Made by a program: the position numbers and the translations under genes. A stretch of 64,000 bases of DNA from positions 1 to 64,000 of the forward strand of contig CAJFUF010000002.1 in assembly GCA_904420175.1 (NCBI GenBank), read 5' to 3'. Shown here one piece after another: positions 1 to 64,000 of this stretch. A model generated the notes under the pieces. It did no database searches. It was given only the letters and a program-made list of their open reading frames with translations, and had not been told where the DNA came from. Within the stretch, counting starts at the first letter, position 1. Each line of letters begins with the position of its first letter. This DNA comes from Candidatus Schneewindia gallinarum (lineage in GTDB: Bacteria > Bacillota > Clostridia > Oscillospirales > Ruminococcaceae).

Positions 1-174
1 ACTGTATATCCCACGGTTGAATACCGGGACAACGAGCCGACGTGGCGGAACTTCCGAAGCTACGGCACGTTTACACAGGGGGAGGATGGCAACCTTCAGC
101 TTATCTCCGTCACGTTTAGGGCATTGCAGGGCACAACCATATCCTACGGCGAAAAGACCTTTTTAATTGAGTAA
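1..174 (+). CDS. C-terminal end of an unidentified protein (partial)
   Basis: Frame 1 is open from the window edge and ends at TAA 172-174, giving 57 residues that finish in GEKTFLIE. The piece is polar with alternating hydrophobic residues, as in a beta-rich domain, and shows no motif I recognise. A strong terminator follows at once, so this is the end of its transcription unit. The product cannot be named from this fragment. Confidence 0.5.
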   Translation, partial: TVYPTVEYRDNEPTWRNFRSYGTFTQGEDGNLQLISVTFRALQGTTISYGEKTFLIE

Positions 175-178
175 AAAA

Positions 179-215
179 GGAAGAAGCCGGCCTTTGGGCT
201 GGCTTCTTCCTTTTT
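179..215. terminator. Bidirectional terminator
   Basis: Stem GGAAGAAGCCGGCC / GGCTGGCTTCTTCC with a TTTG loop and a T run on the plus side; an A run precedes it, so it also works for the minus strand. It separates the partial plus-strand gene from the convergent GNAT gene. Confidence 0.85.
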
Positions 216-235
216 GGGCGCTGTTTTCATCGCCC

Positions 236-715
236 TTAAACTTTTGGTTTTTTTGAGAATCCCGTGCTTTTTTCCATCAGATAGTTGTTGAGGACGACAC
301 CTTTTCTTACCACCCACTGCATACGGACTGTGTGATAGCCGCGCTGCAAAAAGAACGGGCGCGCTGTGATGGAGGCATGGGTGGTAATGCGGTGCGCCTG
401 TGCGGCAAACTGCTCCAGCCTGCTGCACAGGGCTGTGCCCACGCCGCGGCCCTGAAAGCTGCGGTGGACATACAGCCGGTCAAGATAGCCCTCCCGTGTG
501 ATGTCGCCAAAGCCGATAATCCGTCCGTTCTCCTCTGCCACCAATGTCCGATGGCGGAGGAAGGACCGGTTCCATCCCTGCAAATCCGTCTTTCCATCCG
601 CCCATGCATTCAGCTGTCGCGGCGCATAGTCCTTCGCGCACACGGTGTGAACTGTGCTGTAAAAAAGCCGTGCAATCTGCCGGCAGTCTGCCGGGCGGTA
701 GGGCCGAATTTCCAT
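236..715 (-). CDS. GNAT-family N-acetyltransferase
   Basis: 159 residues, the usual length for a single GNAT domain. The acetyl-CoA pyrophosphate loop is visible as QGRGVGTAL (about residues 89-97), after the beta strand LDRLYVHRSF; the C-terminal part has the GNAT-like FFLQRGYH. It is expected to transfer an acetyl group from acetyl-CoA to a small molecule or protein amine, but the substrate cannot be inferred. It lies 21 bp downstream of the transglutaminase gene on the same strand and is probably the last gene of that operon. Confidence 0.85.
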   Translation of the reverse strand: MEIRPYRPADCRQIARLFYSTVHTVCAKDYAPRQLNAWADGKTDLQGWNRSFLRHRTLVAEENGRIIGFGDITREGYLDRLYVHRSFQGRGVGTALCSRLEQFAAQAHRITTHASITARPFFLQRGYHTVRMQWVVRKGVVLNNYLMEKSTGFSKKPKV

Positions 716-736
716 GCTGTTTTCCCCCTGTAAAAA

Positions 737-3169
737 TTATATGTGCCTGATAAAGCGGAAATAAAACCACTTAAGACCCGATACCTGCGACCGGCACAGG
801 CGCTGCAGACGCTGGGGGAACTGTGCCAGTTCCTTCTGCTGCTCCTTCCCAAGCGGGACGTCCGCATATTCGGCCTGCAAAATGTCCTGCATAATTTGTG
901 TGAAGGACGGGCCATCCTTTTCCAGGTCCGGGAACGCCCCATCCACCAGGCGGGCGTATTGCAGCGGGGCCGTGCCGGGCTGATACGGCCGGCCCAGCAG
1001 CCGGAACACACGCAGGCTGTACTGCTTACACACTGCAGGGGCCCTGTCGCCCTGCAGATGCTTTTCCCTGCGGCGGTCCGCCAGAACAGGGGAAAGCAAA
1101 AGCAGCAGCACAAGCACCAGTATGCCGCAGGCCACAGTGAGCCACACGGCCAGAGCGGAGGGTCCGCCGGTTTCCTGCACTGTGATGTCGTCCGGACCGT
1201 CTGCTCCGCCGGGCTGCCCCTCCGTCTGGGAGCTGGAGGACGACGATGACTCCGGCGGGGTGGAGCTGCCTTCCTGCGTCACGCTGCCGCCGGTAGGATC
1301 CGCCTCTGTCAAGCCGGCGCCGGGGGTCACCTCAAACGGAATCCAGCCGAAATTTTCAAAATACACCTCCACCCACGCGTGGGCCTGGCGGTCCGTCACG
1401 TCAAATGTGCCGGTTCCGCTGTATGAGGCGCTGACAGGCAGCACATACCCCTCCACATATCTGGCGGGGACGCCGTTCATCTTCAAAATGACCGCAACGG
1501 CAGAGGCGAAGTGAACACAGTATCCCTCATGCGACTGGAACAGGAAGTAGTCCACGAAGTCCTCCCCCTCGGGCAGCATGCCCGGCTCCAGCGAGTAGGT
1601 CGCCACTGACTGCACGTCTGTCCTTACCCTGTCCACAAACTCCGCCACGGTGTACTGCTGCTGCCAGCCCCGGTATTGGTACTGCTGCCTTGTGCGGGGG
1701 GCATAGCGAATGTCCACACCGCCGTAAGCACTTACATAGTTGGCGTACTGGTCACTCCATGTGCCGGACGGCAGGGAGGCCACCACCGTGTCAAACGCGT
1801 TGCGGTAATCCGCTGAGTGCTGGTAGTCCAGATAGGGGCTGTACTGCACAAGCCTGCCGGTCTGCGTGTCCCGCAGCAGCGTCACCGGTTCTACATAGGT
1901 GGAGTTGCCCGTGCTTTGGAACAAGTCCTGCATGAAGTTCGGATTGTAGGGGTCAAGACGCAGATAGGAGGACGAGCCGTAGGGGGTGTACCGGTACTGC
2001 CCCGGAGCGTTTACCACTTCCACACGAACTTCGTCCGTTTCCATGCTGACAGACGTGCTGCCAGACTGGATCAGCTGTTCTGTAATATACATGCCGGGAC
2101 TTGCAAAATCACGGTCCGTCTCTTGAAACATGGACAGGCTTTCCCTTTGCAGGTACGCCCTGCTTGCCGTCTGTGTCTGGTTCCACTGGTTCCCCTCATA
2201 CCGGCTGCCCACATAGGCGCGTAGGTAGTAAGGGGCTTCCACCCCGCGGGTGACGCGAAGCGCCGTTTCCCCCGTGTACTCCAGCCGGCCAATCTGTCCA
2301 AGCACACCGCCGGCAATGCCGCCGCCCGAGGTTCCCGGCACACGGAAGGGCCCGTCCGGCATTTCCCCGGAAAACAGGCTGGAAACAAAAGAAAGCGTTC
2401 CGGCGCGCAGATCCACCAGCCATCCGGCACGCTCATACTCCTCCTGTTTGAACACGCACTGGGTGAACAAAAAGCATAGGACGGAAAACAACATCAGCAA
2501 GGTTGCCGCCCCGACGGAAAGCGACGGGCCGGTTCGCCCCCGGCGAAGCCGGCGGGAGCTGGAAAACGCCGCCACGTAAAAGCTTATCAGCAAAATATAA
2601 AACAACAGGTTTTCCGGCACCAGCCCGAAGGCCAGGCCGAAAAACAGAAAGGGAGCGGTGACCAGAATACACAGCAGGCCGGATCGCGCCTGGATAAACG
2701 CCATGCCCAGCAGCAGGGATAGAACCAGGCTGACGAGAACCCAGAACAGCAGCGGAGACCCGCTTCCCACCGGCTCATAAGGAATCGCCAGGTTGGCGTA
2801 TCCGGCGCCGTTCATCACCGACGCCACACCGGCATACACCTCTATGGCGCCGGAAAACACCTGCCCGCTGAACAGCAGAATGACTGCGGTGATGCCAACG
2901 CCGGATACCAGCAGAAACGGAAAAGTCAGTTTCCTGTTCTGCCAGCACAGGGCCGACAGCAGGCACAGCGGAACAAGCAGAAGCACAAGCACCCCAAAAT
3001 CTGCCGGGAAAACGCTGAATGTACTCATAAACACGCCCAGCGCGCCAAACATCCCGGCAAACAGCAGCAGGACAGACAGCAGATAGTCTGAAAAGGAGGT
3101 CGGGCTGCCCGCCACTTCGGCCGTGAACACAAATTCCTGCCCGGCGGCAGCCTTTGCCATTTTCTTCAT
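737..3169 (-). CDS. Membrane-anchored transglutaminase-like protein
   Basis: 810 residues. The N-terminal ~240 residues contain about seven hydrophobic segments, followed by a large extracytoplasmic region with a transglutaminase core: Cys551 in HEGYCVHFA, His597 in RQAHAWVEVY, and Glu613 in PFEVTPG where the third triad residue is normally Asp. A Ser-rich linker (about 638-647) leads to another membrane helix (about 668-693) and a C-terminal cytoplasmic tail. This is the TgpA/YebA-type architecture. Third gene of a MoxR-DUF58-transglutaminase operon, a widespread triad thought to act in surface-protein or envelope processing. The actual substrate is unknown. Confidence 0.88.
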   Translation of the reverse strand: MKKMAKAAAGQEFVFTAEVAGSPTSFSDYLLSVLLLFAGMFGALGVFMSTFSVFPADFGVLVLLLVPLCLLSALCWQNRKLTFPFLLVSGVGITAVILLFSGQVFSGAIEVYAGVASVMNGAGYANLAIPYEPVGSGSPLLFWVLVSLVLSLLLGMAFIQARSGLLCILVTAPFLFFGLAFGLVPENLLFYILLISFYVAAFSSSRRLRRGRTGPSLSVGAATLLMLFSVLCFLFTQCVFKQEEYERAGWLVDLRAGTLSFVSSLFSGEMPDGPFRVPGTSGGGIAGGVLGQIGRLEYTGETALRVTRGVEAPYYLRAYVGSRYEGNQWNQTQTASRAYLQRESLSMFQETDRDFASPGMYITEQLIQSGSTSVSMETDEVRVEVVNAPGQYRYTPYGSSSYLRLDPYNPNFMQDLFQSTGNSTYVEPVTLLRDTQTGRLVQYSPYLDYQHSADYRNAFDTVVASLPSGTWSDQYANYVSAYGGVDIRYAPRTRQQYQYRGWQQQYTVAEFVDRVRTDVQSVATYSLEPGMLPEGEDFVDYFLFQSHEGYCVHFASAVAVILKMNGVPARYVEGYVLPVSASYSGTGTFDVTDRQAHAWVEVYFENFGWIPFEVTPGAGLTEADPTGGSVTQEGSSTPPESSSSSSSQTEGQPGGADGPDDITVQETGGPSALAVWLTVACGILVLVLLLLLSPVLADRRREKHLQGDRAPAVCKQYSLRVFRLLGRPYQPGTAPLQYARLVDGAFPDLEKDGPSFTQIMQDILQAEYADVPLGKEQQKELAQFPQRLQRLCRSQVSGLKWFYFRFIRHI

Positions 3170-3187
3170 GCTTTTTCCTCCTTTCCT

Positions 3188-4345
3188 TTACAGGGCCATG
3201 CCCTGCAGCACCTCGTCCACCGGCCGGTCCTCAAACGCCGTCACATTGCCCTGCTTGCCGTCACCGGGGCCAAACAGAAAAACACGCCTGCCACAGGTGG
3301 GCGGCAGGGTCTGACGCAGCCACTCCTCCGACTGGGCGGGGAAGCTGGTGGTGAAATAATACAGCTTGTCCACCCCGCGGGTGGGCTGCCTGCCCACAAA
3401 GTGAAGCAGCGCTGCGTCTTCCGCAGTGCCGCCTGCATGCAGCAGCAGACTCATGGCCTCCGGTATCTGATCCGGATCGGTAACAGTAAGTTCCCGCAGG
3501 TCCTGCAGCGCACTGTCATACCATACAAGACGGTGGGGACGCTCCGCCTCGGCCAAAAAGGAGGAGATAGAAAACAATGCGGTCAGCTCCCGGCTCAGCT
3601 GTGCGGGCTCCCCCTGGTGCAGTTCCGCCAGCAGAATGGTGCCGTCCTGGATGGGTAGGCTGAACTCTTTCACGATAAGCTCGTTCCGTTTTGTGCTGAG
3701 CTTCCAATGAATGCTTCGCTGTGGGTCGCCCGGCCGGTATTCCCGCACGCCGAACACCTCGGACGGGTCGTCGCCCGGCCGGTGCTTTGAAAACGTATCG
3801 GATTCATAATCGCCGCTTTCCTGCCTTGAAAGGGTACAGGACAGGGGCAGAACCGCCGGAAAAACCGTCAGTTCCGGCGGGGCGTTTAACAGCACGCCCT
3901 TCACCCTGAACAGGCCCAGTGCATCGTAGCAGTAGAACGAGTCTGCCGTCAGCTTCAGCCTGCCACAGCAGGCCGACTGCAAATGCAGCGTGCAGGCCGT
4001 ACTGCCGAAAGAGCGCAGACGGAAGCGAAGCTTCAGCCTGCGTTCCTGCCCGGACAGCAGGTTTTCACACCGGAAGGACAGCCGCCCCATGGACAGGGGG
4101 AGGAAGCTGCGGTTTTTCAGCCGGATGGATATCTGAAACGGCTGGCCCGCCTCTGCAATAAAATCGGCGTGTTCCGGGCACACTGCCGTTATTTTCCCGC
4201 GCAGCAGCAGGGCCTGCACCGCCAGCAGAACCGGCAGCAGCAGGGCCGCGCACAGGGTCAAAAAAGAGATGTAGTCCGCAATCATGACCATGTAGCTGAA
4301 GCACAGCGCCAGCACAACAAGATAGAGGATTCTGACACTTTTCAC
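3188..4345 (-). CDS. DUF58 domain protein
   Basis: 385 residues with two N-terminal hydrophobic segments (within residues 1-50), a beta-rich middle, and the DUF58 signature around residues 180-235: SDTFSKHRPGDDPSEV, VREYRPGD and IHWKLSTKR. The C-terminal half resembles the von Willebrand A-like fold of this family. It sits between the MoxR ATPase and the transglutaminase with gaps of 10 and 18 bp, so it is co-transcribed; DUF58 proteins are regarded as partners of MoxR ATPases. The molecular role is not established for the family. Confidence 0.9.
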   Translation of the reverse strand: MKSVRILYLVVLALCFSYMVMIADYISFLTLCAALLLPVLLAVQALLLRGKITAVCPEHADFIAEAGQPFQISIRLKNRSFLPLSMGRLSFRCENLLSGQERRLKLRFRLRSFGSTACTLHLQSACCGRLKLTADSFYCYDALGLFRVKGVLLNAPPELTVFPAVLPLSCTLSRQESGDYESDTFSKHRPGDDPSEVFGVREYRPGDPQRSIHWKLSTKRNELIVKEFSLPIQDGTILLAELHQGEPAQLSRELTALFSISSFLAEAERPHRLVWYDSALQDLRELTVTDPDQIPEAMSLLLHAGGTAEDAALLHFVGRQPTRGVDKLYYFTTSFPAQSEEWLRQTLPPTCGRRVFLFGPGDGKQGNVTAFEDRPVDEVLQGMAL

Positions 4346-4355
4346 TGGGCGCCCC

Positions 4356-5324
4356 CTACTTCATGCTGGGGACAGGCGTTTCCCTCAGGAAGTCCTCCAC
4401 CAGCTTTTCCGCACTCTGCCCGGCGACACGTGCCTTGGCAGTCAAAATCAGCCGGTGGCAGATACAGTCCGCAAACACATACTGCACATCGTCCGGGATG
4501 ACATAGTTACGGCCGTTTAACAGCGCGCAGGCCCGCGCCATGCGCAGCACGGCAATGCTGCCGCGGGGGCTGGCGCCAAGGGTCAGGTGCGGGCAACGGC
4601 GTGTTTTGTCCACCAAATCCACAATGTAGGAGAAAATTTTCCCGTCCACAAACACGCCCTTCACCGCCTGGCGCATGGACAGCACCTCATCGGCGCCCAC
4701 AATTTTCTTCACGCCGGACAACGGGTCGCCCAACGCCTTGTTTTGCAGGATTTTCGCCTCACTCTCCTTAGAGGGGTAGCCCATACTCATCCGGATCATA
4801 AAGCGGTCCATCTGCGATTCCGGCAGCATCTGGGTGCCGACGGTCCCCACCGGGTTCTGGGTGGCGATGACGATAAACGGGTCGGGTACTGCGCGGGTCA
4901 CCGCGTCCACCGTGACCTGCCCCTCCTCCATCAGTTCCAGCAGGGCGGATTGGGTTTTAGAGGATGTACGGTTGATTTCATCCGCAAGGAACAGGTTGCA
5001 GAAAGCCGCACCGGGCTTGTATTCAAACTGCTCTGTTTTTTTATTGTAGACGGTGAAGCCGGTAATGTCGCTGGGCATCACATCCGGGGTGAACTGCACA
5101 CGGTTTGCCACCAGATCCATGGACCGCGCAAACGCCATGGCGAGGGTCGTTTTTCCCACGCCGGGAATATCCTCCAGCAGGACATGCCCGCCGGCAAGAA
5201 AACTCATAAGCATTTTAACCACAACGGTGTTTTTCCCGATAACAACACCCGCCACCTGATTCAGAATATCAAGAATGGTTTTTTCATAAAGCGCGGCTTG
5301 CGCTTTGGATAGCTGTTCTGTCAT
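4356..5324 (-). CDS. MoxR-family AAA+ ATPase
   Basis: 322 residues. Walker A PGVGKTTLA (K58), Walker B LFLADEIN (D115, E116), sensor-1 region FIVIATQNP and a C-terminal lid with LGASPRGS are all present and intact. MoxR ATPases act as chaperone-like remodelers for metal insertion or complex assembly. First gene of the operon: a good ribosome site (GGAGGGTG) precedes ATG and a sigma-A type promoter lies at 5362-5390. The neighbours DUF58 and transglutaminase identify the common MoxR/DUF58/TGase envelope module. Confidence 0.93.
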   Translation of the reverse strand: MTEQLSKAQAALYEKTILDILNQVAGVVIGKNTVVVKMLMSFLAGGHVLLEDIPGVGKTTLAMAFARSMDLVANRVQFTPDVMPSDITGFTVYNKKTEQFEYKPGAAFCNLFLADEINRTSSKTQSALLELMEEGQVTVDAVTRAVPDPFIVIATQNPVGTVGTQMLPESQMDRFMIRMSMGYPSKESEAKILQNKALGDPLSGVKKIVGADEVLSMRQAVKGVFVDGKIFSYIVDLVDKTRRCPHLTLGASPRGSIAVLRMARACALLNGRNYVIPDDVQYVFADCICHRLILTAKARVAGQSAEKLVEDFLRETPVPSMK

Positions 5325-5361
5325 TTTTCACCCTCCTGTCGGTATCTTTCTGTTTTAGTGT

Positions 5362-5390
5362 ATCATAGAACCGCATGGAAGTACAGTGAA
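5362..5390 (-). promoter_or_regulatory. Predicted promoter of the moxR operon
   Basis: On the minus strand, TTCACT (5390-5385) and TATGAT (5367-5362) are separated by 17 bp, 38 bp upstream of the moxR start. The -35 box overlaps the T tract of the terminator of the upstream thiamine operon. Confidence 0.6.
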
Positions 5391-5425
5391 AAAGAGATGA
5401 ACACCTGTTAAGGTGTTCATCTCTT
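5388..5425 (-). terminator. Terminator of the thiXYZ-tatD operon
   Basis: Minus-strand perfect stem AGAGATGAACACCT / AGGTGTTCATCTCT with loop TAAC followed by a T run; the left arm overlaps the last codons of the TatD-like gene. Confidence 0.85.
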
Positions 5426-6127
5426 CTCTCCATTTAAAAAGCAATTCAAATTGGCAGCGGCCACCATCCCGCCCTGTCCGGAGGGCAGGCCCCAGCGGCG
5501 CTCAATCAACTTTTCAGAGCGCCGGAGCGTTCCCAGATAGTCTGCACGCTGGGTGGTTCCGGCCGCCCATGAGATGGCGTCCGGCCCGTCGCTTTCCGTT
5601 AAAATCCGGTTTAGCGGCGCATGGCGCAGAACCGGATCATCCTCCCGCGAGAAGGGGCCAAGGGTAAAATAACAGCCAAGGGCCACATAGCGGTCGATAT
5701 CCTTCGGGCAGCTGTACCAATGCACCAGATAGGTGTTGGGGAACTGTCCAATCAGTTCCAGAATGCGCCGTTCTTGCCCCTTTGTGTGCAGGATAACCGG
5801 CATGTTCCGCCGGGCGGCAAGTGCCAGCTGGTCGATAAACACCCGCTCCTGCACACAAAGGGGGACGTCGCACCACACACTGTCCAGGCCGATTTCTCCC
5901 AGTACCCGGCACCGGCCGATAAAGGGCAGCATGTCCTCCACCCGGAACCGGTCCGCCTTCCATGGATGCAGCCCAAAACTGCAGCATACCGTGGGGCAGT
6001 TCCTTGTAAGCCTCTCCGTGCGTGCCGCGTCGTCCGGGTCGGTGCCGCAGACGACGGCGGAAACCCCCGCCGCCGCAAGCAGGCGGGCAAACGCATGGCT
6101 GTGGACGTGGCAGTGCGCGTCAATCAT
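5417..6127 (-). CDS. TatD-family metal-dependent hydrolase
   Basis: 236 residues, slightly short for TatD (about 255-265). All metal-site motifs are present: DAHCH at residues 3-7, GEIGLD (bridging Glu), ILHTKG, LVHWYSC and ESDGP. The fold should be an amidohydrolase TIM barrel. The start overlaps the end of the ABC ATPase gene by 8 bp, so it is translationally coupled to a TPP-riboswitch-controlled transporter. Typical TatD proteins are 3'-5' DNA exonucleases, but this position suggests a small-molecule hydrolase acting on an imported pyrimidine or thiamine precursor; that role is an inference. Confidence 0.88.
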   Translation of the reverse strand: MIDAHCHVHSHAFARLLAAAGVSAVVCGTDPDDAARTERLTRNCPTVCCSFGLHPWKADRFRVEDMLPFIGRCRVLGEIGLDSVWCDVPLCVQERVFIDQLALAARRNMPVILHTKGQERRILELIGQFPNTYLVHWYSCPKDIDRYVALGCYFTLGPFSREDDPVLRHAPLNRILTESDGPDAISWAAGTTQRADYLGTLRRSEKLIERRWGLPSGQGGMVAAANLNCFLNGEKR

Positions 6128-6857
6128 AGCGGTGCTCCTTCAGCAGGTTGTAGATCTCCCGGCGCAGCTCATTTTTGGAAAACAGCCAGTCCCGGTCCCG
6201 GTTCTCCTCCGGCAGAACGATCTCCTTCTGGAAACCGGCGGGGCTGCCGTCCATCATTAGAATACGGTCGGACAGGTAAATGGCTTCGTCAATATCATGG
6301 GTGACCAGCACCGTGGTCCGGCCGAGGGCCGCGCGCTTCTCCTGCAGCCAGTTCTGCATATCCGCCCGTGTAATCACATCCAATGCGCCGAACGGCTCGT
6401 CCAGCAGCAGGATGTCCGCTGTGCACATGGCGGTGCGAAGAAATGCCGCCCGCTGGCGCATGCCGCCCGACAGCTGCCGGGGATAGGCGTTTTCATATCC
6501 TGCAAGGCCGAACGCCTCAAAATTGGCGGCGGCCCGCTCCCGAAAGTCCTTTCCCAGCTTCTGCACCTTGCCGTACAGGCAAACGTTGTCCAGAATTGTC
6601 AGCCACGGGAACAGCAGGTCGCTTTGCGGCATGTAGGCAAAGTGCGGTGTGACGCCGTGAATCTCCTGTCCGTCCACCTGGACACTGCCCGTCTCCGGCT
6701 TCAGCATTCCTGCCAGAATGTTTAAAAAGGTGGATTTCCCGCAGCCGGACGGGCCCAGGATGCTGACGAACTCGCCCGTTTTTACGTCCATATTCAGTTT
6801 TTCCAGTACCCGCTGCCCATCATAGGAATAGGACAGGTTTCTGACGGAAAGTTTCAC
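6120..6857 (-). CDS. thiZ: ABC transporter ATP-binding protein, HMP/thiamine precursor uptake (ThiZ-like)
   Basis: 245 residues with Walker A GPSGCGKST, the Q loop YMPQSDLL, signature LSGGMRQR, Walker B ILLLDEPFGALD and the H loop VLVTHD. It is the SsuB/TauB type of nutrient-import ATPase. It follows ThiY by 9 bp and the permease in one operon headed by a TPP riboswitch, which assigns it to uptake of hydroxymethylpyrimidine or a related thiamine precursor rather than nitrate or sulfonate. The last 8 bp overlap the TatD-like gene. Confidence 0.9.
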   Translation of the reverse strand: MKLSVRNLSYSYDGQRVLEKLNMDVKTGEFVSILGPSGCGKSTFLNILAGMLKPETGSVQVDGQEIHGVTPHFAYMPQSDLLFPWLTILDNVCLYGKVQKLGKDFRERAAANFEAFGLAGYENAYPRQLSGGMRQRAAFLRTAMCTADILLLDEPFGALDVITRADMQNWLQEKRAALGRTTVLVTHDIDEAIYLSDRILMMDGSPAGFQKEIVLPEENRDRDWLFSKNELRREIYNLLKEHRYD

Positions 6858-6866
6858 TGCAGTTCC

Positions 6867-7880
6867 CTACTCTTTAATAAATTCGTTGGTGTAGCATTCG
6901 GACGCGGCAATCTTCTTGGTGATAAGGCCATTCTCATACATAAAGTCGGTATAGTTGTCCCACACCTCGTCCTTCATCAGGCCCCAGGTCTCGCTGTCCT
7001 CGCTGTATTTGGGGCTGAGGATTTCCTGAGATTTTTCCAGCAGCTCCAAATCATAGTCCGGGACATACTTGTGAAGGATTCCCGCGGACTCCTTCGGGTT
7101 GGCGATGGCGTACTCGTATCCCTTCTTGACCGCATTCATAAAGGCCTGTACCGTCTCGGGATCCTCTTCAATCATTTTGTCGCTGGTGATGATAACCGGG
7201 GTATAGTAGTCGAGGCGGGAGTCAAACTCGCGCAGCTCCATGTAGTTTAAGTCAAAGCCGGCCATCTCCGCCTTTACGCAGTCCCATGCCTCGAAAAACC
7301 ACATGACGTCCACATCCTCCGCCAGTGCGGAAAAGCCGGAACCGTCGCTGGTGATCATCGTCAGCTTGGAGAAGTCGGCACCGACAGCCTCCATGACCGC
7401 ACGGATCACTGCCTCCTCGCCGGGGCCGCCCCAGCCGGCATACACCTTACCCTCAAAGTCCTTGGGGGAGGTGATGTTTTTGGGCGCATAGGTTGCAAAG
7501 CCGGAGGTGTTGTGCTGAATCACCGTGGCAATGGCCTTGATGGGCAGCGGATCATCGCTGGTTAAGGCATAGGTTAAGTCCTCCTGATAGCCGAGGCCGA
7601 ATTCCCCGGTGCCGTTGGCAACCAGTGTCAGGCTGTTGGAGTTGTCGCCCGGCTCCTCAATGGTGACATTCAGGCCCTCCTCCTCAAAGTAGCCCTTATC
7701 CAGCGCCACATACAGGCCTGTATGGTTGGTGTTGGGCACATAGTCCAGAACCAGTGTAACATCTTTCAGCGCAGCGGTGTCCCCGCTTTCGCTTCCGCTT
7801 CCATCCGTACTGCTGCCGCCGCAGGCCGCAAGGGACAGTGCAAGGGCGCACAGCAAGATGATACTAACGATTTTTTTCAT
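6867..7880 (-). CDS. thiY: HMP/thiamine precursor substrate-binding lipoprotein (ThiY-like, NMT1/THI5 fold)
   Basis: 337 residues from the ATG at 7880. That start gives an ATGA overlap with the permease stop and is preceded by GGAGG eight bases upstream; a longer in-frame start 15 codons earlier would lose the normal signal peptide. The N-terminus is a lipoprotein signal ending in LAAC, followed by a short Ser/Gly linker and then LDYVPNTNHTGLYVA, a hallmark of the ThiY/Thi5 HMP-binding family, with later TWGLM and WDNYTDFM segments. It should capture the pyrimidine precursor outside the membrane for ThiX/ThiZ. Confidence 0.9.
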   Translation of the reverse strand: MKKIVSIILLCALALSLAACGGSSTDGSGSESGDTAALKDVTLVLDYVPNTNHTGLYVALDKGYFEEEGLNVTIEEPGDNSNSLTLVANGTGEFGLGYQEDLTYALTSDDPLPIKAIATVIQHNTSGFATYAPKNITSPKDFEGKVYAGWGGPGEEAVIRAVMEAVGADFSKLTMITSDGSGFSALAEDVDVMWFFEAWDCVKAEMAGFDLNYMELREFDSRLDYYTPVIITSDKMIEEDPETVQAFMNAVKKGYEYAIANPKESAGILHKYVPDYDLELLEKSQEILSPKYSEDSETWGLMKDEVWDNYTDFMYENGLITKKIAASECYTNEFIKE

Positions 7881-8659
7881 ATCCTTTTCCTCCAACTGTT
7901 TTGTTTTCTTTCCCCCGGTGTGCAAATATACCGCAGCAGGCCCACAAGGCCGTTCATGGCAAGGGACAGCAGAATGACCACCACCACGGACGCGAACACC
8001 TTTTGCAGCTGGCCGCTGTTTTTGACCCGCAGCATGTAGTAGCCGAGGCCGGCTTTGGAGCTAATCCATTCGCCCACCACGGCGCCGCTGATACAGTAAG
8101 TAGCGGCGACTTTCAGCCCGGAAAACAGGCTGGGCAGCGCGGAAGGGATTTTGACCATGCGGTACTGCTTCAGTGTTCCTGCCCCAAAGGACTTTAACAG
8201 GTTCAGCTGATCGGTATTTGTCTGACCCATGGCGTCCGCAAACGGGACGACAATGGGGAAAAAGCACATCATAACCACGGTGACGATTTTGGGAAGCATG
8301 CCGAAGCCCATATAGATAATGAACAGGGGCGCCAGCACGATGACCGGGACGGTCTGCGTCACCACCAGGATGGGGTAAATGCTTGATTTAAAGTGCGGGA
8401 ACCGGTCCATCAGGATGGCCAGAATAACTGCCAGCACGGCCGCAATCACAAGGCCGATTGCCGCCTCCTCCAGGCTGACAAGCGCGTGGTAGCACAGGGT
8501 GCCCGCATCCGTAATCAGCGCAGACAGAATGCGCGAGGGGGACGGAAGTGTGTAGGACGGTATCTGGAACAGAGCCACCAGCCCCTCCCACAGGGCAATG
8601 CAGCACAGAAGCACTGCTGCCGGCAAAAGAATTTTGCTTCCCCGCTTAATTGGTTTCAT
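7877..8659 (-). CDS. thiX: ABC transporter permease, HMP/thiamine precursor uptake (ThiX-like)
   Basis: 260 residues with about six hydrophobic segments and the binding-protein-dependent permease signature (EAA-like loop) around LLKSFGAGTLKQYRMVKIP. First gene after the TPP riboswitch; the stop overlaps the ThiY start in ATGA. Together with ThiY and ThiZ it makes a complete importer, named thiX after the ThiXYZ pathway predicted for hydroxymethylpyrimidine uptake in Firmicutes. Confidence 0.9.
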   Translation of the reverse strand: MKPIKRGSKILLPAAVLLCCIALWEGLVALFQIPSYTLPSPSRILSALITDAGTLCYHALVSLEEAAIGLVIAAVLAVILAILMDRFPHFKSSIYPILVVTQTVPVIVLAPLFIIYMGFGMLPKIVTVVMMCFFPIVVPFADAMGQTNTDQLNLLKSFGAGTLKQYRMVKIPSALPSLFSGLKVAATYCISGAVVGEWISSKAGLGYYMLRVKNSGQLQKVFASVVVVILLSLAMNGLVGLLRYICTPGERKQNSWRKRI

Positions 8660-8681
8660 CGTCCTCTCCCCTTTTCTTCAC

Positions 8682-8822
8682 AAAAAAATACCGCATCATA
8701 TTTGATACGGTATCGAAGTTCCTTCGCAAATATGATTTCCTACGTTGGCATTACCCAAATCAGGTATAAGGGTCGAAGCTGTCAGCTTCCTCTCAGGCCG
8801 TTCACGGCCTCCCCGTTTTGTC
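8682..8822 (-). promoter_or_regulatory. TPP (THI-box) riboswitch with antiterminator/terminator
   Basis: On the minus strand the conserved TPP aptamer blocks occur in order: GGGGAGGCC, CTGAGAGGA (8796-8788), GACCCTTATACCTGAT (8774-8759) and GGGTAATGCCAACGTAGG (8756-8739). Downstream is a terminator (8713-8682: stem ATACCGTATC / GATGCGGTAT, then seven T). The ten bases at 8736-8727 are perfectly complementary to 8704-8695, part of that terminator, which makes an antiterminator that would form when TPP is absent. TPP binding should therefore switch the thiXYZ-tatD operon off by premature termination. Confidence 0.97.
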
Positions 8823-8829
8823 GAACATT

Positions 8830-8858
8830 ATTATAAACGAAGTTTTTCTGTTTGTCAA
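8830..8858 (-). promoter_or_regulatory. Consensus promoter of the thi operon
   Basis: Perfect consensus on the minus strand: TTGACA (8858-8853), 17-bp spacer, TATAAT (8835-8830), placed just upstream of the TPP aptamer. Confidence 0.9.
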
Positions 8859-8896
8859 ACCCCGCCGCCCGAAAATTTTCCGGAGCCCCCCTGAAC

Positions 8897-8930
8897 AGGA
8901 AAAAGCGGCGGGCCTTCGCCTGCCGCTTTC
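8897..8930 (-). terminator. Terminator of the ftsEX operon
   Basis: Minus-strand hairpin AAAGCGGCaGGC-GAAG-GCCcGCCGCTTT followed by TTTCC, 20 bp past the stop of the S41-like gene. Confidence 0.8.
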
Positions 8931-8949
8931 ACTTCTGTTTCGTCCTGTC

Positions 8950-10158
8950 TCACTGGGCAGTTACAAGGATTTCCAGCGCCTTGTTCAGCTGGGTGTCATT
9001 GTCGTCCGTCAGGGTGGTCATGTCTCTTTTCTGCTCGCTTGCAAGCTCCACCGTGAAGTCCAGCTTGACGCCGGTGCCGTCAAAGGAGGTGCCGCTGCCC
9101 GTCAGCAGGGTGCCCACGTTCAGCTGAATGGCGGAACCATCGTTCAGGCGATAAAACCTGCGGTAGCCGCCGTCCCCCGCGGTGGTGCTTCCCACAATTT
9201 TGCCGTAGCCCGCGTCACTGATGGCGGCGGCGAACAGCTCCCCTTCTGCCGCTGTTCCGGAACCCACCAGAACCACGGCGGAGGAAACCTCTGTCCCGGC
9301 CCCGTTGGACTCGTACAGCACTTCCTCATTCCCGTCTTTGTCCCTGTAGGAGACAAGGACACCGTCCGGCAGCAGCTTGTCCAAAACGGAGGCCGCAACC
9401 TCCAGTGAGCCGCCGCTGTTCTCACGCACATCGAATACGAAACGGCTAATCCCTTCCTGACGCATCCCCTCAAACGCGGAGATGAACTGGGACAGGGTCT
9501 GGTCGTCGAAAGTTTTAATTTTGATATACCCCACATTGTTTTCATTGCTGTCCGCAATGATGCGGGAATAGACGCTTTGGATGGTGACGTTGCGCCTTGT
9601 AAGCGTAACGGTGCTTTCCTCCGTGCCACGCCGGATGGTCAGGGTCACATTGGAGCCCACATCGCCCGCCATCAGGCTGTCGTATGTGACGCCCCCCGCA
9701 TTGGCAAGGTCCGTGTCGTTCACCTTGACAATCAGATCCTGTGCCATCAGGCCGCTTTCCTCCGCTGGGGAACCCGCGTAGACTGCGGTAATCTTGCGGT
9801 AACCGTTGGACTCCGCCACGGTCTCTATGCCGATACCCGTAATCTGTCCGGATGCCGTGGCAAGGTAGCTTGCGTAGCTGGACGCACTGTAATAGGTTCC
9901 AAGGCCGCTGCCAAGGCCGCGCATATAGCCGGCAGCAATGCTGTCGTTCAACGCCGTCTCGTCAATCGTTCCGTTTACATTGCCGCGGACAATTCCGTCC
10001 ACCTCGGCAAGCTTGGCATAGGTTGCCTCCCGCTCACTCAGGCTTTGCACCTTCTGGTTGAAGTACTGCATGGAAAACAGAATGGTGATGGAAAACGTCA
10101 CCGCCGCAGTAATTGCCATTAGGGTGGCCACTACAGCCAAAGAGATTTTTTTACCCAT
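8950..10158 (-). CDS. S41-family (CtpA/B-like) PDZ protein, predicted catalytically inactive
   Basis: 402 residues: an N-terminal membrane anchor (about 7-30), a linker domain, a PDZ domain (about 105-195) and an S41 peptidase core. In active C-terminal processing proteases the nucleophile lies in GSASASE and the base in TFGKG, with Gln four residues later. Here the matching stretches read GTAAEGE (301-307) and TTAGDGGYR (325-333), so Ser becomes Ala304, Lys becomes Asp329 and Gln becomes Arg333, while Asp315 and the fold-defining residues remain. It is the last gene of the ftsEX-hydrolase operon (24 bp after the second M23 gene), which suggests a scaffolding or regulatory role in the periplasm-like space. 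Loss of activity is predicted by alignment from memory. Confidence 0.85.
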   Translation of the reverse strand: MGKKISLAVVATLMAITAAVTFSITILFSMQYFNQKVQSLSEREATYAKLAEVDGIVRGNVNGTIDETALNDSIAAGYMRGLGSGLGTYYSASSYASYLATASGQITGIGIETVAESNGYRKITAVYAGSPAEESGLMAQDLIVKVNDTDLANAGGVTYDSLMAGDVGSNVTLTIRRGTEESTVTLTRRNVTIQSVYSRIIADSNENNVGYIKIKTFDDQTLSQFISAFEGMRQEGISRFVFDVRENSGGSLEVAASVLDKLLPDGVLVSYRDKDGNEEVLYESNGAGTEVSSAVVLVGSGTAAEGELFAAAISDAGYGKIVGSTTAGDGGYRRFYRLNDGSAIQLNVGTLLTGSGTSFDGTGVKLDFTVELASEQKRDMTTLTDDNDTQLNKALEILVTAQ

Positions 10159-10182
10159 CTTGGCCTCCTTTTCTGTAAGCCC

Positions 10183-11307
10183 TTAAGAGTATTTTACAAA
10201 GTTCAGCGGGTTGGTGCGCACCTTGTTCTCATACACTTCAAAGTGCAGGTGCGGGCCGGTCACACGCCCGGTAGCACCAACCAGCGCAATCGTATCCCCC
10301 TTTTGCACGGTCTGTCCGGCTGTCACAAGAATTTTGCTGCAATGCCCGTACAGCGTATAGTTTCCGCCGCCGTGGTCAATCAGCAGATAATAGCCGTAGC
10401 CGGAGTTATAGTAGCGTACATACTTGACAACGCCGGAGTTGGCCGCCACCATGGGCGTGCCGGTGGGCGCCGGAATGTCGATGCCGGTGTGGACATCCCT
10501 CACACCGTTGATGTTGCGAACCTCTCCATAATAGGAGCTGATATTACCATAGCCCGGGACCGGCCAGCGCATACCGCCGCCCACATAGTCCCCGTTGGAC
10601 TGGCTTTCGTTAATTAGCCTTTGGATTTCCGCAGCGGCAGCGGCCATCTCCCTTGCGATCTGCTGTTTTTCCTGTGTCAGCTGATCGTTGGATGCGCTGA
10701 GCTGGGCAATAATATTCTGGCTTTCCGCCTTTTTGGTGTTCAGCGTCTCCTGCTCGGACGCAAGCTGATCCCGCGTTGCCTCCAAAGATTCCTTACTGGC
10801 CTCAATCTGTTTTAACTGTTCGGTCAGGGAGTCAATCAGTTCCTTGTCGCTTCTTGTTATGCGCAGAAAATACTCCGAAGAAGAAAGAAACTCCGAAATA
10901 CTTCCGCTGGTCAGCAGGATATTCAGCATCGACTGCTTGGGCGTCATATAATTGGCGCGCACACGTTGCTTAAACAGCTCATACTTTTCGTCATATTCGG
11001 CATTCATCTGCGCGAGCTGGGCGTCCAGATCGCTGAGCTGCTTCGCACACAAGTCCACCTTTTGCTGAAGGACATTGATCTGTTCATTTAAATCGGCAAT
11101 ATATTCCTGCTGCTTGCTGGAGTTGTTTTTGTTTGCCTCGATCTTCTGCTGCAGCTCTTTATTTTTTTCCTCCAAATCCTCATACTTCTGCTGCCAATCG
11201 TCCAGCGAGGAGGCAGAGGCAGGAAAAGAGATAAGCACGCAGCCGATGAGCAGCGCCAGTGCAAGGCATAAGCTTAAAATCCTAGCAGTTGTTGCATGGT
11301 GTCGCAT
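10183..11307 (-). CDS. Coiled-coil M23 peptidase, EnvC/LytM type (second copy)
   Basis: 374 residues from the ATG at 11307, which starts the signal peptide (MRHHATTARILSL, cleavage near FPASA); a start nine codons earlier is possible. A long coiled coil (roughly 30-240) is followed by a LytM/M23 domain with all zinc and catalytic positions present: HTGID, LYGHCSK and GPHLHFEV. It is thus likely an active murein endopeptidase rather than a degenerate activator like E. coli EnvC. It is closely similar to the preceding gene, from which it is separated by only 27 bp, so the pair arose by tandem duplication. FtsEX is the expected regulator. Confidence 0.9.
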   Translation of the reverse strand: MRHHATTARILSLCLALALLIGCVLISFPASASSLDDWQQKYEDLEEKNKELQQKIEANKNNSSKQQEYIADLNEQINVLQQKVDLCAKQLSDLDAQLAQMNAEYDEKYELFKQRVRANYMTPKQSMLNILLTSGSISEFLSSSEYFLRITRSDKELIDSLTEQLKQIEASKESLEATRDQLASEQETLNTKKAESQNIIAQLSASNDQLTQEKQQIAREMAAAAAEIQRLINESQSNGDYVGGGMRWPVPGYGNISSYYGEVRNINGVRDVHTGIDIPAPTGTPMVAANSGVVKYVRYYNSGYGYYLLIDHGGGNYTLYGHCSKILVTAGQTVQKGDTIALVGATGRVTGPHLHFEVYENKVRTNPLNFVKYS

Positions 11308-11334
11308 GGTTTTCCGTTCCCTTTCCTGTCCCAT

Positions 11335-12462
11335 TTAGGAGTATTTAACATAGTTGAGCGGGTTGGTGCGCACCTTGTTGACATACACTTCAAAGTGCAG
11401 GTGCGGACCGGTTACACGCCCGGTGGCGCCAACCAGTGCGATGGTCTGGCCCTTTGTTACAGTCTGCCCCGCAGAGACCAGGATTTTGCTTGTGTGGGCA
11501 TACAGGGTGTAGTAGCCGTCGCCATGGTCGATTAGCAGATGGTAGCCGTAACCCGTGGTATTATAGCGGACATATTTGACAACACCGGAGTTGGCCGCCA
11601 CAATCGGCGTGCCAGTGGAAGCCGGGATGTCGATACCGGTATGTACGTCCTGCACGCCGGCAATATTACGGTCCTCATTATAATAAGAGGAGATGTAGCT
11701 GTGTCCGGGCAGCGGCCAGATAAGCGGCCCGCCCACATAGCTGCCGCTGGACTGGCTTTCATTGATCAGCCGCTGAATTTCATTTGCAGCGGCGGCCATC
11801 TCCTTTGCAACCTGCTCCTTCTCGCTGGCAAGCTGGGAATTGGAGCTGTTTAGCTGGGAGATGATGTTCTGGCTCTCCGTCTTTTTGGTGTTAAGGGACG
11901 CCTGCTCGGATGCAAGCTGATCCCGGGTACTCTCCACCTCGGTTTTGCGCTGCTCAATTTCTGTAAGCTGCTCAGTCAGGGAGGTGATCAGTTCCTTATC
12001 GCTTTTCGTAATACGCAGAAAATACTCCGAGGAGGAAAGAAATTCCGAAATGCTTCCGCTGGTCAGCAGAATACTCAGCAGCGACTGCTTGGGCGCCATG
12101 TAGTTGGCGCGTACACGCTGCTTGAACAGCTCGTACTTTTCATCATACTCGGCATTCATCTGCGCAAGCTGGGTGTCCAGCTCGCTAAGCTGCTTTGCAC
12201 ACAAGTCCACCTTTTGCTGAAGGACATTGATCTGCTCGTTCAAGTCGGCAATATATTCCTTCTGCTTGTTGGCGTTGTTTTTGTTTGCATCAATCTGCTG
12301 CTGCAGCTGCTTGTTCTTCTCTTCCAGTTCATCATATTTTTCCTGCCAGTCGCTGACCGTTGCCGCACTGGCAGGAAATGCAGCCAGGGCACAGGCCGCA
12401 ACCAGCACCAGTGCAAGGCACAGGCTGAGTGCACGAAGCACCGCACGTTTTTTATTCCTCAT
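11335..12462 (-). CDS. Coiled-coil M23 peptidase, EnvC/LytM type (first copy)
   Basis: 375 residues: signal peptide (cleavage near FPASAATV), coiled coil (about 35-245) with the FtsEX-responsive arrangement seen in PcsB/CwlO/EnvC proteins, then an M23 domain with HTGID, LYAHTSK and GPHLHFEV, all consistent with a zinc endopeptidase that cuts cross-linked peptidoglycan. RBS GGAGGGG precedes the ATG. It directly follows ftsX (20 bp). The gene is a paralogue of the next one, with the same coiled-coil layout and nearly the same catalytic domain. Confidence 0.92.
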   Translation of the reverse strand: MRNKKRAVLRALSLCLALVLVAACALAAFPASAATVSDWQEKYDELEEKNKQLQQQIDANKNNANKQKEYIADLNEQINVLQQKVDLCAKQLSELDTQLAQMNAEYDEKYELFKQRVRANYMAPKQSLLSILLTSGSISEFLSSSEYFLRITKSDKELITSLTEQLTEIEQRKTEVESTRDQLASEQASLNTKKTESQNIISQLNSSNSQLASEKEQVAKEMAAAANEIQRLINESQSSGSYVGGPLIWPLPGHSYISSYYNEDRNIAGVQDVHTGIDIPASTGTPIVAANSGVVKYVRYNTTGYGYHLLIDHGDGYYTLYAHTSKILVSAGQTVTKGQTIALVGATGRVTGPHLHFEVYVNKVRTNPLNYVKYS

Positions 12463-12482
12463 ACCAAAACCCCTCCATTACC

Positions 12483-13388
12483 CTACACTTTTAAATGCTT
12501 TCGGACTGAGAAATAGCTGGACAGAATGCCGGTCAGCACGCCCACCACTGAAAAGACGACCGCCAGCATGGGCAGCATGCTCCACTCCGACACGAAGGAG
12601 CTGAAACCGGAACCCAGAATGGCAAAGTCGGATTCCTCAAGCCAGCCCAGCAGGAGGTGGTAACCGCCCAGGCACACGGCAAGGGACAGAATGGACGACA
12701 TGATGCCGATAAGCCCGCCCTCCACAATAAAGGGAATGCGGATGAAGCTGTCCGTCGCGCCCACGTATTTCATGATATTGATTTCCTTGCGCCGTGCAAA
12801 CACCGTCAGCCGGATGGTGTTTGCGATAATGACAAAGGCCACCACCGTTAAGACCACGGCAAGGATGATGCCGATGGATGAGACGATATTCCGCACGGAG
12901 ACCAGCGCATCGGCAAATTTCTGCGGGGCGTCCACTTGATAGACCCCCTCTATTGCCTCCAGCTGCGCTTTGACCTCCGCCATTTGGGACACGTCCTGCA
13001 GCCTTACTACAAAGGAGTTGGGAAGGATATTATCCTCCTCGAAGCCGTCCAGCAGGTAGGCATCGTCCCCCAGCTGTTCCCGCTGGGATTGCAGCGCCTC
13101 CTCCTTGGAAACAAAGCGGAGTTCACTGATGCCGCCGACAGTCTGAATCTGCGACTCAATGGTGGAGATGCCGGCCTCGTCCACATCGTCGTTGATATAT
13201 ACAACAATCTCATTCTGATCTTCCACGTAGCCCACCAGGCTGGCCACGTTTTCGGCAAACATAACCGCCGCGCCCACCAGCACAAGGCAGGCGGACAGCA
13301 CGCCGATGGAAGCAAGGGTCATATACTTGTTCGCCCACAGATTGCGGTAACCCTCCTTCAGGAGGTATTTCAAGACACTTCCGTTCAT
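12483..13388 (-). CDS. ftsX: Cell-division ABC transporter permease FtsX
   Basis: 301 residues from ATG 13388, chosen because it forms ATGA with the ftsE stop. Topology is that of FtsX: one N-terminal helix (about 20-42), an extracytoplasmic domain (about 45-170) containing EIVVYINDD and NSFVVRL, then three helices with the conserved VFARRKEINIMKYVGA loop. FtsX transmits ATP hydrolysis by FtsE to extracellular murein hydrolases; the two downstream M23 proteins are the obvious partners. Confidence 0.96.
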   Translation of the reverse strand: MNGSVLKYLLKEGYRNLWANKYMTLASIGVLSACLVLVGAAVMFAENVASLVGYVEDQNEIVVYINDDVDEAGISTIESQIQTVGGISELRFVSKEEALQSQREQLGDDAYLLDGFEEDNILPNSFVVRLQDVSQMAEVKAQLEAIEGVYQVDAPQKFADALVSVRNIVSSIGIILAVVLTVVAFVIIANTIRLTVFARRKEINIMKYVGATDSFIRIPFIVEGGLIGIMSSILSLAVCLGGYHLLLGWLEESDFAILGSGFSSFVSEWSMLPMLAVVFSVVGVLTGILSSYFSVRKHLKV

Positions 13389-14065
13389 TGTGCCCCCCAA
13401 TCCGCGCTGTCGCCGGCAATGGAGCCCCCATCGATAACGATAATGCGCTTGTCGAACTTGCTGACCAGCTCATGCTCGTGGGTAACCACAAGGATGGTGG
13501 TGCCGCGCCGGTTGATGTCGCACAGCAGTTCCAGTATTTCAAAGGACAATTCCGGGTCAATGTTGCCGGTGGGCTCGTCCGCGATCAGCAGGGACGGCCT
13601 GTTGGCAAGGGCGCGCGCCAGCGCCACACGCTGCAGCTCGCCTCCGGAAATCTCGTGCGGGAAGTTTTTCGCCTTCCTCGCAAGGCCCACCTGGGCCAGT
13701 ACCTCCGGCACACGCTTTCTCACATCCCGTGTCAGTGCGCCGGTTACACGCATGGCAAACGCCACATTGTCATACACATTCATGGTAGGGATCAGGCGGA
13801 AGTCCTGAAAGACAATCCCCATGCTGCGGCGCAACATGGGTACCTTCTTCCTTGGAAGGCCCGGCATTTTAAAACCGTTGACCTCCACCGTACCCTTCGT
13901 CGGCGTCAATTCCGCCAGAATCAGTTTCAGAAACGTACTTTTCCCCGCGCCGGACGGCCCCAGAATAAAGGCAAACTCGCCCGTTCCTACCGTCAGGTTC
14001 ACATCCTTCAGCGCGCAGGTCCCATTGGGATAGGTCATGGATACCCCACGAAAACTAATCAACAC
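13385..14065 (-). CDS. ftsE: Cell-division ABC transporter ATPase FtsE
   Basis: 226 residues with Walker A GPSGAGKST, signature ISGGELQR, Walker B LLIADEPTGN and the H loop VVTHEH, plus the FtsE-typical GIVFQDFRLIP. The start is GTG at 14065, preceded by AAGGGCGG. It energises FtsX; both lie at the head of a five-gene operon with two M23 hydrolases and an S41-like protein. The 60-bp gap to the upstream regulator gene contains no clear terminator. Confidence 0.96.
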   Translation of the reverse strand: MLISFRGVSMTYPNGTCALKDVNLTVGTGEFAFILGPSGAGKSTFLKLILAELTPTKGTVEVNGFKMPGLPRKKVPMLRRSMGIVFQDFRLIPTMNVYDNVAFAMRVTGALTRDVRKRVPEVLAQVGLARKAKNFPHEISGGELQRVALARALANRPSLLIADEPTGNIDPELSFEILELLCDINRRGTTILVVTHEHELVSKFDKRIIVIDGGSIAGDSADWGAQ

Positions 14066-14125
14066 TACACCGCCCTTATTCTATTCCCCAGTTACCTCTT
14101 AACACACAAAAACACTATCTTAGAA

Positions 14126-15211
14126 TTAATAGCGCACAGGGTTGGCAGTCAGATACTTTTTCACCATCAGCGCCACCTTGAACACAATGGCATCTTCAAA
14201 CTCCCTTAAATCAAGCCCGGTCAGCTTACGGATTTTCTCCAGCCGGTACACCAGCGTGTTGCGGTGCACAAACAGCTTTCTTGCCGTCTCGGACACGTTC
14301 AGGTTGTTTTCAAAAAACTTCTGGATGGTAAACAGCGTCTCATAATCGAGGGATTCAATGCTGCCGCGTTTAAAGACTTCCTTCAAGAACATTTCACACA
14401 GGGTGGTGGGCAGCTGGTAAATCAGCCGGGCAATGCCCAGATTTTCATAGCTGACAACCAGTTTTTCATTGTCGAACACCTTGCCGACCTCGAGGGCGAC
14501 CTGCGCCTCCTTAAAGGAGCGGGCCAATTCCTTGACGCCGGTCACAATGGTGCCGATTCCTACCAGCGTGCGGGTGAAATACTCTCCGGAAAGGGTGTCG
14601 ATAATGGACTTGGCCAGTTTCTCCACATCCTTCGACTCGATCCCGTATTTTACCTCCTTAACAAGCAGAAGATCTGTTTCCGAGATGGTAAAAATAAAGT
14701 CCTTCTGCCTGTCCGGAAACAGTTTGCGCAGCACGTCGAACACCGACACGTCGTTGGCCGCCACCAGGCGGATTAACAGCACAACCCGGTTCACATCCGA
14801 GTTGAAGTGCAGTTCCCTTGCCTTGACATAAATGTCACTCGGCAAAATGTTGTCAAGGATGACGTTCTTAATGAAATTGCCCCGATCGTACTTTTCATCG
14901 TAAAACTGTTTGATGCCTGACAACGACACGGCCAGCATTCCCGCAAACTGGGCCGCCGTTTCATCTGTTCCTTCCACAAACACGCAGTATTCCGGCTGAA
15001 TGTGGGAGCCGAAAGTCTTGTATGTATAGCCGTCACCCACAACAGCATCGTGCCCCTCCATCAGGACAACCTTCATGGACGGATCCGCCTCCCCGATGCG
15101 CGACAGGTCGCTGCACGAGATAATGACAGAATTTTCGTCCAGCACACCGATCACCCGATCGACCACGTCCCGCATCTGGTGTACCAGGCTTTGAAACAGT
15201 CTGTTCGACAT
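14126..15211 (-). CDS. PucR/CdaR-family transcriptional regulator
   Basis: 361 residues from ATG 15211, preceded by TGAGGG; a GTG five codons earlier is possible. The N-terminal ~130 residues look like a diacid/small-ligand sensor domain, the middle a GGDEF-like CdaR linker region, and the C-terminus (about 305-355) is the PucR helix-turn-helix with LNVSETARKLFVHRNTLVYRLEKI split around residues 310-333. Such proteins regulate sugar-diacid, purine or amino-acid catabolism. Its position upstream of ftsE does not reveal the target; no catabolic operon is nearby. Confidence 0.88.
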   Translation of the reverse strand: MSNRLFQSLVHQMRDVVDRVIGVLDENSVIISCSDLSRIGEADPSMKVVLMEGHDAVVGDGYTYKTFGSHIQPEYCVFVEGTDETAAQFAGMLAVSLSGIKQFYDEKYDRGNFIKNVILDNILPSDIYVKARELHFNSDVNRVVLLIRLVAANDVSVFDVLRKLFPDRQKDFIFTISETDLLLVKEVKYGIESKDVEKLAKSIIDTLSGEYFTRTLVGIGTIVTGVKELARSFKEAQVALEVGKVFDNEKLVVSYENLGIARLIYQLPTTLCEMFLKEVFKRGSIESLDYETLFTIQKFFENNLNVSETARKLFVHRNTLVYRLEKIRKLTGLDLREFEDAIVFKVALMVKKYLTANPVRY

Positions 15212-15279
15212 AGTGCAATCCCTCACTTCTTTTGTTCGCTGTACGCGAAGTATAAAAAATCACCAATAGCATCTCTTAC

Positions 15280-15308
15280 ATTTTACCCAATCCGTCATGG
15301 TTTTGCAA
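15280..15308 (-). promoter_or_regulatory. Predicted promoter of the PucR-like regulator
   Basis: TTGCAA (15308-15303) and TAAAAT (15285-15280) on the minus strand with a 17-bp spacer, about 70 bp upstream of the start codon. Confidence 0.55.
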
Positions 15309-15371
15309 TATATTTTGGAGAAAAAGATTAAAAACAGCCCTGCCATTTGGATAATTTGCACTTACTATAAG

Positions 15372-15400
15372 AAAAAACGGCCAAAAATTGGCCGCTTTTT
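15372..15400 (-). terminator. Terminator of the ger operon
   Basis: Minus-strand hairpin GCGGCCAA-TTT-TTGGCCGT followed by a T6 run, about 75 bp after the DUF4830 stop. Confidence 0.75.
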
Positions 15401-15473
15401 CCGTTAGAATGCCTAGATTTTCCTTTGTTGAAATTGACGAACTGTTCCTGTGGATGTTACACAAATGTAACCT

Positions 15474-15953
15474 TTATTCCGGCTGAGTTGCCGGAAATGC
15501 AAAGCCCTGCAAAAAACCGCCCAGCTTGGTGGAGGATATGTCGCCCGCCACAACGGCGTTTTCATACTGGTACAGGTTTGCCACCACATCTGTTTCGCCG
15601 GTGGGGTAATTGGTGATGCGGTAGGTGTAGCGGGTCAATGTCTTACCGCAGTACGCCTCCAGATTGAAGCCCTGCTCCACCTGAATCTGGTTGTAATTTT
15701 GCAGCGTCTCATCCAGTACCTCCGGCAGGGTTACCTGCGCCTGCTCCACCTCATCCGTGCCGACCTGCCAGCCGTACTGCTCCAAAAAGCGGATGCGGTC
15801 TGCGTCCCCGGCCACCTCAAACTGCGCGGCAGTCGGAAGCGAGTGTCCCTCCCCGTAGGCAATGGCCAGCACGCCCACTACCAATAATACCATAATGGAA
15901 AAGAAAAAGGAAAACACGGTCTTTTTATTCAGCTTGATAACCAGCGTGCGCAC
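15474..15953 (-). CDS. DUF4830-type membrane-anchored protein
   Basis: 159 residues starting at GTG 15953 with AAAGGGGGCGG upstream. A single N-terminal transmembrane helix (about 13-33) anchors an extracytoplasmic domain with RFLEQYGWQV, LPEVLDETLQNYN and an RYTYRITNYP stretch, which match my recollection of DUF4830. Function unknown. It follows gerC by 49 bp on the same strand, so it is probably a fourth gene of the germination operon and might be a spore-membrane accessory. The family assignment is by memory. Confidence 0.72.
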   Translation of the reverse strand: MRTLVIKLNKKTVFSFFFSIMVLLVVGVLAIAYGEGHSLPTAAQFEVAGDADRIRFLEQYGWQVGTDEVEQAQVTLPEVLDETLQNYNQIQVEQGFNLEAYCGKTLTRYTYRITNYPTGETDVVANLYQYENAVVAGDISSTKLGGFLQGFAFPATQPE

Positions 15954-16002
15954 GGTTTCCGCCCCCTTTCACCTAATTCAGTCTATTCCCTGTTAAGGGG
16001 CT

Positions 16003-16986
16003 TTATTCCGCTGTGGGGTCCCCCTCCGACTTGTAGGATACCTGAAGGCGGTAGGTCACCTCCGGTGTCTGTCCCCTGTCGCGCAGCGCCTTCCAGTTGG
16101 AATAATCTGTCATTTTAAACGTTAGGTCCACCGGCAGCGCGCCCACCTCCGCCAGCGTTTTCCCAATCTGTCCCAGCTGCTGCTCCAGTGCGGCGCGCTG
16201 GGCGTCCGTGCCGGAAAAGACAAGCCGCAGGCTGCTTTCCGTCTGCAGCGCCCCATCCCCATACCGGACGGACAGCGCCTGCTCGCACCGGGTAATTTCC
16301 GCGTTTTCCCCGTTCAGCACCAGCTGCTGCGCGCTGCTCAGCCCCAGCAACAGCTCTGCAAGCCGGTACTGTTCCGGCGAAAAGAAGGCGGCGGCGCGGC
16401 CGCTGTAGAATGCGGAGACACCGCTTACAACCCCGTCTGAAAGGACAGGCAGCATAAAAGCAGACGGGGTGCGAAGCCCCTGTTTCAGTAGGTCCACCAT
16501 GCGGTTCTCATACGTCTCCTCATCCTTTTTCTGCTTTTCCGTCAGATAATATAAGTCGTCAATCGAGGCGCCGTCCTCCCCGAAATCCAGCAGTTCTGCC
16601 GCAGTGCCCTGCGTAAGCGCCACACAGGCAAAATAGTTTAAATCCCTTGTGGAGGAGAAAAAGTCCAGCAGCTCCTCCATACGGGCGGCCGCGGCCGGGC
16701 CGATAAGCAGCAGCTTGCACTGCTTTAAAAACAAATCCTTTCCCTCTGTGAAAACAAAGTTGTCCACAGCCTCCTGCGGGGTGGCCCCGGAGGAGACGCA
16801 CAGGCGGCCTTTCATCCCGCCCTCTCCAAAATCGGTCACACCATAGGCGCTGACGACATACACCCCGTTTTCGAAGTCAATGGCGGCAGCCTCCGCCACC
16901 ATACGGCGGCTTGGCTCCAGGGAGGGCATGGTGCCCGCCAAAAACAGAATGAACAGCACAAGAGCGATTTTACTGACAAGCTTCAT
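16003..16986 (-). CDS. gerAC: Spore germination protein, GerAC-like, without lipobox
   Basis: 327 residues from ATG 16986, which overlaps the gerB stop as ATGA; a much longer open frame continues upstream but only as an out-of-frame shadow of gerB. It begins with a hydrophobic segment (about 5-20) that ends LAGTMPS, where GerC lipoproteins normally have a lipobox Cys followed by W-D. The remainder has GerC-type features (EGKDLFLKQCKLLLIG, Y-rich middle, C-terminal FKMTDYSNW). It is shorter than typical GerC (about 370-400). Third gene of a gerA-gerB-gerC receptor operon; expected in the spore inner membrane. Confidence 0.85.
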   Translation of the reverse strand: MKLVSKIALVLFILFLAGTMPSLEPSRRMVAEAAAIDFENGVYVVSAYGVTDFGEGGMKGRLCVSSGATPQEAVDNFVFTEGKDLFLKQCKLLLIGPAAAARMEELLDFFSSTRDLNYFACVALTQGTAAELLDFGEDGASIDDLYYLTEKQKKDEETYENRMVDLLKQGLRTPSAFMLPVLSDGVVSGVSAFYSGRAAAFFSPEQYRLAELLLGLSSAQQLVLNGENAEITRCEQALSVRYGDGALQTESSLRLVFSGTDAQRAALEQQLGQIGKTLAEVGALPVDLTFKMTDYSNWKALRDRGQTPEVTYRLQVSYKSEGDPTAE

Positions 16987-18083
16987 GCGCGCCGCCCCCT
17001 TTCCAGCAGGAACAGGACAAGAGGGGTTCCCACAAGCAGCACCGTCAGAATCAGGCCGTTTTGAAACAATGTGCTTGCGGCAAGAGCCGCATTTCCCACC
17101 AGGGCGAACAGGCTGCACAGCACCGTCAGCACGGCGGCGAAGAGATAGAACACCGGGACAGCCCGTTTTGCACCGCCTGCGTAGTACAGGCACCGGTAGG
17201 CGCAGAAGCCATACAGTGCCCCGCGTACGAAACTTAGCAGCGTCCAACAGACAAGATACCCGGCGTCCAGGCGCTGAAAGATGCTCAGTTCCGAAATGCC
17301 TGCAAGGGTGTGCACCGGGAAGGAGACGCGGCTGATGAACCCGTCGCCCAGCGCCGCAGAGACCATGACGGACAACACCGCCACCGTGGCGGTGCCAAGC
17401 ACGCCGGACCACACAAAGCTGTGTCCGCGGCCGCCCTTTGTGTTACCGTACAACACGGCGAACGCCAGCAGGTCAAAAAAATATCCGAACGTGTCCATGG
17501 CCTGTTTCCACACGCCGTCCACCGGGAACAGCAGCGCGCGCAGGTAGATGGGATCGTAATTTCCTGCCGCACCGAAGCCGATAAGCAGGAAGGTGACAAC
17601 GGACACCGCCAGCACAAGAAAGGACATGCGCGCCACACTCTCCAGCCCCATAAACGCGGCGTAGGACACCGCCAGCGCCATGAGGAACGCCACAATAAGG
17701 GTGCCGGTGTTCTCCATAATATATTCCCGGTAGTACAGGCCGAACTGGTACACCGTTTCCGCACAGTAATAAAAGCTGGGGACTGCAAACAGCAGGCCCA
17801 CGATGCGGCCTGCCGCCGGATGAAGCGCATGGGCGTTTTCCAGCAGCCCCCCGTCCCTGCCGCGCATGTAAAGAAGAAACGGCAGCATGACTGCAAAGCC
17901 CAGCAGCATATCCACCGCCAGCGCCAACAGGGCGCTGGACAGGGTGAAGCCCTGTTCCCCCTGTGCGCCGGTTTTGGACAGGGCGAGAAAAACGCGGGAC
18001 AGATACAGCAGGCAAAACAGCTGGAAGGCGGAAATCCTTGCAGACAGCTTTCCCTTCAGGACAGGTTCCGAACCCCTATTCAT
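16983..18083 (-). CDS. gerAB: Spore germination receptor permease subunit GerAB-like
   Basis: 366 residues, ten hydrophobic segments, of the amino-acid/polyamine transporter superfamily as in GerAB/GerBB. The N-terminus has KLSARISAFQLFCLLYLSR, matching the family's first helix region. In germinant receptors this subunit binds the germinant. Its start overlaps gerA by 8 bp and its end overlaps gerC by 4 bp, so the three subunits are made stoichiometrically. Confidence 0.92.
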   Translation of the reverse strand: MNRGSEPVLKGKLSARISAFQLFCLLYLSRVFLALSKTGAQGEQGFTLSSALLALAVDMLLGFAVMLPFLLYMRGRDGGLLENAHALHPAAGRIVGLLFAVPSFYYCAETVYQFGLYYREYIMENTGTLIVAFLMALAVSYAAFMGLESVARMSFLVLAVSVVTFLLIGFGAAGNYDPIYLRALLFPVDGVWKQAMDTFGYFFDLLAFAVLYGNTKGGRGHSFVWSGVLGTATVAVLSVMVSAALGDGFISRVSFPVHTLAGISELSIFQRLDAGYLVCWTLLSFVRGALYGFCAYRCLYYAGGAKRAVPVFYLFAAVLTVLCSLFALVGNAALAASTLFQNGLILTVLLVGTPLVLFLLERGRRA

Positions 18084-19524
18084 GTTCCACCCCCGTCATA
18101 TCCTGAACCGGCACGCCCCGGTTCCTCCGGTTTGTCCAGCTGCGCCGGAACAGCGTGTCGCCGAGGCCTGCGGTTTTCAGCGGCGTAATGGGGGACAGGA
18201 ACGGCACACCCATGGATTTTAAGCTGCACAGGTTCACAAGCACCACGCCGCACAGCACGGAAATCCCGTACAGGCCGGCCAGGCCGCCCGCCAGAATGAA
18301 GGCGAAACGCAGCAGCAGCGTCGACTCATAAAGCGAGGGGATAACAAAGGAGCTGATGGCCGTCAGCGCCACAATCATCACCATCGGCGAGCCGATAATG
18401 CCCGCGTTTACCGCCGCGTCGCCGATGACAAGGGCGCCCACCACGCCGATGGCATGGCCCACAGGCCGCGGCAGGCGCAGCCCCGCCTCACGCATGAGTT
18501 CATAAAACAAATGGATGACCAGCGCCTCCAGCACCATGGGAAGCGGCGTGTTCTGCTCCGACGCAATGATATTGAGCAGCAGATCGGAGGGCAGCAGTTC
18601 CGGATGGAACACCGTGACGCCCACATACAGACCCGGCAGCAGCGTACACACAAAGAAGGAAAGATATTTCAGCCACCGTAAAAATGTGGCGAAAAACGGC
18701 CGGTGGGAGTAGTCGTCAAAGGTCTGGAAATGCTCCACAAACAGGTGCGGGACAATCAGGGCAAACGGTGTGCCGTCCACAAGGATCCCGATGCGCCCCT
18801 CGGACAGCTTGCCGCACAGCACGTCCGGGCGCTCGGTGGTGCCCACGGTGGAGAACAGCGAGGTGGGCTTATCCTCAAAAAACGGTTCAAGAAAGCCGGA
18901 GTCGAGAATATATTCCAGATCAATGCCCTTCAGCCGCTGCCGGACGGTGGCAAGGATACTTTCGCTGACTGTGCTCTTCATATAGCACAGCGCCACATCG
19001 GTGTGGCTTTTGGTGCCTTTGTTGATGATTTCAAACGTCAGCGCCTCATTTTTTACCCTGCGCCGCACCATACTGAGATTGATTCTCAGCGGCTCGACAA
19101 AGCCTTCCCGGCTGCCGCGCTCGTTCATCTCGGAGGAGGGCTCTCCTGCGGAACGGAAGTGGAAGCCGGTGAAACCCGCGATAAAGCAGGTGCCGCATCC
19201 CTCCATCAGCACGCATGCAAAGCCGGACATGAGAAACAACAGCAGGGTGTCGATGTCCTGCGTCTCAGTATAGCCGTTAAACAGGGGGGAACGCTCCCTC
19301 AGCCAACGCTGTACATCCGTTCCGGAGGGCAGTTTCGACAGCGGGCCAATGAGAATGTCGCCCACCGCCTTCAGGTCGAACTGTCCTTCACACAGCAGCA
19401 CCGCCAGCTTCACGGTGCCCACCTGCATTTCCCTGACGACAAAATCACTGGTTCCACGCAGCCGGCCTCTCAGCTCCTCAATATTTTCCTGCAGTTGTTC
19501 TGAAAGCTGTTCCATATCCTTCAC
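18076..19524 (-). CDS. gerAA: Spore germination receptor subunit GerAA-like
   Basis: 482 residues: a large N-terminal cytoplasmic region (about 1-240) with SRREGFVEPLR-like segment GSREGFVEPLRINLSMVRRR split over residues 135-154, then four to five transmembrane helices and a cytoplasmic tail. RPDVLCGKLSEGRIGILVDGT is the family's conserved block (about 228-248). First gene of the germination receptor operon; the expression compartment should be the forespore, but I could not make a confident sigma-G promoter in the 90-bp upstream gap. Confidence 0.95.
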   Translation of the reverse strand: MKDMEQLSEQLQENIEELRGRLRGTSDFVVREMQVGTVKLAVLLCEGQFDLKAVGDILIGPLSKLPSGTDVQRWLRERSPLFNGYTETQDIDTLLLFLMSGFACVLMEGCGTCFIAGFTGFHFRSAGEPSSEMNERGSREGFVEPLRINLSMVRRRVKNEALTFEIINKGTKSHTDVALCYMKSTVSESILATVRQRLKGIDLEYILDSGFLEPFFEDKPTSLFSTVGTTERPDVLCGKLSEGRIGILVDGTPFALIVPHLFVEHFQTFDDYSHRPFFATFLRWLKYLSFFVCTLLPGLYVGVTVFHPELLPSDLLLNIIASEQNTPLPMVLEALVIHLFYELMREAGLRLPRPVGHAIGVVGALVIGDAAVNAGIIGSPMVMIVALTAISSFVIPSLYESTLLLRFAFILAGGLAGLYGISVLCGVVLVNLCSLKSMGVPFLSPITPLKTAGLGDTLFRRSWTNRRNRGVPVQDMTGVEHE

Positions 19525-19613
19525 CTCCCTTTCAGTATCTCCAAACCTTTCCGTATAAAACCCTGCGGAGACTAAAAACTAAAGGAAGAAACCGAACCGG
19601 AGGAGGAAGCTTG

Positions 19614-20291
19614 ATGAGTATTATGGTTCTGCGCACCCTTGTGCTGTATCTGCTGATTGTATTTGCGCTGCGCTTCATGGGAAAGCGGCAGATTGGCGAG
19701 CTGCAGCCGGGCGAGCTGGTGACGACCATTTTAATTTCCAACATCGCGGCACTGCCTATCGAGGACTATAAAATCCCCATGCTGGGCGCGATGATCCCCA
19801 TCATTCTTTTGTTCTGCCTTGAAATCATTGTGTCCTATCTCGGCTCCCGCCACACGCGGTTCCGCTACCTTGCAACCGGAAGCCCCAAAATCATCATCAA
19901 GGACGGGCTGGTGGACCAGAAGATGATGGACAAACTGCGCATTTCTGCGGGCGACCTGCTGGAGGAGATGCGGCAGAAGGACATTTATGATATCAGGCAG
20001 GTGCAGTTTGCCATTATTGAGACCAGCGGAAAAATCAGTTTCTATAAAAAGGCGGACTACCAGAACGCGGAAAAAGGCGACGTGCTGCGAAAGGTGCCCC
20101 AGTCCGCCAACCCGCCGCTGGCGGTGGTGACGGCGGGCACCATCATCAAAAACGCCCTTCACTGCTGCGGCAAGGACGAGAGGTGGCTGCTGGAGGTGCT
20201 GAAAACCAACGGGCTGGAGCTGAAGGACATCTATCTCATGACGTGCGACAGCACCGGCCAGTACAGCATTGTGGAGGCGATGAAGCGATGA
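19614..20291 (+). CDS. DUF421 (YetF-like) membrane protein
   Basis: 225 residues from ATG 19614 (AGGAGG seven bases upstream; the overlapping TTG at 19611 is less likely). Three N-terminal helices with the family motif RFMGKRQIGELQPGELVTTILISNIA (spread over residues 20-46) are followed by a YetF soluble domain including LRISAGDLLEEMRQKDIYDIRQVQFAI. YetF proteins are common in spore formers, some in spore membranes, with unknown activity. It overlaps the next gene in ATGA. Confidence 0.9.
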   Translation: MSIMVLRTLVLYLLIVFALRFMGKRQIGELQPGELVTTILISNIAALPIEDYKIPMLGAMIPIILLFCLEIIVSYLGSRHTRFRYLATGSPKIIIKDGLVDQKMMDKLRISAGDLLEEMRQKDIYDIRQVQFAIIETSGKISFYKKADYQNAEKGDVLRKVPQSANPPLAVVTAGTIIKNALHCCGKDERWLLEVLKTNGLELKDIYLMTCDSTGQYSIVEAMKR

Positions 20292-20668
20292 GGCGGTATG
20301 TCATTTCCATTTTCGTATTGGTGCTGATGGCGGTCGGAATCACCGCGGCTCTTTTCTACGTAAAAGACACGACGGACCGGCTTTACACCATTGCCGCCTC
20401 CGCCATGCAGGCGGCGAAAAACGAGGAATATGAAGAGACAAAAGAATACCTTTTGCAGCTGAAAGAGGCGTGGAAGCAGAGGGAGGCCATGTTTACCCTG
20501 TTTGTACGCCACGACCATATTGATTTGCTGACGGATTCCCTTGCCAAACTGGCGGTATATGTGGAGCACCGTAATTTTGAAGAGGTGGAGGTACAGCTGG
20601 GAACCATGATGTACCAGCTGAAAAACGTCTGGGAAAGCGAACTGCCCACCTTTACCAACGTGTTTTAA
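20288..20668 (+). CDS. DUF4363-like protein
   Basis: 126 residues from ATG 20288, overlapping the DUF421 stop (ATGA); a longer frame upstream is not used. One N-terminal transmembrane helix (about 5-24) and a helical extracytoplasmic region rich in Glu/Lys with a WKQREAMFTLFVRHDHID stretch. This matches DUF4363, a family frequently paired with DUF421 in Clostridia. The pair is presumably a membrane complex; function unknown. Confidence 0.82.
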   Translation: MRRYVISIFVLVLMAVGITAALFYVKDTTDRLYTIAASAMQAAKNEEYEETKEYLLQLKEAWKQREAMFTLFVRHDHIDLLTDSLAKLAVYVEHRNFEEVEVQLGTMMYQLKNVWESELPTFTNVF

Positions 20669-20670
20669 AA

Positions 20671-20706
20671 AACAAAGGCAGCCCCCGCGGGGGCTGCCTT
20701 TATTTT
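20671..20706. terminator. Bidirectional terminator
   Basis: Stem AAAGGCAGCCCCC / GGGGGCTGCCTTT around CGC with an A run to the left and a T run to the right; shared by DUF4363 and the convergent nrdR. Confidence 0.9.
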
Positions 20707-21158
20707 TTGTTGCCAAGCAGGGTTTTCAGCTCCTGCATGAAAGAGTTGATGTCGCCGAACTGGCGGTAAACCGATGCAAAGCGGACATAGGCCACCTCGT
20801 CCACACTTTTAAGCTTTTCCATCACAAGCTCCCCAATTTTAGAGGAGGGAACCTCCCGCTGGAGGGAGTTCTGCAAGTCCGCCTCAATCTCCTCCACCAT
20901 GCTGTCCAGCAGCTCCACCGACACGGGCCGTTTTTCACATGCACGTACAAGGCCGCGCAGCAGCTTGTTCCGGTCGAAGGCCTCCCTGGACTTATCCTTT
21001 TTGATTACCATAATGGGGATGGTTTCAATCACCTCATAGGTGGTAAAACGGCGCGAGCATTTTAAGCACTCCCGCCTGCGGCGGATTTTTTCCCCGTCCT
21101 CCGCCGGGCGGGAATCAACCACCTTACTTTCCGTGTAGCCGCAAAAGGGGCATTTCAT
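20700..21158 (-). CDS. nrdR: Transcriptional repressor NrdR
   Basis: 152 residues, standard NrdR length. Zinc ribbon with Cys3, Cys6, Cys31, Cys34, then RRFTTYE and an ATP-cone domain (about 49-139). NrdR represses ribonucleotide reductase genes when dATP is bound. No nrd genes are in the window. It lies 18 bp after a TIM-barrel sugar isomerase/epimerase gene and may be co-transcribed. Confidence 0.98.
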
Positions 21159-21176
21159 GGTCCGTTTCCTCCTCCG

Positions 21177-21962
21177 TCATTCAAAATAGGACGCTGCCGT
21201 CCGGCAGCCTTCCAGCAGTTCCTCATACCGGCCATAGCCGTCGGCGTACAGTTCCACCACGCCGTCTGTTTCCGGGCTCATCCCTGCTGCAAACAGCCGC
21301 CGGCGGATATCCGCATAATCGGCGGTTCCTTTCCCCGGCGGGATACAGTCGTGCTCTGCATCGGCATCACTGAGGTGCAGATGGCGGATACAGGGGCCCA
21401 TGGCGTCGATATACTCCTGAAGGGGGACGCCCGCCCGGCGCGCCTGCTTAAAATCCAGCACAAAGCTGACATCATCGTGCAAAAAGCGGCGCAGGCCGGC
21501 AAGATATGCCGGGTCGGCCCCGGAGTGGTTGTACACGTTTTCGTGTGCAAGCCGCACCCCGTAAGGGCGGCCGCACTCCGCCACCTGCGCAAAGCGCGCG
21601 TAGCTTTCCTCCCGCGGCAAATGGTTGCCGCTGCGCTCGCCGTGCAGCACCACAAACTTTGCGCCCAGCATCGCCGCAGCCTTGTAATACCGTTCGTACA
21701 GCTTAAGGCTGTCCTCAAACCGGCGGCGGTAACCGGAAAAGAACAGGTAGTTCTCCATACCGGAGGTAAACGGGTGAACAGAGGTGACCCGCATCCCGTG
21801 GGCCGCGACGATGTCCGCCAGCTGTTTCAAAAAGCCGTCGGACAGCTCACTCGGTGAATTGAAGAAAATTTCTGTCGTCGCCACCCCGTGTTCCCCGAGG
21901 AAACGCAGCGCCTTTTCCGTCTCCATCGGGTAAAAGCTGGCTGTGGAAATTCCGATATGCAC
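21177..21962 (-). CDS. Sugar phosphate isomerase/epimerase family TIM-barrel protein
   Basis: 261 residues of the xylose-isomerase-like/AP endonuclease 2 fold. Metal-ligand style motifs are visible: FVVLHGERSG, LAHENVYNHSG, FVLDFKQARRAG and IRHLHLSDAD. These give the usual Glu/Asp/His set. The substrate cannot be deduced. It lies between secF and nrdR on the same strand; a GC-rich hairpin at about 21980-22018 may partly uncouple it from secDF. Confidence 0.85.
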   Translation of the reverse strand: MHIGISTASFYPMETEKALRFLGEHGVATTEIFFNSPSELSDGFLKQLADIVAAHGMRVTSVHPFTSGMENYLFFSGYRRRFEDSLKLYERYYKAAAMLGAKFVVLHGERSGNHLPREESYARFAQVAECGRPYGVRLAHENVYNHSGADPAYLAGLRRFLHDDVSFVLDFKQARRAGVPLQEYIDAMGPCIRHLHLSDADAEHDCIPPGKGTADYADIRRRLFAAGMSPETDGVVELYADGYGRYEELLEGCRTAASYFE

Positions 21963-22019
21963 CTGTGTTCACCTCCCTAAAACAGGAAAGGGGCAGGATA
22001 GCCCTGTCCCTTTTCCCCA

Positions 22020-22961
22020 TCATTTTGCAGATTTTTCCGCCAGCCTTTTTTTGCTTTTATGATCCTGCCACATGACGTACAGGGGGTTGGCGATAAACAC
22101 CGTGGAATAAAAGCCGGACACCAGGCCCACAATCATGGGGATCGCAAAGGAGACGATGGAATCGACCCCGGCCACGACTGCAACAACCGCAACGCAAAGC
22201 ATGGCCAGCACCGTGGTAATGCTGGTGTTCAGGCTGCGTGTAAAGGACTGGTGAATACTTTTGTTGACAAGCTCGTGAAAGCTGAGCTTGTTCCGGTACA
22301 GCCGCTCATTTTCCCGAATCCGGTCGTAAATGACAATGGTGTCGTTTACGGAATAGCCGATGATGGTAATGGCCACAGCCATGAAGTTGTTGTTCAGCGG
22401 AATGCGCAAAATCACAAACACGCCGAAAACCATGATAACATCGTGAATCAAGGCGACAACCGCCATCACACCGGCGGACATTCCGCCGATTTTCCGGAAC
22501 CGGATTGCCACATAAATCACAATCAGCAGCGAGGCAAGCGCCACTGCCAGCAGGCTTTTCATCAAAAATTCACGACCCATGGTGGGCTCCACGCTGTCAA
22601 CGCTCAGCAGGTGGATGCTGTTGTCTGCATAAGCCTCCTGCAGGGCAGATGTCAGCTTCTCCTGATCTTCCACGTTCAGGCCCGCATCCGACGCCAGCGT
22701 AATGACGATGCTGCTGCTTCCGTCTGCCATGTCCTGCGTCTTTTGCACACTGACCTGCCGGCCAATGGCGGCCTCTGCCGTGGACTGTACGCTGTTTTCA
22801 TCCAACTCACCGGTATAGGTGTATTCCGCGATAGCGCCGCCCTTAAACTGGATGTCCAGCTCCACGCCGAAGAAAATGGCGGCAAGCAGAATAACGCCAA
22901 TCAGTACGAGGGAGATTGTAAAGAAAATCTTGCGATGACCAATGAAGTCAAAGTCTTTCAT
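22020..22961 (-). CDS. secF: Protein translocase subunit SecF
   Basis: 313 residues, six transmembrane helices, first helix then an extracytoplasmic P4-like domain, and the conserved helix pairs with GYSVNDTIVIYDRIRENER. Its ATG overlaps the secD stop in ATGA. With SecD it uses proton motive force to complete Sec-dependent export. Confidence 0.97.
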   Translation of the reverse strand: MKDFDFIGHRKIFFTISLVLIGVILLAAIFFGVELDIQFKGGAIAEYTYTGELDENSVQSTAEAAIGRQVSVQKTQDMADGSSSIVITLASDAGLNVEDQEKLTSALQEAYADNSIHLLSVDSVEPTMGREFLMKSLLAVALASLLIVIYVAIRFRKIGGMSAGVMAVVALIHDVIMVFGVFVILRIPLNNNFMAVAITIIGYSVNDTIVIYDRIRENERLYRNKLSFHELVNKSIHQSFTRSLNTSITTVLAMLCVAVVAVVAGVDSIVSFAIPMIVGLVSGFYSTVFIANPLYVMWQDHKSKKRLAEKSAK

Positions 22962-24361
22962 TCCTTCTCACCCCTCTTTCCACCGTAAAGCCAGGGGTTG
23001 CGGAAGCATTTAAACCGCGAGATGGATTTCAGCATCAGCTGGCTTGCGCCCACACCCATGATGAAGTTTAAAATCACGCCCACCAGCAGCGTATAGCCGA
23101 AGGAGTAAATGCTGCCGGAAGCGGACGGACCGAACATGAAGAACACCGGCGACAGGATGGTGCTGAAGAACGACCCGGGAGGGCCGAAGGCGCCGAGCAG
23201 GACAATGGCAACAATGATGATGGTGATGTTGCCGTCCAGCACGGCGGAAAACGCCTTTTTAAAGCCGTTGCGCACCGAGGTGTCGACGGTTTTCCCAAGG
23301 CGGATTTCCTCTTTAATGCGCTCTGCGGCAATGATGTTCGCGTCCACACCCATACCAATGGCAAGGATGATGCCCGCAATGCCGGGCAGGGTCAGCGTAA
23401 AGCTGGACACAAACGGGAAGAAGCCGGAAGTCGCCGCAATGGTGCCCGCAATCTGCCCAATCAGGGCAATGCAGGCAGTCACAGCGGGCAGCCGGTACTT
23501 AAAAATCATAAATGCGCATACGAGAACCAGCGCAAGGACGCCCGCCAGCAGCATGGCGTCCAGCGCGCCGCTGCCCAGTGTGGGGTCAATGGTTCTGAAA
23601 TTTTCCGTCTCCAGCGCAAAGGGCAGCGCGCCGGCATTGATTCTACTGGCAAGTTCCGTAGCAGTCTGCGCTGTAAAGTTGCCGGAGATCTGCGCCTCCC
23701 CGTTGGTGATGGCCTCATCCACCTGGGGATAGGAGATCAGTGTGTCGTCCATCCAGATGGAGATGGGGGTAGTCGTCCCGGCAAGCCGGGTGGTTGCCTC
23801 GGCAAATTTCTCCTTGCCGCTGTCATACAGCTTTAGGGACACCACATACTGCTGTGTCCCGCTGTTGGTGGTGACATAACCGGCCGTGGCCGACTCCACA
23901 TCCTTGCCTTCAAGGATGATTTCACCGGTGGGGGTGCCCGACTCGTCAGTGCCGATCCCCTCCCGGAAGGTCAGCCGCGCGGTGGTGCCCAGCTCCTTAA
24001 TGGCCTCCTCCGGGTTGAAGTCCGCCTCGTCCTCCTTCCAGGGGAAGCGGACAATAATCCGCTGGTTGTTATAGTCCGTATAAACCTCGCTGTCGGTGAT
24101 GTTTAACGACACCAGACGGTTCTGGATCACCGCTTCTGCGGAAGCCATCTGTTCCCTTGTTGCATCCACGCCCTCAGGCGGTGTGAACGTGACGTCCACA
24201 CCGCCGCGAATATCAATACCCAAGCGTATATCCGAAGCGCCCTTGATATAGACGTTCTTCTTATCCGCATACTCGGTGCTGATGCCGAAAACCGACAACA
24301 GTGATAACAGGACAATGGCCAGCGCAACAATAAAAAAGACTGGTTTTCCAACTCTTTTCAT
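22958..24361 (-). CDS. secD: Protein translocase subunit SecD
   Basis: 467 residues. DIRGGVDVTF near the N-terminus, then a P1-like domain with NRLVSLNITDSEVY, the conserved LPFALE, and the C-terminal membrane domain with GIILAIGMGVDANIIAAERIKEE split over about residues 345-367. Starts with RBS GGAGGATG. Promoter at 24416-24444. Standalone secD followed by secF, as in many Clostridia. Confidence 0.97.
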   Translation of the reverse strand: MKRVGKPVFFIVALAIVLLSLLSVFGISTEYADKKNVYIKGASDIRLGIDIRGGVDVTFTPPEGVDATREQMASAEAVIQNRLVSLNITDSEVYTDYNNQRIIVRFPWKEDEADFNPEEAIKELGTTARLTFREGIGTDESGTPTGEIILEGKDVESATAGYVTTNSGTQQYVVSLKLYDSGKEKFAEATTRLAGTTTPISIWMDDTLISYPQVDEAITNGEAQISGNFTAQTATELASRINAGALPFALETENFRTIDPTLGSGALDAMLLAGVLALVLVCAFMIFKYRLPAVTACIALIGQIAGTIAATSGFFPFVSSFTLTLPGIAGIILAIGMGVDANIIAAERIKEEIRLGKTVDTSVRNGFKKAFSAVLDGNITIIIVAIVLLGAFGPPGSFFSTILSPVFFMFGPSASGSIYSFGYTLLVGVILNFIMGVGASQLMLKSISRFKCFRNPWLYGGKRGEKE

Positions 24362-24415
24362 TGTTCATCCTCCATTGTTTGGAATGGTATTCCGTTCTCG
24401 GAACAACTAACCAAT

Positions 24416-24444
24416 ATTATAGGTGCTTTCTGAACAAAAGTCAA
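24416..24444 (-). promoter_or_regulatory. Promoter of secDF
   Basis: Minus-strand TTGACT (24444-24439), 17-bp spacer, TATAAT (24421-24416), 55 bp upstream of the secD start. Confidence 0.85.
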
Positions 24445-24456
24445 CAAAGCCGTACA

Positions 24457-24491
24457 AAAGCACGGGGCCTGCCCTGGCAGCCCCCGTGCTG
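24457..24491 (-). terminator. Terminator after phosphoglucomutase gene
   Basis: Minus-strand AGCACGGGG-(g)CTGCC-AGG-GGCAG(g)-CCCCGTGCT then TTTG. It lies between the pgcA stop and the secD promoter. Confidence 0.8.
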
Positions 24492-24505
24492 TCGCTTTTC
24501 TCGCC

Positions 24506-26215
24506 TTATCCCTTAATCAGGACGGTAATTTCCTCTTTCATGCGGGCGGTAATCAGCTCGCTCTCCTCCCTTGTGGCACCTTTGGCCGACAGATAAATCT
24601 TGATCTTCGGCTCTGTCCCGGAGGGCCGGATGATGAAGCTGCTGCCGTCCGACAGGCCATACTCCAGCACATTGGAGCTGGGCAGGTTGACTGTGAAAGG
24701 CTTTCCTGCCTCCTCGCCTGTGCCGGTCTTGTAGTCCACCGTACGGACAATGTCCTTTCCAATCAGCGCCTTGGGCGGGTTCTGGCGGATGGAATCCATC
24801 AGCTTTGTCATATTGGCCATGCCGTCCGCCCCTTCGAAGGCGAAGTCGAACACCATGTTTTTATAATAACCGTACTGCTCATACAGGCTGTTCAGCACGT
24901 CCACCAGGGTCCGGCCCTGCTTCTTGTAGTACGCCGCCATCTCGCAAATCAGCATGGAGCCGTCCACCGCGTCCTTGTCCCGGACGTAGCTGCCGGACAG
25001 GTAGCCGTAGCTCTCCTCAAAACCGAGCAGGTACCGCTCCGGATGGCCCTCCTGCTCTAAAAGATAGATCTGCTCGCCGATGAACTTGAAGCCGGTCAGC
25101 ACATTGCGCATCTCCACGCCGTAGTGCTCCGCCACCCGGTCCGCCATTTTGGAGGTGACGATGGACTTGACCGCCACGGGCCGTTCCGGCATGGTGCCCT
25201 GCTCCAGCTTGCGCTTGCAGATGTAGTCCAACAGAAGCACGCCGACCTCGTTCCCGGTCAGCAGCTGGTACTGCCCATCCTGGCGCACAGCAATACCAAC
25301 ACGGTCGCTGTCCGGATCGGTGGCCAACAGCAGATCCGGCCCCACCTTTTTGGACAGTTCCAGGCCGAGGTGCAGCGCCTCTTTAATTTCAGGGTTCGGG
25401 AAGGGACAGGTGGGGAAATTGCCGTCCGGCTGCTCCTGCTCCGGTACAACGGTAATATCCGTCACACCGATTTCCTTTAAAATGCGGCGGACACATTTGT
25501 TGCCCGCGCCGTTTAAGGGGGTGTACACCACCTTCAGCGCAGCGTTGGCCGCCGGGTCGTCCGACAGGCTGCACGCCTTAACCGCGGCGATATACGCATC
25601 CACCACGTCCTGGCCAATCAGCTTGATGGACCCGTCTGCAATGGCAGCATCGTAATCCACAGTTTTTACGTCTTTAAAAATATCGGTCTTTGCAATATAG
25701 TCGCTGACCTTCGCAGAGGACTCCACCGTCAGCTGGCAGCCGTCCGGCCCATAGACCTTGTAGCCGTTGTACTTGGCGGGATTGTGGCTTGCGGTGATAA
25801 CAATGCCTGCGTCACAGTGCAGATGCCGGACCGCAAAGGACAGGGACGGGGTGGGCATCAGCTCCGGATACAGGTGTACCTGCACACCGTTTGCCGCCAG
25901 CACGCAGGCGGCGCTGCGCGCAAATTCAGCAGAGAAGTTGCGGCTGTCATAAGCGATAGCGCAGCTTGGTTTTTCACAGCTGGCATTTAAAAATGCAGCA
26001 AGGCCCTGCGTCGCCACATTGACTGTATAGATGTTCATACGCGCGCTGCCGGCGCCCAGCACACCGCGCAGGCCTGCGGTGCCAAACTCCAGTTCGCCAT
26101 AGAACCGCTCGTAAATTTCTTTTTCATCATCCTTTATGGAAAGCAGCTCGGCCCTGATATCGCCGTCCAGCTTCTCATACCCCAGCCAGTACTGGAACCG
26201 TTCATTTGCAGTCAT
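24506..26215 (-). CDS. pgcA: Phosphoglucomutase/phosphomannomutase
   Basis: 569 residues, the length of PgcA-type alpha-phosphoglucomutases. Phosphoserine loop TASHNPAKYNG (Ser143), metal loop LATDPDSDRVG, sugar loop GFEESYGYLSG and the phosphate-binding C-terminal RPSGTEPKIK are intact. It interconverts glucose-1-phosphate and glucose-6-phosphate, feeding cell-wall, glycolipid and capsule sugars. Single-gene transcript bounded by a terminator. Confidence 0.94.
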   Translation of the reverse strand: MTANERFQYWLGYEKLDGDIRAELLSIKDDEKEIYERFYGELEFGTAGLRGVLGAGSARMNIYTVNVATQGLAAFLNASCEKPSCAIAYDSRNFSAEFARSAACVLAANGVQVHLYPELMPTPSLSFAVRHLHCDAGIVITASHNPAKYNGYKVYGPDGCQLTVESSAKVSDYIAKTDIFKDVKTVDYDAAIADGSIKLIGQDVVDAYIAAVKACSLSDDPAANAALKVVYTPLNGAGNKCVRRILKEIGVTDITVVPEQEQPDGNFPTCPFPNPEIKEALHLGLELSKKVGPDLLLATDPDSDRVGIAVRQDGQYQLLTGNEVGVLLLDYICKRKLEQGTMPERPVAVKSIVTSKMADRVAEHYGVEMRNVLTGFKFIGEQIYLLEQEGHPERYLLGFEESYGYLSGSYVRDKDAVDGSMLICEMAAYYKKQGRTLVDVLNSLYEQYGYYKNMVFDFAFEGADGMANMTKLMDSIRQNPPKALIGKDIVRTVDYKTGTGEEAGKPFTVNLPSSNVLEYGLSDGSSFIIRPSGTEPKIKIYLSAKGATREESELITARMKEEITVLIKG

Positions 26216-26328
26216 TGTTTTTCCTCCTTCGAGTAGAGCAAAGTGCTTTTTTCAATTTTACCATAACCTTCTTTAGAAAAAAAGTGGTTTTCAGTACTTT
26301 ACACATAGAAAAAACGGGCGCATTTTCG

Positions 26329-26357
26329 TTGCAAATCACGAAAAAAGCGTGTATAAT
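26329..26357 (+). promoter_or_regulatory. Promoter of the TrpF-like gene
   Basis: TTGCAA (26329-26334), 17-bp spacer, TATAAT (26352-26357), 48 bp upstream of the start codon, followed by the RBS TGGAGGAT. Confidence 0.8.
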
Positions 26358-26405
26358 GATGTTTCATAATGTTATTTATGAAATTCATTTTCTGGAGGAT
26401 CAGCC

Positions 26406-27071
26406 ATGATTACACAGATTTACACCATTCAGACCCCGGAGGAGGCGCTTGCCATGATCGCGGCAGGTGTGGACCACATCGGTACCACCCCCACAAGCTG
26501 CGGGCTGCCCGGGGAAATTTCCTTCGACACCTGCAAAGCCATTTTTGAAGCCGTCGGCGACAAAGCGGTAAAAAGTGCACTGACTGTTGCAGATGACGAG
26601 CAGGAGATTATCGACATGATTACTACCCTGCGTCCCGATATTGTCCACATTTGCGGCTCCCGTTACTACGCCACGCCGGAATTTGTGAAAAAGGCGAAGG
26701 AGCTGGTGCCGGGCATCCGTGTGATGCAGGCCATTCCCATGTCCGGCCACGAGGCGGTCGATGTTGCGCTGAAATACGGCGAGTTTTGCGACATCCTTAT
26801 TCTCGACTCTGTCTCCCCCGACATTGACGGAATTGGCGCTGCGGGCATCACCCACGACTGGAACGACTCCAAAGCCATCTGCGAGAAAAGCAAGGCCCCC
26901 GTTATTCTGGCAGGCGGGCTCGGCCCGGACAACGTGGCGGAGGCCATCCGCTTTGTGAAGCCCTGGGGCGTGGATAGCCTGACCAAGACCAACAAATTTG
27001 CCGCCGACGGGACCTTCGTCAAGGATCTGGACAAGGTGGCCGCCTTTGTAAAAGCTGCGAAAAACGCATAG
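26406..27071 (+). CDS. Phosphoribosylanthranilate-isomerase-like TIM barrel of unknown substrate
   Basis: 221 residues with the TrpF barrel layout: AGVDHIG, DIVHICGS, LILDSVSPDIDGIG, VILAGGLGPDNV and a final GVDSLTKTNKF. The strand-4 to strand-5 Asp (LILDS) and the phosphate-binding AGGLGPDN are kept. However the catalytic Cys of TrpF (K-I-C-G near the N-terminus) is replaced by QIYT, and the terminal SSGVE phosphate motif is altered. It has its own promoter and terminator and no tryptophan gene nearby. It is probably not a functional TrpF but a related sugar-phosphate enzyme. Confidence 0.75.
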   Translation: MITQIYTIQTPEEALAMIAAGVDHIGTTPTSCGLPGEISFDTCKAIFEAVGDKAVKSALTVADDEQEIIDMITTLRPDIVHICGSRYYATPEFVKKAKELVPGIRVMQAIPMSGHEAVDVALKYGEFCDILILDSVSPDIDGIGAAGITHDWNDSKAICEKSKAPVILAGGLGPDNVAEAIRFVKPWGVDSLTKTNKFAADGTFVKDLDKVAAFVKAAKNA

Positions 27072-27084
27072 ATGCCAGGAGAGC

Positions 27085-27135
27085 AAAAAAAGGGGATGGC
27101 GCGGACAATTTCCGCGCCATCCCCTTTTCCTTTTT
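27085..27135. terminator. Bidirectional terminator
   Basis: Stem AGGGGATGGCGCGGA / TCCGCGCCATCCCCT with loop CAATT, A run before and T runs after. Shared by the TrpF-like gene and the convergent surface-protein gene. Confidence 0.9.
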
Positions 27136-27150
27136 GTCGCTGTGGTTTTA

Positions 27151-28503
27151 TCAGCCGTTCCTGCGCCGTTTGGCAAGTACGGTCAGCCCGGCAGCCGCAC
27201 AGCCTGAGACAACCAGCGCAGCAAACCAGGCTGCGGTGGGTGTATGTCCGCCGGTCTGGGGAACATCCCCCGGTTCTTCGGAAGCAGGGATTTTTTCCCA
27301 CACCGCGGTGTAGCGGACATCCTCCGTTACCGTGCCGGCAACTGCCGGGGTCCATCCGGCAAACCGATAGCCCTCCCGCTGAGGGGTTCCTCGGAAGGCA
27401 GGTGTCGCTACGCCGGACAGAAGCCCGGTTGTCGTCTGATCTGTAAACAGTTCTTCCCCATCCACGCCATCAGTATACGTGACTGTGTATTTCGTCTCCT
27501 CCTCATCCGCCAGTCCGTTCTGATTACTGTCCGTCTTCCAAAGTGCATACAAGTTCAGTTCCGTGACCCCGGAAGCAGAAAAATCATAGGACTCGCCGCC
27601 TTCATAATATGTTCCGGTGCCGTCTGCCGCGGTGCTCCATCCGTCAAGGACATATCCTTCCCTTGCCGGCGAATATTCCGGAATGGCGCCCACGCCGACA
27701 CCGGTTTCCGGAACCGGAAGCGCTGTTTGCTGGAAAATGCTTCCTTCCTCTCCGTCATGGAAGATTACCTGAAAATTCCGGTTCACATACAGCGTCGCCC
27801 TGGAAGCTCCCGGGTGATAGTCCGCGTCAAGAAGCCATCCGCCGAACCGGGTTGTCCACGTGCCGTTCGGCCGGTCTGTATAGCTTAATTTATTTTTGAA
27901 ATGGATTGTAAGATTTTCCACCGGGGTGTCCTGCGCGTTAAATGTATAAGTTTCTTCAAGCCCGTAGTCGCTGTTAATCTTCTGCGTGTAATATGCCGCG
28001 TAAGCGTCGGGATCCGTGATTACGGCCGTTGCGGTGTAGCAGTTATTTTCACTGTCCCAGACCGTTTCCGTGACTTCAAAAGTCCCGTCAATCAGATCGA
28101 CCGAGCGGAGGTCGAAGCCCCCGTTCTGGCGAAATTCATCCGTTATGCGAACCGCCCCGCGGTCTATCGCCTCCGCCTCGTCCAGGGCGTCAGGCGCTTT
28201 AATCCAGCGGGCGCTGAATGTTCTGTCCCTTGTGACGGTCTCCTCAATCGGCTCATTGGCCTTGTATTGGTTATTCCATCCAGTAAAAACCCAGCCCTCG
28301 CGAGAAGGCGTCCCCTGAAAGGCCGGGACCGGGTCCCCTGCCTCCACCTGATACACCTGATCTGTAAAAGAGCCAGACGGATCCGTATAAGTAACCGTAT
28401 AGCTTGACTCGCTGCCATTCTGGGCAAAGGCCATTGCCGGGAACGCCATGGCAATGCTTAGCAGCATGATGGCAAAGAACATCCAAAAGCGCTTTTTCAT
28501 CAT
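27151..28503 (-). CDS. InlB-repeat (Listeria-Bacteroides repeat) surface protein with sortase-type C-terminus
   Basis: 450 residues from ATG 28503 (AAAGGAG just upstream); the open frame extends further but without a signal. Signal peptide ends near AMAFAQ. Repeats of the InlB B-type with the pattern YTVTYTD...REGWVFTGWN occur at about residues 33-95, 265-340 and 350-410, the last with REGYRFAGWTP; a less regular beta domain lies between. The C-terminus has VPQTGG, a hydrophobic helix and KRRRNG, a non-canonical LPXTG sorting signal. Likely wall-anchored adhesin-like protein. The promoter lies in a 110-bp repeat upstream. Confidence 0.85.
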   Translation of the reverse strand: MMKKRFWMFFAIMLLSIAMAFPAMAFAQNGSESSYTVTYTDPSGSFTDQVYQVEAGDPVPAFQGTPSREGWVFTGWNNQYKANEPIEETVTRDRTFSARWIKAPDALDEAEAIDRGAVRITDEFRQNGGFDLRSVDLIDGTFEVTETVWDSENNCYTATAVITDPDAYAAYYTQKINSDYGLEETYTFNAQDTPVENLTIHFKNKLSYTDRPNGTWTTRFGGWLLDADYHPGASRATLYVNRNFQVIFHDGEEGSIFQQTALPVPETGVGVGAIPEYSPAREGYVLDGWSTAADGTGTYYEGGESYDFSASGVTELNLYALWKTDSNQNGLADEEETKYTVTYTDGVDGEELFTDQTTTGLLSGVATPAFRGTPQREGYRFAGWTPAVAGTVTEDVRYTAVWEKIPASEEPGDVPQTGGHTPTAAWFAALVVSGCAAAGLTVLAKRRRNG

Positions 28504-28622
28504 TTTTTCTCCTTTCATCAATACGGGAACGGGTTCCTTTGTGGGCGATGGAAAAAACATTGAAACATGCAGGCAGCATACAATGGCGCCTGACCCTGTT
28601 TTTTTCGTCACCTGTCCCCTTT

Positions 28623-28732
28623 ATGTACGTATTATAGCACCGGCCAAACTGCACGATCAAGCTTGAAAGTTGACGATATTTTGCCGTTTATTTTCCGCCC
28701 TCTTTGTGCAATCTGTCGGTTTTGGAACATTT
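28623..28732. repeat. 110-bp dispersed repeat, copy 1
   Basis: Matches 35842-35951 in the same orientation with only two differences over 110 bp (T/C at 28663, T/A at 28701). The surrounding DNA is unrelated. It carries a minus-strand promoter (TTGATC 28660-28655, 18 bp, TATAAT 28636-28631) aimed at the InlB-repeat gene. The 482-bp gap between that gene and glnN otherwise holds only the glnN terminator and a short open frame at 28781-28942 that I do not accept as a gene. Confidence 0.93.
28631..28660 (-). promoter_or_regulatory. Promoter within repeat copy 1
   Basis: Minus-strand TTGATC (28660-28655), 18-bp spacer, TATAAT (28636-28631). About 128 bp upstream of the InlB-repeat protein start. 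Confidence 0.6.
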
Positions 28733-28922
28733 GTCCCCTTTATTCTTATTATCATAAATATACGGACAGCTCAATCAAATATGGCTGATTTTACTGTAAA
28801 GTTTGTGGATGGCAGCGCAGTCCGTAAGCAGGGAGCCGTCTTTCCGGTTAGCCAGGCAGGGCACAGCCCGAAGCAGGTGCCCACGGCCGATTGGCGCGTC
28901 AGAAAGGAACATGGTAATAATA

Positions 28923-28960
28923 GAAAAAGCATCCGGCAGTAAAACTGCTGGATGCTTCCT
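28923..28960 (-). terminator. Terminator of glnN
   Basis: Minus-strand AAGCATCCaGCAG-TTTTA-CTGCcGGATGCTT followed by TTTC, 26 bp past the glnN stop. Confidence 0.85.
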
Positions 28961-28985
28961 GTTTTATAAGATGGCCGGTTGGTGG

Positions 28986-31082
28986 TTAGACGCTGAACAG
29001 CAGATCGGAATAGGTTGGGAAAGGCCAGTAATCCTTGCCCACCATGGTCTCCAGCTCGTCTGCAACGGCCCGCAGCTGCCCCATGGCCTCAAACACGATA
29101 TTTTTATAATACTTCGCTGTTTCAAGGCAGTCGTCCTCAGATTTTGCGTCGATAACAGCGGCGTCCAACCGGTCGATTTTATCAATTAGGCAGTCGGTCA
29201 ATTCCGTCAGCTTGCATGCCAATGCCTCTTCCCTCTCCGTCTTGACCGGCAGGCCGGAGGTCTTTTTTTCCTTCAGGCCCTCAAACACCTTGCCGGTGTA
29301 GGCAAGGCATGCAGGGAGAATCTCCCGCTTGGCCATTTCCAGCATGGTCAGCGCCTCAATATTGATAATTTTGGAGTAGTCCTCCACCAGAATCTCATAG
29401 CGGGAGGCAAGTTCCGTCCTGGAAAAGACACCGTGGGTTTCAAACAACTTGACATTTTTCGGCGCGATGAATGCGGGCAGTGCATCCACGGTGGAGCGCA
29501 GGTTGGGCAGGCCGCGCTTTTCCGCCTCGTACACCCACTCCTGCGAATAGTTGTTGCCGTTGAAAATAATGCGCTTATGGTCGCGGATGGTGTCGTGAAT
29601 CAGCACGTCGGTCTCCGCCTTCACATCATCCGCCTGCTCCAGCCTGTCGGCGAATTTGCGCAGTTCCTCCGCCACAATGGTGTTCAGCACGATGTTGATG
29701 CCTGCAATGGACTGGCTGGATCCGGGCATCCTAAACTCGAATTTGTTGCCGGTGAACGCAAAGGGCGAGGTCCTGTTGCGGTCGGTGTTGTCCTTTGCCA
29801 GCACGGGCAGGCTGTTGACGCCGGTCGCCAGCACGCTTTTTACCGTTTTCCCCGCCTTGTGCCCGTGCTCAATGGCATCCAGAATCTCCTCCAGACGGTC
29901 GCCCACAAACATGGAGACGATGGCAGGCGGCGCCTCATTCGCGCCGAGCCGGTGATCGTTGCCCGCCGTGGCCACGGCCACCCGCATCAAATCGCCGTAC
30001 TCGTCCACGGCGGCGATGACCGCCGCCAGGAACAGCAGAAAACGGGTGTTGCTCTCCGGGCTTTTGCCGGGATCCAGCAGGTTCTCCCCCTTGTCGGTGG
30101 AGATGGACCAGTTGTTGTGTTTGCCGGACCCGTTTACGCCTGCAAACGGCTTTTCATGCAAAAGGCACTCCAGCCCGTGGCGCTTCGCCACCTTTTTCAT
30201 CATCTCCATCGTCAGCTGGTTGTGATCCGTGGCGATGTTGGTGGTGGAAAAGATGGGAGCCAGCTCATGCTGGGCAGGGGCCACCTCGTTATGTTTCGTC
30301 TTGTCGTATACGCCAAGCTTCCACAGCTCCTCGTCCAGCTCCTGCATGTAGGCGGAGACACGTTCCTTAATGTTGCCGAAGTAGTGATCCTCCAGTTCCT
30401 GCCCCTTGGGAGGCTTTGCCCCAAACAGGGTGCGGCCGGTGAAGATAAGGTCCTTGCGTTTGTCAAACAGGGCCTTGTCCACAAGGAAATACTCCTGTTC
30501 CGGGCCAACGGTGGTAGTGACGCGCTGTGCGTCGCTTCCAAACAGCTTTAAAATGCGCAGGGCCTGTCTGTTGACCGCCTCCATGGAGCGCAGAAGCGGC
30601 GTTTTTTTGTCCAGCACCTCCCCGGAGTAGGAGCAGAAGGCAGTGGGGATGTACAGCGTGCCGTCCTTGACAAAGGCAAAAGAGGTCGGATCCCACGCGG
30701 TATAGCCCCGTGCCTCAAAGGTGGCGCGCAGGCCGCCGGAGGGGAAACTGGATGCATCCGGCTCGCCTTTAATGAGCTCCTTGCCGGAGAACTCCATCAG
30801 CACCTTGCCGTCACCCGTGGGGGTGATGAACGCGTCGTGCTTTTCCGCTGTAATGCCGGTCATGGGCTGGAACCAGTGGGTGAAGTGGGTGGCCCCCTTC
30901 TCCATGGCCCAGTCCTTCATGGCGGCGGCCACCACCTGGGCCACGCCCTCGGTCAGCGGCTCGCCGGTGGTAAGCGTCCGTTTCAGTGCCTTAAACGTCT
31001 CCTTCGGCAGACGCTCCCGCATGACGCTTTCATTAAACACACTGGATCCAAATAAATCAATGACTTTTTTACTGGTTTGCAT
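28986..31082 (-). CDS. glnN: Type III glutamine synthetase
   Basis: 698 residues from ATG 31082, which has a clear RBS (GGGAGGAAGG) unlike the upstream in-frame alternative. GSIII features: N-terminal [18 protein letters not shown] split at residues 11-28, the block [24 protein letters not shown], the loop GSGKHNNWS and [16 protein letters not shown]. Makes glutamine from glutamate, ammonia and ATP as a dodecamer. It follows the AspRS gene by 139 bp with a strong hairpin between, so it may be differently expressed from gatCAB-aspS. Confidence 0.95.
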
Positions 31083-31136
31083 AATTCCTTCCTCCCTTAC
31101 GCTTTGGGCCCGCGGCGCGGGCACCCTGAAATGTAT

Positions 31137-31188
31137 AGAAAACGGCGCTTCATGGGACGGAATCCTCCGCCCCTGAAACGCCGTTGTT
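31137..31188 (-). terminator. Leader hairpin / terminator between aspS and glnN
   Basis: On the minus strand AACGGCG...CGCCGTT closes an extended hairpin with inner TTCA/TGAA and GGGgCGGA/TCCGtCCC pairs and loop GGAT, followed by TTTTCTAT. It could terminate most aspS transcripts or attenuate glnN. No independent glnN promoter was found downstream of it. Confidence 0.65.
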
Positions 31189-31221
31189 CCAGAACTTTGG
31201 GTATTTTTCTGTCACGCCGTA

Positions 31222-32541
31222 CTACGGCTCCAGATGGTTGACGTCCCGTGGGAACAGGCTGGCCCTGCGGATGTTGTCCAGCCCCAGCAGCTTCTGCACC
31301 AGCCGCTCAAGGCCGATGCCGAGGCCCCCGTGGGGCGGCATGCCATACCTGTGAATGCTCAGATAGGTGGAGAACTCCTCCGGGTCCATGTTCATGCGCT
31401 TCAGCTTTTCCACCTGGGCGGCATAGTCGTGAATCCGCTGCCCGCCGGTGGTGATTTCAAGCCCGCGAAACAGCAGGTCGAAGCTGAAAGCCTGCTTCGG
31501 GTTCTCCGGGTCGTCCATGACGTAGAACGGCCGTTTGGCGGAGGGGAAATGGGTGACAAACACAAAGTCGCTGCCGCGCTTCTCCTTCATGTACTCGCAC
31601 AGCCGCACCTCGTCCTCCGGGTCAAGATCCGCCTTTTTCCCGCTGTACCCGAGGATTTTCAGTGCCTGCCGGAACGTGACGGCAGGGATCTCTCCGATGA
31701 TGGGTAGCTCCGCACCCAGTGCGGTAAGCTGCGCCGCATAGTGTCCCTTCAAATACTCCATGATATAGCGCAGCATGGCGGTCTCCATCTCCATTACGTC
31801 GTACATGCTGTCGATGTAGCCCATCTCAAAATCCAGCCCCACATACTCGTTCAAATGCCTTGTGGAGTTGTGTTTCTCCGCGCGGAACACAGGGCCGATT
31901 TCAAACACCCGGTCGAAAAAGGCCACGCAGGCCTGTTTGTAAAACTGGGGGCTTTGGGACAAGTAGGCGTCCCTTCCGAAATATTGCAGGGAAAACAGGT
32001 TTGCCCCGCCCTCCGCGCCCATGGCGGTGATTTTGGGGGAGTGGATTTCCGTAAAGCCCTGCTCCAGCATAAACAGCCGGAAGGCGGTGCACACCCCTTC
32101 GCTGATTTGGAAGGGCAGACGCTCTGCCGGGTTGCGCAGGGCCACCGTGCGGTGGCGCAGGTTCGTGTCAAGGGAGCAGCCAAGCTTCCGGTTCGACACG
32201 TGCAGCGGGTAGCTCTCCGCCGGGCTGCTTAACAGCGTAAGCGTTTGCAGCCGTAGTTCCACCCCGTGGGCCGCCCGCGGCTCTTTTCTGACCTGTCCTG
32301 TGGCACGCACATAGCAGCCCTCGGAAAATCCGGACAGATCCGCCGGGCATTCCGCCTTCTCATACACGGACTGGAACACCGCGCTGCCCGTCCTGAGAAG
32401 CACAAAGGAGAAGCTTCCCATGTCCTTGATTTTATGGATGCAGGCGCACAGCGTAATACTGCCGCCCTCCGCTGCCTTCACCTCGTCCACGGTGACGGCG
32501 TGCAGCGGCTGCAGGCCCTTTAACGCATAAGTTGCTTCCAT
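31222..32541 (-). CDS. aspS: Archaeal-type aspartyl-tRNA synthetase, predicted non-discriminating (Asp-tRNA Asp/Asn)
   Basis: 439 residues, the length of the archaeal/eukaryal AspRS without the bacterial insertion domain (bacterial AspRS is about 590). Class II motifs are present (FEIGPVFRAEKHNSTRHLNEY; GLGIGLERLVQ). In the OB-fold anticodon domain it has His36 (ACIHKIKD) and Pro88 (RKEPRAA), the positions where non-discriminating enzymes have His and Pro while discriminating archaeal ones have Trp and Lys, as I recall. It starts within the gatB stop codon (TGATG), in one operon with GatCAB. Role: load Asp on tRNA-Asn for amidation. Confidence 0.92.
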   Translation of the reverse strand: MEATYALKGLQPLHAVTVDEVKAAEGGSITLCACIHKIKDMGSFSFVLLRTGSAVFQSVYEKAECPADLSGFSEGCYVRATGQVRKEPRAAHGVELRLQTLTLLSSPAESYPLHVSNRKLGCSLDTNLRHRTVALRNPAERLPFQISEGVCTAFRLFMLEQGFTEIHSPKITAMGAEGGANLFSLQYFGRDAYLSQSPQFYKQACVAFFDRVFEIGPVFRAEKHNSTRHLNEYVGLDFEMGYIDSMYDVMEMETAMLRYIMEYLKGHYAAQLTALGAELPIIGEIPAVTFRQALKILGYSGKKADLDPEDEVRLCEYMKEKRGSDFVFVTHFPSAKRPFYVMDDPENPKQAFSFDLLFRGLEITTGGQRIHDYAAQVEKLKRMNMDPEEFSTYLSIHRYGMPPHGGLGIGLERLVQKLLGLDNIRRASLFPRDVNHLEP

Positions 32542-33968
32542 CAGCCGTCCACCTCCTTAAGCTTCTGCTCCAACAATGTTTTTACGGCCTTGGGATCGGC
32601 CCCACGGCCGATTTTTTTCACGGCCTGCCCCATAAGGAAACCGAACACCTTGGCACTGCCCTGCCGGTATTCCGCCACCGCTTTCGGGTTTTCTTTCAAA
32701 ACCCCGTCCACTGCGGCGGCAAGTGCCTGCGGGTCTGTATTGATAAGATATCCCCTGCTTTCAGCCAACTCCTGCGGGTCCCCCGGCGCATCAAACAGCA
32801 GGTTTAACAGCGCTTTTGCATCGTTCCTTGCCACCTGGCCCCCGTCGCTGAGCTTCACCAGCTGTGCAAACTGGACAGGGGTAAAGGGAATCTCCTCCGG
32901 GGCAAGGCCCCGGTCGTTTAACCGCCGCAGCAGCTCCCCCACCATGAATGCGGCAACACTCTGGTAGTTGGGGTGACAGGCCACCGCCGCCTCATAAAAA
33001 TCGGCCAGCGGGCGCTCGCTTGTCAGCAGCAGCGCATCCGCATGGGACAGGCCGTACCGGGTTTCATACCGCTGTATGCGGGAGGCGGGCATTTCCGGCA
33101 TGCCGTCCGCAATGCGCCGCACCTCCTCTTCAGACAGTTGCACAGGGAGAATGTCCGGTTCCGGGAAGTAGCGGTAGTCGTGCGCCTCCTCCTTGCTGCG
33201 CAGGGCTGTGGTTCTGTCGTGGTTGTCGTTGTAGCGCCGGGTCTGCTGGATAACCGGCTTCCCGGCGTCCAGCAGCGCGCTTTGCCGCTTAATCTCGTAG
33301 TTGATGGCGCGTCCAATGGACTTTAGCGAGTTTAAATTTTTGATTTCCGCCCTGGTGCCGTATTCCTTCGCGCCCTGCGGCATAATGGAGATGTTTACAT
33401 CGCAGCGCAGGGAGCCCTCCTCCATTTTGGCGTCGCACACGCCCGCATACTTCAGACGCCGCGCAATCTCCTCCACAAGGTTTTTGGCCTGCTCCGCCGT
33501 TTTGATGTCCGGTTCTGTCACAATTTCAATCAGCGGGACGCCGCACCGGTTGTAGTCCGCCAGTGACACGCCCTCCATGTCGTCGTGGATAAGCTTGCCC
33601 GCGTCCTCCTCAATGTGGATACGGTTGATCCTTACCGGGCCGCCCTCCACCTCCACAAGCCCGTCGGTGCAGATGGGCCGCTCCATCTGGGTAATCTGAT
33701 AGGCCTTGGGCAGGTCCGGATAGAAGTAGTTCTTGCGGTCGAAGCTGCTTAGCAGGTTGATGCGGCAGCCAAGCGCAAGGCCTGCCCGCACGGCGTATTC
33801 CACCACGCCTTTGTTCACTACAGGCAATGTGCCCGGCAGGCCCGCACACCGCGGGCAGCAACGGGTATTTTCCTGCCCGCCGAACTGGGCACCGCAGGTG
33901 CAGAACACCTTGCTATGCGTGGACAGCTCCGCATGAATTTCAAGTCCGATGACAGGGATGTAGCTCAT
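32541..33968 (-). CDS. gatB: Asp-tRNA(Asn)/Glu-tRNA(Gln) amidotransferase subunit B
   Basis: 475 residues with the GatB N-terminal catalytic cradle (IGLEIHAELSTHSKVFC, zinc-site style Cys at CTCGAQF and CPRCAGLPG), the central helical region, and the C-terminal YqeY-like tail ending KAVKTLLEQKLKE. GatB binds misacylated tRNA and phosphorylates it for transamidation. Its start overlaps gatA by 4 bp and its stop overlaps aspS. Confidence 0.97.
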   Translation of the reverse strand: MSYIPVIGLEIHAELSTHSKVFCTCGAQFGGQENTRCCPRCAGLPGTLPVVNKGVVEYAVRAGLALGCRINLLSSFDRKNYFYPDLPKAYQITQMERPICTDGLVEVEGGPVRINRIHIEEDAGKLIHDDMEGVSLADYNRCGVPLIEIVTEPDIKTAEQAKNLVEEIARRLKYAGVCDAKMEEGSLRCDVNISIMPQGAKEYGTRAEIKNLNSLKSIGRAINYEIKRQSALLDAGKPVIQQTRRYNDNHDRTTALRSKEEAHDYRYFPEPDILPVQLSEEEVRRIADGMPEMPASRIQRYETRYGLSHADALLLTSERPLADFYEAAVACHPNYQSVAAFMVGELLRRLNDRGLAPEEIPFTPVQFAQLVKLSDGGQVARNDAKALLNLLFDAPGDPQELAESRGYLINTDPQALAAAVDGVLKENPKAVAEYRQGSAKVFGFLMGQAVKKIGRGADPKAVKTLLEQKLKEVDG

Positions 33969-35413
33969 GCCAGCGCCTCCCTTCTGGGAAATACCGCTTC
34001 AAAGGCCTTCGCACAGTTTAGCAGCAGTCCGTCGTCCCCGGGACGCCCCACCAGGGACATGCCCACCGGCAGGCCCTGCGCCGTGTAGCCGCAGATTGTG
34101 TTCAGTGCGGGCAGTCCCGCAAGGTTGGCGGTGACGGTGCAGACGTCCGCAAGGTACATCCGCACCGGGTCGTCCTCCTGCGCGCCGATTGTGTAGGCGG
34201 CGGTAGGCGCCGTCGGGGTGATGAGAAGGTCGCAGTGCGTAAAAAGCCCGGCATATTCCGCCTTCAGTTGATCCCGAATCCGGCTTGCCCTGCCGTAGTA
34301 TGCGTCGTAAAAGCCGCTGCACAGGGCATAGTTTCCGAGTAAAATCCGGCGTTTTACCTCCGTACCGAAGCCCTCGCTTCTTGTGTTTTTAATCAGTTCG
34401 TCATAGGTGTCCCCCTTCCGGCTGCGGTAGCCGAATTTCACCCCGTCGTACCTTGCAAGGTTGCTGGAGGCCTCCGCAGAGGAGATAAGGTAGTAGGCGG
34501 ATACCGCAAACCGGAGGCCCGGCAGGGAGACGGGCTTCACCCGGGCACCCATGTGTGTAAAGGCGGACAGGCCGTCCTCTACCGCGTCCTTCACCTCCTG
34601 CGCGGTCCCCTCCCCCATGAACTCCGCCGGAACGCCCACGGTCATGCCGGAAAGGGGCCGCGCCTCGCCGGGGAGCTGCAGGGCCTGCGGCAGCATGCTG
34701 CCGTCGTTCTCGTCCGGGAGCGCGATGGCAGCCAGCACCGTCTCGCAGTCTGCCGCACTTTTGGCCAGCACGCCAATCTGATCGAGGCTGGAGGCGAACG
34801 CAATCAGCCCGTAGCGGGACACGGCGCCGTAGGTCGGCTTGATACCCGTCACCCCGCAAAAGGCGGAGGGCTGGCGAATGCTGCCGCCCGTGTCGGATCC
34901 CAGCGCCGCCACGCACAGGCCCGCAGCCACCGCCGCAGCGCTGCCGCCGGAGGAGCCGCCCGGCACCCGGGTGGGATCCCATGGGTTTTTCACCCCGCCG
35001 AAATAGGACGTCTGGGAGGCGCCGCCCATGGCAAACTCATCCATGTTGGTTTTGCCGAGCAGCACTGCGCCCTGTTCCTTTAAAAGGCGGATCACCGTCG
35101 CATCGTAGGGCGGGACGTAGTCCGCCAGCATTTTGGACGCGCAGGTCGTCCGGATTCCTTCCGTAGAGATGTTGTCCTTCACGGCAAGGGGGATCCCGGT
35201 CAGCAGGGTCCCCTTTCCCGCTTTCAGCATGCCGTCGGCCCGGTCTGCGGCCGCCAGCGCCTCTTCCGTACACACGGTGATATATGCGCCGTACTGCGTG
35301 TCCAGACGGCCGATTCTTTCAAGAAAATACTCTGTCAGCGCCCGCGCGCTAAGCGTTCCTTCCGCCAGCAGCGCATGCAGTTCGCTGATACTCCGTTTCC
35401 AGTATTCCATCAT
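33965..35413 (-). CDS. gatA: Asp-tRNA(Asn)/Glu-tRNA(Gln) amidotransferase subunit A
   Basis: 482 residues of the amidase-signature family. The Ser-cisSer-Lys triad region is visible: AVKDNI (Lys), VPGGSSGGSAAAVAAG (cis-Ser) and GSDTGGSIRQP (nucleophile Ser). It releases ammonia from glutamine and channels it to GatB. The ATG at 35413 overlaps the gatC stop; a second ATG at 35410 is possible. Confidence 0.97.
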   Translation of the reverse strand: MMEYWKRSISELHALLAEGTLSARALTEYFLERIGRLDTQYGAYITVCTEEALAAADRADGMLKAGKGTLLTGIPLAVKDNISTEGIRTTCASKMLADYVPPYDATVIRLLKEQGAVLLGKTNMDEFAMGGASQTSYFGGVKNPWDPTRVPGGSSGGSAAAVAAGLCVAALGSDTGGSIRQPSAFCGVTGIKPTYGAVSRYGLIAFASSLDQIGVLAKSAADCETVLAAIALPDENDGSMLPQALQLPGEARPLSGMTVGVPAEFMGEGTAQEVKDAVEDGLSAFTHMGARVKPVSLPGLRFAVSAYYLISSAEASSNLARYDGVKFGYRSRKGDTYDELIKNTRSEGFGTEVKRRILLGNYALCSGFYDAYYGRASRIRDQLKAEYAGLFTHCDLLITPTAPTAAYTIGAQEDDPVRMYLADVCTVTANLAGLPALNTICGYTAQGLPVGMSLVGRPGDDGLLLNCAKAFEAVFPRREALA

Positions 35414-35688
35414 TCCACAACCTTCGGCACGGAGAAAAACGTCTCCGTGCGCCCTTTCGCATTTTTCAGGATCTCCTCGCGGGGGAAGCTGTCCCCCGCT
35501 GTGTCCGGGCGCTGCTGTGCAAAGCTCCGGACGGTTTCGTTGCGGTTGGGATTGCCGTTAAAATTCTGAACCTCGTCCATCAACTCGATGATATCGGACA
35601 GGTCTTTTTTCAGCCGTTCCAGTTCCGCTTCGTTGAAGTGCAGCTTGCTTAAATCCGCAAGGTGCAGCATCCGTTCCGTGCTTACCAT
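35410..35688 (-). CDS. gatC: Asp-tRNA(Asn)/Glu-tRNA(Gln) amidotransferase subunit C
   Basis: 92 residues from ATG 35688, aligning with the usual GatC start and preceded by AAGGG; a GTG three codons earlier (35697) is an alternative. GatC features: helical N-terminus HLADLSKLHFNEAELERL, then a long extended linker and FSVPKVVE at the end. It stabilises the A/B interface. First gene of gatC-gatA-gatB-aspS. Confidence 0.95.
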   Translation of the reverse strand: MVSTERMLHLADLSKLHFNEAELERLKKDLSDIIELMDEVQNFNGNPNRNETVRSFAQQRPDTAGDSFPREEILKNAKGRTETFFSVPKVVE

Positions 35689-35786
35689 ACGTTTCACCCT
35701 TCTTTTCCTAAAAAACTGAAAACACCCGCAGCCTGCGCCCTTCCACCCCGCGGCCGTCCGCCGCAGGCCGTTCCGGAGTCAGGCAC

Positions 35787-35827
35787 AAAAAAAGAGACGC
35801 CGCGGGAGAAAACCTCCCACAGCGTCT
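35787..35827 (-). terminator. Terminator/attenuator in the gatC leader
   Basis: Minus-strand stem AGACGC-GGGAG / CTCCC-GCGTCT (small internal mismatches, loop GTTTT) followed by C and seven T. It lies only about 16 bases after the expected transcription start of the promoter in repeat copy 2 and 100 bp before gatC. Confidence 0.75.
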
Positions 35828-35841
35828 TTGCTGCGTTTTCG

Positions 35842-35951
35842 ATGTACGTATTATAGCACCGGCCAAACTGCACGATCAAGCCTGAAAGTTGACGATATTT
35901 TGCCGTTTATTTTCCGCCCACTTTGTGCAATCTGTCGGTTTTGGAACATTT
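35842..35951. repeat. 110-bp dispersed repeat, copy 2
   Basis: Second copy of the 28623-28732 element, two mismatches, same orientation. Its left edge faces the gatC leader and its right edge abuts the promoter region of the divergent glutamate synthase operon. It carries the same minus-strand promoter, here upstream of gatC. Confidence 0.93.
35850..35879 (-). promoter_or_regulatory. Promoter within repeat copy 2 (gatCAB operon)
   Basis: Minus-strand TTGATC (35879-35874), 18-bp spacer, TATAAT (35855-35850). Confidence 0.6.
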
Positions 35952-35974
35952 TTTCTTTCCCGGATACGAAAGGA

Positions 35975-36003
35975 TTGACAAAAAAACAGCTTTCCACTAT
36001 AAT
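35975..36003 (+). promoter_or_regulatory. Promoter of the glutamate synthase-glnA operon
   Basis: TTGACA (35975-35980), 17-bp spacer, TATAAT (35998-36003): perfect consensus. Confidence 0.9.
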
Positions 36004-36010
36004 AACTGCC

Positions 36011-36065
36011 AAGAACAATGAGGTTCTCTGAAAGGCGAAGTGCCTTTCGGAGGACCTCTTTTTTT
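36011..36065 (+). promoter_or_regulatory. Leader attenuator with ANTAR-like hairpin and terminator
   Basis: A terminator (36020-36058, about 17 bp of pairing, then seven T) lies between promoter and first gene. A competing small hairpin, AGAAC / GTTCT (36012-36016 and 36023-36027) with hexaloop AATGAG, overlaps the terminator's 5' arm. A hexaloop with A at position 1 and G at position 4 is the recognition mark of ANTAR antiterminator proteins, and an ANTAR gene ends this operon. Only one such canonical hexaloop is seen; the neighbouring hairpin has a five-base loop. Confidence 0.7.
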
Positions 36066-36083
36066 GTCAGGGAGGATGATACC

Positions 36084-37175
36084 ATGTTAAAAGAAGGAGA
36101 AGTGCGGATTCCTGCCGGATGCGCCATTTCCGGCATTTTTTCAAGGGCTGGGAAGCCCATCTCAGGCGGGGAGATCGTGTCCTCCATCTCCACCATGCAC
36201 GACCGCTCCAACGGGCTGGGCGGCGGCTTTGCGGCCTACGGCATCTATCCGGAATATCCGGAGCATTTTGCCTTTCACCTGTTCTACGACAGCGACGCTG
36301 CCAAGCGCGCCTGTGAGGCGGAGTTAAAAACGTTTTTCACCGTGGCCGACGAGGGGCCCATCCCCACAAGGAAGGTGCCCGGCGTTGGAAACGGGCCCAT
36401 CATCTGGCGGTATTTTGCGGCGCCGCGGCCTGAAAAAATGGAGGCGCTGAAGATGGACGAACAGGAATACACCGTGCGCTTCGTCCTTCGTATCAACCGG
36501 GACATCGGCGGGGCCTATATCTTTTCCTCCGGCAAAAACATGGGGGTGTTCAAGGCGGTGGGCTTCCCGGAGGATGTGGGAGAATTCTACAAGCTGGAAA
36601 GCTACCGCGGCTACAGCTGGACGGCGCACGGCCGATACCCCACCAACACACCCGGCTGGTGGGGCGGTGCCCACCCCTTTGCCCTCGGCCAGTACACCAT
36701 TGTCCACAACGGGGAAATTTCCTCCTACGATGCCAACCGGCGGTTTATTGAGATGTTCGGCTATCACTGCTCCCTTTTAACGGATACGGAGGTCATCACC
36801 TATGTGTTCGACTACTTAAACCGGGTCCAGGGCCTTTCGCTGGAGGACATCGCCCTTGTTATCGCCGCCCCGTTCTGGGAGGAAATCGACTGCATGCCGG
36901 AGGAGCAGAAGCGCAAGCTTTACTACCTGCGCAACATGTTTGCCAGCCTGCTGATTACCGGGCCGTTCTCCATCATTCTCGGCTTTGATAAAGGAATCAT
37001 GGCCTTAAACGACAGGCTGAAGCTGCGCAGCATGGTGGCGGGGGAAAAGGACGACCGGCTGTACATTGCAAGCGAGGAATGCGCCATCCGCGTGCTGGCG
37101 CCCCAGCTTGACAAATTCTACGCGGCGCAGGGCGGCGTGCCCATTATCGCCCGTTTAGAGGAGGGGACAAACTAA
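36084..37175 (+). CDS. Glutamate synthase, glutamine amidotransferase domain subunit (split archaeal-type)
   Basis: 363 residues from ATG 36084, which has RBS GGGAGGATG; the longer open frame would read through the leader terminator. Ntn-type class II amidotransferase: the candidate nucleophile is Cys13 in GCAISGIFS, so a 12-residue propeptide would be removed; later motifs HGRYPTNTP, VHNGEISSYDANRRF and TDTEVI bind glutamine. It corresponds to the N-terminal domain of GltB encoded as a separate protein. First gene of an operon with the FMN and GXGXG subunits and glnA. Confidence 0.92.
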   Translation: MLKEGEVRIPAGCAISGIFSRAGKPISGGEIVSSISTMHDRSNGLGGGFAAYGIYPEYPEHFAFHLFYDSDAAKRACEAELKTFFTVADEGPIPTRKVPGVGNGPIIWRYFAAPRPEKMEALKMDEQEYTVRFVLRINRDIGGAYIFSSGKNMGVFKAVGFPEDVGEFYKLESYRGYSWTAHGRYPTNTPGWWGGAHPFALGQYTIVHNGEISSYDANRRFIEMFGYHCSLLTDTEVITYVFDYLNRVQGLSLEDIALVIAAPFWEEIDCMPEEQKRKLYYLRNMFASLLITGPFSIILGFDKGIMALNDRLKLRSMVAGEKDDRLYIASEECAIRVLAPQLDKFYAAQGGVPIIARLEEGTN

Positions 37176-38680
37176 TGTCTGGTGACTTTTTATATCCGGA
37201 TTATGAAATTATCAGGGATTTTTCCCGCTGCACCGTCTGCCACGACTGCGAACGGCAGTGCGCCAACGGCTGCCACAGCTACAACGAAAAGCTGGGCCGC
37301 ATGGTGGCGGACAACGCCAAATGCGTGGTGTGCCACCGCTGCGTGTCCATGTGCCCGGTCAGCGCGCTGAAAATTGTGAAAACAGACCACACCTTTAAGC
37401 AGAACGCCAACTGGACGGGGGACGTCATTGGCGACATCTACCGGCAGGCGGGCTCCGGCGGGGTGCTGCTGTCCTCCATGGGCAACCCGCAGAAATATCC
37501 CATCTACTGGGACAAAATCCTGATAAATGCAAGCCAGGTGACCAACCCCTCCATCGACCCGCTGCGTGAGCCCATGGAGACCAAGCTTTTCCTGGGCGGA
37601 CGGCCCGACCGTGTCGAGTATGATGAAAAGGGACAGCTTAAGGACAACCTGCCCGTCCATTTAAGCACGCAGGTGCCTGTGCTGTTTTCCGCCATGAGCT
37701 ACGGCTCCATCAGCCGCAACGCCCACGAGGCGCTGGCCAAGGCCGCCGCGGCCCTCGGCACCTACTACAACACGGGCGAGGGCGGCCTGCACGAGGACTT
37801 CTACCAGTATGCGGACAACACCATCGTACAGGTGGCCTCCGGCCGGTTCGGCGTACACAAGCGGTATCTGGATGCAGGCGCGGCCATTGAAATCAAGATG
37901 GGACAGGGGGCGAAGCCCGGAATCGGCGGGCATCTGCCCGGCTCCAAAATTACCGAGGACGTGTCCCGCACCCGGATGATTCCGGAGGGGACGGACGCCA
38001 TCTCCCCTGCGCCGCACCACGACATCTACTCCATTGAGGATCTCCGGCAGCTGGTCTACTCTCTCAAGGAGGCCACCAGCTACAAAAAGCCCATTATTGT
38101 AAAAATTGCGGCGGTGCACAATGTGGCGGCCATCGCCTCCGGCATTGCCAGAAGCGGGGCCGACATCATTGCCATCGACGGCTTCCGCGGCGGCACCGGC
38201 GCCGCCCCGTCCCGTATCCGGGACAATGTGGGAATTCCCATCGAACTGGCGCTGGCCGCAGTGGATGAGAGGCTCCGGCAGGAGGGAATCCGCAACAACG
38301 TCTCCATTATCGCAGGGGGAAGCATCCGCAGCAGTGCGGACATTGTCAAGGCCATTGCCCTTGGGGCGGACGCGGTTTACATTGCCACGGCGGCGCTGCT
38401 GGCACTGGGCTGCCATCTGTGCCGGGCCTGCCAGCTGGGCCGCTGCAACTGGGGTATCGCCACCCAGCGCCCTGATCTGACCGCCCGGCTTGATCCGGAC
38501 GCAGGCGCCAGGCGGCTTGTTAACCTTGTCACTGCCTGGAACCATGAAATCAAGGAGATGATGGGCGGCATGGGAATCAACTCCATTGAGGCGCTGAGAG
38601 GCAACCGGCTTATGCTGCGCGGCATCGGCCTGACGGAAAAGGAACTGTCCATCCTTGGCATCAAGCATGCCGGGGAGTAG
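37175..38680 (+). CDS. Glutamate synthase FMN/Fe-S subunit with N-terminal ferredoxin domain (split type)
   Basis: 501 residues. The N-terminus has two Cys clusters (Cys19/22/25/29/33 and Cys50/53/56/60, C-x2-C-x2-C-x3-C-P) typical of 2x[4Fe-4S] ferredoxin, followed by the GltB central FMN TIM barrel: GEGGLHEDFY, IKMGQGAKPGIGGHLPG, DAISPAPHHDIYS, IDGFRGGTGAAP. CHLCRACQLGRCNWG supplies the 3Fe-4S cluster Cys. It reduces 2-oxoglutarate plus ammonia to glutamate. The fused ferredoxin suggests an electron route not using GltD. It overlaps the previous stop (TAATG). Confidence 0.94.
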   Translation: MSGDFLYPDYEIIRDFSRCTVCHDCERQCANGCHSYNEKLGRMVADNAKCVVCHRCVSMCPVSALKIVKTDHTFKQNANWTGDVIGDIYRQAGSGGVLLSSMGNPQKYPIYWDKILINASQVTNPSIDPLREPMETKLFLGGRPDRVEYDEKGQLKDNLPVHLSTQVPVLFSAMSYGSISRNAHEALAKAAAALGTYYNTGEGGLHEDFYQYADNTIVQVASGRFGVHKRYLDAGAAIEIKMGQGAKPGIGGHLPGSKITEDVSRTRMIPEGTDAISPAPHHDIYSIEDLRQLVYSLKEATSYKKPIIVKIAAVHNVAAIASGIARSGADIIAIDGFRGGTGAAPSRIRDNVGIPIELALAAVDERLRQEGIRNNVSIIAGGSIRSSADIVKAIALGADAVYIATAALLALGCHLCRACQLGRCNWGIATQRPDLTARLDPDAGARRLVNLVTAWNHEIKEMMGGMGINSIEALRGNRLMLRGIGLTEKELSILGIKHAGE

Positions 38681-38698
38681 CGGAAAGGAGAGCAAACC

Positions 38699-39421
38699 AT
38701 GAAACTGAGCGGGAAAAACCTGTCCTTCCAGGAACTGAACGAGGCGGTGCGGGACACAACGGACGAGCACATCGAACTGTGCGACATTCTCGGCCACCGG
38801 TACATCGGCGCGGGCAGTTCCGGCAGGGATATCGTCATTGAGGGAGTACCGGGCAACGCCCTCGGCGCGTATCTAAGCGGCTCGTCACTGACAGTGAAGG
38901 GCAATGCGCAGGACGCGGTCGGCGACACCATGAACGACGGCCGGATTATCATCTCCGGAAGCTGCGGTGACACGGCCGGCTACGCCATGCGCGGCGGGAA
39001 AATTTATATCGGAGGAAACGCCGGGTACCGGGTGGGCATCCACATGAAGGAATACGGCGCACACAGCCCGATCATTGTCATTGGAGGGCGTGCAGGCGCC
39101 TTCCTCGGGGAGTATCAGGCGGGCGGCACCATTGTGGTGCTGGGGCTCGGCGGCTCCGGCTGCCCTATCGGCGGGTACTGCGGGACGGGCATGCACGGCG
39201 GCAGAATGTTCATCCGGGGTACGGTGCTACCCGGCACCCTGTCCGATCAGGTGCTTGTGGAGGAGCCCGACCGTCACAGCCGGCTGCTGCTGAAAGAAAT
39301 CCTTTCCGACTACTGCCGGTATTTCCCGGAAGTCAGCGCAAACAGCCTGCTGAAAGACCACTTCTTTCTGCTGACGCCGAACACGAAAAACCCCTTCAAG
39401 CAGCTTTACACCGCCTGTTAA
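38699..39421 (+). CDS. Glutamate synthase GXGXG (GltB C-terminal) domain subunit
   Basis: 240 residues of the GXGXG beta-helix domain found at the C-terminus of GltB and in formylmethanofuran dehydrogenase subunit C. The repeats read GNALGAYLSGSSLTV, GNAQDAVGDTM, GSCGDTAGYAMRGGKIYIGG, GNAGYRVG, GGRAGAFLGEYQAGG. It supports the interdomain channel. With the two preceding genes it completes a three-piece large subunit as known in archaea and some Clostridia. Confidence 0.93.
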   Translation: MKLSGKNLSFQELNEAVRDTTDEHIELCDILGHRYIGAGSSGRDIVIEGVPGNALGAYLSGSSLTVKGNAQDAVGDTMNDGRIIISGSCGDTAGYAMRGGKIYIGGNAGYRVGIHMKEYGAHSPIIVIGGRAGAFLGEYQAGGTIVVLGLGGSGCPIGGYCGTGMHGGRMFIRGTVLPGTLSDQVLVEEPDRHSRLLLKEILSDYCRYFPEVSANSLLKDHFFLLTPNTKNPFKQLYTAC

Positions 39422-39477
39422 ATGAGGTAGAATGAATGACATTAGAAAGCCTATTTTCCCGCAAAGGAGACGGTACC

Positions 39478-40773
39478 ATGTTCAGAACCAAAGAGGATGT
39501 GTTTGATTTTATCTACGAAAACGACGTGAAGTTTGTCAGGCTGATGTTCTGTGATATTTTCGGCGCGCTGAAAAACATCTCCATCTCCCCTGCACAGCTG
39601 GATCTCGCGTTTGAGCATGGCATCAGCTTTGACGCCTCCTCCATCAAGGGGTTTTTGCAGGTGGATAAAAGCGACCTTCTGCTGTTTCCGGATCCCAGCA
39701 CGCTGAGCGTGCTGCCGTGGCGGCCGCAGCAAAACGGCGTGGTGCGCCTGATGTGCGACATCCGCTATGCGGACGGCACCCCCTTTGAGGGGGACTGCCG
39801 CACCATCCTGCGGCGTCAGGCGGAAAAGGCGCATGCACAGGGGCTGTACCTCAACTTCGGCCCGGAGTGCGAGTTTTATCTGTTTGAGACGGACACGCAG
39901 GGCCGTCCCACCTTTACGCCCCATGACGAGGCCGGCTATTTCGATTTTGCGCCGCTGGACAAGGGGGAAAATGTGCGGCGGGAAATCTGCCTGTTGCTGG
40001 AGGAGATGGGCCTGTCTGTCGAGTCCTCCCACCACGAGTCCGGCCCCGGCCAGCATGAAATTGACTTCAAGTACTCCGGCGCGGTGCAGGCGGCGGACAA
40101 CCTGACCACCTTCAAGGCGGTGGTAAAAACCGCAGCAAGCCACAACGGGCTTTATGCCTCCTTCATGCCGAAGCCGCTGAACAATCAACCCGGCTCCGGC
40201 CTGCACATCAACCTGTCCATCGAGAAGGACGGGCGGAATCTGTTTGCAGGCGGGCTGGACACCCTGGCGGAGCAGTTTATGGCAGGGATTTTCAAACATA
40301 TTGCCGGGCTGTCCCTGTTTCTCAATCCCACCGTGAACTCCTACAAGCGGCTGGGCAAGGGGTTTGAGGCGCCCAGATACATCACCTGGTCGCGGGAAAA
40401 CCGCTCCCACCTTATCCGTATCCCCGCCGCGCAGGGCAACTACTCCCGTATGGAGCTGCGCAGCCCGGACGGCAGCTGCAACCCCTACCTGTGCTTTGCG
40501 CTGCTGATTGAAGCGGGGTTGGAGGGCATCCGTCAGGGGCTGACGCTTCCCGAAAGCGCGGGGTTGGATGCGGAGGTGGATGTATCTGCCCTAAAGACAT
40601 TGCCCGCCTCACTGTATGAGGCGTTGGTCGCCGCCAAAAGCGATCCGCTGATTCCTGCCGCCATCGGGCAGCACTGCTACGACAAATTCCTCAGCGCCAA
40701 ACAGGCAGAGTGGGATGACTACACCGCCGTGGTGGACAGCTGGGAGCGCGGACGTTATTTCGGCCAGCTGTAG
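39478..40773 (+). CDS. glnA: Glutamine synthetase type I
   Basis: 431 residues from ATG 39478, preceded by AAAGGAGACGG; the longer in-frame start lacks an RBS. GSI features: DIFGALKNISI, SFDASSIKGF, GPECEFYLF, HHESGPGQHEIDFKY, NQPGSGLHINLS, RIPAAQGNYSRMELRSPDGSCNPYL split at residues 329-353. Length fits the GSI-alpha class. It shares an operon with glutamate synthase and an ANTAR regulator, making a complete GS-GOGAT unit. Confidence 0.96.
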   Translation: MFRTKEDVFDFIYENDVKFVRLMFCDIFGALKNISISPAQLDLAFEHGISFDASSIKGFLQVDKSDLLLFPDPSTLSVLPWRPQQNGVVRLMCDIRYADGTPFEGDCRTILRRQAEKAHAQGLYLNFGPECEFYLFETDTQGRPTFTPHDEAGYFDFAPLDKGENVRREICLLLEEMGLSVESSHHESGPGQHEIDFKYSGAVQAADNLTTFKAVVKTAASHNGLYASFMPKPLNNQPGSGLHINLSIEKDGRNLFAGGLDTLAEQFMAGIFKHIAGLSLFLNPTVNSYKRLGKGFEAPRYITWSRENRSHLIRIPAAQGNYSRMELRSPDGSCNPYLCFALLIEAGLEGIRQGLTLPESAGLDAEVDVSALKTLPASLYEALVAAKSDPLIPAAIGQHCYDKFLSAKQAEWDDYTAVVDSWERGRYFGQL

Positions 40774-40803
40774 CCGGTTCATATGGGGAAAGGGGGTGCC
40801 GTT

Positions 40804-41373
40804 TTGAAAAGCTGTCTTGTGGTTTCCAGTTTTGATAAATTCAGCGACGCGTTGTCGGAGCCGCTGAAGCAAAGCGGCATCTACCGGACGGACACGGCCG
40901 CAAGCGCGGACGCCGCGCGAAGAATCCTGATTGATAAGGAATATGATCTTATCATTATCACGGCGCCCCTGTCGGACGAAGCGGGACTGACCTTCGCAAA
41001 AGACGTCAGCGAGGGGCACGACTGCGGTATTATCCTGTGCTGCAGGCCGGAGAAACAAAGCGCTGTTGAGGCGGATTTGGCCCCGTACGGGGTGTTTGTC
41101 CTGCCCTTGCCGGTCAACCGGCAGGTGTTTTACAGCGCCGTCCGGTTTTCCAACGCCGCTGTGCAGCGGCTTGGCAAGCTGAGAAAAAAAGAACGCCAGC
41201 TGCAAAAGCAGCTGGATGACATCAAGCTGATTGACCGGGCGAAATGCTGCCTTATCCAATGCCTCGGCATGACGGAGCAACAGGCGCACCGACACATTGA
41301 GAAGCAGGCTATGGATCTGCGCCGCCCCCGGCGGGCAATTGCCGAGGATATTTTAAAAACCTATGAGATGTGA
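40804..41373 (+). CDS. ANTAR-domain transcription antiterminator with pseudo-receiver
   Basis: 189 residues from TTG 40804 (AAAGGGGG RBS six bases upstream; an ATG seven codons earlier is possible). The N-terminal domain has the receiver fold but the phospho-acceptor region reads YDLIIITAPLSDE without the Asp, and the acidic pair at the first strand is VVSSFD. A coiled coil (about 120-140) leads to an ANTAR domain IDRAKCCLIQCLGMTEQQAHRHIEKQAMD (split at 141-169). ANTAR proteins bind paired RNA hairpins to block termination. The gene ends the gltB-glnA operon, so it is the natural regulator of the leader at 36011-36065. Confidence 0.92.
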   Translation: MKSCLVVSSFDKFSDALSEPLKQSGIYRTDTAASADAARRILIDKEYDLIIITAPLSDEAGLTFAKDVSEGHDCGIILCCRPEKQSAVEADLAPYGVFVLPLPVNRQVFYSAVRFSNAAVQRLGKLRKKERQLQKQLDDIKLIDRAKCCLIQCLGMTEQQAHRHIEKQAMDLRRPRRAIAEDILKTYEM

Positions 41374-41375
41374 GC

Positions 41376-41415
41376 ATGAAAAGAGGAGCAGTAGGCCTAC
41401 TGCTCCTCTTTTAAT
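41376..41415. terminator. Bidirectional terminator
   Basis: Perfect palindrome AAAAGAGGAGCAGTAGG / CCTACTGCTCCTCTTTT, shared by the ANTAR gene and the convergent SDR gene. Confidence 0.92.
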
Positions 41416-42446
41416 ATTTCTATTGTTTTTTTAATACCTTCTGCAATTGGCGTCTGTGCCTGCCAGCCCAAATCTTCTAGCTTGCTCGCATCCAACACGG
41501 CTTTCGTTACCACTGTGTACCCTTCCCGCTCTATCTTATCCGGAAGGTCAAATACGACATGCTTTCCGCTTGCCTCTGCAGTCAACTCTGCAAAGCGGCG
41601 TATTGTCACCAGCGAATTTTTATCTGCAACATTATAAGCCTCTCCGGCTTTTCCTTTAAGAAGAATACACAGAATCGCGGATGCACAGTCTGTCCCATAG
41701 CAGTAGGTTCGAAGCTGCAGTCCCTGACTTTTTAATACAATGTCTTCTCCACGAAGGACATTGTTAAAAAACTGTGCGGATGCACGGCTGTCCTGCTTTG
41801 TTGCAGTTGGGCCATATACATGACACGGCCTTGCTATCACCGTTTCCAGGCCATACTGTTTATAGTAACTCGCACACAATGTCTCTGCTGCACGTTTACT
41901 GCTCGGATAGCAGGCACGGGGGCTTGTGCAATCTACATAGCCGCTGTACCCCTCTTTAAAACTTTCTATCCCTGTCCCCTCACCATATACCTCGCCTGAG
42001 GACACATACAGTACACGGGCGCCATGATTCTGATTAACATAGTTTAAAACTTGCAGCATTCCCAAAAAATTCCCTGTCATCGTTCCAACAGGGTCAGTGG
42101 AGTAGGTCCTGGGATCTGCATTACTGGCGGCATGAATCGCAAAATCCACCCTGTCTTGCAAAGTAAAGGGGGTCGTGACATCCTGAACCGCCATATGAAA
42201 CCACGGGGTGTCCTGATACGATGCAAACCGCGCTGCTAAACGTGCGGGATTTCTTCCCATAGCAATCACGGTCGTTTTCTGATTATGATATCGGTTGCGA
42301 TACATCAAAATATCAATCACTGCAGACCCAATCAGGCCGGAGGCCCCTGTAACAAGGACAGTTTTTTCACTCAGTTTCTCCCAAGGAATATCTTGAGTGC
42401 AGCTGTTTTTTAGATCATGAAGATATAAACGATGGTTAATATTCAT
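41397..42446 (-). CDS. NAD-dependent epimerase/dehydratase (extended SDR)
   Basis: 349 residues. NAD-binding GASGLIGS (about 34-41), catalytic Tyr/Lys in YPSSKR, active-site YVSSGEVYGEG, and ARPCHVYGP. Start ATG 42446 chosen with AGGAG six bases upstream. Likely makes or modifies a nucleotide sugar, perhaps a CDP-activated one, given the cytidylyltransferase gene 9 bp upstream. AT-richer than flanking genes. Substrate unknown. Confidence 0.88.
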   Translation of the reverse strand: MNINHRLYLHDLKNSCTQDIPWEKLSEKTVLVTGASGLIGSAVIDILMYRNRYHNQKTTVIAMGRNPARLAARFASYQDTPWFHMAVQDVTTPFTLQDRVDFAIHAASNADPRTYSTDPVGTMTGNFLGMLQVLNYVNQNHGARVLYVSSGEVYGEGTGIESFKEGYSGYVDCTSPRACYPSSKRAAETLCASYYKQYGLETVIARPCHVYGPTATKQDSRASAQFFNNVLRGEDIVLKSQGLQLRTYCYGTDCASAILCILLKGKAGEAYNVADKNSLVTIRRFAELTAEASGKHVVFDLPDKIEREGYTVVTKAVLDASKLEDLGWQAQTPIAEGIKKTIEILKEEQ

Positions 42447-42455
42447 CATTTTCTC

Positions 42456-43148
42456 CTAACGTAAGGCCAATAGGCTTTTAAACATTTCCAAGTCTTCCGG
42501 GTTGGTTATTTTCAGATTTTTTTCTGAGCCTACGGCAAAATATAGCGTTTCTCCAAGTTCAATTAGAAGTGTGTTGGCATAGACGCAATCTGTGATTCCC
42601 TTCTCTTTTGCGGTTTGATAAGCCTGATGGATCAGACCGAAGCGGTATGCCTGCGGTGTTTGGACGCGCATAATCTTATCCCTTGAAATGCTAATATTCG
42701 ATTTTATTTTGTCTTCTGTCATCAACATCGTGTCCACGCAGGGGATTGCTGATACTCCGTTTCCAAAAAGCTTACATTTTACTATGCAGTCAGAAATAAT
42801 CTCCGAAGAGATGAGTGGACGAATAGCGTCGTGGATCATCACAATGTCATCATCGCTGCAGATATCAGCCAAAAAATCAATTCCATTGTTGATAGACTGA
42901 TGACCCGTTTTTCCCCCGGACACAACCCAAGCGAGTTTGGAAATAGAATATTGTTTCGCATAAGCTTTTAAAATTTCATGCCATCCATCCAAACAGACAA
43001 CCAAAATTTTATCAATATCAGGATGGTTTTCAAACTGTTCCAGTGTATAGATAATAATTGGCTTATCATTCACATTTACAAACTGTTTGGGAATATCCAA
43101 ATGCATCCTCTGGCCGCTTCCACCTGCAATTATCAGCGCGACGTTCAT
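42456..43148 (-). CDS. IspD/TarI-family cytidylyltransferase
   Basis: 230 residues with IIAGGSGQRM, PKQF, MIHDAIRPL and MRVQTPQAYRF, the CTP-binding and catalytic signatures of IspD/TarI. Pairing with an epimerase and a GT2 suggests formation of a CDP-alditol or CDP-sugar for surface polymers (TarI-like) rather than isoprenoid synthesis, which is usually next to IspF. RBS AAAGGAGG. Notably AT-rich codon use. Confidence 0.85.
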   Translation of the reverse strand: MNVALIIAGGSGQRMHLDIPKQFVNVNDKPIIIYTLEQFENHPDIDKILVVCLDGWHEILKAYAKQYSISKLAWVVSGGKTGHQSINNGIDFLADICSDDDIVMIHDAIRPLISSEIISDCIVKCKLFGNGVSAIPCVDTMLMTEDKIKSNISISRDKIMRVQTPQAYRFGLIHQAYQTAKEKGITDCVYANTLLIELGETLYFAVGSEKNLKITNPEDLEMFKSLLALR

Positions 43149-43162
43149 AATACATCCTCCTT

Positions 43163-43963
43163 TTACAAATTGTTGCTTTTCTCACTGGAAGAATAGGCCT
43201 TTGTCAGTTTTTTTGCAATAAAATCAGGCCAAAACTTACGGAACATCTCGTAATCTTCTTTGCCCCGGATATTTTCTCTAAGCACCGCTGTCGTTTCCGA
43301 TCCTTCATGGACACGATGCTGCATAAGCGGGGTTTTGCAATAAAGAAACGCCCCTTTCTGTCTGGACAGCTTCTCCCATGCCTGCCAATCCAAATTGCTG
43401 CGAAATCCCTCTTCAAAAATAATAGGAGGAAGATTATCCTTCGCAAAGGTAACAGAAGGGCAACATATCGGACAGCCAAAAGACAGGCACCTTCTGCGGA
43501 CAAAACGGCTGTTTTTAAACAGGCCTATCCGCAAGGGCAGCAGGAGAATACGTTTCACCTTCAGCAGCCGGTTTTTTCTTACCACCTGCTCACCGCGCCG
43601 CTCATAATAATCCGTAAAAAAGATCAACGGCCGTTTTGCGTTTTCAAGATAACCCAGGGCCGTTTCCAGATATGCAGGCTCGTACAAATCGTCCTGATGC
43701 GCAATGGTAATATAGGGGGTGTCTGCCTGACGATAAGCAAAATTCCAATCTTTTGCAATTCCGGAGGGCTCCCCACTGACCAGCAAAGGCAGGTTATACC
43801 GTTGTGCCAATCCGCGAATAGATTCATTTGGTGTAGAAGTGGCAAGCAGGATTTTACTTTTCACCGTCTGATTTCTTAACGACTGAATACAGTCGTTTAA
43901 ATAGGGACTTTCCTTATAGGCACAAACCACAAAGGTATGCTTGTCCGTTTTGCTTTCTGTCAT
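43163..43963 (-). CDS. Glycosyltransferase family 2
   Basis: 266 residues from ATG 43963 (RBS AAGGGGAG). The GT-A fold starts at THTFVVCAYKESPYLNDC-type sequence (KHTFVVCAYKESPYL at residues 9-23), with the DXD-like AHQDDLYEP near residue 92 and a C-terminal TPLMQHRVHEGS. Acceptor unknown. First gene of the three-gene islet; an extended -10 promoter lies at 43995-44000. Probably transfers the sugar activated by the next two enzymes. Confidence 0.88.
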   Translation of the reverse strand: MTESKTDKHTFVVCAYKESPYLNDCIQSLRNQTVKSKILLATSTPNESIRGLAQRYNLPLLVSGEPSGIAKDWNFAYRQADTPYITIAHQDDLYEPAYLETALGYLENAKRPLIFFTDYYERRGEQVVRKNRLLKVKRILLLPLRIGLFKNSRFVRRRCLSFGCPICCPSVTFAKDNLPPIIFEEGFRSNLDWQAWEKLSRQKGAFLYCKTPLMQHRVHEGSETTAVLRENIRGKEDYEMFRKFWPDFIAKKLTKAYSSSEKSNNL

Positions 43964-43994
43964 CCCGGTTTCTCCCCTTCGTAATTCTTCGCTT

Positions 43995-44017
43995 ATTATA
44001 TCACAGCCGTCCCGTTT
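43995..44017 (-). promoter_or_regulatory. Predicted promoter of the sugar islet
   Basis: Minus-strand TATAAT (44000-43995) preceded by TGTGA (extended -10); a weak TTTTCA -35 lies 17 bp upstream. Confidence 0.55.
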
Positions 44018-44022
44018 TGAAA

Positions 44023-44054
44023 ACAAAAAGCGCGGCGATTCTTTCCGCGCTTTT
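44023..44054 (-). terminator. Terminator of the DapF-like gene
   Basis: Minus-strand AAAGCGCGG-AAAGAATCG-CCGCGCTTT followed by a T run, directly after the stop. Confidence 0.8.
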
Positions 44055-44056
44055 CC

Positions 44057-44806
44057 TTATATCTCCCTCTGTTTCTTTTCCGACAGGGCCACCGGGCCGC
44101 CGATTGTTCCAAAGTGCACGCTGCCGTCCTTTACCTCCACCTGTGCGGATATCAGCCCGCCCGGCTGGATAAAGCCGAAGCGGTGGTTTCCATCGCCTTG
44201 TTTCAGTGCCTGGAAGCACGCGAGGGCGAATGTTCCGGAACCACAGCTGCGCTCCCACACGGTGGTTTCCGTCCCCTTTACATAGACAACGGGCGTCATG
44301 TGCCGGCCATCCGTAAACAGCACGCCGGTGGCCTCCGGATGAAAACGGGCCTCCGCTGCGGCGATTAGCTGCTTTACCAACCCTTCGTTCGGTTTTTTGT
44401 CCTGCACAATCAGGTGAACGATCCCTTCAAATATCACGGCCGGTGTGCCATCCAAATCCCCAACCGCCTGCGGAAGGGGCATTTCCACCTGGGCGTCCGA
44501 TCCGGTCACGCTTACCTGAAGGGGATGCGAGCTGCCTGTGATTTCAATCGAAACCGCTTTTCTCCCCCGGCTGCACAGCAGGCCGAAGCTGCGTGCCGCG
44601 TTGCCGCAAAACTCTCCGCCCATCATTTCCAGCCGCGCCTCGCCGCCCAGTATGGAGGGCTTTACAAAACCCACCTGCTCCGCTTTCAGGGCCGGGTCAG
44701 CCAAAAAGTGCTCCGCCACCGGGACATACTGCTCCTTTGGCACATTGCTCAGCACAAATACCGTAATATTCCCCGCCGGGTCAGCCACCATGTAGTCCAG
44801 CTTCAC
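44057..44806 (-). CDS. DapF-superfamily amino-acid epimerase/racemase
   Basis: 249 residues from GTG 44806, chosen for the AGGAGG nine bases upstream and because MKLDYMVADPAGN aligns with the DapF N-terminus. Both catalytic Cys are present: GGEFCGNAARSFG and WERSCGSGTFA. The second motif differs from the usual ERGxGETxACGTG of DAP epimerase, so the substrate is likely another amino acid (the CntK/histidine racemase branch is one possibility). It stands alone between two terminators, with no lysine genes nearby. Confidence 0.82.
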   Translation of the reverse strand: MKLDYMVADPAGNITVFVLSNVPKEQYVPVAEHFLADPALKAEQVGFVKPSILGGEARLEMMGGEFCGNAARSFGLLCSRGRKAVSIEITGSSHPLQVSVTGSDAQVEMPLPQAVGDLDGTPAVIFEGIVHLIVQDKKPNEGLVKQLIAAAEARFHPEATGVLFTDGRHMTPVVYVKGTETTVWERSCGSGTFALACFQALKQGDGNHRFGFIQPGGLISAQVEVKDGSVHFGTIGGPVALSEKKQREI

Positions 44807-45001
44807 ACCATTTCCCCTCCTGTCCATTCTCTTCCCGGCCGCAGGCTTCCCGCCGGAGGCCGCATAGAACTGTCCGGTGAAGCACCGGCTGCCGCCATGT
44901 TATCACATCTTTTCCCGTCCTGTCAATCCAATTCCCCTCATATTATGGAAGGGTGCCGTGTAAAATGCCGTGCTGTGACGAAATATGGCGACGAATCTTT
45001 G

Positions 45002-45029
45002 TTGACAAATGCTGGACAGGATGTAAAAT
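45002..45029 (+). promoter_or_regulatory. Predicted promoter
   Basis: TTGACA (45002-45007), 16-bp spacer, TAAAAT (45024-45029), just upstream of the small gene at 45044. Confidence 0.65.
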
Positions 45030-45043
45030 ATAAAAGGAGAGGA

Positions 45044-45292
45044 GTGAGTATACCAATTATGAAGAAAATTATCAACAGAAAAACATACAATACGGATACG
45101 GCGGAGCAGCTGGGTCATTTGTGCATAGGGACCTTCGGGGACCCCGCAGGTTATGAGGAGATGCTGTTTAAAACCAAGTCCGGGAACTTTTTCCTGTACG
45201 GGGCCGGAGGCGCGGACAGTAAATATCCGCAGCAGGCCATTACCCCTGTTACAAAAAAGGAAGCGGATGCGTGGCTGAAAAATAACCAGTAG
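45044..45292 (+). CDS. Small conserved protein, unknown function
   Basis: 82 residues from GTG 45044 (AGGAG four bases upstream); the in-frame ATG 45059 would give 77 residues starting MKKIINRKTYNT, which looks like the conserved N-terminus. Features: KSGNFFLYGAGGADSKYPQQ and a Lys/Ala-rich helix at the end. Similar small proteins occur on mobile elements and in Clostridial genomes as hypotheticals, as I recall. Own promoter and strong terminator. Confidence 0.7.
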   Translation: MSIPIMKKIINRKTYNTDTAEQLGHLCIGTFGDPAGYEEMLFKTKSGNFFLYGAGGADSKYPQQAITPVTKKEADAWLKNNQ

Positions 45293-45302
45293 GTAAAGCA
45301 AA

Positions 45303-45357
45303 CAGAAAGAGAGGCCGGAGACGCCGCAGGCGCTCCCCGGCCTCTCTTTCTGTTTTA
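45303..45357 (+). terminator. Terminator
   Basis: Long hairpin CAGAAAGAGAGGCCGG / CCGGCCTCTCTTTCTG around a GC-rich loop, followed by TTTT. Confidence 0.85.
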
Positions 45358-45466
45358 CAGGCGCACGCTTTGCAAAGACGGCGCGCAAGAGCAATTCCCA
45401 TCTACCTATTTTTTCTGTTTTGTGGTATGATAGTAAGGTATTACGCAGAAAAGGAGCGAAAAGACC

Positions 45467-45823
45467 ATGAAAGGACATTTAAAGGAACATGGTATTATCG
45501 CATGTGTCTATCTTGTGCTGTTTTATGCGCTGCCGGGGATTCTGCTTCTGGTGGATGCAGAGCTGATGGACCGTGCCGCACCGGTGCTGGTGTTGGTATT
45601 CAACAGCCTGTCCGTGCTGATTTTAAGTAACTTCTCCACACGCAACTACGGCTTTCACATCCTGCCGTTGTTCATTCCCTGCCTGCTGTTTTTGCCCAGC
45701 GCCTTTTTGTTTTACGCTGAATTGCAGTACGCCTATCTGTTCAGCATGTTCTATCTAATCGCCGGCCTGATGGGCGCCATTATTGCAGAACTGATGCGCA
45801 AAAGGGACATTCACATTCTTTAG
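45467..45823 (+). CDS. Small membrane protein, unknown
   Basis: 118 residues with four hydrophobic segments (about 8-28, 37-54, 62-80, 87-108) and a basic C-terminus MRKRDIHIL. RBS AAAGGAG; an extended -10 (TGGTATGAT, 45423-45431) precedes it. No family recognised. It is followed after 15 bp by a GNAT gene, tdk and asnA on the same strand and may be co-transcribed. Confidence 0.75.
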   Translation: MKGHLKEHGIIACVYLVLFYALPGILLLVDAELMDRAAPVLVLVFNSLSVLILSNFSTRNYGFHILPLFIPCLLFLPSAFLFYAELQYAYLFSMFYLIAGLMGAIIAELMRKRDIHIL

Positions 45824-45838
45824 AAAAGGAGTTTTCTC

Positions 45839-46282
45839 ATGATTCGACCGCTGCAACCCTCCGACCGGGAGCTGTTTTTAGAACTGACCAAGGAATTTTA
45901 CCACTCCCCTGCGGTGCTGCACGAGGTGCCGGAACAGTACTTTGTCAACAATTTTGAGGAGGCGCTGTCCGAAAGCCCCTACTTAAAAGGTTACATCCTG
46001 GAACTTGATGGAAAGCCCGTCGGCTTTGCCCTGCTTGCTTTCACCTATGTTGCGGAAGTGGGCGGACGACAGGTAATGATTGAGGAAATCTACCTGCGGG
46101 AAGAGGCGCGCGGCGCCGGGCTGGGGCAGGAATTTTTCCGTTTTGTGGAACAGTCATTTCCCGACTGCCGCCGTCAGCGGCTGGAAGTTACGCCGGAAAA
46201 TGAGGGGGCCAGACGGCTGTATGGACGGCTGGGCTTCCAGACTCTCGGCTACCTGCAAATGGTGAAGGATCGGGAGGAATAG
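45839..46282 (+). CDS. GNAT-family N-acetyltransferase
   Basis: 147 residues with EEIYLREEARGAGLGQEFF (acetyl-CoA loop R-G-A-G-L-G) and the C-terminal ENEGARRLYGRLGF. Typical single-domain GNAT; substrate unknown. Located 2 bp upstream of the thymidine kinase start, so translation is coupled. Confidence 0.9.
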   Translation: MIRPLQPSDRELFLELTKEFYHSPAVLHEVPEQYFVNNFEEALSESPYLKGYILELDGKPVGFALLAFTYVAEVGGRQVMIEEIYLREEARGAGLGQEFFRFVEQSFPDCRRQRLEVTPENEGARRLYGRLGFQTLGYLQMVKDREE

Positions 46283-46284
46283 CC

Positions 46285-46869
46285 GTGGCCAAGCTGTATT
46301 TCCGTTACGGCGTCATGGGCAGCAGTAAGACGGCCGGGGCGTTAATGGTCAAATATAATTATGAGGAGCGCGGCCAGAAGGTGCTGCTGCTGAAGCCTGC
46401 GGTGGACACAAGGGAAGCGCCGGACAAAATCGTTTCCCGCAGCGGGCTGTGGGCGCCCTGCCGGCTGTTCGATGAAATCTACCGGCTGGATGTGCGGGAC
46501 TTCGACTGTGTGATTGTGGACGAGGCACAGTTTTTGACAAAGCAGCAGGTACGTTATCTGTGCCGTGTGGTGGACGAGTACGGCGTTCCCGTTATTGCCT
46601 ACGGCCTGCGGGCCGACTTCAAGGGCGAGCTGTTTGAGGGCAGCCAGTGGCTGCTTGCATGGGCGGACGCCATAGAGGAGGTTAAAACCATCTGCTGGTG
46701 TGGGAAAAAGGCCACCTTCAACGCGCGGTATAAGGACGGAAAGGTGCTGCGCGACGGGGAGCAGGTGCTGATTGGCGCCAACGACCAGTACACCAGCCTG
46801 TGCCGCAGGCATTATTATGAAGGAAACCTCGGGCCGGGGCAACGCACCGGCCGCCAAAGCGATAAGTAA
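46285..46869 (+). CDS. tdk: Thymidine kinase
   Basis: 194 residues starting at GTG 46285. P-loop-like GVMGSSKTAGAL, Walker B VIVDEAQFL, lid-type IAYGLRADFKGELF, zinc site CWCGKKA and C-terminal CRRH. This is a type II (TK1-like) enzyme that salvages thymidine to dTMP. It is 12 bp upstream of asnA. Confidence 0.96.
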   Translation: MAKLYFRYGVMGSSKTAGALMVKYNYEERGQKVLLLKPAVDTREAPDKIVSRSGLWAPCRLFDEIYRLDVRDFDCVIVDEAQFLTKQQVRYLCRVVDEYGVPVIAYGLRADFKGELFEGSQWLLAWADAIEEVKTICWCGKKATFNARYKDGKVLRDGEQVLIGANDQYTSLCRRHYYEGNLGPGQRTGRQSDK

Positions 46870-46881
46870 AGGAGACTGCGT

Positions 46882-47892
46882 ATGGACAACTTTCGGATTC
46901 CGGCGGATTACCATTCCTCTCTGGATATTAAAAACACCCAGGCCGCCATTAAAAAGGTAAAGGATTTTTTTGAAACCGCACTGGCTCAGGCCCTGAACCT
47001 GACGCGGGTCAGCGCGCCGCTGTTTGTGACGCAAAGCAGCGGTATCAATGACAACCTCAACGGGGTGGAGCGCATGGTGCACTTCACCATCAAGGAGGAT
47101 CCGTCTGAGACGCTGGAAATCGTCAATTCCCTTGCCAAGTGGAAGCGGTATGCGCTGGGCGCCTACGGCTTCCTGCCCGGGGAGGGGCTGTATACAGACA
47201 TGAATGCCATCCGCCGGGATGAGGAACTGGACAACATCCATTCCATCTATGTGGATCAGTGGGACTGGGAGAAGGTAATCCGTAAGGAGGACCGCAACAT
47301 GCAGACCCTGATGGACACGGTGAAGCGCCTGTACGGTGTGTTCAAGGACACGGAGGCATTTGTACACCGGGAGTACCCCTCCATCCCCATCAGCCTGCCG
47401 GAGGACATCACCTTTATGACCACGCAGGAGTTGGAGGATCACTTCCCTGCCCTCAGCCCCAAGGAGCGTGAGGACATTGTGTGCAAGCAGTACGGCGCCG
47501 TATTCCTTATGCAGATTGGCGGCGAGCTGGAGTCCGGCATCAAGCATGACGGCCGTAGCCCCGACTATGACGACTGGAAGCTGAACGGCGATATTCTGTT
47601 CTACTCCCCCCTGTTCGACCGGGCATTTGAGATGTCCTCCATGGGGATCCGTGTGGATGAGGAGACGCTTGCACGCCAGCTGACCCTTGCCGGCTGTGAG
47701 GAGCGGAGGGAACTGCCCTTCCACCAGCAGCTGCTGAAGGCACAGCTTCCCTATTCCATCGGCGGCGGCATTGGCCAGTCGCGTATCTGCATGTTCTTTT
47801 TGAACAAGGCGCACATCGGTGAGGTGCAGTGCTCCTACTGGCCGGAGGAGATGCGGGAAAAGCTGGCAAAGCAAAACGTCCATCTGCTGTAA
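46882..47892 (+). CDS. asnA: Aspartate-ammonia ligase (AsnA)
   Basis: 336 residues, standard length. Class II aaRS-like fold: LTRVSAPLFVTQSSGINDNLNG, HSIYVDQWDWEKVI, and the C-terminal SIGGGIGQSRICMFFL. It makes asparagine from aspartate and ammonia with ATP. RBS AAAGGAG. Its presence together with a tRNA-dependent Asn route (gatCAB-aspS) shows two ways to Asn in one genome. Confidence 0.97.
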   Translation: MDNFRIPADYHSSLDIKNTQAAIKKVKDFFETALAQALNLTRVSAPLFVTQSSGINDNLNGVERMVHFTIKEDPSETLEIVNSLAKWKRYALGAYGFLPGEGLYTDMNAIRRDEELDNIHSIYVDQWDWEKVIRKEDRNMQTLMDTVKRLYGVFKDTEAFVHREYPSIPISLPEDITFMTTQELEDHFPALSPKEREDIVCKQYGAVFLMQIGGELESGIKHDGRSPDYDDWKLNGDILFYSPLFDRAFEMSSMGIRVDEETLARQLTLAGCEERRELPFHQQLLKAQLPYSIGGGIGQSRICMFFLNKAHIGEVQCSYWPEEMREKLAKQNVHLL

Positions 47893-47907
47893 ATTTACAA
47901 AAAATTA

Positions 47908-47945
47908 ACAGGGCACCGCCGGAAATGGGCGGTGTCCTTCTATCT
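47908..47945 (+). terminator. Probable terminator after asnA
   Basis: Hairpin GGCACCGCC-GGAAATG-GGCGGTGTCC followed by TTCTATCTT, a weak T tract. Confidence 0.55.
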
Positions 47946-47961
47946 TCCCGCCTGCCTGTGT

Positions 47962-47969
47962 GGTATAAT
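47962..47969 (+). promoter_or_regulatory. Extended -10 promoter of the carboxypeptidase operon
   Basis: TGGTATAAT (extended -10) about 41 bp upstream of the TTG start; no clear -35. Confidence 0.55.
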
Positions 47970-48009
47970 AGATAGAACAGATAGAATAAGAAAGGCCGGT
48001 GTATCTCTT

Positions 48010-48798
48010 TTGAAAAAATCTGTGGTTTTACTGATCATTTTACTTTTCCTGTGCGGCCTGCTGCCCGCCTGTGGAACAGACGGCGGCATCGGGTCGGACA
48101 GTGGATCCGCATCTGATACCGCGGACATTTCCTCCAGCGGGAGTGAGAGCAGTTCTTCCAGTTCAACGGGACAGGGCAGCTCTTCCAGCCAGCAATCCTC
48201 CTCTTCCGGGTCCTCCACATCGACAGCTACGCCTGCGGATGGCAGCTGGAACCTGATTCTTGTCAACAGCAAGTATCTGCTGCCCGACAACTTTACCGTT
48301 TCCCTTGCGTATATCGGCGCTTACCGGGTGGACGAACGCATTAAAGAGCCGCTGCAGGACATGATTGCCGCGGCCAAGGCGGACGGCGTTGAGCTGATGC
48401 TGTCCTCCGCCTACCGGACAAAGGAAAAATCCGCAGAGCTGTATGCCGCGCAGGTTGAAAAATGGAAAAAGACCGGTCTGTCGCAGGCAGAGGCAGAGGC
48501 GGAGGCCGCCAAGTGGGTGGCTCCTCTCGGAACGAGCGAGCACCACACCGGGCTTGCGGTGGATCTTGTGACACCGACCCATCAGGTGATGGATCACGCG
48601 TTTGCCGACACGGAGGCAGCCAAATGGATGAAGGCCCACTGCGCTGAATATGGTTTCATTCTGCGCTACCCTGAGGATAAGCAGGATATCACCGGCATCA
48701 CCTTTGAGCCGTGGCATTTCCGCTATGTCGGAGTGAAGGACGCAAAGGCCATCATGTCCGCTGGGCTGTGCCTTGAAGAATATCTCGGAAAGTATTAG
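48010..48798 (+). CDS. VanY-type D-alanyl-D-alanine carboxypeptidase lipoprotein (M15B)
   Basis: 262 residues from TTG 48010, placed at the start of the lipoprotein signal (LPACG, lipobox Cys). A long Ser-rich linker (about 35-78) leads to the M15B domain with SAYRTKEKSAELY, SEHHTGLAVDL (H and D zinc ligands) and FEPWHFRYVG (catalytic and zinc His). It trims the terminal D-Ala from peptidoglycan stems outside the cell. It is 16 bp upstream of an ABC ATPase gene on the same strand. Confidence 0.9.
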   Translation: MKKSVVLLIILLFLCGLLPACGTDGGIGSDSGSASDTADISSSGSESSSSSSTGQGSSSSQQSSSSGSSTSTATPADGSWNLILVNSKYLLPDNFTVSLAYIGAYRVDERIKEPLQDMIAAAKADGVELMLSSAYRTKEKSAELYAAQVEKWKKTGLSQAEAEAEAAKWVAPLGTSEHHTGLAVDLVTPTHQVMDHAFADTEAAKWMKAHCAEYGFILRYPEDKQDITGITFEPWHFRYVGVKDAKAIMSAGLCLEEYLGKY

Positions 48799-48814
48799 GA
48801 CGTGGAGGCAAGCC

Positions 48815-49516
48815 ATGAGTTATGTAGAATTTCACGACGTTACAAAATGCTATCATGTGGGGCAGGTGGATATCCATGCCCTGTCAGGTGTCAGCTTTAC
48901 GGTTGAAAAGGGAGAATTTGTCGTTATTGTCGGCCCCTCCGGCGCAGGAAAGACCACGCTGCTGAACATTCTCGGCGGGATGGACGCCTGCGACAGCGGC
49001 ACCATCCTGCTGGATGGGAAGGAGGTCAGCGGATACTCCCAGAAGGAGCTGACCACCTACCGGCGGTACGATGTAGGGTTTGTGTTCCAGTTTTACAACC
49101 TTGTGAACAACCTCACCGCCAGGGAAAATGTGGAGCTGGCCTCGGAAATCTGCACCCATCCGCTTAATCCGGACGTTGTGCTGGATGAGGTGGGGTTGGC
49201 GGACCGGAAGGACAATTTCCCCTCCCAGCTGTCCGGCGGTGAACAGCAGCGTGTGGCCATTGCTCGCGCCCTTGCCAAAAACCCAAAGCTGCTTCTGTGC
49301 GACGAGCCCACTGGCGCCCTTGATTACAACACAGGCAAGGCCATTTTGAAGCTGCTGCAGGACACCTGCCGTAACATGAACACCACCGTCATCGTGATCA
49401 CCCACAACTCCGCCCTGACTGCCATGGCGGACCGGGTCATCAAAGTAAAAAACGGGACCATCTCCTCTGTCACTCTCAATCCGGATCCCCTGCCGGTAGA
49501 AAGGATTGAATGGTAG
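48815..49516 (+). CDS. ABC transporter ATP-binding protein (MacB/LolD type)
   Basis: 233 residues from ATG 48815 (GGAGG six bases upstream). Walker [11 protein letters not shown] loop VFQFYNL, signature LSGGEQQR, Walker [14 protein letters not shown] loop VIVITHN. It belongs to the mechanotransmission class that partners FtsX-fold permeases, here the next gene, which it abuts directly with no gap. Confidence 0.94.
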
Positions 49517-52500
49517 ATGAGAAAACCTCTGTTCAAGGACTTCTTCCGTGAACTGCGCCACACGCTGGGCCGATTTATGGCCATTTTCGGCATTGTGGCG
49601 CTGGGTGTGGGGTTCTTCGCAGGACTGAAGGCCACCAGCCCGGACATGAACCACACGGGCGACGTCTATTTTGACAACAACGGCCTGTATGATGTATATC
49701 TGCTGTCCACCATGGGCTTTACACAGGAGGATATTGACGCCATCCGCGGTGTGGACGGGGTCAGTTCGCTGATGCCCGCCTACAATGCGGATGTCATCAT
49801 CGAGAAAGACGAGTCGGAAGCAGTGCTTCGCCTGCACAGCATCCCGCTTTCGGAGGACGGCCAGACAGCCGGCGGTGAAATCAACCTGCCGGTGCTGAAG
49901 GAGGGACGCTTTCCCCAAAAAAGCGGCGAGTGCGTGGTGGACAGCTACCAGTTACACAGCCTGCAGCTGGAGGTGGGCGACACCTTTACCCTGTCTGAAA
50001 AAACGGGGCAGGACACGCTGGACGGACTGAAAACCCACACCTATACGGTGGTGGGCGTTGTGGATTCCCCCATGTATATCAGCTTGACACGGGGCAACAC
50101 CTCCATCGGCAACGGAAGTATTGATTACTTTGTTCTTATCCCCGAAGTCGATTTTGACATGCCGGTGTACACTGAGGTGTACGCCCTGCTGGAGGGTGCA
50201 AAAGAACTGGACAGCTTCTCAGACGAATATGACCAGTTTGTGGATGAAAAAACGACCCTGTTTGAGGACCTGGGGGCTGAGCGGTGCGACATTCGCTACC
50301 GTGAAATCACCGATGAGGCGCGCCAGCAGATTGCGGACACGCAGCAGGAGATTGAGGACGGTCAGAAAGAACTGGACAGCCAGCTGGCGGAGGCGGAGTC
50401 CACCCTCAACGCAAAGGAAAAGGAGCTCAGTGACGGACAGCAGCAGTTGGAGGCTGCGCGGGATACGCTTGCCGAGAAGCAGGCGGAACTGAACAGCGGG
50501 CAGCAGCAGTACGAGGCCGGCCTTGCAGAATTGGAGGCAAACCGCACCTCCATGGCGGAGCAGAAACAACTGCTGGATGAGATGAAAGCCGGAATCGACT
50601 CCGGCCGCGCAGACTATCAGGAAGGCCTGAAGCAGGCAGACCAGTTGGAACAGATGGGACAGGTGGAAGCCGCAGAGAAGCTGCGTGCCCAGCTTGCCCT
50701 GATGGATCAAAAGCTGACGGAAATGGAGCAGCAGTACAGCGGCTACATGGCCGAATATGAGGCGGGCCTTCAGCAGTTTGAGGCTGCCGAGCAAACACTG
50801 CAGCAGACTGCCGAACAGCTGAAAAACGGCTGGAACGAAATTTCCGCCGCCTCTGCTGTGCTGGATGAAACGCAGGCAGAGCTGGAAAGCGGCCGCAGCC
50901 AGCTGGACGCCGCGTGGGAAGAGTACCGCACGCAGAAAGCGGAAGGGCAACAGAAGCTGGACGACGCCCGCGCTGAGGTGGAGGATGCCGAGGCGGAGCT
51001 TGCCAAAGTTTCCCGGCCGGAATGGTATGTGTTGGATCGTGATATGAACGTGGGTGTAGCCAGCTTCCAGCAGGATGTGGAACGGGTTGACCGGGTCGCC
51101 GTGGTGTTCCCGGTGTTCTTCTTCCTTGTGGCGGCGCTGGTATGCCTGACCACCATGACACGCATGGTGGAAGAACAGCGTGTGCAAATTGGTACCATGA
51201 AGGCCCTTGGATACAGCAAAGCTGCCATCTCCATGAAGTATCTCTACTATGCGGCGCTGGCCGGCGTGCTGGGCAGCATTGCGGGCCTTACAGTGGGATA
51301 TTTTATATTCCCCACCGTTATCTGGAACGCCTATACCATGATGTACACCATGCCCCCTATCATCATTGAGTTCAATATCCCTTATGCCGTAATCTCCTCC
51401 GCAGCGGCGCTGATATGCACGCTGGTGTCCACTTTTGCCGCCGTGTATGCGGAGCTGGCCTCCACCCCGGCGGCCCTCATGCGGCCGAAGGCCCCCAAGG
51501 CGGGCAAGCGGGTTATTTTTGAACGGATTGGCCCGCTGTGGCGCAGGCTGAGCTTCACCAAAAAGGTGACGCTGCGCAACCTGATGCGTTACAAAAAGCG
51601 GTTTTTTATGACGGTTCTCGGCGTCGGCGGCTGTACGGCCCTGATGCTGGCCGGATTCGGGCTGAAGGATTCCATCGGCGACATTATTACCAAACAGTAT
51701 GATGAAATTTATAACTATTCCGTTATTGGCACGCTGTCTGAGCCCGTAACCGGGCGTGACGGGCTGGATGCGTCCGCTGTCTCGGACAGCCGCATTGAAA
51801 ACAGTATGCTGAGTTTACAGGAAGCCCACGACGTCTACAGCGACACCGCCATGGTCAGCACCTATCTGTTTGTCCCGGAAAACACCGAGCTGCTGGGCCA
51901 GTTCATCAACCTGCGCACCCGGGTGGGGCATGAAGCGCTGGAGATGCCGGATGAGAACGGCGTGGTCATCTCTGAAAAAATGGCAAAGCTGCTGAATGTG
52001 GGGGTGGGCGACACCATCCGTGTGGAAAGAGATGACAGAGTAAGGGTTCCGCTGACCATCAACGGGATTTGTGAAAACTACGTCTATCATTATCTCTACA
52101 TCTCCCCCGAACTGTATGAACAGCAATTTGGCGCTGCGCCGGAGTTCTCCACTGTGAATATGATGCTGCAGGACGGTATGACGGATGAGGACGAGGACGC
52201 TTTTGCGGAAAGTCTGCTGGAAAACAGCAGCTATACCTCCGTCTCGTTTACAAGCGACACCGGCAAGGCTTTTTCCGATGTGCTAACCAGCCTGGACGCC
52301 GTTATTCTGGTGCTGATTGTGTGCTCTGCTCTGCTAAGCTATGTTGTGCTGTACAACCTGACCAACATCAATGTCACTGAGCGGCTGAGAGAAATTGCCA
52401 CGATTAAAGTGCTCGGCTTCTACGACCGGGAAGTAGCCGCGTATGTGTACCGTGAAAATCTGCTACTTACCCTTATCGGCACGGTGGCGGGCCTTGTCAT

Positions 52501-52693
52501 CGGCGTTTTCCTGCACGCCTTTGTGGTCGATACCGCAGAAGTGGACATTGTGATGTTCGGCAGGGATATCAAGCTGCTCAGCTTTGTTCTCAGCGTTGTG
52601 CTGACAATGGTCTTTGCCGCGCTGGTGGATGTTGTGATGTACCGAAAACTGAAAAACATCAGTATGGTGGAATCGTTGAAAAGTGTGGAATAG
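49517..52693 (+). CDS. Large FtsX-fold ABC permease with extracellular coiled coil
   Basis: 1058 residues. N-terminal helix (about 17-37), an extracellular domain (about 45-255), a long coiled coil (about 260-500, Gln/Glu/Ala-rich with QQLEAARDTLAEKQAEL-like heptads), then an FtsX domain with three helices (about 518-660), a further extracellular region (about 720-920) and a last FtsX helix bundle (about 930-1050) with LREIATIKVLGFYDREV. Such proteins act in envelope signalling or lipoprotein/peptide handling. Operon with the VanY-like enzyme. Confidence 0.93.
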   Translation: MRKPLFKDFFRELRHTLGRFMAIFGIVALGVGFFAGLKATSPDMNHTGDVYFDNNGLYDVYLLSTMGFTQEDIDAIRGVDGVSSLMPAYNADVIIEKDESEAVLRLHSIPLSEDGQTAGGEINLPVLKEGRFPQKSGECVVDSYQLHSLQLEVGDTFTLSEKTGQDTLDGLKTHTYTVVGVVDSPMYISLTRGNTSIGNGSIDYFVLIPEVDFDMPVYTEVYALLEGAKELDSFSDEYDQFVDEKTTLFEDLGAERCDIRYREITDEARQQIADTQQEIEDGQKELDSQLAEAESTLNAKEKELSDGQQQLEAARDTLAEKQAELNSGQQQYEAGLAELEANRTSMAEQKQLLDEMKAGIDSGRADYQEGLKQADQLEQMGQVEAAEKLRAQLALMDQKLTEMEQQYSGYMAEYEAGLQQFEAAEQTLQQTAEQLKNGWNEISAASAVLDETQAELESGRSQLDAAWEEYRTQKAEGQQKLDDARAEVEDAEAELAKVSRPEWYVLDRDMNVGVASFQQDVERVDRVAVVFPVFFFLVAALVCLTTMTRMVEEQRVQIGTMKALGYSKAAISMKYLYYAALAGVLGSIAGLTVGYFIFPTVIWNAYTMMYTMPPIIIEFNIPYAVISSAAALICTLVSTFAAVYAELASTPAALMRPKAPKAGKRVIFERIGPLWRRLSFTKKVTLRNLMRYKKRFFMTVLGVGGCTALMLAGFGLKDSIGDIITKQYDEIYNYSVIGTLSEPVTGRDGLDASAVSDSRIENSMLSLQEAHDVYSDTAMVSTYLFVPENTELLGQFINLRTRVGHEALEMPDENGVVISEKMAKLLNVGVGDTIRVERDDRVRVPLTINGICENYVYHYLYISPELYEQQFGAAPEFSTVNMMLQDGMTDEDEDAFAESLLENSSYTSVSFTSDTGKAFSDVLTSLDAVILVLIVCSALLSYVVLYNLTNINVTERLREIATIKVLGFYDREVAAYVYRENLLLTLIGTVAGLVIGVFLHAFVVDTAEVDIVMFGRDIKLLSFVLSVVLTMVFAALVDVVMYRKLKNISMVESLKSVE

Positions 52694-52705
52694 GAGGTAT
52701 TCCGT

Positions 52706-53131
52706 ATGATACGGCCAATGGAAAAGGCAGATATGGAACAGATCCTCAAATTGTGGGTAAGCTGTGCAAAGCAGGCCCACCCTTTCCTTGCACCCGACTG
52801 GTGGGACCAGTATGTGGAGCCCATCCGGGAGAATTACACCCCGGCAATGGACACTGCCGTCTTTGAGAAAGACGGGCGGGTGGCCGGCTTTATCGGCGTG
52901 GCGGAAAAGCGGCTGCTGGGCGCGCTGTGTGTGGATCCGGCCCTGCAGGGGCAGGGTATCGGCACTGCCCTGCTGCAGCACATGGCAGAGCGTTTTCCGG
53001 GGCTTTGGCTGTGGGTGTACGAACAGAATGAAAACGCCGTGCGTTTCTATACAAAGCGCGGCTTTTCCCTCTTTGGAAGGGCGGTCAATCCCGCCACTGG
53101 GAAAGCAGAGTTGGTTTTAAAGGCAAAATAA
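52706..53131 (+). CDS. GNAT-family N-acetyltransferase
   Basis: 141 residues; ALCVDPALQGQGIGTALLQHM carries the Q-G-x-G-I-G acetyl-CoA loop and NENAVRFYTKRGF the C-terminal motif. RBS AGGAGG upstream. It closes the ABC-exporter operon. YhhY/PanZ-like length; substrate unknown. Confidence 0.9.
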   Translation: MIRPMEKADMEQILKLWVSCAKQAHPFLAPDWWDQYVEPIRENYTPAMDTAVFEKDGRVAGFIGVAEKRLLGALCVDPALQGQGIGTALLQHMAERFPGLWLWVYEQNENAVRFYTKRGFSLFGRAVNPATGKAELVLKAK

Positions 53132-53172
53132 AAAGGAGGAGGCTTTCCCATAAAGCCTCCTCCTTTTCTTAT
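53131..53172 (+). terminator. Terminator
   Basis: AAAAGGAGGAGGCTTT / AAAGCCTCCTCCTTTT around CCCAT, then CTT. It also presents an A run in front so may serve both strands. Confidence 0.85.
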
Positions 53173-53309
53173 GCCGATACGCCTGCCGTATCTTTTTCCC
53201 GTGTGGCCTATGTCCAGCCCTGCAGAAAGCAGGACAGTTCCCCCATTGTGTATTTTTCCCATACTGTCTGAAAACACCGCTTTAGGGAAACTCTTTTATT
53301 TTATAGTGA

Positions 53310-54230
53310 TTAATAGTTTGTATAGGCAAAGGTGAATGGCTTGACCGATGGATCCAGCGCCTTGAAGGTATACCCTTCCGCCAAAAGTGTCTCGATAATT
53401 TGCGGCAAAGCCTCTACTGTGGTGTTTTTTGCCACACTGTCATGCATCAGAACAACGCTTTTCTTTCGTCCCCGGACATTTTCCACCACTTCCGCATAAA
53501 TTTTTTCTGCCGGCACATGGTTGGACGCTGCATCCCCTGAGCTGACGTTCCAGTCGTGGTAAGTGAAACCACGGCGCAGCATTTCTGCAATGATGCTGTT
53601 GTAGACGGTCGTATTGTAACTGTTGATGCTGCCCCCGGAAAAACGAAACAACTGAACCTTTACACCGGTCTGTGCATAAATGTGGTCGTACATCGTTTTA
53701 AAATCTTCCAGATAGCTTTCTACCGATTTATAGATCTTTGTCATTTGATGGGTTGTACTGTGTACACCGATGGTATGGCCGCGCGCCACGATATCCCGGT
53801 ACAAATCATTGACTTTTGCCGTGTTGTAATATACTACGAAAAAGGTTGCCTTAATGCCATACCGGTCGAGGATGTCCAGCACCTCCGGCGTGCGTACAGA
53901 GGGTCCGTCGTCAAAGGTGAGATAGACCACCTTCTCCTGTGTCTCCTCCTTCTTTTCCGTCTTTTCAGCGACCATGTCGGGATACAGCTTTTGATAATCA
54001 AATAACTCCGCAGAGTAAAGCGGGCTGGATTCATACTCCTGCAATTTCTTCTCGACCTGCGAAAAATGCAGCTGGGTCTCCTCCAAAAGTTTTTCGGATA
54101 CTGCCACCTGTTCCGCTGTATTACACATCTGGAAGTAGAAATAGACACATAAACAGGCCAGTACAATAAAAATCAGGCCAACGGTGCCGACAATCAGCCG
54201 TTTATAGGTTCGGACAGAAAGTCTGTTCAT
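53310..54230 (-). CDS. Membrane-anchored polysaccharide deacetylase (NodB/CE4)
   Basis: 306 residues. One N-terminal helix (about 11-32), a short coiled coil (about 35-65), and a CE4 domain from about residue 103: VYLTFDDGPSVRTPE (Asp-Asp), GVHSTTHQM (His-x3-His metal pair), FRFSGGS and the late VVLMHDS. It should remove acetyl groups from peptidoglycan or another surface polymer. It follows the bactofilin gene by 26 bp in the same direction, so the pair is probably one operon. Confidence 0.92.
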   Translation of the reverse strand: MNRLSVRTYKRLIVGTVGLIFIVLACLCVYFYFQMCNTAEQVAVSEKLLEETQLHFSQVEKKLQEYESSPLYSAELFDYQKLYPDMVAEKTEKKEETQEKVVYLTFDDGPSVRTPEVLDILDRYGIKATFFVVYYNTAKVNDLYRDIVARGHTIGVHSTTHQMTKIYKSVESYLEDFKTMYDHIYAQTGVKVQLFRFSGGSINSYNTTVYNSIIAEMLRRGFTYHDWNVSSGDAASNHVPAEKIYAEVVENVRGRKKSVVLMHDSVAKNTTVEALPQIIETLLAEGYTFKALDPSVKPFTFAYTNY

Positions 54231-54256
54231 TGTGGTATGCGTCCCCCGTTCCTACT

Positions 54257-54850
54257 TCATTCCTCCAAAGGCAGTATTTGCGTCGCTGTCTCCGGCTCAT
54301 CAGGATGGATTTTGACAAAACCGCTGATAGAGGCGCCCGTCGCAACACTAAGCCTTCCTCCGGTGATATTGCCCTGGATAACTGCATCCTTGTCCAGAAC
54401 CACTTCCCCGCTGACCGTCAGGTCCCCTTTGCATTTCCCATTGCAGCGCAGCGATTCTGCCTCCACATTGCCGATAACTGCAGAACCATTTTCAATTTGT
54501 ACGTTGACGGCAGCTTTCAGATTTCCAACCACACTGCCACCATTGATACTGATACCGTTTCCCTTTACATTGCCGCCGACGCTGCCGGTAATAAATACGT
54601 CCCCTTCACTGACAATATCGCCGTTGACCTGCCCGCCGATACGGACGGTACCTTTGGCGGTAATGGAGCCTTCAATTACAGTCTGTGCATTGACAACCGT
54701 CTCCTGGCCGGTAGGTGCAGGGACAGAGCGGAAACGCGGTTCTTCCTTCACCGTTTCCACTGAAGGTACTTTTTGTTGTGCTTTGCTGTTTTCCTTATCA
54801 CCGAGCAACTCCTTCAGTGCTGTTTTAAAATTATTTCCCTCATTTGCCAT
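54257..54850 (-). CDS. Bactofilin-family polymer-forming protein
   Basis: 197 residues from ATG 54850 (GGGGG upstream; an ATG four codons earlier is possible). The core (about 60-185) is the right-handed beta-helix of bactofilins with repeats such as GSITAKGTVRIGGQVNGDI, GSVGGNVKGNGISINGG and GNVEAESLRCNGKCKGDL. N- and C-terminal tails are flexible. Bactofilins form membrane-associated filaments that position cell-wall enzymes; the partner here is the membrane deacetylase. Confidence 0.9.
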   Translation of the reverse strand: MANEGNNFKTALKELLGDKENSKAQQKVPSVETVKEEPRFRSVPAPTGQETVVNAQTVIEGSITAKGTVRIGGQVNGDIVSEGDVFITGSVGGNVKGNGISINGGSVVGNLKAAVNVQIENGSAVIGNVEAESLRCNGKCKGDLTVSGEVVLDKDAVIQGNITGGRLSVATGASISGFVKIHPDEPETATQILPLEE

Positions 54851-54894
54851 GTCTTTTTCCATCCCCCTGTCAAAATTCTACACTCTAAAACAAA

Positions 54895-54923
54895 ATTATA
54901 CCGATTTATCGAAACAAAGTCAG
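54895..54923 (-). promoter_or_regulatory. Promoter of the bactofilin operon
   Basis: Minus-strand CTGACT (54923-54918), 17-bp spacer, TATAAT (54900-54895), 44 bp from the start codon. Confidence 0.7.
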
Positions 54924-54948
54924 CCTAAACACTCCAAATTAACACAAC

Positions 54949-54992
54949 AAAAGGAGGCAGGGAAAGCCATTGTACTTTCCCTGCCTCCTTTT
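54949..54992 (-). terminator. Terminator of the nucleoside hydrolase gene
   Basis: Perfect stem AAAAGGAGGCAGGGAAAG / CTTTCCCTGCCTCCTTTT, loop CCATTGTA; T-run on the minus strand. Confidence 0.9.
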
Positions 54993-55026
54993 CATGCAGC
55001 CTGTGATAAAACTGCGCAGTCTGCCT

Positions 55027-56025
55027 CTACCGGTAATTTTTGCAGGCGTCCAGCAGAATGTCCAAGAACTTCTCCCGGTCGCCGCCAAAGGCAACCGTGC
55101 AGTTGTCCGGCAGGTCGCGGTTGTGACGGGTGTCAATAACGGTCTTTCCGTCGGCAAAGCCGCCGGAGAAGTCCACATCCACGCGGGTGGTCAGCAGGTT
55201 GTCCAGCACGGAAGGATCGATGCAGTACGCAACGCACAGCACATCGTGCAGGGCGGCAGATTCGTCATCCTCCATGGCGCCGGGCTGGATGGCCTTATAG
55301 CCTGCGATACGGTCCTCCAAAAGCTGAAGGATGAAATCGGACACAGGATTGCCAATCTCCTTAAAGCGTCCAAAATCGGACCGGCTGACGCGGGACACCT
55401 TGTGGGTGCAGTCCAGCGGAACCAGCGTGATTTTTGCGCCGGACTGCATGACAATCTCCGCGGCCTCCGGATCGGCCCAGATGTTAAACTCGCCCGCGGC
55501 AGAATGGTTGCTCTCCGCGTGGCCGCCGCCCATGATGACAATTTCCTCCACATTGTCCAGCACGGTGGGATCCGCGCGAAGCAGCATGCCGATGTTGGTC
55601 AGCGGGCCCACCGGCACAAGCGTGACCTTCTCCGGGCAGTTCTTAATCGTGTCGATATACCAGGTGATAAAGTTCTCCTTTACCGGCTTGGTCACGGATT
55701 CCGGCAGGTCGAAATAGGGATGGTGATAACCGATGTAGTTGCCGTTCTCATCAATTTTGTAAGGCTTGGTATAGGGGTTGTGCTCCCGGCCGGGAAGCAG
55801 GTCCTTTACCATGGGGCGGGCGCAGCCCTTTGCCACGGGAACCTTGTTCTGGACGCCCACCAGCTCTATAACGCGCAGGGTGTTTTCCAGCGTGTTTTTC
55901 AGCGGCAGGTTTCCGTTGACGGCACACACGCCCAGCAGGTCAATGTCGGGGTGCAGGGCAGCGAGCATAATCGCAACCGCGTCATCGCTGCCGGTGTCCA
56001 CATCCAGAATGATTTTTTTTGCCAT
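55027..56025 (-). CDS. Nucleoside hydrolase (IunH/Rih family)
   Basis: 332 residues from ATG 56025; a longer frame upstream lacks an RBS and crosses a hairpin. The calcium-binding N-terminus ILDVDTGSDDAVA, PVGPLTNIG, IVIMGGG and LHDVLCVAY match the inosine-uridine family. It cleaves ribonucleosides to base and ribose. Preceded on the same strand by a transaldolase-like gene, which fits a pentose salvage unit. Confidence 0.9.
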   Translation of the reverse strand: MAKKIILDVDTGSDDAVAIMLAALHPDIDLLGVCAVNGNLPLKNTLENTLRVIELVGVQNKVPVAKGCARPMVKDLLPGREHNPYTKPYKIDENGNYIGYHHPYFDLPESVTKPVKENFITWYIDTIKNCPEKVTLVPVGPLTNIGMLLRADPTVLDNVEEIVIMGGGHAESNHSAAGEFNIWADPEAAEIVMQSGAKITLVPLDCTHKVSRVSRSDFGRFKEIGNPVSDFILQLLEDRIAGYKAIQPGAMEDDESAALHDVLCVAYCIDPSVLDNLLTTRVDVDFSGGFADGKTVIDTRHNRDLPDNCTVAFGGDREKFLDILLDACKNYR

Positions 56026-56054
56026 TGTTACATCCTCTCCTTTTTCTTGTGATG

Positions 56055-56095
56055 AGAAAAGGGGCCGGCAACCATAGCAGCTGCCGGCCTTCCTC
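56055..56095 (-). terminator. Hairpin between transaldolase and nucleoside hydrolase genes
   Basis: GGCCGGCA-GCTGCTATGGT-TGCCGGCC then CCTTTTC on the minus strand. Likely attenuates transcription into the nucleoside hydrolase gene. Confidence 0.6.
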
Positions 56096-56105
56096 TTGCC
56101 GTGGG

Positions 56106-56753
56106 TTATTTCTTGGGAACAGTCTCCCAATCCTTTAAGAACCGCTCGATGCCGGAGGTGGTCAGCGGATGGCCGATCATCTGCTTAATTACTGCATAGG
56201 GAACGGTGGCAATGTCGCAGCCCGCCTTGGCGGCGCCGATGACATGCATGGGGTTACGGATGCTGGCGGCGATGATCTCCGTCTCGATGTTGTGGATGGC
56301 GAAAATCTCAGCAATGTCGGCAACCAGGTCCAGACCCTGCTGGCCGATGTCGTCGTAACGGCCGATGAAGGGGCTGACATAGGTTGCGCCGGCACGGGCG
56401 GCCAGCAGCGCCTGGGGAGCAGAGAAGATGAGCGTGACGTTGGTGTGAATGCCCAAGTCGTGCAGCATCTTGGTGGCCTTCAGGCCCTCAGCGCACATGG
56501 GGATTTTGATAACGATATTCTTGTGGATTTTGACAAGCTCCTTCGCCTCTTCCACCATTTTGTCCGCCTCGAGAGAGATAACCTCAGCGGAGATGGGGCC
56601 GTCCACAATGCCGGTAATCTCGGTGACAACCTCTTTGAAGTCGCGGCCTTCCTTCGCAATCAGGGAGGGGTTGGTGGTGACGCCGCAGATGACGCCCAAA
56701 GAGGCAGCTTCGCGGATTTCGTCCACATTTGCGGTATCGATAAACAGTTTCAT
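56106..56753 (-). CDS. fsa: Fructose-6-phosphate aldolase / short transaldolase
   Basis: 215 residues, the compact decameric type (FsaA/TalC about 214-220). The Schiff-base Lys83 is in VIKIPM, and [20 protein letters not shown] and the C-terminal [15 protein letters not shown] match the family. Whether it acts as transaldolase or fructose-6-phosphate aldolase cannot be told. Promoter at 56808-56836. Confidence 0.92.
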
Positions 56754-56807
56754 CTAAATTCTCGCTCCTTTTTTCTTAACTCTTGCTGGGCAAAGCCCAC
56801 TACCGTC

Positions 56808-56836
56808 ATTCTATCACACGTGCGGCCATTTTACAA
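56808..56836 (-). promoter_or_regulatory. Promoter of the transaldolase gene
   Basis: Minus-strand TTGTAA (56836-56831), 17-bp spacer, TAGAAT (56813-56808). Confidence 0.65.
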
Positions 56837-56850
56837 CCGTGAATTTACTG

Positions 56851-56879
56851 TTGTATTTTGCTGCGTTTAACGGTAAAAT
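56851..56879 (+). promoter_or_regulatory. Promoter of the MFS transporter gene
   Basis: TTGTAT (56851-56856), 17-bp spacer, TAAAAT (56874-56879), 35 bp upstream of the start codon. Confidence 0.65.
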
Positions 56880-56914
56880 GGTATTGTAACACGCTGTATT
56901 TGGGGGAATGAAGA

Positions 56915-58129
56915 ATGGCTGGCAGCCGGGGGGAAAAGCGTCAAAGCTACCTGCTGATTTTTTTAATCTGTGCAACTTTGTTTACCACTGGTATCCTGGA
57001 CGGATACCGCAGCGTGATACTTCCCATCATTAAAACCGCCTTTGAGGCGAGCTATGACAGCCAGGGGCTGTTTAACTCCCTCTATTCCGTCGGGCATATT
57101 CTTGCCTGCTTTACGACCAGCGTCACCCTGCGCAAGCTGGGGGTGCGTGGTACGCTGATTACCGCGTACTGCATGCTGATGCTGTCCTTCGTCGGCATGC
57201 AGTTTGTCAGCTCCTTTGCCATGGCCACCGCCGCCTTCGTGCTACTGCGGTTCGGCCTCAGCTGTGAGGAGGGCGGCGTCAACGGCATGAGCAACACCTT
57301 CGGGCTGCGCACTGCCAAGATTTTAAGCTTCGGCCACTTTTTCTACGGCGTGGGTTCCATTATCGGGCCGAAAATCGCAGGCGCGGTGCTGGGCACAGGC
57401 GTGGACTGGCGAAGGCTGTACCTTTTCACAATAGTGCTGCCGCTGTGCTTCACGGTGCTGGCCCTGTTCATAAAAATCGCCCCTGCCCCTGCGGCGGGCC
57501 GGGAGCAGGAAAATACAGGCCGCGCCTTCCGTGCAAGCGATGCGCTGAAAAGGAAAGAGGTCTGGCTGTTCGCACTGTGCATTGCCGTTATCGGGCAGGT
57601 GGAAACAGCCACCACCATCTGGGGCGGGCTGTATTTGCAGGACAACTTCGGCATTGATCCGCTGACGGTCGGCGCCACCTTTATGTCCGTCCACTTTCTG
57701 CTGTTCACCCTTGGCCGGCTGATTTGCAGTGTGCTGATTGAAAAAGTCGGCCCGGTTAAAATGGAGTATTTTCTGCTGCTGGGCTGTGTGCTGACCTTCG
57801 GAGTGGGCTTCCTGTTGGGGGCAAACGGACTGTATGCGCTTTCTGCTGTCGGGCTGTTTACCTCCGGTATCTGGCCCACGGTGGTGGCCATGTCCTCCAT
57901 GGTCTATAAAAAAAGCGGCTACGCCCCCATCTGTATGAGTGTGGCGGGCGGAATTTCCGGTATTTTAACTGCTATTTTTGCTTTTCTTGTGGGGCTTGTC
58001 AACCAGTATGTCGGGCCCGCATGGGGTTTCCGTACCACCGTCTTGATGAGTGTGGTCGCCATTGCCCTGTTTACCTATACCGTCCGGGATGTCAGGCGCA
58101 GGGGCCTGTATCCGGCGGCAAATGCGTGA
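56915..58129 (+). CDS. MFS transporter
   Basis: 404 residues with 12 hydrophobic helices. N-terminal half has the conserved glycine-rich helix 1 (FTTGILDGYRSVILP) and an RKLGVRG loop between helices 2 and 3; helices 4-5 read GLSCEEGGVNGMSNTFG. It resembles the sugar/oligosaccharide fucose-permease-like branch rather than drug efflux, but the substrate cannot be fixed. It ends just before a DUF4364 gene on the same strand. Confidence 0.88.
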   Translation: MAGSRGEKRQSYLLIFLICATLFTTGILDGYRSVILPIIKTAFEASYDSQGLFNSLYSVGHILACFTTSVTLRKLGVRGTLITAYCMLMLSFVGMQFVSSFAMATAAFVLLRFGLSCEEGGVNGMSNTFGLRTAKILSFGHFFYGVGSIIGPKIAGAVLGTGVDWRRLYLFTIVLPLCFTVLALFIKIAPAPAAGREQENTGRAFRASDALKRKEVWLFALCIAVIGQVETATTIWGGLYLQDNFGIDPLTVGATFMSVHFLLFTLGRLICSVLIEKVGPVKMEYFLLLGCVLTFGVGFLLGANGLYALSAVGLFTSGIWPTVVAMSSMVYKKSGYAPICMSVAGGISGILTAIFAFLVGLVNQYVGPAWGFRTTVLMSVVAIALFTYTVRDVRRRGLYPAANA

Positions 58130-58139
58130 GGTGAATGTT

Positions 58140-58700
58140 ATGGAAAACGAGGCCATTGCCGAGGGGATCAGCCCCGGCGGCTTAAACAGTGACTTGGAAA
58201 TTAAAATCCTGATATGTTACCTGCTGAAAAGCATCGGCAGGCCCATCAGCAAAACGCAGCTGAACAGTGCGGTTTCCGGCCATGGGCTGGTCAACTACTT
58301 CGATTTGTCCGGCGCACTGTCGGAACTGCTCCGCTCCGAGCACATCCGTCTTGTGGAAGACGGCGGGGAGGAATGCTATACCACCACCCCCCTTGGGGAA
58401 CAGACGGCCGACTCCCTCGGCAAGTCCATCCCTGCCTCTGTCAAGGAAAAGGCGCTGGGCGCCTGTATGCGGCTGCTGGCAAGGCTGCAGACGGAGAAGG
58501 AGACCGCAGTGTCCATTGACAAAACGGACGACGGATTCGTCGTGCACTGTGCCATTCTGGACGAGGGGACGGATTTGATGCATTTAAGCCTGTTTGTCCC
58601 CGACCTGCTTCAGGCGGAAAAGGTAAAGGAGCAGTTCCTTGCCGCGCCCGGCCCCTTTTATGAAGAATTGATGGAAACTTTACTGAAAAACAGAAGCTGA
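58140..58700 (+). CDS. DUF4364 winged-helix protein
   Basis: 186 residues from ATG 58140 (GAGGTG upstream; ATG 58122 is an alternative). N-terminal winged helix (about 20-75) with LICYLLKSIGRPISKTQLN and LSGALSELLRSEHI, followed by a longer C-terminal alpha/beta domain. Matches DUF4364, common in Clostridia as a putative regulator. RNA- or DNA-binding is plausible; the target is unknown. Confidence 0.85.
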   Translation: MENEAIAEGISPGGLNSDLEIKILICYLLKSIGRPISKTQLNSAVSGHGLVNYFDLSGALSELLRSEHIRLVEDGGEECYTTTPLGEQTADSLGKSIPASVKEKALGACMRLLARLQTEKETAVSIDKTDDGFVVHCAILDEGTDLMHLSLFVPDLLQAEKVKEQFLAAPGPFYEELMETLLKNRS

Positions 58701-58705
58701 CAGGA

Positions 58706-58742
58706 AAGGAAGGCCCCCGGTCGGGGCCTTCCTTTTTTCTTC
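58706..58742 (+). terminator. Terminator
   Basis: GGAAGGCCCCcGG-TC-GGGGCCTTCC followed by a T6 run. Confidence 0.85.
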
Positions 58743-58756
58743 TTTTGGAAATCCCC

Positions 58757-58785
58757 TTGACAGGAGCGGGCTATAATGATATTAT
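58757..58785 (+). promoter_or_regulatory. Promoter of the SPFH gene
   Basis: TTGACA (58757-58762), 17-bp spacer, TATTAT (58780-58785). Confidence 0.8.
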
Positions 58786-58820
58786 TTTGATATCATATAG
58801 AAATCAGAAAGGGGATTTTT

Positions 58821-59846
58821 ATGAATGAGAAAGTTCTGAACAACAGGAAAAACGGTATGCTTGTCCTGCTGCTGACGGTTCTGCTGTATGCGTTGTCGGT
58901 CGCCGGCCTGGTTTTCGGCGCGATCCTGCTGGAGGGCGGCGGTTCACCCATACTGATGGTCGTCAGCGTCATATGGATGTGTATCGGCTGGATTCCCCTG
59001 ATGGGCTTAAAGGTGCTAAAGCCGCAGGAGGCGCTGGTACTGACCCTGTTCGGCAAGTATGTCGGCACGCTGAAGGATGACGGGTTCTATTTTGTCAATC
59101 CGTTCTGCACCAGCGTCAATCCGGCAGCCAAGACGAAGCTGAACCAGAGCGGCGATGTGGATGGGGCAGGCCGTAAGTCCATTGTCTTTTCCACCGGCTC
59201 TGCCACGGCCAGCGCCAATTTTGAGGCGGGCAGCAAAAAAATCTCCTTAAAAATCATGACGCTGAACAACAACCGGCAGAAAATCAACGACTGCCTCGGC
59301 AATCCGGTGGAAATCGGCATTGCGGTGATGTGGCGGGTGGTCGACACGGCCAAAGCGGTGTTCAATGTGGACAACTACAAGGAATATCTTTCCCTGCAGT
59401 GCGACAGCGCACTGAGAAACATTGTGCGCATTTACCCCTATGACGTGGCGCCGGGTGTGGACACCACCGGCGACGGAATTGCCGACGAAGGCAGCCTGCG
59501 CGGCTCCAGCGAAATTGTCGCCTCCCGCATACGGGACGAAATTCAGCAGAAGGTGGCCGGGGCCGGGCTGGAAATTATTGAGGCCCGCATTACCTACCTT
59601 GCCTATGCGCCGGAAATTGCCGCCGTCATGTTGCAGCGGCAGCAGGCCTCCGCCATTATCGACGCCCGGAAAATGATTGTGGACGGCGCAGTGGGTATGG
59701 TGGAAATGGCGCTGGAACGCCTGAACAAAAACAACGTGGTGGAGCTGGATGAGGAACGGAAGGCCGCCATGGTCTCCAATCTGCTGGTGGTGCTTTGCGG
59801 CAATCACGATGCGCAGCCGGTCATTAACTCTGGCAGCCTGTACTAA
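58821..59846 (+). CDS. SPFH/band-7 domain protein
   Basis: 341 residues. Two N-terminal membrane helices (about 14-35 and 42-62) precede a band-7 domain starting LKPQEALVLTLFGKYVGTL, with VEIGIAVMWRVVDTAKAVFNVDNY, then a helical region ending LLVVLCGNHDAQPVINSGSLY. SPFH proteins oligomerise in membranes and organise microdomains. The next gene starts 2 bp later and encodes a small ribbon-helix-helix protein, a pairing I recall from other Clostridia and Actinobacteria. Confidence 0.93.
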   Translation: MNEKVLNNRKNGMLVLLLTVLLYALSVAGLVFGAILLEGGGSPILMVVSVIWMCIGWIPLMGLKVLKPQEALVLTLFGKYVGTLKDDGFYFVNPFCTSVNPAAKTKLNQSGDVDGAGRKSIVFSTGSATASANFEAGSKKISLKIMTLNNNRQKINDCLGNPVEIGIAVMWRVVDTAKAVFNVDNYKEYLSLQCDSALRNIVRIYPYDVAPGVDTTGDGIADEGSLRGSSEIVASRIRDEIQQKVAGAGLEIIEARITYLAYAPEIAAVMLQRQQASAIIDARKMIVDGAVGMVEMALERLNKNNVVELDEERKAAMVSNLLVVLCGNHDAQPVINSGSLY

Positions 59847-59847
59847 G

Positions 59848-60051
59848 ATGGCAGCCGCCCCGAAGAAGCAGATTCCGCTGCGGCTGTCCAGCAAGCTGTA
59901 TGACGCCATCGCCGCCTGGGCGGAGGACGACTTCCGCTCCGTCAACGGGCAGATTGAGTATCTGCTGAGCGAGTGCGTGCGCCAGCGCAGGAAAAACGGC
60001 GGCTATGTGCCGGATGAGCTGGACGTCCCGCCGGAACTGGACGTGAAATAA
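59848..60051 (+). CDS. Ribbon-helix-helix (Arc-like) protein paired with SPFH
   Basis: 67 residues from ATG 59848, one base after the SPFH stop codon. KKQIPLRLSSKLYDAIAAWAEDDFRSVNGQIEYLLSECVRQRRK fits an Arc/MetJ ribbon-helix-helix: a beta strand followed by two helices; the segment is split over residues 6-49. The C-terminus is acidic. May be a DNA-binding partner or a small adaptor of the SPFH protein. Not part of a recognised toxin-antitoxin pair. Confidence 0.85.
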   Translation: MAAAPKKQIPLRLSSKLYDAIAAWAEDDFRSVNGQIEYLLSECVRQRRKNGGYVPDELDVPPELDVK

Positions 60052-60080
60052 GATTTTTTCTCTTGACTGCTTTGCACAAA

Positions 60081-60117
60081 GTAAAAGGCCCTCCCGCTGG
60101 CGGGAGGGCCTTTTACT
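60081..60117. terminator. Bidirectional terminator
   Basis: Perfect stem GTAAAAGGCCCTCCCGC / GCGGGAGGGCCTTTTAC with TG between. Shared by the RHH gene and the convergent glycosyltransferase. Confidence 0.92.
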
Positions 60118-61430
60118 TATTTCAGGTAATATTTTGATTCATACTTGTTGCGGTGGGCGATGTAATTCCCTTTCACCTTGTTGCCCTTAATCTTCTCCAG
60201 CGGGTCCTCTTCCCTGTTTATCAGTTCCAGATACCGTTTCAGGCGCAGTCCGCGGCCGTAGTTGTCAATCACATACTGCCTGCCCGCTTCGCCCATCAGA
60301 TCCATCACCTCGGGCGGCAGTTCCGGCGCGGCGGTTAACGCCTCCTTCACGGCCTCCGGATCGGATGGGGAGACGGCCAGGCCCGCTTTGGCCGTGACCA
60401 CATGGCTGCTGCTGCCATCCCCGGCGTACAGCACCGGGCGGCCGCTGAGCATGGCGCGGAACAGGCCCGGGCAGTCGGAGCCAAAGCGCTGCAGGGTGTG
60501 ATACTGTTCGCCAAAATAAACCATGTCCGAAGCGCGCAAAATATTGTCGAGGTCATTATCGTCCGTAAAGGGGAACAGCGTGATATTTTTCGCGTCCCCT
60601 GCCAGAGTACGGTACTGTTCCAAATTTTCCTGCTTGCAGACAAGCACGCCGTGCACCGGTTCCGGCACGGTCTTCAGCGCCTCTATCAGGCACTTTATCT
60701 GCTCTCCCTCTGCGGGATCGTCAAAGGCGGACACCACAAACTTCCCCTGCTGCCGCAGGGAAACAAACAGGTCCACCACTGCCTGGCCCGGCGTGTTCAG
60801 ATGAAGATGACGTGTTTCGTCAATGCCGACGGGAATGTACTGAAAGCGTCCCTCAACCCGGTAGCCCCTGGAAAACACATATCCGCCTGCATATTGTAAT
60901 TCCGACACGATAAAGTCCGCGTTGTTAAAGGCCACATCCTCAAAATACTGCATTTTGGTCAGGAACTTCTCCCCAATGTGGCGGCCGTACCGCTCCACAG
61001 CGGTGGTGGGCCACAGGTCGCTGATGTGATAGACCAGTTTTTTATTTTTCAGCTTGCCTGCACGTTTGAAGTCGGCCAGCTTATCTATGTCCGCAGGGGC
61101 GGTGGAATACACGATGATGAGATTGGCCTGCCGCACATACTTTTTGATGACGCGTTTGTAAATGCGGGTGAAGGACTTGACACTGCGGTAAAAGGGCTTG
61201 CCCATATCCTGTTCGCTGAACGGGCGGGAGTGCACCAGAACAATCCGTATCCCTTCCTGGACGGACGACGTGCTGAAAAGGGGCGACTTGCGCTGCCGCC
61301 CGCTGTAGGTGTCCGCAGAGGTAACCAGCGTTACCTCATGCCCTTCGGAAATGAAGTCCTTGCACAGCATCATACACGGATCCGCCGGATTCTCCAGATC
61401 CATGTAGCGGTTGATGATCAATACTTTCAT
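60117..61430 (-). CDS. Glycosyltransferase family 4
   Basis: 437 residues with an N-terminal Rossmann half opening MKVLIINRYMDLENPADPC, a middle with PVGIDETRHLHLNTP, and a C-terminal nucleotide-sugar half with SGRPVLYAGDGSS and VSPSDPEAVKEAL. Two-domain GT-B fold of the GT4 type. It is on the opposite strand to the next two genes. Acceptor unknown, but neighbours suggest cell-surface or lipid glycosylation. Confidence 0.88.
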   Translation of the reverse strand: MKVLIINRYMDLENPADPCMMLCKDFISEGHEVTLVTSADTYSGRQRKSPLFSTSSVQEGIRIVLVHSRPFSEQDMGKPFYRSVKSFTRIYKRVIKKYVRQANLIIVYSTAPADIDKLADFKRAGKLKNKKLVYHISDLWPTTAVERYGRHIGEKFLTKMQYFEDVAFNNADFIVSELQYAGGYVFSRGYRVEGRFQYIPVGIDETRHLHLNTPGQAVVDLFVSLRQQGKFVVSAFDDPAEGEQIKCLIEALKTVPEPVHGVLVCKQENLEQYRTLAGDAKNITLFPFTDDNDLDNILRASDMVYFGEQYHTLQRFGSDCPGLFRAMLSGRPVLYAGDGSSSHVVTAKAGLAVSPSDPEAVKEALTAAPELPPEVMDLMGEAGRQYVIDNYGRGLRLKRYLELINREEDPLEKIKGNKVKGNYIAHRNKYESKYYLK

Positions 61431-61533
61431 TGTGTTCCTTGTTCCTCCGGTTCGTCATTTTTCAAAACTTCTGTTTCCTATTATACACGATTCGTCCGTG
61501 ATTTTCCACCATTTCCGCAGCGCCCCCTTTCGC

Positions 61534-61562
61534 TTGACAAAGAGGGGAAACACAGGTATGAT
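61534..61562 (+). promoter_or_regulatory. Promoter of the GT4-flippase operon
   Basis: TTGACA (61534-61539), 17-bp spacer, TATGAT (61557-61562), 54 bp upstream of the start codon. Confidence 0.8.
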
Positions 61563-61616
61563 TGTACTGTTAAAGGTGCGTTAAGATTTTGTGTTTTAAC
61601 TGACTGGAGGGTTTGC

Positions 61617-62654
61617 ATGAAGCCTGTTATCAATATGCTTTCTACTGCGGACAAGGTGTCCGGGCAGGGCGTCGGCGCCGCCTATCTTGAGCAGGTCGCC
61701 CTTGTAAAGGAGCGGCTGAAGGACAAATATACCGTAACGGTAAACGCCCATGGCTATGCCGACATCACCCACTACCATACCATTAACCCTACCTTCTACC
61801 TGCGGGCCAAATTTGCCCGCGGCAGAACCAAAAATGTGGGATATGTCCATTTCCTGCCCGAAACCGTCCAGGACAGCCTGCAAATGCCCGGCTTTGCAAA
61901 AAACGTGTTTTACAAATACATGCTGTCCTTCTACCGCAGTATGGACCGCCTGGTTGTTGTCAACCCCTATTTCATCGAGCGGCTGGCGGCTTACGGCGTG
62001 AAGGAGGATCGGGTCACCTACATTCCGAACTTCGTCTCGGAGGAGCAGTTCTATAAAGTCAGCCCACAGGAAAAGGCGGCGCTGCGCAAGCAGTACGGCA
62101 TAAAAGAGGATGCCTTCGTGGTGCTGGGCGTCGGCCAGATGCAGACAAGAAAGGGCATTTTCGACTTTTTTGATATCACGGAAAGCAGGCCGGACATCAC
62201 CTTTGTGTGGGCCGGCGGCTTCTCCTTCGGTAAAATGACTGCCGGATACGAGCAGATCAGAAAGCGGCTGGAACACAAGCCGGAAAACCTGGTGCTGCCC
62301 GGCATTGTGGATCGCAGCAAAATGAACGAAGTCTACAACCTGGCGGATGTGATGTTCCTGCCCTCCTTTGAGGAGCTGTTCCCCATGAGTGTGCTGGAAT
62401 CCATGAACTGCCGGCTGCCGATTTTGCTTCGTGACATCGACCTGTATAAAAATATTTTGTTTGATTACTATCAGAAAGCGACGGATGTGCAGGGCTTTAC
62501 CGACATCATCGACCGGCTGAAAAGCGATCCCGCCTTTTATGAAAAGGCGGCGGACGACGCATGGCGCGGCCATGTGTTTTATTCCAAGGATCATGTCGCC
62601 TCCATGTGGGAGGAGCTGTACGACGACGTGCTCCGTTCTTGCAACCGGGAGTAG
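61617..62654 (+). CDS. Glycosyltransferase family 4, probable glycolipid synthase
   Basis: 345 residues from ATG 61617 (GGAGGG upstream); the open frame continues far upstream only as an antisense shadow of the preceding GT4. GT-B features: SGQGVGAAYLEQ at the donor-side loop, RKGIFDFFD, and the EX7E motif EELFPMSVLES near residue 258. It resembles diacylglycerol glucosyltransferases of Firmicutes. The flippase-like protein 6 bp later supports a role in membrane glycolipid or lipoteichoic-acid anchor synthesis, but this is an inference. Confidence 0.88.
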   Translation: MKPVINMLSTADKVSGQGVGAAYLEQVALVKERLKDKYTVTVNAHGYADITHYHTINPTFYLRAKFARGRTKNVGYVHFLPETVQDSLQMPGFAKNVFYKYMLSFYRSMDRLVVVNPYFIERLAAYGVKEDRVTYIPNFVSEEQFYKVSPQEKAALRKQYGIKEDAFVVLGVGQMQTRKGIFDFFDITESRPDITFVWAGGFSFGKMTAGYEQIRKRLEHKPENLVLPGIVDRSKMNEVYNLADVMFLPSFEELFPMSVLESMNCRLPILLRDIDLYKNILFDYYQKATDVQGFTDIIDRLKSDPAFYEKAADDAWRGHVFYSKDHVASMWEELYDDVLRSCNRE

Positions 62655-62660
62655 GCTTTT

Positions 62661-63698
62661 ATGGGGAAGAAATTCAATTACATTTTTATCGGCCTGTGCT
62701 GTGTAATTATGCTGGTGTATGTGTTTGGCTTTACCGACTGGGCCGGTTTTGCAGAGATGGTCAATTCCGTCTCCCCGTTCTGGCTGGTGGCATCCGTGCT
62801 GTGCATGGTCGGCTACTGGGCGCTGGAGTCCTTAATCCTGCACCGCTTTATCAACAAGCTGTGCCCCGGCCAGCCGCTAAAGCTTTCCATCCACGTTTCC
62901 ATGATTGGGCAGTTTTTTAACTGCGTTACGCCCTCCGCCTCCGGCGGGCAGCCGGTGCAGGCCTACTACATGATTAAAAGCGGTCTGCCGGGCTCTAAGT
63001 CCACTTCGGCGCTGATCTCCAAATTCATGGTCTACCAGTGCACGCTGATTGTTTATACCGGCATCCTGTTTATCTTGAAATTCAGCTTTTTCAAGCAGCA
63101 GGTGGATAGCTTCGTCTACCTCGCTATGGTGGGTTTCGCCGTCAACCTGATTGTCATGGGATTCCTCATTTGTATCTCCGTGTTTCAGGCACCGACCAAA
63201 AAGGTCATCCGTTTTGTGCTGTTCCTTGGTGAAAAGCTTCACATTGTGAAGCACCGGGACATCCTGCTTGGCAAGGTGGACAGCCAGATTGCCGACTACT
63301 CCATCGCCTTCCGGGAGAACTGCAAGGACATTAAAAACCTGCTATTTACCGTCGGACTTTCTGCGGTGCAGCTGACGCTGTACTTCCTTGTGTCCGTTTG
63401 CATCTATCTTGGTTTCGGGCTGCCGGACCCCCAGGTGCTGAACATGCTGGCCGCCCAGTCCTTTGTCCTGATGGTCTCCTCCTTCGTTCCGCTGCCCGGT
63501 GCGTCCGGCGCTTCGGAGGGGACATTCGTTGTGTTTTTCGGCATCTTCTTCACAGGGGCCACCTTAAACGTCGCCATGCTGCTGTGGCGTTTTGTTACCT
63601 TCTACTTGACGCTGCTGGTCGGTTTCCTGTTTACCACGCGCGCGGGCGTCATCGGCAAAAAATCCGAGCCTGCAGATCACTCGGACAATCTCGACTAA
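62661..63698 (+). CDS. Flippase-like membrane protein (LPG synthase TM / UPF0104 family)
   Basis: 345 residues with eight to nine hydrophobic helices and the family motif TPSASGGQPVQAYYMIKSG near residue 94, plus VSSFVPLPGASGASEGTFVVFFG near the C-terminus. No catalytic soluble domain follows, so it is a stand-alone membrane unit as in YbhN-like proteins, proposed to translocate lipids. Co-transcribed with the GT4. Confidence 0.9.
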   Translation: MGKKFNYIFIGLCCVIMLVYVFGFTDWAGFAEMVNSVSPFWLVASVLCMVGYWALESLILHRFINKLCPGQPLKLSIHVSMIGQFFNCVTPSASGGQPVQAYYMIKSGLPGSKSTSALISKFMVYQCTLIVYTGILFILKFSFFKQQVDSFVYLAMVGFAVNLIVMGFLICISVFQAPTKKVIRFVLFLGEKLHIVKHRDILLGKVDSQIADYSIAFRENCKDIKNLLFTVGLSAVQLTLYFLVSVCIYLGFGLPDPQVLNMLAAQSFVLMVSSFVPLPGASGASEGTFVVFFGIFFTGATLNVAMLLWRFVTFYLTLLVGFLFTTRAGVIGKKSEPADHSDNLD

Positions 63699-63703
63699 AA
63701 ACG

Positions 63704-63742
63704 AATAAAAAAGCCCGGCCGCTGGCCGGGCTTTTTTATTCA
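63704..63742. terminator. Bidirectional terminator
   Basis: AATAAAAAAGCCCGGCC / GGCCGGGCTTTTTTATT, loop GCT; shared by the flippase gene and the partial gene at the right edge. Confidence 0.9.
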
Positions 63743-64000
63743 TTAAAATACTTGCGCAGGACTTCCTCGTAGGACAGCTTAATTTCAGCCTTTTCCTCTT
63801 CTCCTTTGGCGGAGGGCTCTTCCGGCGTCCTGGCCGGCTCTGCCGGGGGTTCCCGGTGCGTCTCCGCCTGCTGCGGTGCCGGCTGCTTAAAGTGATCTGT
63901 TACCGGCTCCGCCTGCTCAGGTACAGGCTGTTCGGGTGGGGCCAGCAAATCCACTGTGCCGGCAGGCTGCTTCTGCACCACTTTTTTCTCCGGCTGCTCC
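63736..64000 (-). CDS. C-terminal end of a Pro/Glu-rich protein (partial)
   Basis: The minus-strand frame is open through the window edge: 87 residues visible, low complexity and rich in Pro, Glu, Gln and Ala, ending KLSYEEVLRKYFNE. The GTG at 63981 is unlikely to be the true start because the same composition continues upstream (EQPEKKVV). Product unknown; the tail looks like a disordered linker followed by a short helix. Confidence 0.6.
   Translation of the reverse strand, partial: EQPEKKVVQKQPAGTVDLLAPPEQPVPEQAEPVTDHFKQPAPQQAETHREPPAEPARTPEEPSAKGEEEKAEIKLSYEEVLRKYFNE

Follow-up and report, generated by a model that had tools for sequence, protein, structure and literature searches.

Bacterial C-terminal processing proteases are known regulators of wall hydrolases, which they control by degradation. 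In the stretch of DNA analysed here (64,000 nucleotides, hereafter the window), a gene of protease family S41 lies at the end of an ftsEX operon and encodes a protein in which every residue of the catalytic triad is replaced, and the locus raises the question of what such a protein does beside a murein-hydrolase system once the residues needed for cutting are gone.

An S41 protein with a replaced triad in an ftsEX-M23 operon

The operon reads ftsE-ftsX-M23-M23-S41, all on the minus strand, and encodes the FtsE ATPase (13385-14065, NCBIfam FtsE above cut-off), an FtsX with its extracellular domain present (12483-13400, NCBIfam FtsX_Gpos above cut-off), two M23 peptidases in tandem and, as the last gene, the S41 protein (8950-10158). 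Pfam and alignment showed the catalytic residues intact in both peptidases, the first with a coiled coil (11335-12462) and the second of LytM type with a PcsB-like coiled coil and the catalytic H..D and H.H motifs (10183-11334). The last three genes are separated by gaps of 0 and 24 bp, the latter between the second M23 gene and the S41 gene, which follows directly on the same strand, and a 12-bp hairpin immediately after the S41 stop codon (8902-8929, a pattern match only) possibly marks the operon end. This gene order confirms the S41 gene as a true member of the ftsEX-M23 operon, where the preliminary description of the locus had placed it. The arrangement is not peculiar to this genome: a same-strand M23 gene was found for 125 of 143 homologues, mostly adjacent to the S41 gene, and the order ftsX-M23-S41 occurs in other families of the class too. 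A degenerate M23 partner was ruled out, as the M23 motifs are intact here and in all 125 neighbouring M23 proteins found. The two tandem peptidases (10183-12462) are much alike, both having PcsB-type coiled coils and intact metal ligands.

The S41 reading frame (complement of 8950-10158) starts with ATG, comprises 402 codons and is free of frameshifts. Its triad columns were read from alignments, first with 30 homologues and later with about 150, and show A304, D329 and R333 where most others have S, K and Q. The nucleophile motif is GTAAEGE (residues 301-307, 9238-9258), with Ala304 for Ser; the lysine motif is TTAGDG (residues 325-330, 9169-9186), with Asp329 for Lys; and Arg333 (9160-9162) takes the place of the triad Gln, exactly as first read from the sequence. 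Sequencing error or frameshift was ruled out because the differences fall in three independent codons, spread over two motifs, of an intact frame. The triad of Bacillus subtilis CtpB is Ser309/Lys334/Gln338, and its S309A and Q338E mutants are inactive, Q338E alone being sufficient (PMC3808539); in Helicobacter pylori CtpA, S300A alone abolishes activity (PMC12749690). Judged from these positions, the window protein is almost surely catalytically inactive.

The fold of CtpB is retained

Both domains score above their Pfam cut-offs, PDZ with 41.8 bits (PF17820, cut-off 27) and Peptidase_S41 with 120.3 bits (PF03572, cut-off 24), which places the protein in Pfam family S41; with the narrower NCBIfam model TIGR00225 (prc) it reaches 178.6 bits and stays below the cut-off of 218.6. 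An AlphaFold2 model built from an alignment of 75 orthologues had a mean pLDDT of 92.8 and a pTM of 0.84. Its best structural matches were open forms of CtpB (Z 34.9-36.1, 352 residues aligned), followed by the CtpA proteins of Pseudomonas aeruginosa and H. pylori. A matched structure (Z 30.4) was the H. pylori CtpA triple mutant S300A/K325A/Q329A, built deliberately to disable the triad (PMC12749690) and nevertheless folded, so that the loss of all three triad residues is compatible with the fold.

Three parts can be distinguished. Residues 1-104 (9847-10158, minus strand) comprise, in the model, a transmembrane segment that runs straight into the N-terminal dimerisation helix as a single helix (residues 7-60), and a second N-terminal helix, together forming a dimerisation part of CtpB type. 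Residues 105-190 (9589-9846, minus strand) form the PDZ domain, with an intact G-I-G-I carboxylate-binding loop, which Pfam, the model and the structural match all place between the N-terminal helices and the core, as in active C-terminal processing proteases. The S41 core, almost surely catalytically dead, occupies residues 191-402 (8953-9588, minus strand; Pfam and alignment). The window protein is thus predicted to be a membrane-anchored S41 protein of the CtpB/CtpA fold and, having lost its catalytic residues while keeping the modelled fold, it qualifies as a putative pseudoprotease. The alignment and modelling that the preliminary description had proposed therefore support both its pseudoprotease reading and its statement that PDZ domain, fold signature and reading frame are intact.

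Recurrent loss of the catalytic serine within one family

A family-wide search yielded, among the matches listed, 136 ftsEX-linked S41 proteins from the taxonomic family of the window genome. The question whether related ftsEX-linked proteins share the substitutions can be answered positively: the catalytic Ser is lost in 44 of the 136, spread over 33 of 97 genera, and four genera hold both states. The residue in its place is Gly in 24 proteins, Cys in 6, Ala in 5, Tyr in 5, Arg in 2, Phe in 1 and Gln in 1. A sample of 40 proteins from other families of the class showed no loss of the Ser and one loss of the Gln, and the concentration of Ser loss in one family is clear in this sample (Fisher p = 4e-6, from raw counts nearly identical to these and with kinship ignored). 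Given that the Ser persists in close outgroups and in other families, the Ser-less states were read as losses.

Trees and pair counts were based on one genome per species, and the trees were built after removal of the motif columns. The IQ-TREE tree required 18 changes of Ser state, at least 14 of them forced by well-supported branches; an earlier FastTree run scoring any triad loss gave 19 changes, 12 of them forced. In these trees the row nearest to the window protein by path is a Cys-type protein, reached over weak branches. On independent branches, Ser loss is accompanied by loss of the cleft motif N-x-G-G (sign test, median p = 0.008) and of the Lys (p = 0.03). Among the 144 tree rows, 23 lack both Ser and Lys, 21 lack the Ser and keep the Lys, and a single protein has lost the Lys with the Ser kept, which suggests from sequence that the Ser goes first. 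A convergent change of Tyr327 to Ala in Ser-less proteins was also considered and rejected, its raw counts being suggestive and its independent pairs not significant (median p = 0.07). Six orthologues (L020, L089, L099, L110, L114 and L143) have Cys for the nucleophile Ser, five of these retaining the triad Lys and Gln, and they could be Cys-Lys enzymes rather than dead proteins.

Purifying selection and regional constraint after serine loss

The best Ser-less sister pairs gave dN/dS values of 0.020 (dS 1.0), 0.049 and 0.033; dS was saturated in the latter two. In Ser-less pairs of greater divergence, where dS is unreliable, the ratio ranged from 0.07 to 0.34, and in Ser-retaining pairs from 0.03 to 0.14. 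On these estimates the Ser-less sister proteins are under strong purifying selection and, as a class, retained after the loss. No congener of the window genome for a direct estimate was found in the genus search or the named genome collection; the identity of the window protein to active orthologues lies, for each domain, well within the Ser-less range.

Next, we compared mean pairwise identities of distant pairs by region. Between Ser-retaining and Ser-less sets the transmembrane segment (0.44 and 0.44) and the N-terminal helices (0.38 and 0.38) are equally conserved, whereas identity falls in the PDZ domain (0.38 to 0.33) and in the S41 core (0.45 to 0.35). The partner proteins show no drop between genomes of the two kinds, neither FtsX (0.37 and 0.40) nor the M23 catalytic domain (0.53 and 0.52), indicating that the fall is confined to the domains of the protease. 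Region-specific rates within genera, for which few pairs exist, did not differ significantly.

These data bear on the possibility that the protein is a dead relic, left from a time when FtsEX needed a linked protease and now decaying toward loss of its gene. Several near-complete genomes of the family have ftsEX-M23 and no S41 gene at all, so the S41 protein is a dispensable accessory and not a core part, and the relaxed core of the Ser-less proteins would fit decay. So would the window protein itself, which differs at about four positions that hardly vary otherwise (D84, P293, N299 and T347; columns 202-205 and 292, insertion columns with gaps in most homologues, were left out) and sits on a long branch. 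However, decay does not predict dN/dS values of 0.02-0.05 in the best sister pairs, long open frames with no internal stop listed among the in-family Ser-less genes, or an N-terminal module, FtsX and M23 that are as conserved in the Ser-less set as in the other. We therefore consider a relic unlikely, although the gene can be lost altogether in some lineages and retained for long in others.

Equally unlikely in our judgement is a decoy, in which the dead tunnel and the PDZ domain would hold the C-termini of M23 or other wall proteins uncut and so shield or sequester them. It draws on the retained PDZ domain with its G-I-G-I loop, on the fact that active C-terminal processing proteases target wall hydrolases, e.g. 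P. aeruginosa CtpA (PMC6050968), and on the closer resemblance of the model to peptide-bound open CtpB than to the closed form (Z 36 and 26), but the open state chosen by AlphaFold proves nothing. The M23 C-terminal tails vary between genomes and share no final residues; the substrate-sensor Arg168 of CtpB corresponds to Ala164 in the window protein and is variable across the whole family; and constraint falls in the PDZ domain and core of Ser-less proteins while that on the membrane part does not. The mode of action first proposed for this protein, binding of C-termini through PDZ, is not supported by the same observations, with constraint best kept in the transmembrane and N-helical part, less in PDZ and least in the core. 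The septal site of action in that proposal is likewise tentative, B. subtilis FtsEX-CwlO acting in elongation (PMC6705773). Taken together, the regional identities, the loss of N-x-G-G, the variable Arg168 position and the unconserved M23 C-termini suggest a function that relies chiefly on the membrane/N-helical module and to a lesser degree on PDZ.

Genomes with and without a second S41 protein

A third alternative is that the protein regulates an active S41 protein of the same cell, as a heterodimer partner or dominant-negative subunit. The window genome (1.77 Mb, 86.7% complete) does encode a second S41 protein on another contig (C31, locus L001, 865-2313), with an intact S-K-Q triad, a PDZ domain and a C-terminal PG_binding_1 domain, and this is a candidate active CtpB-like protease. 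It is, however, distant from the ftsEX-linked protein (26% identity) and differs from it in its C-terminal domain. Moreover, in 34 of the 44 Ser-less genomes, 21 of these 34 being at least 95% complete, the dead protein is the only S41 protein among the matches listed and so has no active sister to modulate. These gene counts, to which the window genome is an exception, mostly exclude the regulation of an active paralogue, and we regard it as improbable for the window protein. Still less probable is an enzyme with a displaced catalytic group: the Cys-type relatives could in principle react, but the triad positions of the window protein hold Ala, Asp and Arg, and replacing one residue suffices to kill CtpB (Q338E, PMC3808539) or H. 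pylori CtpA (S300A, PMC12749690).

The gene content of these genomes offered some further observations. CtpB acts in sporulation. A link between Ser loss and loss of sporulation was ruled out, as nearly all genomes, whether Ser-less or Ser-retaining, carry spoIVA (76 of 80 tested). The window genome (G000) gave no spoIVA match, and either the organism is non-sporulating or the gene is missing from the 87% complete assembly. Two genomes (G062 and G156, loci L249 and L250) have ftsX with no M23 or S41 gene after it within the stretch examined, and their FtsEX may work with other partners. Another genome (G144) carries a tandem array of S41-domain genes with frames of 568-654 codons (contig C1, 210322-221200) and further copies elsewhere, 11 S41 matches in all.

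A probable non-proteolytic accessory of FtsEX

The reading that we prefer, with a probability of roughly 0.55, sees in the window protein a catalytically inactive CtpB relative, anchored in the membrane, which assists the FtsEX-M23 murein-hydrolase complex as an accessory and not by proteolysis. The ftsEX-linked S41 protein of this family would have a task for which it need not cleave peptide bonds. Degradation of hydrolases is a plausible ancestral function, which would now be lost in the Ser-less lineages: catalysis would have been dropped and the membrane/N-helical module kept for dimerisation and possibly as a docking site, in or beside the membrane, for FtsX or the M23 coiled coils, with the peptide-binding PDZ domain and tunnel kept too, more weakly. 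The protein would likely work as a dimer, a scaffold or cofactor by which the M23 enzymes are tuned or localised, in a role comparable to that of SweD with B. subtilis FtsX. We infer this FtsEX cofactor role from the operon and the pattern of constraint, and the transmembrane part might have been retained for anchoring alone. Against the reading stand the lineages that do without any S41 gene beside ftsEX-M23, and the second, intact S41 protein of the window genome. More tentatively, and with somewhat less than even confidence, we extend the proposal to the whole family, in which the ftsEX-linked S41 protein would have a second, proteolysis-independent role as membrane cofactor of FtsEX-M23, catalysis having been discarded independently at least a dozen times and many cells left without any active S41 protein.

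Among systems already described, B. subtilis CtpB (PDB 4c2c/4c2f/4c2g) is the nearest in structure, sharing the fold, the PDZ domain and the N-terminal dimerisation helices, but it has a larger C-terminal dimerisation domain where the window protein has a short helix, an intact triad where all three residues are replaced here, and SpoIVFA as its substrate (PMC3808539). P. aeruginosa CtpA-LbcA and Escherichia coli Prc-NlpI likewise involve S41 proteins with PDZ domains working on peptidoglycan hydrolases (PMC6050968, PMC5686067); unlike the window protein these are active proteases, which break the hydrolases down with the help of a lipoprotein adaptor, and in the window operon no adaptor gene was seen and catalysis is predicted to be absent. 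The closest likeness in the proposed role is to SweD and SweC of B. subtilis FtsEX-CwlO, membrane accessories of FtsEX and a wall hydrolase, of which SweD contacts FtsX through its transmembrane segment as a cofactor in a complex that acts in elongation (PMC6705773); SweD and SweC are nevertheless different proteins with intracellular domains. Clostridioides difficile CspC and CspA are, according to two reports (PMC6636752, PMC12880746), bacterial pseudoproteases controlling cortex hydrolysis in germination and, unlike the window protein, belong to the subtilisin family and act by another mechanism on spore germination. The interphotoreceptor retinoid-binding protein (IRBP/RBP3) appeared among both the structure and the sequence matches and shares the S41 fold; it differs in being an animal ligand carrier built of repeated modules, with no bacterial operon context. 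IRBP is an S41 relative that is not known to be proteolytic.

The S41 fold and family are already known, as are pseudoproteases in other families, including iRhoms and CspC/CspA. In the open-access literature we found no report that links S41 pseudoproteases with ftsEX operons or describes their repeated origin. Many natural dead versions, kept in an ftsEX-M23 operon in genomes without an active copy, must do something besides cutting, and the finding points to an unrecognised accessory of FtsEX. Where one genus contains both active and dead orthologues, such natural pairs offer a direct route to separate scaffolding from proteolytic roles.

Neighbouring transcription units

The next transcription unit, also on the minus strand, begins with a perfect sigma-70 consensus promoter (TTGACA-17-TATAAT, 8858-8830, a pattern match), downstream of which lies a TPP riboswitch (8719-8825, 57.1 bits). 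The genes that follow (6120-8659) encode an ABC permease, a binding protein of NMT1/THI5 type and an ATPase, and make this a transporter unit for a thiamine precursor. Further on, a minus-strand run (737-5324) comprises a MoxR-like ATPase by eye (4356-5324), a gene that is DUF58-like by eye (3188-4345) and a transglutaminase-like protein with a TgpA-type N-terminus (737-3169).
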